From a virus, in IMG/VR virus record IMGVR_UViG_3300042988_001087, positions 1 to 25,493 of that record: a stretch of 25,493 nucleotides of DNA. One strand, given 5' to 3'. Below the pieces are notes generated by a model. The model saw only the letters and a list, made by a program, of their open reading frames with translations. It ran no database searches and had not been told where the DNA came from. A program made the translations under genes and the position numbers. How positions within the stretch are numbered: position 1 is the stretch's first letter; each line of letters begins with the position of its first letter. Positions 1 through 25,493 of the stretch are shown here, in pieces.

Positions 1-9
1 ATGATACCT

Positions 10-17
10 TATTTATA
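10..17 (-). promoter_or_regulatory. T4-type late promoter reading out of the window
   Basis: The minus strand reads TATAAATA exactly, the consensus -10 element used by T4 late RNA polymerase (gp55 with gp33 and gp45). It lies downstream of the terminator of the 213-aa gene and points out of the left edge, so a late transcription unit probably starts just outside the window. An 8-base match in AT-rich DNA can arise by chance, but its position just after a terminator supports it. Confidence 0.5.
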
Positions 18-42
18 CTTTAGATATTATAACAAAAATAAC

Positions 43-80
43 AAAAAAATAAGGATGTGCCAAAGACACATCCTTATTTT
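43..80 (-). terminator. Rho-independent terminator of the 213-aa late gene
   Basis: A perfect 14-bp stem (46-59 pairing with 67-80) with a 7-nt loop is followed, in minus-strand sense, by a run of seven T (complement of the A run at 43-49). It starts 23 bases past the stop codon of the 213-aa gene. The stem is AT-rich at its base and GC-richer near the loop, as in classical intrinsic terminators. Confidence 0.88.
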
Positions 81-102
81 CAGTTAATAGGAGAAACCTA
101 AA

Positions 103-744
103 TTACTTTTTCTTTTTCTCGAATGGATGAGCTTGCTTTCCACCAAATGCTTTAGGAGCTTCTTTTGCACCCTCTTTGCAAGCCTCTTTTTCCTTGAGCT
201 TCTTCTTAGCTTCTGCAAGGTACTTTTCAGCAACAGCAGTAATATCTTCGCCACCCTCGGCACCGATTTCAGCATCACCCTCGTCACCAAGTTCGGCATC
301 ATCGCCGCCCATATGTTCTTCTTCACCAGATTCCTCGGCAGCAATTGCCTCAAGAGCGGTTTTCATTTGCTCAACAGCAGCTACAAGTTGATCCCATGGT
401 GAACCAACTGGAGCAACAGCATCAGCACCAACAGCAGATGCATCAAGATCAGCGGCAGCAGCATCAATAGCAGGAGCTTCACCAGCACCCATATCTTCGG
501 CACTTGCTGGAGCACCAGTATCTTCATCACCCTCTGCCTCTGCGAGATTTTCAACACCAGCAGGTGGTTTTGCAGCAGCATCTCTTGCACCTGGACCTTG
601 TTTAACAGCAGTTCCAGTTGCTTTTGTGCCCTTAAGACCCTCTGGGGCTAGATCTTTCTTTGCACCGTGAGTAATATCGCCTTCTTCAATTTTGGCCCAA
701 GCCTCTTTGAGAAGTTTCATTTTTGGATCGTCGTAATAGGACAT
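103..744 (-). CDS. Acidic Ala/Glu-rich late protein, function unknown
   Basis: This 213-aa protein is not recognised. Residues 1-35 are mixed and probably helical. Residues 55-115 are Ala/Pro/Asp-rich and low in complexity. A helical stretch follows (about 116-137), then a strongly acidic block (137-167), a Lys/Glu helix (170-195) and a basic end finishing in four lysines. Start: AAAGGAGAA lies 6 bases before the ATG, and a TATAAATA late promoter lies 29 bases upstream. A terminator follows, so this is a single-gene late unit. Late timing and a charged, helical, low-complexity make-up would suit a structural or head-scaffold (core) role, but that is inference only. Codons are visibly richer in G and C than in the neighbouring genes because Ala and Glu dominate. 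Confidence 0.85.
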   Translation of the reverse strand: MSYYDDPKMKLLKEAWAKIEEGDITHGAKKDLAPEGLKGTKATGTAVKQGPGARDAAAKPPAGVENLAEAEGDEDTGAPASAEDMGAGEAPAIDAAAADLDASAVGADAVAPVGSPWDQLVAAVEQMKTALEAIAAEESGEEEHMGGDDAELGDEGDAEIGAEGGEDITAVAEKYLAEAKKKLKEKEACKEGAKEAPKAFGGKQAHPFEKKKK

Positions 745-773
745 ATTATGTTCTCCTTTTAACCTATACGAGT

Positions 774-781
774 ATTTATAA
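774..781 (-). promoter_or_regulatory. T4-type late promoter for the 213-aa gene
   Basis: The minus strand reads TATAAATA, ending 29 bases before the ATG at 744. An AAAGGAGAA ribosome site lies between. Exact consensus, correct spacing and a gene directly downstream make this one of the clearest late promoters in the window. Confidence 0.8.
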
Positions 782-789
782 TGGAGAAC

Positions 790-1416
790 TTATTTTTTAT
801 TACCTAATTTTTTAACAGAGGTTAAATAACGCTGAGTTGCTCTAATTTTATAGTTAGACGGACCACCATTGTACATACGAATAGTTATCTCCCAATCTTT
901 TCTTGCTGGACCATTATAAAGGTATAAAAGATATCTTTCTGTTAAGTCTTGTGCATATGTCATATCCTTCATTACTTTAGAATGAATCTCTCCTTTTTTT
1001 CTAATTTGCTTAAAGGCAATTGGGGTCAATTGAAATGGTCCTCTTTCTCCAGAAGTACCTATTCTTTTATCTACATAAACAATATTAAAGTTATCATCAT
1101 AATATGATCGAGACTCCGTTGCCAAAATACCTCTAAGAATCCATTCTGGAATTGGAGATTTCCATTCTGGTTTCTCTATTACAGGTGTTTCAATAACTGG
1201 TTGTGGTGATGGAATATTAAGTTTCTCATAATAATATAAAGGTATTTCGTGATTATTTCTAACACGGAAACTATAAGCATCTTTAAAAAATTGAGTCTCG
1301 GTATAACTGTCATTAACTAATGGGGATTCAATACTCCTTGCATTAGGTTCGGTCCACGAAGCAAAGAGACAAGTACAAGTCATTAGAAAGGCGACTTGTA
1401 TTATTTTTTTAATCAT
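790..1416 (-). CDS. Secreted SLT-type lytic transglycosylase-like protein
   Basis: A 208-aa protein that probably cleaves peptidoglycan between MurNAc and GlcNAc. The N-terminus (MIKKIIQVAFLMTCTCLFAS) is a typical signal peptide: two lysines, a hydrophobic core and a small-residue end. The C-terminal half has the three marks of the SLT (goose-lysozyme-like) fold: ATES with candidate catalytic Glu101, GERGPFQLTP at about 123-132 (family form GxxGxxQxxP), and YNGG at 182-185 (family AYNxG). The start is placed at Met8 of the longest frame because AGGAG lies 7 bases before that ATG; the upstream in-frame ATG has no such site. A TATAAATA late promoter lies 67 bases upstream. It could act in lysis or as a virion enzyme for entry; the signal peptide favours export from the infected cell. 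No lipobox is convincing. Confidence 0.75.
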   Translation of the reverse strand: MIKKIIQVAFLMTCTCLFASWTEPNARSIESPLVNDSYTETQFFKDAYSFRVRNNHEIPLYYYEKLNIPSPQPVIETPVIEKPEWKSPIPEWILRGILATESRSYYDDNFNIVYVDKRIGTSGERGPFQLTPIAFKQIRKKGEIHSKVMKDMTYAQDLTERYLLYLYNGPARKDWEITIRMYNGGPSNYKIRATQRYLTSVKKLGNKK

Positions 1417-1482
1417 TAAATTCTCCTGAAGCAACATTGTATCTTATTTTTTTTAAAAGTAAATTTATTTTTTAGAAATAAT

Positions 1483-1490
1483 TATTTATA
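1483..1490 (-). promoter_or_regulatory. T4-type late promoter for the lytic transglycosylase
   Basis: The minus strand reads TATAAATA, 67 bases before the chosen ATG at 1416. It lies in the 116-base divergent intergenic region between the transglycosylase and the plus-strand glycosyltransferase operon. The leader is long and A/T-rich. Confidence 0.6.
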
Positions 1491-1502
1491 TTAATAAAAA
1501 AA

Positions 1503-1511
1503 TGTTATAAT
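1503..1511 (+). promoter_or_regulatory. Candidate extended -10 promoter of the glycosyltransferase operon
   Basis: The sequence TGTTATAAT matches an extended -10 element (TGn plus TATAAT). It lies 21 bases before the first ATG of the plus-strand glycosyltransferase genes. No good -35 hexamer is seen at 16-18 bases upstream. The surrounding DNA is very AT-rich, so the match is suggestive only. Confidence 0.4.
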
Positions 1512-1532
1512 TAAAAGTCAAAGGAAGCACTT

Positions 1533-2261
1533 ATGAAGATCGGAATTGGACTTTGCTCATACAACAGACCAGAATTAGCAACACAAACTTGTAAGAGTTT
1601 ATTAAACACTATAGATAGAAGTAAATATGAAATTAAGACTATATGTAGTGTTGATGACACAAATCTAACGGGATATGATTGGATTAAAGATAACTTTGGA
1701 ATAATATATGGTCCAAACGGTGGTATTCCAGTTAATAAAAATAGGATAATTAAGTATCTTTCTGATTGTGACTATATATTTTTAAGCGAAGACGATATCA
1801 CATATCTTAAGGAAGGTTGGATAGATATGTATATCAAAGCAATAAGAGTTACTCAGTTTCAGCATTTTAATTACATTGTTTCTGATTATCGTGAATACAT
1901 ACAGAGAATTTTAAAGTATCCAGAAAATATAAATTTAGGAATAACTGGTGCATATGTTAATGGTGTCTTAATGGTTATGAGTAAAAAATGCATAGACACT
2001 GTTGGTGGTTTTGATCTTAGATACAAGACTTATGGATATGAACATGCGGATTATACAAGACGATGTGCAATGGCTAAATTATATCCACCACAACATGTAC
2101 ATGTAATGGAAACATCTGATTTCATTCATTGGGGACACTCAGAGTCTTCAATTAAAGAAGAAGATAAAAAGAAATTTATTAATTATAATGCTAAATTGTT
2201 TCATTCACCAATAAATAAAATCTACATTCCTTATAATACAGTGGAGTATACTCATGCATGA
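1533..2261 (+). CDS. GT-A fold glycosyltransferase (family 2-like)
   Basis: A 242-aa protein with the layout of a small GT2-like enzyme. IGLCSYNRPEL (residues 5-15) is the usual first strand and loop that bind the nucleotide. YIFLSEDDI (81-89) gives the acidic metal-binding motif in DXD position. VGGFDLRYKTYGYEHADYTR (157-176) resembles the C-terminal GGFD...EDxD region of galactosyltransferase-like GT-A enzymes. AGGA lies 7 bases before the ATG. It is the first of four overlapping plus-strand genes and overlaps the next by 8 bases. It probably transfers a sugar to a glycan or lipid acceptor in the cytoplasm; the donor and acceptor cannot be told. Confidence 0.75.
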   Translation: MKIGIGLCSYNRPELATQTCKSLLNTIDRSKYEIKTICSVDDTNLTGYDWIKDNFGIIYGPNGGIPVNKNRIIKYLSDCDYIFLSEDDITYLKEGWIDMYIKAIRVTQFQHFNYIVSDYREYIQRILKYPENINLGITGAYVNGVLMVMSKKCIDTVGGFDLRYKTYGYEHADYTRRCAMAKLYPPQHVHVMETSDFIHWGHSESSIKEEDKKKFINYNAKLFHSPINKIYIPYNTVEYTHA

Positions 2262-3048
2262 TTTATCCGATGTTACTTTTACGATTCCTATAAAAATTGA
2301 TCAGCCAGATAGAGTTAGAAATTTAAAAATTTGTTTGAACTATCTCACAAAACATTTTGACACAAAAATTACAGTATGTGAGATGGACACGACACCAAAA
2401 GCTAAAGATATTTTAAAAGATTATTCTTGTAAATATATCTTTATGAAAACAGATAGTCAATATTTTCATAGAACAATGATGTTAAATTACATGGCAAAAA
2501 ATAGTGAGACTCCTATTGTAGTTAACTATGATTGCGATATTCTCTTACCAATCGAAAATTACATCACCGCTGTAAATGAAATAAGAAATCTTAATAAAGA
2601 TGTCATATATCCTTATGATGGAAATTTTTATAACATTAACCCATCTTTTATTGGAAGAATAGCAGAGGAAAATTCTATATCTTTTGTTACTCAAAATATG
2701 TGTAATAACTTAAGACCAGCGGGGGATTCTGTTGGTGGTGCTGTGGTTTGGTCTAAAGAAAAATTCTTTTCAATAGGGTTAGAGAATGAGAATTTTATAT
2801 CATGGGGGTTTGAAGATACTGAAAGATTTGAAAGAGCAAAAAAGTTAGAATTAAGAATAGGAAGATGTAATTCACCATTAATACATTTACATCACTCTCC
2901 TAGTTTAAATAGCGCAAATGGTTCACATCCTTTCTATAAAAGAAATGAAATGGAGTGGCTTAAAGTTCAATCAATGTCAAAAGATCAGTTGAAAGAATAT
3001 ATAAATTCTTGGAATTGGGCAAAGGGATTTTTTAAATGGACAAAATAA
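2254..3048 (+). CDS. Galactosyltransferase-like GT-A glycosyltransferase
   Basis: A 264-aa protein. The first strand FTIPIKI (9-15) is followed by YDCDILL (92-98) as the DXD metal site. The C-terminal block GGAVVWSKEKFFSIGLENEN (161-180), then SWGFEDTERFERAKK, is typical of the GT7 C-terminal/chondroitin-polymerase-like region where the acceptor is bound. HLHH (211-214) probably completes metal binding. It is paralogous to the C-terminal part of the next gene: both share DLSDVTFTIPI near the start and the ENEN-ISWG-ED-ER pattern. Its start overlaps the previous gene by 8 bases and its end overlaps the next by 13 bases, implying translational coupling. The sugar specificity is unknown. Confidence 0.75.
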   Translation: MHDLSDVTFTIPIKIDQPDRVRNLKICLNYLTKHFDTKITVCEMDTTPKAKDILKDYSCKYIFMKTDSQYFHRTMMLNYMAKNSETPIVVNYDCDILLPIENYITAVNEIRNLNKDVIYPYDGNFYNINPSFIGRIAEENSISFVTQNMCNNLRPAGDSVGGAVVWSKEKFFSIGLENENFISWGFEDTERFERAKKLELRIGRCNSPLIHLHHSPSLNSANGSHPFYKRNEMEWLKVQSMSKDQLKEYINSWNWAKGFFKWTK

Positions 3049-4181
3049 GACAATATAAAAATATAACCAAGAAAAATATAGTAATATTATTAAATGGTAG
3101 TAAATTAACAATAAAACCAAACGAAACAATAAGTGGACCATCATTTCTTTCCAGTTATAAAGGTCTTTTGCAAATTAATGGTAAAAATGAAAAACCTAAA
3201 ACATTTATACATAAAGAAAATAAAATAGAAGAAGTAGTTGAAAATCAAATAACTGGTAGTGTATTTGAAATAGAGGAACACGACTTTACAAAAGAAAATG
3301 ATATTATAAAAAACACAAAAAGAGATTTTAATACTGTTATAGAATATAATATTATTAGCGAAAAGGGAAAATTTGATATGCCTAAATCACGAATTGATTT
3401 GTCAGATGTAACTTTCACAATACCAATAAGTATAGAATCAGAAGATAGACAAAACAACTTAACTATTCTTCTAGATTATTTGAGTAAAAATTTTACAACT
3501 AATGTTATTGTTTGTGAATGTTCTCAACAAATGAAAGTTAAAAACTTCTGGAAACCAGAATGGTCTGAGTTCTGTAAATTATTGTTCGTTGAGAGCAAGA
3601 GTCCTGTTTTTTATAAAACTAAATTATTGAATATAATGGCACTTAAATCCAAAACAGAAATAATTGTAAGTTATGACAGTGATGTTCTTTTATATCCTAA
3701 AGCATATGAAGAAGCTGCTAATAAAATAAGAAGTAAAGAGTTAGATTTCTGTTATCCATTTAATAAACCACTTAAACATATTACCAAAGAAAATCTCCCA
3801 AAGTTAAAAAAGGATCTTAATCTAAAATCAATTGAAGATGTTTCTTTCTCTAAACATCCAGGTGTACCACCTGGAGGATGCTTCTTTATGAATCTTAGTA
3901 AATTCAAAGAGGCTGGAATGGAGAATGAAAATATGATTTCTTGGGGTCCAGAGGATCAGGAAAGACTCGAAAGAGTTAAAATTCTTGGATATAAAGTTGG
4001 ATCTTTAGACAATGAACTTTATCATATGGACCATATAATAACACAGAATAGTTTCTATACTAATCCTTTTTATGAAAAGAACTTACAAGAATTTGAAAAA
4101 GTTAAGAAGATGCATAAGCAAGAGTTAAGAAATTATGTTAATATGTGGAGAAGAAATGAAAAAAGTTCGAATATTTTCTGA
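3036..4181 (+). CDS. Glycosyltransferase with extra N-terminal domain, paralogue of the preceding gene
   Basis: A 381-aa protein in two parts. Residues 1-115 are an unrecognised segment that starts with a short probably beta-rich unit (8-48, lysine and asparagine rich) and continues with a charged linker. From residue 119 (RIDLSDVTFTIPISIE) the protein is a GT-A glycosyltransferase like its neighbour: YDSDVLL (213-219) is the DXD site, GGCFFMNLSKFKEAGMENEN (280-299) with SWGPEDQERLERVK is the galactosyltransferase C-terminal region, and HMDH (330-333) replaces HLHH. The start overlaps the previous gene by 13 bases. The arrangement suggests tandem duplication followed by gain of a domain, or by loss of it from the shorter copy. 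Function of the N-terminal part is unknown. Confidence 0.75.
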   Translation: MDKIRQYKNITKKNIVILLNGSKLTIKPNETISGPSFLSSYKGLLQINGKNEKPKTFIHKENKIEEVVENQITGSVFEIEEHDFTKENDIIKNTKRDFNTVIEYNIISEKGKFDMPKSRIDLSDVTFTIPISIESEDRQNNLTILLDYLSKNFTTNVIVCECSQQMKVKNFWKPEWSEFCKLLFVESKSPVFYKTKLLNIMALKSKTEIIVSYDSDVLLYPKAYEEAANKIRSKELDFCYPFNKPLKHITKENLPKLKKDLNLKSIEDVSFSKHPGVPPGGCFFMNLSKFKEAGMENENMISWGPEDQERLERVKILGYKVGSLDNELYHMDHIITQNSFYTNPFYEKNLQEFEKVKKMHKQELRNYVNMWRRNEKSSNIF

Positions 4182-5016
4182 TTATTGTGATTCAACTGGT
4201 GCTAAGAATGCATTTAAGTCTTGGGGGTTCGGTAAAACTACTTACAAAGATATTGAGATAGTTGATGATGAATCATATACACATGCAGTAATTCTTAATC
4301 ACGGCAACTTTCCTAATCTCAAAGTTCCTAAAGAGAATGTTATAGGATTTCATCAAGAGGTATATCAACTAATAGACATGAGGAAACATCTTAGTTGGAT
4401 AATGAGTAACTGTAGGAAATACTATGTTTATGATAGAAATTACATGGCATATCCATTTACTCCAGAATGGTATACTTTTTTACCAAATCTTCCACTAAAA
4501 GAAGATAAAAAATTCTATAAGTCACCTAAAAGATTCAAGATGAGTATTATTGCATCTGATAAAGGTTTCTTAGATGGACACAGAATGAGACATGAAATAA
4601 TTAGAAAAATATTGTCTACTAATCTTGATATTCATATATATGGAAGAGGCTGTCATTTATATAAAGACGATTTAGGAAGAATAAAAGGTCCAGTTGATGA
4701 TAAAAGTGTGGTTTTTTCTCCATATGAGTTCACAATCGTTATTGAAAATATGAAACAAAGATATTGGATAACCGAAAAATTTGTAGATCCTATTTTATGT
4801 GGTTGTGTTCCTATCTATTGGGGAGCAACACAAATTTCTGATATTTTTGGTGGTGATACTCATATTACAGCACCCTATGATGTTGATAACTTTTTTAAGT
4901 TAATAGTTGATGTTTATAATAATTCAGAAAATTACAAGATAAACACAGATACCGCAATAGATCGTTTACATACAAATGTAAATTTCGCGGAGTTTATCTG
5001 GAAGGAATTTAATTAA
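4156..5016 (+). CDS. GT10 family (alpha-1,3-fucosyltransferase-like) glycosyltransferase
   Basis: A 286-aa protein recognised by the GT10 donor-binding signature: FTIVIENMKQRYWITEKFVD (192-211) followed by PILCGCVPIYWGA (212-224). The FxxxxEN...YxTEK...GxVPxYWG pattern is the family hallmark, and Glu207-Lys208 of TEK contact the GDP-sugar in known members. KMSIIASDK (128-136), with HRMRHEII and DIHIYGRG after it, matches the preceding nucleotide-binding region. The start is set at the internal ATG at 4156 because GGAG lies 5 bases before it; the longer frame begins at 4135. It overlaps the previous gene by 26 bases. GT10 enzymes use GDP-L-fucose; with ColD encoded nearby, GDP-L-colitose (3-deoxyfucose) is a plausible alternative donor. 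Confidence 0.8.
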   Translation: MKKVRIFSDYCDSTGAKNAFKSWGFGKTTYKDIEIVDDESYTHAVILNHGNFPNLKVPKENVIGFHQEVYQLIDMRKHLSWIMSNCRKYYVYDRNYMAYPFTPEWYTFLPNLPLKEDKKFYKSPKRFKMSIIASDKGFLDGHRMRHEIIRKILSTNLDIHIYGRGCHLYKDDLGRIKGPVDDKSVVFSPYEFTIVIENMKQRYWITEKFVDPILCGCVPIYWGATQISDIFGGDTHITAPYDVDNFFKLIVDVYNNSENYKINTDTAIDRLHTNVNFAEFIWKEFN

Positions 5017-5602
5017 TTTCCCAATTTTCCCATATGAAATCAAAGTCATATGTAATATGGTGAGTCTTTGATAAACTCTCTCTGATTTTTTGTCTTCTAT
5101 CAATTGGTTCTTTGATAAAATCAAATTTATGAAATTGAATTTGAAGATTCTTAAATTTGTTTAAGGCATTATTTTCTATAAGTGCCTCTAAAAGTTCGTA
5201 TTCCGCACCTTCGATGTTTATTTTTATTAAATCAACATCACCCCAAAGTTTCATTTCATCAATAATATTTAGTACTTCAATTTCATCTGTGCCATTATTT
5301 GTTAATATGGAACTGGCATTTCCGTTGTTTGATATTTTAATCTTTTTATATTCGTTAAAAAGACCACAATTCTTGATTGTTATTTTTTCGGACTGAAGAT
5401 ATTTAATTGATTCAAATCCATCTGTTGTGGGTTCATATGCAAATATTTTGCAAGAATATAAGTTACTTATTGATTTAAGCCAATCCCCTTTGAAACATCC
5501 AACATCAACAACAACACTGTTTGGATTTAACTTATATTGCAACCTTAATGTTGAATCGCCCTTTGCTTCATTCCAATCGTGAATGGTTTTACCAAATCTC
5601 AT
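5009..5602 (-). CDS. FkbM family SAM-dependent methyltransferase
   Basis: A 197-aa protein with the two marks of FkbM enzymes. VVVDVGCFKGDW (30-41) is SAM-binding motif I. DLIKINIEGAEYELLEAL (124-141) is the DxxKxDxEGaE-like signature of this family. Members usually O-methylate sugars or natural products, so the likely role is methylation of the glycan made by this island. The start overlaps the ColD stop as ATGA, and AGGAG lies within the ColD end. The 3' end overlaps the convergent GT10 gene by 8 bases, with both stop codons in one palindrome (TTAATTAA). Confidence 0.8.
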   Translation of the reverse strand: MRFGKTIHDWNEAKGDSTLRLQYKLNPNSVVVDVGCFKGDWLKSISNLYSCKIFAYEPTTDGFESIKYLQSEKITIKNCGLFNEYKKIKISNNGNASSILTNNGTDEIEVLNIIDEMKLWGDVDLIKINIEGAEYELLEALIENNALNKFKNLQIQFHKFDFIKEPIDRRQKIRESLSKTHHITYDFDFIWENWEIN

Positions 5603-6765
5603 TCAAATCTCCTAACAACTTCAATAAAGTGATCTATTTGTGCTTTAATATTCTCACCGTTGTTTCCAATGAATATACCATCTTGATCTATAACTTTAGC
5701 ATTATCTAAACTAAATGGTATTTCATAGTTCATATATTTTATTACGGGATTTTTGGTAAAGTCACCAGCAACTATAGGACGGCACTCAATATTATTCTTT
5801 ATTAAGTAATCAGAAAGTTTCTTTCTATCTTTTGTTAGGAACCCAAATCCAAACCAAGATGAGTTTTTAGAATGTTTATTTGTTGATTGGAAATTATAGC
5901 AAATACTTGATATTTCTGGAATTCTACTCTTAAGATAATCGTAATTTTCTCTTCTAATTTGTATGAACTTATCAATTTTCTTTAATTGCTCCAATCCTAT
6001 TGCAGCAAACACTTCATTAGGTCTTAGGTTATAACCAGGCAATACAAACTTAAAAGTATCTTCAATGAAGTTTCCAGTTTTGTTACAAATATGATTTTTA
6101 TCTGGTAAGTTTCTAATCCAACCATGTGCTCTTAAAGAAAGCATTATTTGATAGAGTTCTTCATCATCAGTAACAGTTATGCCACCTTCAATAGTACACA
6201 TATGATGTGAGAAAAAGGACGAAAATGTTCCCATTACACCAAAAGTACCACATTGTTTTCCATTATAAGTTGCTCCCATACTTTCGCAATTATCTTCTAC
6301 TAAGTAAATATTTTTTTCTTTACAGATTTCTCTAAGTTCCTCTAAATCACATGGCATACCTAAAAGGTTAACTGCAAATATGGCTTTAGTTTTATCCGTT
6401 ATGGCACTTCTAACTTGCTCTAAAGACATGTTAAAATCATAAAGATTTACATCAACGAACTTTAATTTTAATCCATATTGATACAACGGATAATATGTAG
6501 TTGACCAAGAAATAGCGGGAACTATAACTTCATCTCCTGGTTTGAGGGGAGATTCTTTCTTAAAACAGAGAGCAGCAATCGCAAGAAGATTAGCAGAAGA
6601 ACCAGAGTTTGAAAATACTGCATATTTTGAACCAAACTTTTCGGCAAATTTCGCTTCAAACTCTAATGTTATTTTACCCATAGTACAAAAACCACTATCA
6701 ATTACTTTTTTAGCTGCTATTTTTTCTTCTTCACTCCAAGTTTCTGTTGCTAATGAATATTTCAT
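5599..6765 (-). CDS. colD: ColD-type GDP-4-keto-6-deoxy-D-mannose 3-dehydratase
   Basis: A 388-aa PLP-dependent enzyme of the DegT/DnrJ/EryC1/StrS fold. GSSANLL near the start binds the cofactor phosphate, and EDNCESMGATYNGKQCGTFG (157-176) carries the usual PLP-binding Asp. At the position where sugar aminotransferases have the Schiff-base Lys, this protein has SSFFSHHMCTIEGG, with His187 first. E. coli ColD has the equivalent His188 in a nearly identical segment, and it also shares VPAISWSTTYYPL and the RAHGW...NLP block. The expected reaction removes the 3-hydroxyl of GDP-4-keto-6-deoxymannose. The start is the ATG that overlaps the previous stop as TAATG, with GGAG 6 bases before it; the frame is open to 6777. 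The family assignment is strong; the sugar product is inferred. Confidence 0.88.
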   Translation of the reverse strand: MKYSLATETWSEEEKIAAKKVIDSGFCTMGKITLEFEAKFAEKFGSKYAVFSNSGSSANLLAIAALCFKKESPLKPGDEVIVPAISWSTTYYPLYQYGLKLKFVDVNLYDFNMSLEQVRSAITDKTKAIFAVNLLGMPCDLEELREICKEKNIYLVEDNCESMGATYNGKQCGTFGVMGTFSSFFSHHMCTIEGGITVTDDEELYQIMLSLRAHGWIRNLPDKNHICNKTGNFIEDTFKFVLPGYNLRPNEVFAAIGLEQLKKIDKFIQIRRENYDYLKSRIPEISSICYNFQSTNKHSKNSSWFGFGFLTKDRKKLSDYLIKNNIECRPIVAGDFTKNPVIKYMNYEIPFSLDNAKVIDQDGIFIGNNGENIKAQIDHFIEVVRRFE

Positions 6766-7571
6766 TATTTTCTCCATTCATATTTTAAAGGTCCGTGACA
6801 CATGTTTAATGTATATTTGTCATTAATGTCTGAATCTAATCTTTTGCCATTTATAAAATTAGAATTTAATATATCTAGTGGGTCAGAGTTTTCGTGTCTG
6901 TTTCCATTTTCTATTTGAACTTTATTATTTGTAGAGCATATACATTTTGCTTGTTTATAACAAGACATCAATTCTCTTCCATTGAAGGAAGCGGCGGAAA
7001 TAAAACCACCCTCAAAACTATTTGCTCCTTTGAATTTTAACATTTGTAAATTGACTATATCTGACTTTCTGAATATATGGAAACTTGCTACAGACCAAGG
7101 ATATCCCCAATCATAAGGTTTTCCTCTCCACTCCCATAAATGATCTCTGTCTTTTAAAAAAGTTGGTTGTGGTTGTGTATGGTTTGCTGTATAACAATAA
7201 TTAATATAAGGTGCTAATCTTGGTGATATACAAGCAACTGATTGATTTTTAAATAACTCTTGACATTCTTTATCTTCCAAAGAAAATCTATCAACAAATA
7301 CATCATCATCAACCATGAAGGATTGATATGTATGGGGTGATGTAAATATTGCTTTGAGAGTATCTTGACGAAAATTTGTTTCCTTTATCCAATTAAATTC
7401 TGGATGAAGTTTCTGACAAAGATCATACCCCCTCTTGTAACTTTCATCTGAATATGTGTAGATTATTGAAACTTGACAACTCTTCCATTCACTAAAATAC
7501 TTTTTATAAGTGGATAAAGTTAAATCTAGTTGGCATGCTCTGTTTTTTGACCAAGCAACCACATTAATCAT
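6765..7571 (-). CDS. Putative GT-A glycosyltransferase
   Basis: A 268-aa protein. INVVAWSKNRACQLDLTL (2-19) resembles the first strand and loop of GT2-like enzymes, and YQSFMVDDDVFVD (82-94) gives a DDD metal-binding site at the expected distance. The middle contains an aromatic, Trp-rich stretch (about 137-160). There is no signal peptide or membrane helix. The start overlaps the fcl stop as ATGA, and the stop overlaps the colD start as TAATG, so it sits inside the GDP-sugar genes and probably uses or accepts that sugar. The family is weaker than for the plus-strand transferases and the donor is unknown. Confidence 0.65.
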   Translation of the reverse strand: MINVVAWSKNRACQLDLTLSTYKKYFSEWKSCQVSIIYTYSDESYKRGYDLCQKLHPEFNWIKETNFRQDTLKAIFTSPHTYQSFMVDDDVFVDRFSLEDKECQELFKNQSVACISPRLAPYINYCYTANHTQPQPTFLKDRDHLWEWRGKPYDWGYPWSVASFHIFRKSDIVNLQMLKFKGANSFEGGFISAASFNGRELMSCYKQAKCICSTNNKVQIENGNRHENSDPLDILNSNFINGKRLDSDINDKYTLNMCHGPLKYEWRK

Positions 7572-8497
7572 TTTTTATTCTCCAAATACCATGTATAAGT
7601 CTTTTGTAATCCTTCTTCAAGATTGACATTATGTTTCCATCCAATTTCATTGATTTTTGACACATCCAATACTTTTCTGTGCATACCATCTGGTTTTGTA
7701 TCATCCCACTGGATTTCTCCTTGATAACCAACTATGGTCTTTACCATATCAGATAATTGTCTTATGCTAACATCTATACTAGTACCTACATTTATAAATT
7801 GAGGATTATCATAATTATTCATTAGGAAAACACAAGCATCTGCACAATCTTCAACATAAAGAAGTTCTCTCATAGCAGAACCAGTACCCCATAATGTTAT
7901 TGAAGGGTCTTTATTTAATTTTGCTTTATGAAATTTTGAAATTAATGCACTAACGACATGACTATTCTCAGAGTCAAAGTGATCACCAGGACCATATATA
8001 TTACTTGGTTGGCAAGATATAAAATTACATCTATATTGCTTGTTATATGCCTCACAAAGTTTCAAACCATAAATTTTTGATAGTGCATACATTTCATTTG
8101 TTGGTTCACATTTTCCATCTAAGAGATATTCTTCTTTCATTGGTTGTGGACAATTCTTGGGATATATGCAACTTGAACCTAAAAATAATAATTTTTTAAC
8201 TTTAGTTAAATAACTACAATCAATTACATTCAAATTTATTAAACCATTTTCAAGACCAAAACTTGCTGGTTCTCTAATGTTAGCAGCAATTCCACCAACT
8301 TTAGCAGCTGCTAAAAAAACATATTCAGCATCATGCTCCGTTAAATATGCACAAACTTCTGGTTTATTTAAGAGGTTTACTGATTTTCTTGAAGGCGCAA
8401 AGACATTCCTATAACCTTTGCTTCTAAGGTTTCTGACAATAGAAGATCCAACAAGACCACTACCACCAAATACAATAATATTACTATTTTTATCCAT
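7568..8497 (-). CDS. fcl: GDP-L-fucose synthase / GDP-L-colitose synthase (GMER/ColC type)
   Basis: A 309-aa extended short-chain dehydrogenase. GGSGLVGSSI (11-20) binds NADPH, GSSCIYPK carries the catalytic Ser with the Cys typical of GMER, and YALSKIYG contains the YxxxK pair. SCQPSNIYGPGDHFD and the later PDGMHRKVLDVSKI are characteristic of GDP-fucose synthases. These enzymes epimerise C3 and C5 and reduce C4 of GDP-4-keto-6-deoxymannose. ColC, a homologue, acts on the 3-deoxy intermediate made by ColD. The ColD two genes downstream makes either product possible; sequence alone does not decide. It overlaps gmd by 8 bases. Confidence 0.88.
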   Translation of the reverse strand: MDKNSNIIVFGGSGLVGSSIVRNLRSKGYRNVFAPSRKSVNLLNKPEVCAYLTEHDAEYVFLAAAKVGGIAANIREPASFGLENGLINLNVIDCSYLTKVKKLLFLGSSCIYPKNCPQPMKEEYLLDGKCEPTNEMYALSKIYGLKLCEAYNKQYRCNFISCQPSNIYGPGDHFDSENSHVVSALISKFHKAKLNKDPSITLWGTGSAMRELLYVEDCADACVFLMNNYDNPQFINVGTSIDVSIRQLSDMVKTIVGYQGEIQWDDTKPDGMHRKVLDVSKINEIGWKHNVNLEEGLQKTYTWYLENKK

Positions 8498-9545
8498 TTA
8501 ACATATCCTTTACTAAACCAGAGAAATCATAATTTGGTTTCCAACCTAAAACATTTCTAGCTTTAGTTGAATCGCCTAAAAGTACCTCAACTTCTGATGG
8601 ACGGAAGTATTTTGGATTAACAACGACCAATGGAAGTTCTAAAAAATTTCCAGATGCAAAAACTAATTTTTCATTGACACCATCACCAATCCATTTTACA
8701 AACTTAGACCAACCCATTTGCTCAAAGCATTCATTAATAAAATCCTTTACTGAGTATGTGGTATTGGTTGATATTACGAAATCGGCTGGTTTATCTTGTT
8801 GAAGCATAAGCCACATTGCCTCAACATAGTCTTTAGCATGTCCCCAATCTCTTTTAGCATTTAAGTTACCCAATTCAAGAGGAGCTAAAGTCCATTCACT
8901 TGATTTTAGGGTTTCCGATTGAAATTTCTTCATCCAATTAGTTATCTTTTTAGTAACGAAAGTATCGCCTCTTCTTGGAGATTCGTGGTTGAATAATATA
9001 CCATTGCAAGCAAACATATTATAAGCTTCTCTGTAGTTCCTTATAATCCATAAACCATAAATTTTAGCACAACCATATGGTGATCTAGGATGGAGAGGAG
9101 AAGTTTCAGTATAACCTGTTTCTGGCATATTATAACCCATACCACCGTATAGTTCACTTGTTGATGCTTGGTAAACTTTCGCTGTTGGACAGTGAATTCG
9201 AGCTGCTTCAAGGATATTTAATGTACCTAGTGCATCTACTTGGGCAGTATAATGTGGAAGTTCAAAACTGACTTTTACATGACTTTGTGCTGCTAAATTA
9301 TAAATTTCGTCTGGTTTAATTCTACTTATTAGCTCATTGATATTCGCTGGGTCTGTTACATCACCATAATGTATAAAAAATGTTTTATTAAACATCTTAG
9401 AAGACATTAAATGATCTATTCTATCAGTATTAATAACTGAAGATCTTCTTATTATTCCATGGACCTCATACCCTTTTTGCAAAAGAAGTTCCGTTAAGTA
9501 AGAACCATCTTGACCATTTATTCCAGTAATGAAAGCTTTTTTCAT
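8490..9545 (-). CDS. gmd: GDP-mannose 4,6-dehydratase
   Basis: A 351-aa enzyme that converts GDP-D-mannose to GDP-4-keto-6-deoxy-D-mannose. ITGINGQDGSYLTELLL near the N-terminus is the Gmd-specific dinucleotide loop. It is followed by GIIRRSS, the NLAAQSHVKVSFE block, QASTSELYGG with the catalytic Ser/Thr-Glu pair, SPYGCAKIYG (YxxxK) and NHESPRRGDTFVTKKI, all classic for the family. Length matches other Gmd proteins. The start is the ATG at 9545, 6 bases after GGAG; the frame is open 4 codons further to a GTG. It opens the GDP-6-deoxy-sugar block, supplying substrate to Fcl/ColC and ColD, and may have its own promoter in the 42-base gap upstream. Confidence 0.95.
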   Translation of the reverse strand: MKKAFITGINGQDGSYLTELLLQKGYEVHGIIRRSSVINTDRIDHLMSSKMFNKTFFIHYGDVTDPANINELISRIKPDEIYNLAAQSHVKVSFELPHYTAQVDALGTLNILEAARIHCPTAKVYQASTSELYGGMGYNMPETGYTETSPLHPRSPYGCAKIYGLWIIRNYREAYNMFACNGILFNHESPRRGDTFVTKKITNWMKKFQSETLKSSEWTLAPLELGNLNAKRDWGHAKDYVEAMWLMLQQDKPADFVISTNTTYSVKDFINECFEQMGWSKFVKWIGDGVNEKLVFASGNFLELPLVVVNPKYFRPSEVEVLLGDSTKARNVLGWKPNYDFSGLVKDMLNG

Positions 9546-9567
9546 AATATACTCCACTCAGAGTTAT

Positions 9568-9596
9568 ATTATATCAAAATGGTATTATTATTTTAA
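9568..9596 (-). promoter_or_regulatory. Candidate sigma70-like promoter before gmd
   Basis: On the minus strand, TTAAAA (9596-9591) and TATAAT (9573-9568) are separated by 17 bases, and TGA directly before the -10 box makes an extended -10. The -35 box lies inside the end of the preceding gene. It would give the GDP-sugar genes expression independent of primase. AT-richness raises the chance of a false match. Confidence 0.45.
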
Positions 9597-10298
9597 ATCT
9601 AAACCAGAAATATGATCAAATAAATCAAATGTTGGTTGTTTATCAAAACTATAAATTCTAGTTCCAATGTTTTTTGCTGATGAATTAATTGTTATTAAAC
9701 TTTTAATAATATCATTTCTAAATTCATCAAGTTCTTTTAAATATGTATCGTTTAATTCTCTTTTTTGTCTTGCATTAAATGCATAACCTTTTTTGTGATC
9801 TAAATCCATACCAGAAATATATATGGGGTTACATCCTAGAATTATGGCAAATGCAAGCATATGTAAGGCTACTGTTGCCGATGATCTATAAAATTCTGAA
9901 TAATTAGTATACCAAGATAAGAGTCTGTTTATATTTGGGGTTTGGGTTTCAAAATTATAATTTCTTTCATCGTACCTAAAATAATCAATATAAAGAGGAG
10001 GTGTTTTGTGTCTTAAATCTTCTGAATATACAGACTCAGCATAAAGTAATTTAGTATTTTTAAATTGACTATAAATCTCATGATCCTCATAAACAGACAA
10101 TTCATTATTGGCAACTATCCAATAATTTATATCAAAAGGAAGAAACTTGTACCAATAATTACAAGAAATTAAAACTGGATTTAACTTGAAGAGTTCTTCT
10201 TGAAAATATAAAGAAGAAACTAAACTCGGTCCATGTGCCATTACTAAACATGGTCTATTTTTTTCTGCATTGACTAAATTGTTTAAAAAAAGTTGCAT
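9588..10298 (-). CDS. GT42 sialyltransferase-like / DUF115-like protein
   Basis: A 236-aa protein resembling the CST (GT42) and DUF115/MptE-like fold. LVMAHGPSL (18-26) matches the NGPS nucleotide-binding loop. VLISCNYWYKF then INYWIVAN matches the following strands, and SSATVALHMLAFAIILGCNP (139-158) with IYISGMDLDH and YAFN looks much like the SGVYM..AIALG..IYLSGIDF region of Campylobacter Cst-II. The catalytic His of Cst-II cannot be placed with confidence. The start overlaps the primase stop as TAATG, so it is co-translated with a replication gene. A sialyl- or related glycosyltransferase role is inference; DUF115 proteins of other function share the core. Confidence 0.6.
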   Translation of the reverse strand: MQLFLNNLVNAEKNRPCLVMAHGPSLVSSLYFQEELFKLNPVLISCNYWYKFLPFDINYWIVANNELSVYEDHEIYSQFKNTKLLYAESVYSEDLRHKTPPLYIDYFRYDERNYNFETQTPNINRLLSWYTNYSEFYRSSATVALHMLAFAIILGCNPIYISGMDLDHKKGYAFNARQKRELNDTYLKELDEFRNDIIKSLITINSSAKNIGTRIYSFDKQPTFDLFDHISGLDLK

Positions 10299-11368
10299 TA
10301 AATACTAACCTTAGTTACTTCTTCTGCTCGCAACTTAATTAACCCGAACCTCCCAGAATAAGTATATGCTTCTATAATAGTATCACTTATATATTCAGTA
10401 GTTAGTTCTTTACAAAGTAAATCATTTGCATCTTTTATATGGGTATATGCTCTTGGTATTATAAAACATTTTTCACCCATCTGAAGTAATTTCATAGTAA
10501 GTTTTCTACCCTCTTTATCAGACCAAAAGTTATCAACACACCATATTCTCTTAGGGAATTTTGCCTTCACTGATTCAATAAAAGATTCACCTAAAGTTGC
10601 TCCACATGTTGCTATACCATTTTCAAAAGCACATGCATCTAAAGTACCTTCGCAAATGATAGTTGTTTTATCTGGTGCCGTTCTCCATAGACCCCAAAGT
10701 TCCTTACTTTCTAATTCAATACCATCAAGTTTATCTCTTAGGAACATGTATTTAGGATGATCGCCATCCCCAACTTCAACAAATAATCTTCCTTGAATGT
10801 GTATTATGTTTTCTTTTCTTTCATCAAAGAAAGGTATTCCAATATATCCACGGAGCGGACCTTTCATCATACAATAGAAGTCTTTATAAATCGCAGATGG
10901 TATTTTTCTTTTCTCAAGATATTCAATAATCCTTTTCCTCAAAACCTCTTTCTTTGCGGAATCTTGTTTTGCTTTAATAGGAAATGCATGATCTCTAAGA
11001 TATAACTTTAATTTTATATCAATCAAATCTTTACTAAAATCGGAGTTTTCTTTCACAATATGAACACCAAGACATCTCGGTTTAAAAATAGAACCATCTT
11101 TAATTGATTCTAAAATGAACGGGGTTAATTCATCGTAGCTGTCGGGATAATATTCTTTTATAAATGCTTCAAAGTTACTATTGAAACCGCAGTTATGGCA
11201 CTTAACACTATAAAAGGTTCCATATTCTCTTAAATACATTCTTTGAGAATGATCCTGACAAATAGGACATTTTGCTTTGTGAACAAAGGTACTTGAAGAC
11301 TTGACTTTTTCGGCATCAAGTCCTAAACGATAAAATATATTTTGTACAATATAATTAGGTAACTTCAT
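10298..11368 (-). CDS. 61: DNA primase (T4 gp61-like)
   Basis: A 356-aa primase that makes RNA primers together with gp41 helicase. The N-terminal zinc ribbon has CPIC (34-37) and CHNC (57-60). The TOPRIM core shows IHIQGRLF, TIICEGTLDACAFENGIA (236-253, with the catalytic Glu240) and RIWCVDNFWSD (Asp279). FENGIA and the KDANDLL segment near the end match T4 gp61 closely, and the length is close to T4's 342 aa. It follows regA after 36 bases and is coupled by TAATG to a glycan gene. There is no ideal ribosome site: AGGA is 14 bases from the ATG and lies in the 5' arm of a hairpin that reaches the start codon. Confidence 0.93.
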   Translation of the reverse strand: MKLPNYIVQNIFYRLGLDAEKVKSSSTFVHKAKCPICQDHSQRMYLREYGTFYSVKCHNCGFNSNFEAFIKEYYPDSYDELTPFILESIKDGSIFKPRCLGVHIVKENSDFSKDLIDIKLKLYLRDHAFPIKAKQDSAKKEVLRKRIIEYLEKRKIPSAIYKDFYCMMKGPLRGYIGIPFFDERKENIIHIQGRLFVEVGDGDHPKYMFLRDKLDGIELESKELWGLWRTAPDKTTIICEGTLDACAFENGIATCGATLGESFIESVKAKFPKRIWCVDNFWSDKEGRKLTMKLLQMGEKCFIIPRAYTHIKDANDLLCKELTTEYISDTIIEAYTYSGRFGLIKLRAEEVTKVSI

Positions 11369-11388
11369 AGGACTATTGTAAATCCTAT
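11367..11388 (-). promoter_or_regulatory. Hairpin over the primase start site
   Basis: In the minus-strand transcript ATAGGA pairs with TCCTAT across a 10-nt loop. The left arm holds the only AGGA ribosome-site match and the right arm holds the first two bases of the AUG. It could hold primase translation low, or bring a distant Shine-Dalgarno closer. The 6-bp stem is short and AU-rich. Confidence 0.3.
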
Positions 11389-11404
11389 TTAACTAAAGTC
11401 AAGT

Positions 11405-11806
11405 TTACTGTCTGTTGTGTCTGAATTTATGAACAATTTTAAAATCAGACTTTTCACAATGCTTAATAACATCAACTTTCTTTTTAGTAATATTGGCAAT
11501 GTCTTCAGGATTGACTGCTTTTAAAAGCTTCCACTTTTGAAGACAATAGACAATAGTATTCCTTCTAATAGCATCAAGTTTATTGAAGGTACTTGGTTTT
11601 CCTTGGAGTAAGAAAAGTTCCTTGAAATGAGCAATAACATACTCATCAGAACCATCTTCTGCTTTTTGCTTTCTTAAGTAGCAACTAGGGTAAATTACTT
11701 TTTCTTTTTTATTTACAATACCAATTCTTTCAAGATTCTCGTGTATCATGGGTTCATCAACTAATAACTCAACCTTGATACCAATTGGTAAATATTCCTC
11801 ACTCAT
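11405..11806 (-). CDS. regA: RegA translational repressor
   Basis: A 133-aa protein with the RegA pattern. ERIGIVNKKEKVIYPSCYL corresponds to T4's ERMGIANNKDKVLYQSCHI-like region, then VIAHFKELFLLQGK matches T4 IVHFKEMLRMDG, and DAIRRNTIVYCLQKW matches EVRRDSIAWLLEDW. T4 RegA (122 aa) binds mRNA at initiation sites of genes such as 44, 45 and regA itself and represses their translation. Its place after gene 62 is the same as in T4. GAGGAGG lies 4 bases before the ATG, an unusually strong ribosome site. A TATAAATA late promoter and a small hairpin lie in the leader, and upstream CCTCC could pair with the ribosome site. Confidence 0.93.
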   Translation of the reverse strand: MSEEYLPIGIKVELLVDEPMIHENLERIGIVNKKEKVIYPSCYLRKQKAEDGSDEYVIAHFKELFLLQGKPSTFNKLDAIRRNTIVYCLQKWKLLKAVNPEDIANITKKKVDVIKHCEKSDFKIVHKFRHNRQ

Positions 11807-11851
11807 AAAACCTCCTCACGAAATTAGGCAAGTGGAGGACCACTGTAGAGA

Positions 11852-11859
11852 TATTTATA
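11852..11859 (-). promoter_or_regulatory. T4-type late promoter candidate before regA
   Basis: The minus strand reads TATAAATA 45 bases before the regA ATG, overlapping the last codons and stop region of gene 62. The exact consensus supports late transcription of regA and perhaps of primase and the sugar genes. The overlap with coding sequence lowers confidence. Confidence 0.5.
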
Positions 11860-12277
11860 GTTTACCACCAAACTGTTTAACTATATCTTTTGCCCAATCT
11901 TCTCCTTTTATTTTAACATATTCTTCTGCTTCTTTGGGGGAGCATTGATAGTATTCACAAATAAAAGGAATATACTCAGACTCTTTCTTCTTTGTTGAAA
12001 CATAACGAATGAATGTTTTCTTAGGAGGAATTACATCCACGAGTATTTCATACATTTGCTTCTTATCCATGACACCTTGATATTGATTAAGCATATTAAC
12101 TATATCAATATTATCTCTATCCATAGAAAGGAACCTTAATGCCATATAATTATTAAATGCCTTAAGGTTCTCATCCTCATCAAGAAGATTTCCTTCTTTT
12201 TTGAATCTGATATCCTCTATAACCACATAAAAGGGGCTAGAGTCTTTCTTCTGCTTTTGAAGTCCCTTACTCTTCAT
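11855..12277 (-). CDS. 62: Clamp loader small subunit gp62
   Basis: A 140-aa protein, shorter than T4 gp62 (187 aa) and nearer the size of marine T4-like versions. It is assigned from position directly before regA plus a matching C-terminal pattern: ALRFLSMDRDN, then KKQMYEILVDVIPPKKTFIRY corresponding to T4's HFNYLMAAVPRGKRYGKW-like segment, then a helix ending in KIKGEDW. gp62 forms a 4:1 complex with gp44 that loads the gp45 clamp. The start overlaps the end of the upstream 380-aa gene by 11 bases. It is separated from gene 44 by two unknown genes, which is not the T4 order. Confidence 0.75.
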   Translation of the reverse strand: MKSKGLQKQKKDSSPFYVVIEDIRFKKEGNLLDEDENLKAFNNYMALRFLSMDRDNIDIVNMLNQYQGVMDKKQMYEILVDVIPPKKTFIRYVSTKKKESEYIPFICEYYQCSPKEAEEYVKIKGEDWAKDIVKQFGGKL

Positions 12278-13409
12278 TGTTTCTTACTCTCTTACCCTTT
12301 TTCTGAACAGGAGCATCATCCGATCTTGGATTAATTGCTTGTGTCATTTTAGCCATTCTATCAAGTTCCTCTGGATCTATGTCTTCATTCAAGGAACTTA
12401 AGTCTGGATTATGACCACCTTTTGATTTAATTTCAGCAATCTGCTTTTCTAACTCTGGGTCAGTTTCGGGTTGAGAGAGCGGAGTCTTGTTGCTTTCTAT
12501 TGCAGCGATATCATCTGCTGAAAGAGATGATATATTCTGACTTTGTTCGGTAAAGGTTGCTTGTGGGGGTGGTTGTTGTGGTTGCATTCCCCCTTGCATC
12601 ATCTGCATCATCATTTGCATCATTTGCATCATTTGTTGTTGATTCATATTACCCATTGGCATCTGAGGCATCTGAGGAGTCTTTATGCCACTTTGAAGAA
12701 CTTTTTTATCCTCTGCACTTACTGAACCAACTTCATTTGGATTTACTTTAGTCTCAATACCGTCTGGTATTTGTGGGGCGGCTGGTTGATATTCCCTTGC
12801 ACTAACATCGCCATAAGGATTCTTACCAACTAATTCAGCCCTTTGATTAATTGCTGATTGTTGACCAGGCAAGGATTCGCTCGCACTACCAACATAGTTC
12901 CAGCAAACACCCATACCACGGGCAAGAATAGGAAATATTTGAGAGAAGTTAGTTGCTTTAGTTGCCCTAGCAATTTCTGGCATAAATCTTCTGGTTGCTG
13001 GATTTCTTGCACCAATTGTTCTCCAAAAAACACCTTTAGCCGCATTAATATCAGGGGCAGTTACAAAAGCAAATGTCTTTATTCCTAATGGTCCAAGTTT
13101 CCTAGGGTCATTTTCACCACCACCCTCATCTCTTTCACCAGTTGATTCGTTATAAGAAAATGTTTTCTTATCCATACCAGTTGTATCAACAACTATTAAC
13201 CAAATTGCATTAATAAATTTATCATCCATATGTATTTCCTTTGTCTTTGGTATTACCTTCTCTTTGGGTATTTCTTTTTTTTGCTCGGGTGGTTTTGCAG
13301 TATCTTGTCTTATTTTAATTCTAACTCCAGGCAATTGAAAGTCATCCTCTTTGCTTGGAGCTAGAGTTTCTTTTTTAAATAATTTTTTCAACCATCCAAA
13401 CACACTCAT
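12267..13409 (-). CDS. Unknown 380-aa protein with Met/Gln-rich tract, inserted between 44 and 62
   Basis: Not recognised. Residues 1-60 are basic and low in complexity and start with an amphipathic segment (MSVFGWLKKLFKKE). Residues 61-175 look like a folded domain (FINAIWLIVVDTTGMDKKTF, later GIKTFAFVTAPDINAAKGVF and ARGMGVCWNYVGSA). Residues 175-240 are linker. A Met/Gln/Pro tract follows (about 245-285), then a charged, disordered-looking tail with acidic patches. There is no signal peptide or membrane span. The only SD-like bases (GAGGA) touch the ATG, so translation may depend on coupling to the 179-aa gene 8 bases upstream. Location in the clamp/clamp-loader operon suggests a replication or transcription accessory role, by context only. 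Confidence 0.8.
   Translation of the reverse strand: MSVFGWLKKLFKKETLAPSKEDDFQLPGVRIKIRQDTAKPPEQKKEIPKEKVIPKTKEIHMDDKFINAIWLIVVDTTGMDKKTFSYNESTGERDEGGGENDPRKLGPLGIKTFAFVTAPDINAAKGVFWRTIGARNPATRRFMPEIARATKATNFSQIFPILARGMGVCWNYVGSASESLPGQQSAINQRAELVGKNPYGDVSAREYQPAAPQIPDGIETKVNPNEVGSVSAEDKKVLQSGIKTPQMPQMPMGNMNQQQMMQMMQMMMQMMQGGMQPQQPPPQATFTEQSQNISSLSADDIAAIESNKTPLSQPETDPELEKQIAEIKSKGGHNPDLSSLNEDIDPEELDRMAKMTQAINPRSDDAPVQKKGKRVRNNEE
12594..12638. repeat. CAT/TTG microsatellite-like tract encoding Met-Gln repeats
   Basis: Imperfect tandem copies of a 9-base unit (catcatttg and variants with tgc) encode repeated Met-Met-Gln in the 380-aa gene. The tract is likely to vary in copy number between related phages through slippage. 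Confidence 0.7.
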
Positions 13410-13417
13410 TCCTCACT

Positions 13418-13957
13418 TTATGCTTCCTTAATGTCTTCTTCTCTATAATTGGACATAGGAGTTGGTTCTTTAACCTTTTGAGCAATAATATTGTCAATTT
13501 CAATCTTAAGAACAACAAGTTCCTTTAAGTCCATTTGTCCTAACTTAAACTTAAAGAACTTTGAAATAATATCATCAAATGATTTATTCTTAGAATCTGA
13601 AACAAACATAGTGGTTAAGTAACCGACCATTTCTTCAAATGGAACATCGTTTTTAATCTTCTTAGCAAATGCATCTATGCCGATAAAGAAGTTTTTATAA
13701 TTTTGTTTAGGAATCTTTGAAATCTGTTCATCGGTCAATTGACCTGTTTGTGTAAAATGTTTATCATATACATCACTAGTAAAAACCTTATCATTCGGCG
13801 GAACTGTTTGTTTGAGATTGCTATTATGCTTGTTTATAAATTCTTGATCTGCCTTTGGTAGTTTATTGAAAGGTGTAGAATTTCCTTTAGTCATATTATC
13901 AAGTTGCTTTTGGATTCTTGAAGATATTTTTTTCTTGTTATTCTTTTTTGATGGCAT
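13418..13957 (-). CDS. Unknown 179-aa basic protein in the clamp-loader operon
   Basis: Not recognised. The N-terminus is strongly basic (SKKNNKKKISSRIQKQL), as in nucleic-acid-binding tails. Residues 30-80 are polar and probably loose. Residues 85-165 look helical (YKNFFIGIDAFAKKIKND and a later FKFKLGQMDLKELVVLKIEI). The C-terminus is acidic. An AAGGAG site at the end of gene 44 precedes the ATG, with one base between the gene 44 stop and this start, so it is translationally linked to gp44. No similarity to gp62 is seen, and gp62 is found further downstream. It may be an accessory to the clamp loader or an unrelated insertion. Confidence 0.8.
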   Translation of the reverse strand: MPSKKNNKKKISSRIQKQLDNMTKGNSTPFNKLPKADQEFINKHNSNLKQTVPPNDKVFTSDVYDKHFTQTGQLTDEQISKIPKQNYKNFFIGIDAFAKKIKNDVPFEEMVGYLTTMFVSDSKNKSFDDIISKFFKFKLGQMDLKELVVLKIEIDNIIAQKVKEPTPMSNYREEDIKEA

Positions 13958-13958
13958 T

Positions 13959-14852
13959 TTAAATCTCCTTTATAATTTGGTCTATGCAATTCATGAAGTT
14001 AATCTCTGGATCTACTATTATACTATGTCTATAGAGATATTCTCCAACAATTAGTCTTAATTCTACCTTTTTAGACTCGTTTAACACACCAGCATTATCA
14101 TGGATAATCTTATAAAGTTCTGGATAATCTGCACTTCCAATAACAGTCTTACGAATCTCATCCCAATTCTTTTGTTTCAATAACTCAATAAGAGTATTGC
14201 TTACCTCGTCGCTAACACTACGGAACTTAAATACACCCGTTGCGGAACAACTTTCAAGTTCGTTGATTATCTTTCTAACATCTGGATAGTATCTCTTAAC
14301 TAATTTAATAATATCCGTAACATCACTACACTTAATTTTTTCCTTATTAAGAATCTCAGCACATCTCTTTGCAATTAACTTAGGTTCAAGTTGTTTGAAC
14401 TGAAAAGTTTGTGTTCTAGACTTGACAGGATCTATAACTTTGTTGTAATAGTTACAAGTAAGAATAAATCTACTAACCTCTATAAAGTCTTCCATGACAT
14501 TTCTTAAAGTCGCTTGCGATGCCAAAGACATATGATCAAATTCATCAAGAATAACTACTTTTAATTTACCACCAAAAGCAACTGTCGAGCAAAAATCATT
14601 AACTTTACCTCTAATAACATCAACAGAAGTTTCTTTGGATGCACTAATATAAAGTATGTCTTCGGTAATACTATTTGCCAAAATCTTTGCCATAGTGGTC
14701 TTCCCAAGACCAGCAGAACCATGAAACATTAAATGAGGTATGGACTGCTTTTCAATAAAAGATTGAAAGATGAGTTTATCTTGTTCACTAAGAAGAACAT
14801 CATCAATTTTTTGTGGTCTATACTTTTCAACCCAAGGATCGTTATTAGTCAT
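13959..14852 (-). CDS. 44: Clamp loader large subunit gp44 (AAA+ ATPase)
   Basis: A 297-aa AAA+ protein. PWVEKYRPQKIDDVLL (6-21) is the canonical clamp-loader N-terminus. GSAGLGKTT (45-53) is Walker A and VVILDEFDHMS (99-109) is Walker B with the DExD-like box. LTCNYYNKV contains sensor 1, and DPVKSRTQTF (141-150) holds the arginine finger in the SRC-like motif, with Thr replacing Cys. T4 gp44 is 319 aa. It works with gp62 to load gp45 onto primed DNA. AAAGGA precedes the ATG, 9 bases after gene 45. In T4 this initiation site is a RegA target. Confidence 0.95.
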   Translation of the reverse strand: MTNNDPWVEKYRPQKIDDVLLSEQDKLIFQSFIEKQSIPHLMFHGSAGLGKTTMAKILANSITEDILYISASKETSVDVIRGKVNDFCSTVAFGGKLKVVILDEFDHMSLASQATLRNVMEDFIEVSRFILTCNYYNKVIDPVKSRTQTFQFKQLEPKLIAKRCAEILNKEKIKCSDVTDIIKLVKRYYPDVRKIINELESCSATGVFKFRSVSDEVSNTLIELLKQKNWDEIRKTVIGSADYPELYKIIHDNAGVLNESKKVELRLIVGEYLYRHSIIVDPEINFMNCIDQIIKEI

Positions 14853-14861
14853 ATATTTCCT

Positions 14862-15611
14862 TTATACCACCGTCTTTAAGAAGAAGGAAGTTTTATAAAC
14901 AGCATTAGAACCTTCAATATGAATAATATCCTTACAGATACCAAGATTCATTGAGGCGAAACTATTAGAAGCAAAGATAGTCATTAGGAGTTGTTTATCA
15001 ACTACAACCTTGAAAGTGTCTTTAAGAGTATCACATTTAACCTTTTGAGTAAATGAACTGGACTTAATATCTTTATCGGTAATACTTATATTCAACTCGT
15101 TCTGACCAGAGGAACCTTTAAAAATAGCATATCCATGTTCTAAAACAGGAAGTGCTTTAATAAACGACTTATATTTTTCTGGACTAAACTCTATTTTTTG
15201 AAGATATGGTAATTGAGCATCTAGTCCTTTGGGACCATTTCTTACAATTTTAAGATTGCCACCATAAAATAGTAACTCGGTTTCTTCGGTCTTAAGTTCC
15301 ATTTTCTCTGAGTCAACTAACCAAGTAAATCCACTTGAGAAGATATTAAGAATAGAAACTAACTCATTAACATTGATAATACCAAACTTAAAATCTGCCT
15401 TTAAATCAGCATCTTTAAGAAACTCAGGAACAAAGTCAACCATCACTGTGACTGTCTTTGCTTCGCTTTGAGTACTAATTTTTATTCTTTTATCTGCTTG
15501 AAAATCAATGGCAAACCTATCACAATGAACTCGTTGAAGATCCTTAAATGCGGAGAATAATGCTCCAGCTTTATCTTCATCAAAAACCGCTTTTAAAATA
15601 TAAGAATCCAT
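14862..15611 (-). CDS. 45: Sliding clamp gp45
   Basis: A 249-aa protein assigned from fold-like sequence pattern and position before gene 44, as in T4 (228 aa). The alternation of beta strands, the LKDADLKADFKFGIINVNEL segment in the first half and the FKVVVDKQLLMTIFAS-like stretch in the second half fit a two-domain clamp. The protein encircles DNA, ties polymerase gp43 to the template and, in T4, also activates late transcription with gp33 and gp55, which fits the TATAAATA promoters seen here. AAAGGA lies 7 bases before the ATG. A promoter with a perfect TATAAT lies just upstream. Confidence 0.85.
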   Translation of the reverse strand: MDSYILKAVFDEDKAGALFSAFKDLQRVHCDRFAIDFQADKRIKISTQSEAKTVTVMVDFVPEFLKDADLKADFKFGIINVNELVSILNIFSSGFTWLVDSEKMELKTEETELLFYGGNLKIVRNGPKGLDAQLPYLQKIEFSPEKYKSFIKALPVLEHGYAIFKGSSGQNELNISITDKDIKSSSFTQKVKCDTLKDTFKVVVDKQLLMTIFASNSFASMNLGICKDIIHIEGSNAVYKTSFFLKTVV

Positions 15612-15631
15612 AATATATCCTTTGTAGATAT

Positions 15632-15659
15632 ATTATAAACTAGATTATAGATAAAACAA
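15632..15659 (-). promoter_or_regulatory. Sigma70-like promoter before gene 45
   Basis: On the minus strand, TTGTTT (15659-15654) and TATAAT (15637-15632) are 16 bases apart, 21 bases before the gene 45 ATG. A second TATAAT (15649-15644) overlaps the spacer. The 16-base spacing is shared with candidate promoters of 32, 41, uvsX and rmlB. No convincing MotA box is seen. Confidence 0.5.
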
Positions 15660-15667
15660 TACCCCTT

Positions 15668-15979
15668 TTAAGAAACTTTTTCTACAACTTCAGCTTCTTC
15701 TTTGGTTAATCCGTCTTTAGCCAATTCCCTTATTAAATCGCTTTTCATTTTATAGTTGTAATGCTTGTCGGCTAAATCAGTTAAGGTTGTGCAAAGTAAC
15801 CACAATCCAGCCAAGGCGGTAACTTGCCAAAGGATAGTTGCAAGGGAACCTTTAAATAACCAAACCATAGCACCAATAAGTGCTAAGGTTACAAGCATCT
15901 TTCTTGAAGTCCATCTTGGTGTCTTCATTTCTTTTACATTCTTTATAAAAGAATCCATTTTATTAATATCAATACTCAT
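15668..15979 (-). CDS. Small two-helix membrane protein (holin-like topology)
   Basis: A 103-aa protein that is hidden inside a longer open frame. The start is set at the ATG at 15979 because AAAGGAG lies 5 bases before it. After a charged N-terminus there are two hydrophobic segments (about 28-42, MLVTLALIGAMVWLF, and 44-66, GSLATILWQVTALAGLWLLC), then a charged C-terminal helix (about 72-103). Two helices with charged ends is a topology shared by class II holins, but many small phage membrane proteins look like this. It begins 13 bases past the stop of the exported beta-rich protein and would share its late promoter. Lysis is one possible role; no family was recognised. Confidence 0.65.
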   Translation of the reverse strand: MSIDINKMDSFIKNVKEMKTPRWTSRKMLVTLALIGAMVWLFKGSLATILWQVTALAGLWLLCTTLTDLADKHYNYKMKSDLIRELAKDGLTKEEAEVVEKVS

Positions 15980-16495
15980 TTTTTCTCCTTTTTTAGAATC
16001 TTGTTGAGAACGACGCATAGAATAAATTTCTTTGCTCGTCATCATCATAAGTAATAACACGCCCAACCCCAACACCCAAGTTACTCCAGACTTCTCCGAA
16101 TCTTTCTGGTGCTGGATAGAAACTGACTCCAACTCCTGCTGATTGACTTGAGATGAGTCCATCGAGTGCGAAGGTGTTCCAGATTCGGAGTGGGCTGAAT
16201 CTGAGTCCAACGTCGATGTCTTTGATGTCGGTTCCGTCTTTGTTTCCCCCAAGGTATCCACCGTATGCTCCGAAGTCCCATCCTGGGTCAAAGATGAATT
16301 CTTTCCTCGTGACTTTAATTTCCCAGATTGGTGTTTCTGTTCCGTCTGGGTTTTTTCTGGTGGGGACGATTGGTTCTCCGTCCTCCCCCCTAGGGAACAC
16401 GACGTAATTATGCCAAAGACGAAAATCAAGCTTATCATCTGGGCGATCAATATGGGAGATCGTAACTTTGTTATCTTCTTCTTTAACATCATCAA
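15668..16495 (-). other. Candidate embedded lipoprotein ORF (u-spanin-like layout)
   Basis: An open frame of up to 275 codons, shifted against the 216-aa gene, runs through most of it and on in frame into the 103-aa membrane protein. Its start has AGAGGAG 6 bases before the second of two adjacent ATGs. The N-terminus has a K-rich start (LKKKITKLR), a hydrophobic core (ILIAQMISLIFVFG) and the lipobox I-T-S-Cys33, followed by Ser. A Ser/Thr/Gln/Glu linker of about 100 residues leads to a hydrophobic segment (VTWVLGLGVLLLMMM, 138-152) with arginines after it. A lipobox followed by a linker and a membrane segment is the layout of unimolecular spanins. The reading could be an accident of a GC-rich segment, which is also open in other frames. 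Confidence 0.3.
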
Positions 16496-16643
16496 CTCCT
16501 CTAATAAGTTCTATATCTGGTTTTGGTTTTACAACCGAATAACCATTTGGAGTCACAGAGGGAGCAGAGTTATTAAAATATAAAGTAGCCGCCAATAGTC
16601 CTATAAGAAATATTGGCGCTAAACTTTCTAACTCTAATTTCAT
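15993..16643 (-). CDS. Exported beta-rich protein, possible outer-membrane barrel
   Basis: A 216-aa protein, not recognised as a named family. A single hydrophobic segment (9-24, APIFLIGLLAATLYFN) anchors or exports it. Residues 30-110 are polar. Residues 118-216 alternate in the manner of outer-membrane strands (FDPGWDFGAYGGYLGG, later SAGVGVSFYPAP and NLGVGVGRVITYD) and the chain ends in Phe, the usual terminal residue of barrel proteins. AGGA lies 6 bases before the ATG, with a late promoter overlapping a hairpin immediately upstream. Codons end in C far more often than in neighbouring genes (ATC, GAC, TTC, CTC, GTC), pointing to recent transfer, expression tuning, or a second coding frame. 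Confidence 0.75.
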   Translation of the reverse strand: MKLELESLAPIFLIGLLAATLYFNNSAPSVTPNGYSVVKPKPDIELIRGVDDVKEEDNKVTISHIDRPDDKLDFRLWHNYVVFPRGEDGEPIVPTRKNPDGTETPIWEIKVTRKEFIFDPGWDFGAYGGYLGGNKDGTDIKDIDVGLRFSPLRIWNTFALDGLISSQSAGVGVSFYPAPERFGEVWSNLGVGVGRVITYDDDEQRNLFYASFSTRF

Positions 16644-16666
16644 ATGGCTTCCTAGCCATATTTATA
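16642..16666 (-). promoter_or_regulatory. Late promoter overlapping a start-site hairpin
   Basis: The minus strand reads TATAAATA (16666-16659). ATATGGCT (16661-16654) and AGCCATAT (16649-16642) form an 8-bp stem whose 4-nt loop is the ribosome site AGGA, and the start codon lies in the right arm. A late transcript would begin near 16653, inside the loop, and so lack the left arm. A read-through transcript from the rml genes would carry the full hairpin and hide the start. T4 e, soc and 49 use this arrangement to block early translation. Confidence 0.65.
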
Positions 16667-16670
16667 AAAA

Positions 16671-17930
16671 TTAAATTTTTATAATTTTAGCGGTAGGATC
16701 TGAAATAAATTCTTTATAACCTCCATCAATCTTACTAACTGTCAACTCAGGAGTTATGTTATAAAACTTAGTAACAAAGTCATCAAGTTTGAACCCCTCG
16801 GATACTATGTTTATTTTTTGTATTGAATCAGTTTTAAACTCATTATTTTTAAACATATTAATAATTTGAAGAGACAATTCTGAGACTTCTGTTGGAGACA
16901 CGTATTCATTAGGATCTACTGCAATTTTACCAGTTTCTTTAATAATCTGAGAGAATCTTTTAAATATATCTGGATTGTTATCATTAGCACCATAAAGATT
17001 TGCGACTCTTAGAAGGGTTGTTGTTCTTGTTGTTTGAATATTTGAAGAGAGAGTTAATACAAATTCCATGTCTTGCTTGGATCTTGTATATGTGCTTGTA
17101 TGATAATTAATGATATTTGGTTTAACTTTATGATATACATAATTTGTTGATATTTGTATGAAATTCCAATTTCTTTCGGAGCAAAGACCAGCAAAAAGTA
17201 ATGGTAATCTAATGTTTGTCCATCTCCACTTATCGTTTAATTCTGAAGATTCTTGTGTGTTGGTTAAAGCTGCACAATTTATAAAAGTTACATCTCTATC
17301 TTTAAAATTTAAATCCATAAGTTTTGTAAAGTTTCTGAATTCATCTTCATTAAGAATCTTATCAAAACAAGGAATTACTTCATAGGTATGCATACCTACT
17401 TCTTTGTAAGCAACTTCAGTTAGTGCCTTACCAAGTTTTCCACCAGCACCAAAAATAAATAAAATTTTATTATTAGTAGTATTTTTTTCATGTCTTATTT
17501 CGTCTGCTGGGTCGTTTCTCCCGAATCCCTTATAAAGCTTATTAAGACCATTAAAGGTATAGGATATTTTATTTAATTCAAGGTTTCTGTAACCATGATG
17601 TATACCATGCTCTACATATAAACTATAAATTCCCCTTGGTTCTGTAACAAAGAATTTGGTTTCTTTGGTTTCTGGATTATAGAACTCATAAACCATCCTT
17701 GAGTTCCAAGTTATGAATTCATCGTCTTGAAAGTTGTGTTCATGTGGTCCTCTTTTAACGAGAGGATTTGTCTCGCTAATATACATATTAATAACAGACT
17801 TAAAAGTATCCGAATCTGATCTTAAAATCTCCATAAGAAGACCACGACTATCTTCAAATGGTTTAAGTTTTCTTACTTTAACTTTTCCACCCCACCAAGA
17901 ATGAATAATATCAAAAGGTATAGTTTCCAT
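16671..17930 (-). CDS. RmlC-RmlD fusion: dTDP-4-keto-6-deoxysugar epimerase-reductase
   Basis: A 419-aa two-domain protein. Residues 15-150 are RmlC-like: FEDSRGLLMEI (25-35) matches FxDxRGxxxE, RGPHEH (60-65) holds the catalytic His, and VEHGIHHGY (106-114) matches the conserved GxxHGF. Residues 155-419 are RmlD-like: FGAGGKLGKAL (160-170) binds NAD(P)H, FINCAALTNT is the usual NCAAyT block, ISTNYVY (260-266) stands for STDYVF, and YTRSK (281-285) is YxxxK. RmlC and RmlD together turn the RmlB product into dTDP-L-rhamnose; the fusion would do both steps. The two are usually separate proteins. The start overlaps the rmlB stop as TAATG. The exact sugar made is not certain, and no RmlA is present in the window. 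Confidence 0.8.
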   Translation of the reverse strand: METIPFDIIHSWWGGKVKVRKLKPFEDSRGLLMEILRSDSDTFKSVINMYISETNPLVKRGPHEHNFQDDEFITWNSRMVYEFYNPETKETKFFVTEPRGIYSLYVEHGIHHGYRNLELNKISYTFNGLNKLYKGFGRNDPADEIRHEKNTTNNKILFIFGAGGKLGKALTEVAYKEVGMHTYEVIPCFDKILNEDEFRNFTKLMDLNFKDRDVTFINCAALTNTQESSELNDKWRWTNIRLPLLFAGLCSERNWNFIQISTNYVYHKVKPNIINYHTSTYTRSKQDMEFVLTLSSNIQTTRTTTLLRVANLYGANDNNPDIFKRFSQIIKETGKIAVDPNEYVSPTEVSELSLQIINMFKNNEFKTDSIQKINIVSEGFKLDDFVTKFYNITPELTVSKIDGGYKEFISDPTAKIIKI

Positions 17931-18950
17931 TATATTGCTCCCAATTCTAAATGTTTGCTTTCTGGTCTGTTATAAAGTTTTACATTATTTTTATAAAATT
18001 CCATAACCATCTTAAATTGCCTGTGAAGAACATGATCAATAAAATACTCATCAATGTCTCTGTCTGTATTAAGTGCATACATAAGATCATTTCCGTTTCT
18101 ATCAGAAACATGTTCATATGTTGCTTTAATATCAAAGTCTGACTCTAGTATGTTACACCATAATTTAACAATTTCAAGATTACTTTGTAATTCTTGTCTT
18201 TGGGCAATATGGAGAACATCTCTATGAGGTAACTTACCAGAAATATAATCCGCAATTACCTTAACACTTATTGAAACAGGAGTCCATTGTCTTATATGCC
18301 TTCCATCACCGTGAATTAATATAGGTTGACCATTAAATGCTCTCAAAATAGACTTAGGAAACATTTTTTCTGGATGCTGGTGTTCACCAAATTGATTTGC
18401 CAATCTAATATACTTAACATCTACTCCAAAAGTATGCTTCAACGCACCCAAGTATAAATCTTGTGCTGCTTTAGAGGCAGAATATGGATTATTAGGAGCA
18501 AATGGAGTCTTGGGTGTAAACCAGAATTTTTCGTCTGTTTGATCTAAAGGTATCTCACCATATACTTCGTCCGTCGAAATATGATAAAAAGTGTTTATGT
18601 TCTTTAACCCTATTCTATCAATTAGGTTTGGTATTAAAAGCACATTTTCTTTATAAACTTCTGAAGTATATAAACTCTTAGTAACATGACTTCCAGAAGC
18701 AAAATTTAAAATATCAAATGATAGTAAACTCATAATATCGCTATGGAAACTATTAATATCACAATCAATTCTTATAATGTTTAATTCTGAGCAAAGTTTC
18801 CTATAAGTTTCAATATTATAATCAGTGGAATAATCAAGTCTATCTATAGAAATAATTTCTTTATAGTTATTTCTGATAGATTTAAGTTCCTTAAGGAAAT
18901 TTATGCCTATAAAACCTCAGACCACCAGTTACAATAAGATTTTTTTTCAT
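17930..18950 (-). CDS. dTDP-glucose 4,6-dehydratase (RmlB-like), frameshifted near its N-terminus
   Basis: The main open frame (267 codons from 18733) lacks the cofactor loop. Reading upstream in the same frame continues without a stop to codon 11, where a single extra base (the A opposite T at 18917, in CTGAGG) breaks the frame. Removing it restores MKKNLIVTGGLGFIGINFLK, a standard NAD-binding start, and a 339-aa protein. The ATG at 18950 has GGAG 6 bases upstream. Further marks are STDEVYGE (125-132, catalytic Thr-Asp-Glu), YSASK (156-160), NQFGEHQHPEKMFP and RHIRQWTPV. As written, translation from 18950 stops after 19 codons. This is either a sequencing error or an inactivating mutation; a shortened protein from 18733 would lack the dinucleotide loop. 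Confidence 0.8.
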
Positions 18951-18970
18951 TTTGTCTCCAATTTATATAT

Positions 18971-18998
18971 ATTATAACACAAATTTAATATCTTTAAA
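18971..18998 (-). promoter_or_regulatory. Sigma70-like promoter before the rml genes
   Basis: On the minus strand, TTTAAA (18998-18993) and TATAAT (18976-18971) are 16 bases apart, and TGT just before the -10 box makes it an extended -10. It ends 20 bases before the ATG at 18950. It would start the rmlB-rmlCD transcript that reads toward the late cassette hairpin. Confidence 0.5.
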
Positions 18999-19003
18999 TT
19001 AAT

Positions 19004-19011
19004 TATAAATA
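19004..19011 (+). promoter_or_regulatory. T4-type late promoter for the homing endonuclease
   Basis: TATAAATA lies 23 bases before the ATG of the GIY-YIG gene, on the plus strand. AAAGGA lies between, 11 bases from the ATG, which is a long spacing. Confidence 0.65.
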
Positions 19012-19034
19012 AACATTAAAGGATTAAATTTTCT

Positions 19035-19790
19035 ATGAGTAAAAAAAATTGTTATTATGTGTATTTTCTTCTAGATACTAGAAGAAAACAAAAATTTATT
19101 TTTAGGAATTTTGAGTTTGATTATGTTCCATTTTATGTAGGGAAGGGAAAAAATTATAGATATGCTGATCATTTTCAATATTCAACTCTTTCAAAGGAAA
19201 ATAATAGAAAAGCAACAAAAATTAAAAGCATAATAAATGAAACAAATAAAAATCCAGAAGTTGTTATTGTTTACAAAAATTTATCTAATGAAGATGCTTT
19301 AAAAATTGAAAGTGATTTAATTTCCGAACTAAAAAGAATAGAAGATGGTGGGATACTAACAAATACAACATTAGGTGGAGAAAATCCACCCGCTCTCTTT
19401 GGTGAAAATAACGGTTTCTTTAAAAGACACCATACAGAAGAATCTAAAAAAATAATGAGTTTAAAGAAATTAGGTAAGAAATTAAATAAAAATCATATTG
19501 AAAAACTTAAGCAATCACATATGGGTGCAAAGAATGGTTTTTTTGGAAAAAAACATTCAAAAGAAACTAAACTATTAATGAGTAAAATAAAAAAAGAAAA
19601 GAAAAAGAAACAATATATACTTTCATTAACTGATGGTAAAGAATTAATCGTTGAAAACTTAAAGCAATTTTGTATTGACAATGGTTATACCTATAGTTGT
19701 ATATGTAATCTAGTAGCTAAAAGAATAAAAAAATGTTATGGGTTTATATCGGCAAAAATAAAACCCCCTGAGAATTCTCAAGGGGTTTGA
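19035..19790 (+). CDS. GIY-YIG homing endonuclease with NUMOD3 repeats
   Basis: A 251-aa free-standing homing endonuclease. YYVYFLL (7-13) and FYVGKG (33-38) are the GIY and YIG strands, R42 and H46 follow in the usual helix, and ALKIESDLI (88-96) contains the metal-binding Glu92. Two NUMOD3 DNA-binding repeats follow (about 123-142 and 164-183, both GxNNGFF/GAKNGFF-like with S...MS), then a Lys-rich helix and a C-terminal segment like a small helix-turn-helix (205-240). It lies antisense just after gene 32. T4 carries SegG, also GIY-YIG, beside its gene 32, where it drives exclusion of markers from competing phages. The last codons of this gene form the gene 32 terminator. Confidence 0.9.
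   Translation: MSKKNCYYVYFLLDTRRKQKFIFRNFEFDYVPFYVGKGKNYRYADHFQYSTLSKENNRKATKIKSIINETNKNPEVVIVYKNLSNEDALKIESDLISELKRIEDGGILTNTTLGGENPPALFGENNGFFKRHHTEESKKIMSLKKLGKKLNKNHIEKLKQSHMGAKNGFFGKKHSKETKLLMSKIKKEKKKKQYILSLTDGKELIVENLKQFCIDNGYTYSCICNLVAKRIKKCYGFISAKIKPPENSQGV
19761..19788 (-). terminator. Terminator of gene 32, inside the 3' end of the homing endonuclease gene
   Basis: AAACCCC (19761-19767) pairs with GGGGTTT (19782-19788). The inner TGAG/CTCA pairs around AATT, and one C-A mismatch separates the two stems. In minus-strand sense a TTTTATTTTT tract follows, and gene 32 ends 20 bases before it. In plus-strand sense the tail is ATTTGTTT, so weak bidirectional use is possible. The same bases encode the last ten residues of the endonuclease. 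Confidence 0.85.
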
Positions 19791-19808
19791 TTTGTTTAAT
19801 TTAAGTTT

Positions 19809-20774
19809 TCACTTAAACAATTCGTCATCAGAAAGGCTATCAAGATCTATGCCAGCGTCTTCTTCCTTAGCTGGTTCGTCCTCGACTTCAGCGGTTGCTG
19901 CTTTTGGTTTTGTAACTGGTTTAGGAGCAGCACTTGTTGTTTGTGCTTTAGGTGTTGCTGGGGTTGGTTCTGAAGGTGTTTCTACCGCACCACTGTCTTG
20001 TTCAGAACCTTCGGCTGATCCCCCAGATTCACCAGTTGGTGTATCAAGTAATTTCTTGAGATCTTCGTAACCACGGAGGCGACCAGCGACTTTCTCTTGA
20101 AGATTGTGGATTTGTCCATGAATAACATCAAGATCGTCTTCACTACCAATAGCAGATGCAGCAGAACTAAAGTGACTTGATTCGTAGTTATTGAACTCAC
20201 CCTTCTTCTTAATAACTAAGTTGAAGTTATAACCTTCAAATGGATCAAAGAATGGAAGTTTCTGATCGAAGAAAGCATCCTTAAACTTCTCAAAGATTTG
20301 AGGACCAACTTCCCAAACAAGAACCTTACCAGTTTGATCTTCTTCGGTTCCCTTGCGAGGATCATCTACAACAAGCACATTTACATAGTAACGAGGTTTG
20401 CGGTTGTATGCTCTAGCTAAATCTTCTTCAGCCTTTGATGCAGAACCAGCATTTACTTTGGTCCAATATGTGCGAGCTTTTTCACAAATTGGGCACTTAT
20501 GTTCCTTGCCATTTGTAGTTGGGCAAATGGTATAGACTCTCTTTCCATTGCTTCTAGTATAAATGTGAGCGAAAGCCTCAAACCAAGGTTCGTCCAAACC
20601 ATCATTTATATGGACATTTGGTAATACCCTAAGAACATAGTTTACTTTTGGTTTATTTGAAGGAAGTGTTGGATTAAATTTCCAACTGTTGTCATATGAC
20701 TGACCTTCATCCTTCTCTTTTATTTTGCTAACAACCTCGTTGTAGCGTTCTTTTACTGACTTGAATTTACTCAT
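19809..20774 (-). CDS. 32: Single-stranded DNA-binding protein gp32
   Basis: A 321-aa gp32 homologue (T4: 301 aa) that coats ssDNA in replication, recombination and repair. The basic N-terminus (SKFKSVKERY) stands for the cooperativity domain. The core has the zinc-binding set His70, Cys84, Cys94, Cys97, spaced like T4 His64/Cys77/Cys87/Cys90, with CPTTNGKEHKCPIC visible. YYVNVLVVDDPR and FDPFEGYNFNLVIKKKG are typical core strands. The tail is Thr/Ala/Pro-rich and ends acidic (DLDSLSDDELFK), the segment that recruits partner proteins in T4. GAAAGGAAA precedes the ATG. It has its own promoter and its own terminator, as expected for a highly expressed gene. Confidence 0.95.
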   Translation of the reverse strand: MSKFKSVKERYNEVVSKIKEKDEGQSYDNSWKFNPTLPSNKPKVNYVLRVLPNVHINDGLDEPWFEAFAHIYTRSNGKRVYTICPTTNGKEHKCPICEKARTYWTKVNAGSASKAEEDLARAYNRKPRYYVNVLVVDDPRKGTEEDQTGKVLVWEVGPQIFEKFKDAFFDQKLPFFDPFEGYNFNLVIKKKGEFNNYESSHFSSAASAIGSEDDLDVIHGQIHNLQEKVAGRLRGYEDLKKLLDTPTGESGGSAEGSEQDSGAVETPSEPTPATPKAQTTSAAPKPVTKPKAATAEVEDEPAKEEDAGIDLDSLSDDELFK

Positions 20775-20813
20775 AGATGTTTCCTTTCGTTTTCTATTCG
20801 TTTGCTTTTGTGT

Positions 20814-20841
20814 ATTGTAGCAGAGCTAATTAATGTTGCAA
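20814..20841 (-). promoter_or_regulatory. Sigma70-like promoter before gene 32
   Basis: On the minus strand, TTGCAA (20841-20836) and TACAAT (20819-20814) are 16 bases apart, and TGC directly before the -10 gives an extended -10. It ends 39 bases before the gene 32 ATG in the noncoding gap after the helix-turn-helix gene. Confidence 0.6.
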
Positions 20842-20859
20842 TGTCCAAGAAATTTGGAT

Positions 20860-21138
20860 TTAGAATTTGCATTTTCCGTATCGTTGAATTGCGTCTTTTT
20901 TTAATAGGTCTTTAAACTCTTTATTAAGTTTATCTACTGCCTCCCTTTCCGACATACCAAAGAAATCTTTTAAACCAACAACACAGTCCCAAATATTTAT
21001 ATTCTGTTCGTATACCATTTTTTTAACTATTTTATTGTATATCTTTTTTACTTCAAGATGTGCCTTATTCGGAGTCATACCGCATTTTTTACCTAACTCG
21101 TCATATGTCAAAGGTTTAGAAACTGATTTATAATTCAT
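20860..21138 (-). CDS. Small helix-turn-helix protein, sigma region 4-like
   Basis: A 92-aa protein. PLTYDELGKKCGMTPNKAHL (9-28) followed by EVKKIYNKIVKKM resembles the region 4 helix-turn-helix of sigma70 factors (LTLxEIGxxLGVTxxRVxxIExxAxxKLR). A second helical part (FFGMSEREAVDKLNKEF, 59-75) follows. The chain has no other sigma regions. AAGGA lies in the last codons of gene 41, and three bases separate the genes. By place (between 41 and 32) and content it may be a transcription modulator; a gp33-like or other late-transcription role is only a guess, as no gp33 similarity is visible. Confidence 0.6.
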   Translation of the reverse strand: MNYKSVSKPLTYDELGKKCGMTPNKAHLEVKKIYNKIVKKMVYEQNINIWDCVVGLKDFFGMSEREAVDKLNKEFKDLLKKDAIQRYGKCKF

Positions 21139-21141
21139 AGA

Positions 21142-22563
21142 TTATTCCTTCTCATCAAAATCTGATAATATATCATCGTCCCCATTTGATGATGGGGGTT
21201 GTTGTGCCTTTGATTCATTAAACTTTTTTATGTTTTCTTTTGTTTTTTCTTGTCTTGCATTTCCAGAGGCATCAATGAAGTCATTAATTCTCATATGCTC
21301 ATAATCAACTTGAACAAGGAACCCAGAACCGTTCTTGCTAAATCTAGATTTTGCTACATGATAATAAAGTTGATTATTGGCTGCTAAGTCTTCGGTTCTG
21401 CTAACCATAATCATAACATCTGCTGTCATTGGAATACCCATCGAATCAGATGTTTTCTCAAGTCCTATTTCTGATTCTTCATAACCAGAACGATTAACTT
21501 GAACCGCACTAAGTATAGGTACATTTAATTTGACTGCGACCGCTCTAAGTTCCTCTGCAACAGTCTTTAACTTACCATAAGTATTATCACTAAAAGCTTT
21601 ACCATTTGGAATCATTAATCCAAGATAGTCAACCATTATAAAGTCTGGTTTAAACCCATTTCTTTTTACTTGAAGATCCTTAACAAGTGCCAAAAGTTGA
21701 TTTGCACTCATTGAGGCGGGTGGGTATTCTTTAATTATTAATCTACCAAATGGTTGTCCAGAAGCTTCTGCGAGTCTCTTCTTATCAAGCAAATCTTGCA
21801 TTAATCTATCGGGATTCATTGAAAGATCTGCCATGTTGATACCAGTTAAGTTAGCATCAATTCTATTAGCAAGAATGTCTTCATTAATTTCAAGCGACAC
21901 ATAAAGACCATTCAAACCTTGCTCAATGAGTTTCTTAGCAGCATCACCAAGAATAAGAGTCTTACCAACATTGGTTGCTGCTCCGAAGATACCAAGCATC
22001 TTCCTTCTCCAACCACCACCAATATGTTCATCAAGTGAAGGAGTGCCAGTTTTAATAACTTGTTCTGGCGACTTCATTCTTTCAACACGTTGGGCGATAT
22101 CTTCAAAATAATCCAATCCAAGAGATTCATCAAAATTTACATGAGAAGCATCAATTACCTTTTTAATAGCTTCGTTTCTTTTACCAGCTTCCATTAAATT
22201 AACACATTCAACAAGTGCCAACTCAATTCTTTTTTGTTGAATAAACTCTTTAGTTATTTCATTTAACCAATCAAAATAATCTTCTTTCTCAAATTTTATA
22301 AGAGAAGCGGAGGTTACAACTTCAATACAAGGTTGTAAATGCTCCGCTTTCTTTAAGATATTTGGTATTTCAGTATCACAAAGGATTTGAACCGAAGGTT
22401 TCTTGTGATGTTTCACGTAAAATTGTTGGACCGCTCTAACGACTACCGCAGCCGCTTTAGAGAAAAATTTATAATCAATTTTATCTATAAAACGAGTGAG
22501 ATAATCATCAAAACTGATTAACCCTTTTATAATATAAAGTTCTGTTCTATCGTCAATCTGCAT
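21142..22563 (-). CDS. 41: Replicative DNA helicase gp41 (DnaB family)
   Basis: A 473-aa helicase, like T4 gp41 (475 aa), that unwinds DNA 5' to 3' ahead of the fork and binds primase. Residues 1-140 are the helical N-terminal domain. The RecA-like motor has GIFGAATNVGKT (191-202, Walker A), YVSLEI (221-226, with the catalytic Glu), FIMVDYLGLMIP (308-319, Walker B), LSAVQVNR (sensor 1) and SDSMGIPMTADVMIMVSR, as in DnaB proteins. The C-terminus is acidic. AAGGAG precedes the ATG. A promoter with a near-consensus -35 lies in the gap after uvsX. Confidence 0.96.
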   Translation of the reverse strand: MQIDDRTELYIIKGLISFDDYLTRFIDKIDYKFFSKAAAVVVRAVQQFYVKHHKKPSVQILCDTEIPNILKKAEHLQPCIEVVTSASLIKFEKEDYFDWLNEITKEFIQQKRIELALVECVNLMEAGKRNEAIKKVIDASHVNFDESLGLDYFEDIAQRVERMKSPEQVIKTGTPSLDEHIGGGWRRKMLGIFGAATNVGKTLILGDAAKKLIEQGLNGLYVSLEINEDILANRIDANLTGINMADLSMNPDRLMQDLLDKKRLAEASGQPFGRLIIKEYPPASMSANQLLALVKDLQVKRNGFKPDFIMVDYLGLMIPNGKAFSDNTYGKLKTVAEELRAVAVKLNVPILSAVQVNRSGYEESEIGLEKTSDSMGIPMTADVMIMVSRTEDLAANNQLYYHVAKSRFSKNGSGFLVQVDYEHMRINDFIDASGNARQEKTKENIKKFNESKAQQPPSSNGDDDILSDFDEKE

Positions 22564-22594
22564 TCGTATTTCTCCTTCGGTTCAATCTTACCAT

Positions 22595-22622
22595 ATTTTA
22601 TGGTCAACAATTTCCCCGTCAA
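22595..22622 (-). promoter_or_regulatory. Sigma70-like promoter before gene 41
   Basis: On the minus strand, TTGACG (22622-22617) and TAAAAT (22600-22595), each one base off consensus, are 16 bases apart. They lie in the 66-base gap between uvsX and gene 41, 31 bases before the ATG. Confidence 0.6.
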
Positions 22623-22629
22623 TGGAGTT

Positions 22630-23817
22630 TTATTTATCTTCTTTCTCCTCTTCGGTTTCCAACTCGTCAAGAACTTTATCTGCTTCTAAAACACTACTAA
22701 AAGAAGTTAATGTTTGAATCTTTTCATCCATCTCTTTAATTACAGTTTCCCAAATTTGTGCATTTTCAGCTTTATATAACTGACTTTCAAAGAAGGTCTT
22801 ATCAAGATGCTTGACATTTATTCTTGTTCCTGTCTTTTCAAAGACACCAGTATTTAAAGCATCGTCAAGTAAACCATACCACTTATGAAGACCATTCTTG
22901 AAACTTACAAGAATCTCACCATTTGAACCTTCTGGAACGAATCTATTTTTTGTAGTAGTTGCTCTGATTATGAAATGAGTTGCTAATTTCTCAATTTCAC
23001 CACTAGCTTGCTTAACCTCTTCTTTTTTAATTGTCTTCTTAAGATTAATAATGATAGAACAAACATAATTGAAACCTTCACCACCAGCAAATACTTCTTG
23101 GGAACCTAATGATGGGTTCTGTGGATTTATTGGTTGGTCATATGTATGATTAGTTACTAACATAGCGGCATTGTTATAGGCAATAGCATTAGTTAATACA
23201 CGAGAGCATGCTCTCAATTCTTTTGCTCTAAGACCCATATCAGACGCAACATGTCCATCTCTTGCGTTGGCAAATTCTTTGTCAGTTGAAAGGTTTCCTA
23301 AAGAGTCAACGACTATGAAAATCTTTTGATCGGGGTCCATCTTGTGGATTGCTTCAACAGTATTAAGAACTTGGGTCTTTAAATCGTTAACAGTAGAAAT
23401 TGATTTAAAACCTAAGTTATCAATATCTACACCTAATCTAATCAAAAATTCTCTATCAATTGAACTTTCTGATTCAAATACAAAGCAGAGATAATCATTC
23501 GCTTGTGCTTCTCTTAAAGCATTACCACACACGAATGACTTACCTACACCCTTTTTACCACAAAGACCAGTAATGCGACGATGGGGAATACCCTTGGAGT
23601 AACTTCCAGATGCTACTCGATTGAGAATTAAAGATCCAGTAGATATAAAACTATCAACTTTAGTAAGTTTACTATCTCCGAAGATTTCAAAGTTATTATC
23701 CTTACCCATAGTCTTCATGAATTCATTTAATAGATCCTTAGACTTTGATGGTTTCTTTGGTTGGTCATTCTCTGGTTCATCAGCAGCACCAGCAACATCT
23801 TTTGGTTTTCTACCCAT
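22630..23817 (-). CDS. uvsX: UvsX recombinase (RecA family)
   Basis: A 395-aa recombinase close in length to T4 UvsX (391 aa). GLCGKKGVGKSFVCG (84-98) is Walker A, CFVFESESSID (111-121) bears the catalytic Glu, and KIFIVVDSLGNLSTD (165-179) is Walker B. DGHVASDMGLRAKELRACSR and MLVTNHTYDQ, then GGEGFNYVCSIIINLKK, are UvsX-specific segments covering the DNA-binding loops. The N-terminus is charged (Lys, Asp, Pro) and the C-terminus strongly acidic (LDELETEEEKED), like the regulatory tails of this family. It promotes strand exchange on gp32-coated DNA and recombination-dependent replication. AAGGAGAG precedes the ATG. Confidence 0.95.
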   Translation of the reverse strand: MGRKPKDVAGAADEPENDQPKKPSKSKDLLNEFMKTMGKDNNFEIFGDSKLTKVDSFISTGSLILNRVASGSYSKGIPHRRITGLCGKKGVGKSFVCGNALREAQANDYLCFVFESESSIDREFLIRLGVDIDNLGFKSISTVNDLKTQVLNTVEAIHKMDPDQKIFIVVDSLGNLSTDKEFANARDGHVASDMGLRAKELRACSRVLTNAIAYNNAAMLVTNHTYDQPINPQNPSLGSQEVFAGGEGFNYVCSIIINLKKTIKKEEVKQASGEIEKLATHFIIRATTTKNRFVPEGSNGEILVSFKNGLHKWYGLLDDALNTGVFEKTGTRINVKHLDKTFFESQLYKAENAQIWETVIKEMDEKIQTLTSFSSVLEADKVLDELETEEEKEDK

Positions 23818-23841
23818 AAATCTCTCCTTGTAATAATTAAA

Positions 23842-23869
23842 AGTATATGTCCAATATTTTATAATTCAA
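23842..23869 (-). promoter_or_regulatory. Sigma70-like promoter before uvsX
   Basis: On the minus strand, TTGAAT (23869-23864) and TATACT (23847-23842) are 16 bases apart, 24 bases before the uvsX ATG. It lies in the 90-base divergent region, back to back with a plus-strand late promoter. Confidence 0.5.
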
Positions 23870-23880
23870 CATTAGAAAAT

Positions 23881-23888
23881 TATAAATA
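23881..23888 (+). promoter_or_regulatory. T4-type late promoter for the 239-aa gene
   Basis: TATAAATA on the plus strand lies 19 bases before the ATG at 23908, with CGGAG between them. Exact consensus and good spacing. Confidence 0.75.
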
Positions 23889-23907
23889 GTTTCATCGGAG
23901 CTTATTT

Positions 23908-24627
23908 ATGTCTAATATTTTAAATTTAACAAAAGAGTTTGAAAAATTAAATAATGATTTTATTATTCTTGAAGGTTTATTTTCAAATATAGCTAAAGGA
24001 TTTGATAAAACATTATTTGGCGCTCAAAAGTTTTTGAAAGGAGCTGACCAAGCAACAGTTGATAGAATAAATGCTAAAGTAGATAATATTCTCAAAGCAG
24101 ATACAAATAAGTTAAAGACCGCTTTTGATATAATTAATAGAGCAACTACACAAAGAAATCAAAAATTAAAAAATGTTGTTACGCAGTTAAAGAGCGAAAT
24201 AAGTAATTCAAAAAAGATTGACCCAAATCAAAAATCTTCTTTTATTAAATATTTGGATGCTAGACTTAAAGCTTCAAATGATATCATTGAACCATTACAA
24301 AAAATTAAAAATGCGATTTTGGATCCTATAGATCCGTTAAATGTAAACGACCAAACCGATCAAGGCACTCAAGGCACTCAAGGTGCTCCAGTCGTTCAAG
24401 GTAATGATAATCAACAGACTATTACCCAACCACCACCAGATGTTCCACAACAAAAATTACAAACCCCCAAGCAGAATAATAAACCAAAGAAATCTGGAAA
24501 AACTCAAAAACCATTAAAGCAAAAAAATAAACCAAAAGATGCTTTAGAAACTGGTTTTGATCAAACAAATCAACGAGAGTTAGATAAAGATAATCCAGAA
24601 TTTGAAGAATCTTACCAAGTAAAATAA
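23908..24627 (+). CDS. Late helical protein of unknown function between gp43 and uvsX
   Basis: Not recognised. Residues 1-137 of this 239-aa protein look like long helices without membrane spans (EFEKLNNDFIILEGLFSN, later RINAKVDNILKADTNKLK and KNVVTQLKSEISNSKK). Residues 140-185 are Gln/Thr/Pro-rich with three copies of Gln-Gly-Thr/Ala, and 186-239 are a Lys/Asn/Gln tail that turns acidic at the end. CGGAG lies 7 bases before the ATG, under a TATAAATA late promoter. It runs against the replication genes and its last 16 bases overlap the end of gene 43. Late timing fits a virion or assembly protein, but there is no direct evidence. Confidence 0.8.
   Translation: MSNILNLTKEFEKLNNDFIILEGLFSNIAKGFDKTLFGAQKFLKGADQATVDRINAKVDNILKADTNKLKTAFDIINRATTQRNQKLKNVVTQLKSEISNSKKIDPNQKSSFIKYLDARLKASNDIIEPLQKIKNAILDPIDPLNVNDQTDQGTQGTQGAPVVQGNDNQQTITQPPPDVPQQKLQTPKQNNKPKKSGKTQKPLKQKNKPKDALETGFDQTNQRELDKDNPEFEESYQVK
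24361..24387 (+). repeat. Three 9-base tandem copies (CAAGGCACT)
   Basis: CAAGGCACT occurs twice exactly and a third time as CAAGGTGCT, encoding Gln-Gly-Thr, Gln-Gly-Thr and Gln-Gly-Ala in the low-complexity linker of the 239-aa late protein. Confidence 0.75.
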
Positions 24628-25493
24628 CCTTCAATATTACTATGATTTAGAGAAGGTTTTTCCCATTCAAGAAGATCAAAAAACTTCTCTAATGGAGTAA
24701 GGAAAGCCTTCTCAAATTGTTTCTCACGATCAACATAATCATCAATCTCGAATTTAGAAACCCAAGATTCCTTATAAGTCAAAATATCACTTTGCCACTT
24801 TTGACCTTTTTTCATATGGACTAATTTGACTTTATCGCCTTCGTATATTGAATCATAAGTAAGTTTTAACTCTGGGTTATCGTCAAGATAATCATTATAG
24901 ATTATGCTACCTCTGATATGAATAGGGGTTTGTTTAAATCTTCCATCAGCTAAAAACTTTTCATAGTACTTATTTAGATTATTAGCAGTACTTGGAAAAC
25001 TAATATCAATAATACTAGCAGTCATAAATTTTTCTCTAACTTGCTTTATTCTTTCAACAAACTTATCTCTATCAACATATTTAAGAAGTTCAAAGAGATA
25101 TTCTTTCATGTATTTCTTAGCAAGAGGTGGTGTTGATGATCTAACTAATTCAATACCAGTTGCTTTGACTTTATCAACGGCAACATTAGCCTCACCATCA
25201 TAAACAACCCACATAATATATTTTTTCTTTTCAAGGAAGATAGAACGACGAGCGACCTTTTCTACCTTAAAAGAAATAAGATTCTTTTTACAGTTATATT
25301 TCTTCTCTGTTAATATAACCATTGATTTATTAATTACTGCGGAAATAAAAGGAACAATTTCTTTGTTGATAGTATCAATAACTGGTTGCATTTCCTCTGG
25401 AATTATTGAATCTTTGTTTTTGAGATTTAAAGAATTTACAATCTTACCAATATCAATGTAGATTGAGTCAGTATCGCAATATATTGAAACATC
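24612..25493 (-). CDS. 43: DNA polymerase gp43, C-terminal part (cut by the window edge)
   Basis: The frame is open from the right edge, giving the last 293 residues of a family B polymerase. It opens with DVSIYCDTDSIYID, the catalytic motif C (DTDS) that holds a metal-binding Asp of the polymerase site. Further on are KATGIELVRSSTPPLAKKYM, the KxxGxExxRSxxP palm/thumb motif, and TPIHIRGSIIYND, closely like T4 gp43. The C-terminal end (EGYFTW) is the usual place of the clamp-binding peptide. The exonuclease domain and most of the palm lie outside the window. The 3' end overlaps the plus-strand late gene by 16 bases. In this phage gp43 is upstream of uvsX and 41, and not directly after regA as in T4. 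Confidence 0.95.
   Translation of the reverse strand, partial: DVSIYCDTDSIYIDIGKIVNSLNLKNKDSIIPEEMQPVIDTINKEIVPFISAVINKSMVILTEKKYNCKKNLISFKVEKVARRSIFLEKKKYIMWVVYDGEANVAVDKVKATGIELVRSSTPPLAKKYMKEYLFELLKYVDRDKFVERIKQVREKFMTASIIDISFPSTANNLNKYYEKFLADGRFKQTPIHIRGSIIYNDYLDDNPELKLTYDSIYEGDKVKLVHMKKGQKWQSDILTYKESWVSKFEIDDYVDREKQFEKAFLTPLEKFFDLLEWEKPSLNHSNIEGYFTW

Follow-up and report, generated by a model that had tools for sequence, protein, structure and literature searches.

A candidate early/late translational switch formed by a start-site hairpin overlapping a late promoter box in an uncultured relative of phage T4

The window analysed here, i.e. the whole stretch of 25,493 nt (positions 1 to 25,493 of IMG/VR virus record IMGVR_UViG_3300042988_001087), derives from an uncultured phage that is a distant relative of T4. 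Homologs of gp45, gp44 and regA were recognised by profile or alignment, and the window also contains what are, by position and appearance, other replication genes. On the minus strand, an rmlC/rmlD-like gene (16671-17930; Pfam RmlD_sub_bind, 2e-15) ends about 27 nt before the ATG of a gene encoding a protein of 216 aa (16643-15993, minus strand). The rml genes upstream of this gene and the gp45 and gp44 genes downstream of it are all located on the same strand.

The 216-aa gene is new, and its product had no match in PHROG, Pfam or INPHARED. Its predicted structure, a low-confidence model with a mean pLDDT of 51, comprises an N-terminal membrane helix (residues 5-25) followed by a beta-rich domain, and a fold search with this model returned no significant match. 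A second open reading frame of 274 aa (16492-15668, minus strand), which carries the lipoprotein signal FGIITSC, lies out of frame (+1) within and beyond the 216-aa gene and is 63% identical in the related phage IMGVR_UViG_3300042261_000798 (hereafter L010). The outer frame shows a third-position divergence of 0.28 in the overlap, down from 0.49, and the 274-aa frame did not stay open in any of 5000 synonymous recodings. Judged by these signs of dual coding, the 274-aa frame is very probably a real coding sequence. Its last 103 codons form, in frame, a further reading frame (15979-15668, minus strand; 68% identical in L010) that has a ribosome site of its own, contains two hydrophobic segments and may encode a holin-like product. 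Overlapped spanins have a layout in which a membrane-anchored gene contains the lipoprotein gene in another reading frame (PMC6139136). The arrangement described here resembles Rz/Rz1-type spanins in that a late promoter precedes a gene whose product has an N-terminal membrane helix and which contains a +1 lipoprotein gene; it differs from them in that the outer gene product is beta-rich (in the low-confidence model) rather than a coiled coil, and in that the lipoprotein frame continues into a membrane protein. Since no spanin match was obtained by sequence or profile (PHROG, Pfam, INPHARED), the overlapping pair was not classed as a spanin. At a reasonable guess, the 216-aa gene together with the lipoprotein and holin-like frames may constitute a lysis cassette, and the new overlapping gene pair is flagged as a candidate for this role.

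The minus strand from 16666 to 16641 reads TATAAATATGGCTAGGAAGCCATATG. It starts with an exact match to the late (gp55-type) box, TATAAATA (16666-16659), and continues with a left arm, ATATGGCT (16661-16654), the loop AGGA (16653-16650), which is the Shine-Dalgarno sequence of the 216-aa gene, and a right arm, AGCCATAT (16649-16642), such that the two arms form a stem of eight uninterrupted pairs. A preliminary description of this DNA had reported an 8-bp perfect stem with an AGGA loop at these positions and a late box overlapping the left arm. Both are correct by sequence, the last three bases of the box being shared with the arm. The same description placed the start codon (16643-16641) in the right arm, which holds for its A and U, both of them paired, and not for its G, which lies just outside the stem by one base. 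In its own context of 46 nt, the hairpin was the minimum free energy structure as well as the centroid structure (-12.9 kcal/mol; z -4.1). With 69 nt, a value of -14.6 kcal/mol (z -3.8) was obtained, and the hairpin still formed in a context of 121 nt. None of 200 shuffled sequences equalled its fold.

Exact copies of the late box were found eight times in the window, compared with 4.9 expected, a mild excess given that 10 of 100 shuffles contained as many. Six of the seven sites that could be judged are located no more than 60 nt upstream of a gene start on the same strand, which makes the box at 16666-16659 plausibly a real late promoter. The copy of TATAAATA at 21001 was rejected as a promoter; it lies inside a gene, is conserved together with its codons in three phages and probably has no promoter function. 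A gp55 homolog of 148 aa is encoded outside the window on contig L009 (4619-5062; phrog_234, 6e-17) and also matched T4 gp55 directly by profile. Across 7235 bp, L009 and the window are 100% identical. The gp55 gene adjoins a gp47-like gene and a frame resembling gp46. Because roughly one helical turn separates the T4 late box from the transcription start downstream of it (PMC2988020), the late +1 was placed at 16653, a predicted start at an A inside the loop. The predicted late leader accordingly comprises 10 nt, AGGAAGCCAU, and the left arm, being upstream of the predicted +1, would be absent from the late RNA.

The accessibility of start sites was expressed as opening energy, defined as the cost of making the stretch from Shine-Dalgarno sequence to AUG single-stranded, with late RNA modelled to start about 6 bases past the late box. 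For the site at 16643, the predicted opening energy was 10.5 kcal/mol in read-through RNA versus 0.3 kcal/mol in late RNA. The late value stayed within 0.1-0.4 kcal/mol for +1 positions 5 to 8 nt beyond the box, and similar energies were obtained at 15°C. The whole T4 genome served as a positive control. Here, the read-through and late values were 15.6 versus 1.6 kcal/mol for e, 13.1 versus 0.4 for I-TevII, 13.7 versus 2.9 for I-TevI, 17.0 versus 3.7 for gene 49 and 15.7 versus 5.6 for segB, as opposed to 4.5 versus 3.5 and 1.4 versus 1.3 kcal/mol for the control genes 19 and 22, which to our knowledge are not switched. The accepted case soc scored 7.6 versus 7.2 kcal/mol and was thus missed, so that the opening energy is not a perfect test. 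The preliminary description had proposed that the hairpin would close read-through RNA and that a late transcript would start within the loop, be unable to form the hairpin and have a leader of about 10 bases. These expectations agree with the predictions, the read-through value at 16643 being at about the level of the known T4 cases, if below their 13-17 kcal/mol, and a late leader of about 8 nt, obtained for T4 e by the same rule, providing a precedent for the short leader. Among all exact late boxes with a nearby start, the largest differences were found for T4 e, I-TevII, 26 and 51 (26 and 51 representing divergent, overlapping promoters), for the site at 16643 and its relative in L010, and for the L010 endonuclease gene described below.

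A palindrome of this type might arise by chance, with no regulatory role, where an AT-rich promoter meets a CATATG start. Late promoters are numerous in each genome, and the difference between read-through and late RNA was matched by 0.4% of 3000 randomised sequences, in which the box, AGGA, ATG and coding sequence were kept fixed and the remaining spacer was drawn from the local composition. This reading is nevertheless quite unlikely: in a uniform scan with a fixed 60 nt upstream, the start at 16643 was the most closed of the 31 gene starts in the window (12.8 kcal/mol, with a median near 3), the design recurs at another late gene of this phage, and the arms are kept in L010 although the flanks have diverged.

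Searches with the 216-aa protein alone identified no relatives in viral contigs, phage records or bacterial and archaeal genomes. The sole relative, L010, was reached through UvsX, and it was the only phage returned by profile searches with gp45, the 103-aa frame and a two-sequence alignment of the 216-aa protein. A gp44 profile retrieved 80 distant T4-like contigs, which contained no homolog of either overlapping protein and in which none of the few late boxes that have a start was a further strong switch. L010 shows 72-76% nucleotide identity to the window in matching blocks. Its ortholog of the 216-aa protein is 69% identical and has the same ATG, which is preceded immediately by an in-frame stop, thereby fixing the start codon. 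The corresponding site, TATAAATATGGCTCAGGTAGAGCCATATG, contains the same box (17174), the same eight pairs and one extra C-G pair, and its loop, AGGTA, still includes the Shine-Dalgarno sequence. The two phages differ in the sequence preceding the box (TTTAATTTT versus TTTAAGGAG); eleven spacer bases, TGGCT and AGCCAT, which are needed by neither the promoter nor the ribosome site, are all kept. The predicted opening energy of the L010 start was 12.2 kcal/mol in read-through RNA versus 1.6 kcal/mol in late RNA. Because only one relative was found, the covariation is limited to one paired insertion, and the remaining eight pairs are invariant. When 2.9 million viral contigs were scanned with the pattern TATAAATATGG-N6-18-CCATATG, 16 places were obtained, and besides the window only L010 has a hairpin that opens a comparable gene. 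The other places lie inside genes or are geneless, except for one in L106, where the 907-aa frame seems, in our judgement, to begin at a methionine within a longer enzyme gene.

The inverted repeat overlaps the promoter and could therefore be a DNA operator for a regulator, with the RNA hairpin being incidental; I-TevI, which binds its own late promoter, is a known precedent (PMC2988022). In both phages, however, the Shine-Dalgarno sequence is in the loop and the start codon marks the exact end of the arms. Moreover, the extra pair in L010 alters the spacing of the arms (from AGGA to C-AGGTA-G), a change that a DNA-binding dimer would be expected to notice and an RNA stem would not. We consider an operator very unlikely. 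L010 further contains an AAGGAG motif just upstream of the box. With the AUG that its left arm contains, this motif could allow a short upstream frame, although that AUG is also part of the stem. The presence of AAGGAG upstream of the L010 hairpin would fit a role of the hairpin in aiding initiation on read-through RNA by drawing an upstream Shine-Dalgarno sequence near the AUG, as described for T4 genes 25 and 38 (PMC3014915), but the window has no Shine-Dalgarno sequence upstream of its hairpin, and both AGGA and the start codon lie within the stem-loop instead of after it. Such an aid to initiation is highly improbable.

Read-through RNA would probably enter the 216-aa gene from the rml genes. 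A sigma70-like promoter, TTTAAA-16-TATAAT with an extended -10, precedes the rml genes (18998-18971, minus strand) and has a counterpart in L010 (14836-14864); matches to the promoter consensus are weak evidence, as they were slightly more numerous than in shuffled sequence for the window and no more numerous for L010. No terminator-like site was detected on that strand between the rml promoter and the 216-aa gene when both phages were scanned. We also considered whether the AT palindrome TATAAAAATTTAATTTTTATA, found where the rmlD-like gene ends, could be a terminator; having no G+C stem and not being called by the scan, it was rejected. A strong terminator-like hairpin with 12 pairs and a T-rich tail (19788-19761, minus strand) is located between the convergent gp32 and endonuclease genes. 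It should stop RNA from gp32 and above, which makes the rml promoter the likely source of read-through RNA. The 5' end of the rmlB-like gene (approximately 18910-18925, minus strand) is out of frame relative to L010, reflecting either a sequencing error or a real lesion.

Taken as an RNA element, the hairpin at 16643 would act as follows. RNA reading in from the rml genes would fold the 8-bp hairpin, which hides AGGA and the start codon, and the gene would remain silent early in infection. Once gp55-directed late transcription begins, RNA would start at about 16653, in the loop and without the left arm, leaving AGGA at the very 5' end of a 10-nt leader, from which the gene would be translated. 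Such a switch would probably serve to hold back a gene cluster that acts on the envelope, and may be lytic, until the late phase, with the surrounding rml and replication genes being expressed in the meantime. From sequence and predicted structure, we infer the switch itself: the site at 16643 probably controls translation early versus late in the manner of T4 e, soc, 49 and I-TevI, and would serve a late gene inside a putative early unit.

Switches of this kind have been reviewed for e, soc, 49, I-TevI, I-TevII, I-TevIII, segB and mobE, with the hairpin of T4 e causing 100-fold repression (PMC3014915; PMC2988022). T4 e is similar to the site at 16643 in that the late RNA (as predicted for 16643) starts past the hairpin arm, read-through RNA is predicted here to be closed and late RNA to be open, the late gene (putatively at 16643) lies inside an early unit and the leader is very short (about 8 nt versus 10 nt). 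It differs in that the gene is not homologous, the hairpin sequence is unrelated, the phage lineage is another one and the Shine-Dalgarno sequence is not itself the loop. If the cassette downstream of 16643 does function in lysis, the parallel with T4 e would be functional as well as mechanical. The soc and 49 genes share the logic of a late gene in an early region; their late leaders are longer (about 24 nt), and the late RNA of soc is still predicted to contain a shortened stem. I-TevI, I-TevII, segB and Aeh1 mobE likewise follow the same logic, but they encode endonucleases, unlike the gene at 16643.

In type and design, the latter group is matched by a GIY-YIG endonuclease gene in the window (19035-19790, plus strand; Pfam GIY-YIG and NUMOD3). 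A hairpin pairing its Shine-Dalgarno sequence AAAGGA spans 18981-19031 (plus strand), with the late box TATAAATA at 19004-19011 between the arms. The predicted opening energies for read-through and late RNA were 5.7 and 1.8 kcal/mol in the window and 15.7 and 2.6 kcal/mol in L010, where the counterpart (14770-14880, minus strand) conserves the design in a stronger form. The window fold by itself does not exceed shuffled sequence (z 0.4), so that L010 provides its support. From these sequences, the gene at 19035 would represent a second switch of the same kind, similar to those of I-TevI, segB and mobE.

A long AU hairpin (15641-15605, minus strand; z -3.4) covers the gp45 start (ATG 15611-15609), the second most closed in the window. 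It has the same geometry as the hairpin at 16643, but the box in its left arm is a sigma70-like -10 box, TATAAT. Opening was predicted to require 12.8 kcal/mol in read-through RNA versus 2.5 kcal/mol in RNA from its own TATAAT box. L010 has a good sigma70-like promoter (TTGAAA-16-TATAAT) at the same place, with a weaker hairpin (8.5 versus 3.4-5.1 kcal/mol). We tentatively raise the idea, which we consider doubtful, that the two hairpins could form a two-way toggle, in which only late RNA would yield the cassette and only the early/middle RNA of gp45 itself would yield the clamp. If this were true, late RNA running in from 16653 would make no clamp, and gating by a promoter within a hairpin would be a general mechanism, not tied to a single sigma factor.

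With the switch proposed at 16643, a regulatory device of T4 would also occur in a lineage in which the clamp loader is less than 40% identical to that of the best-matching catalogued phages. There it would control a gene that has no relationship to those for lysozyme, Soc or endonuclease VII, and it probably evolved independently. Comparing opening energies of read-through and late RNA at late boxes offers a simple sequence test for switches in uncultured T4-like phages. Before regA (11780-11870, minus strand), a late box sits at the end of the preceding gene and is followed by CCUCC opposite the ribosome site GAGGAGG. At this box (11859), the difference was of opposite sign, with late RNA not more open, and the leader could lower RegA translation on late RNA. 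The start of a primase-like gene at 11368 (minus strand), the third most closed in the window, is spanned by an AGGA...UCCU hairpin.
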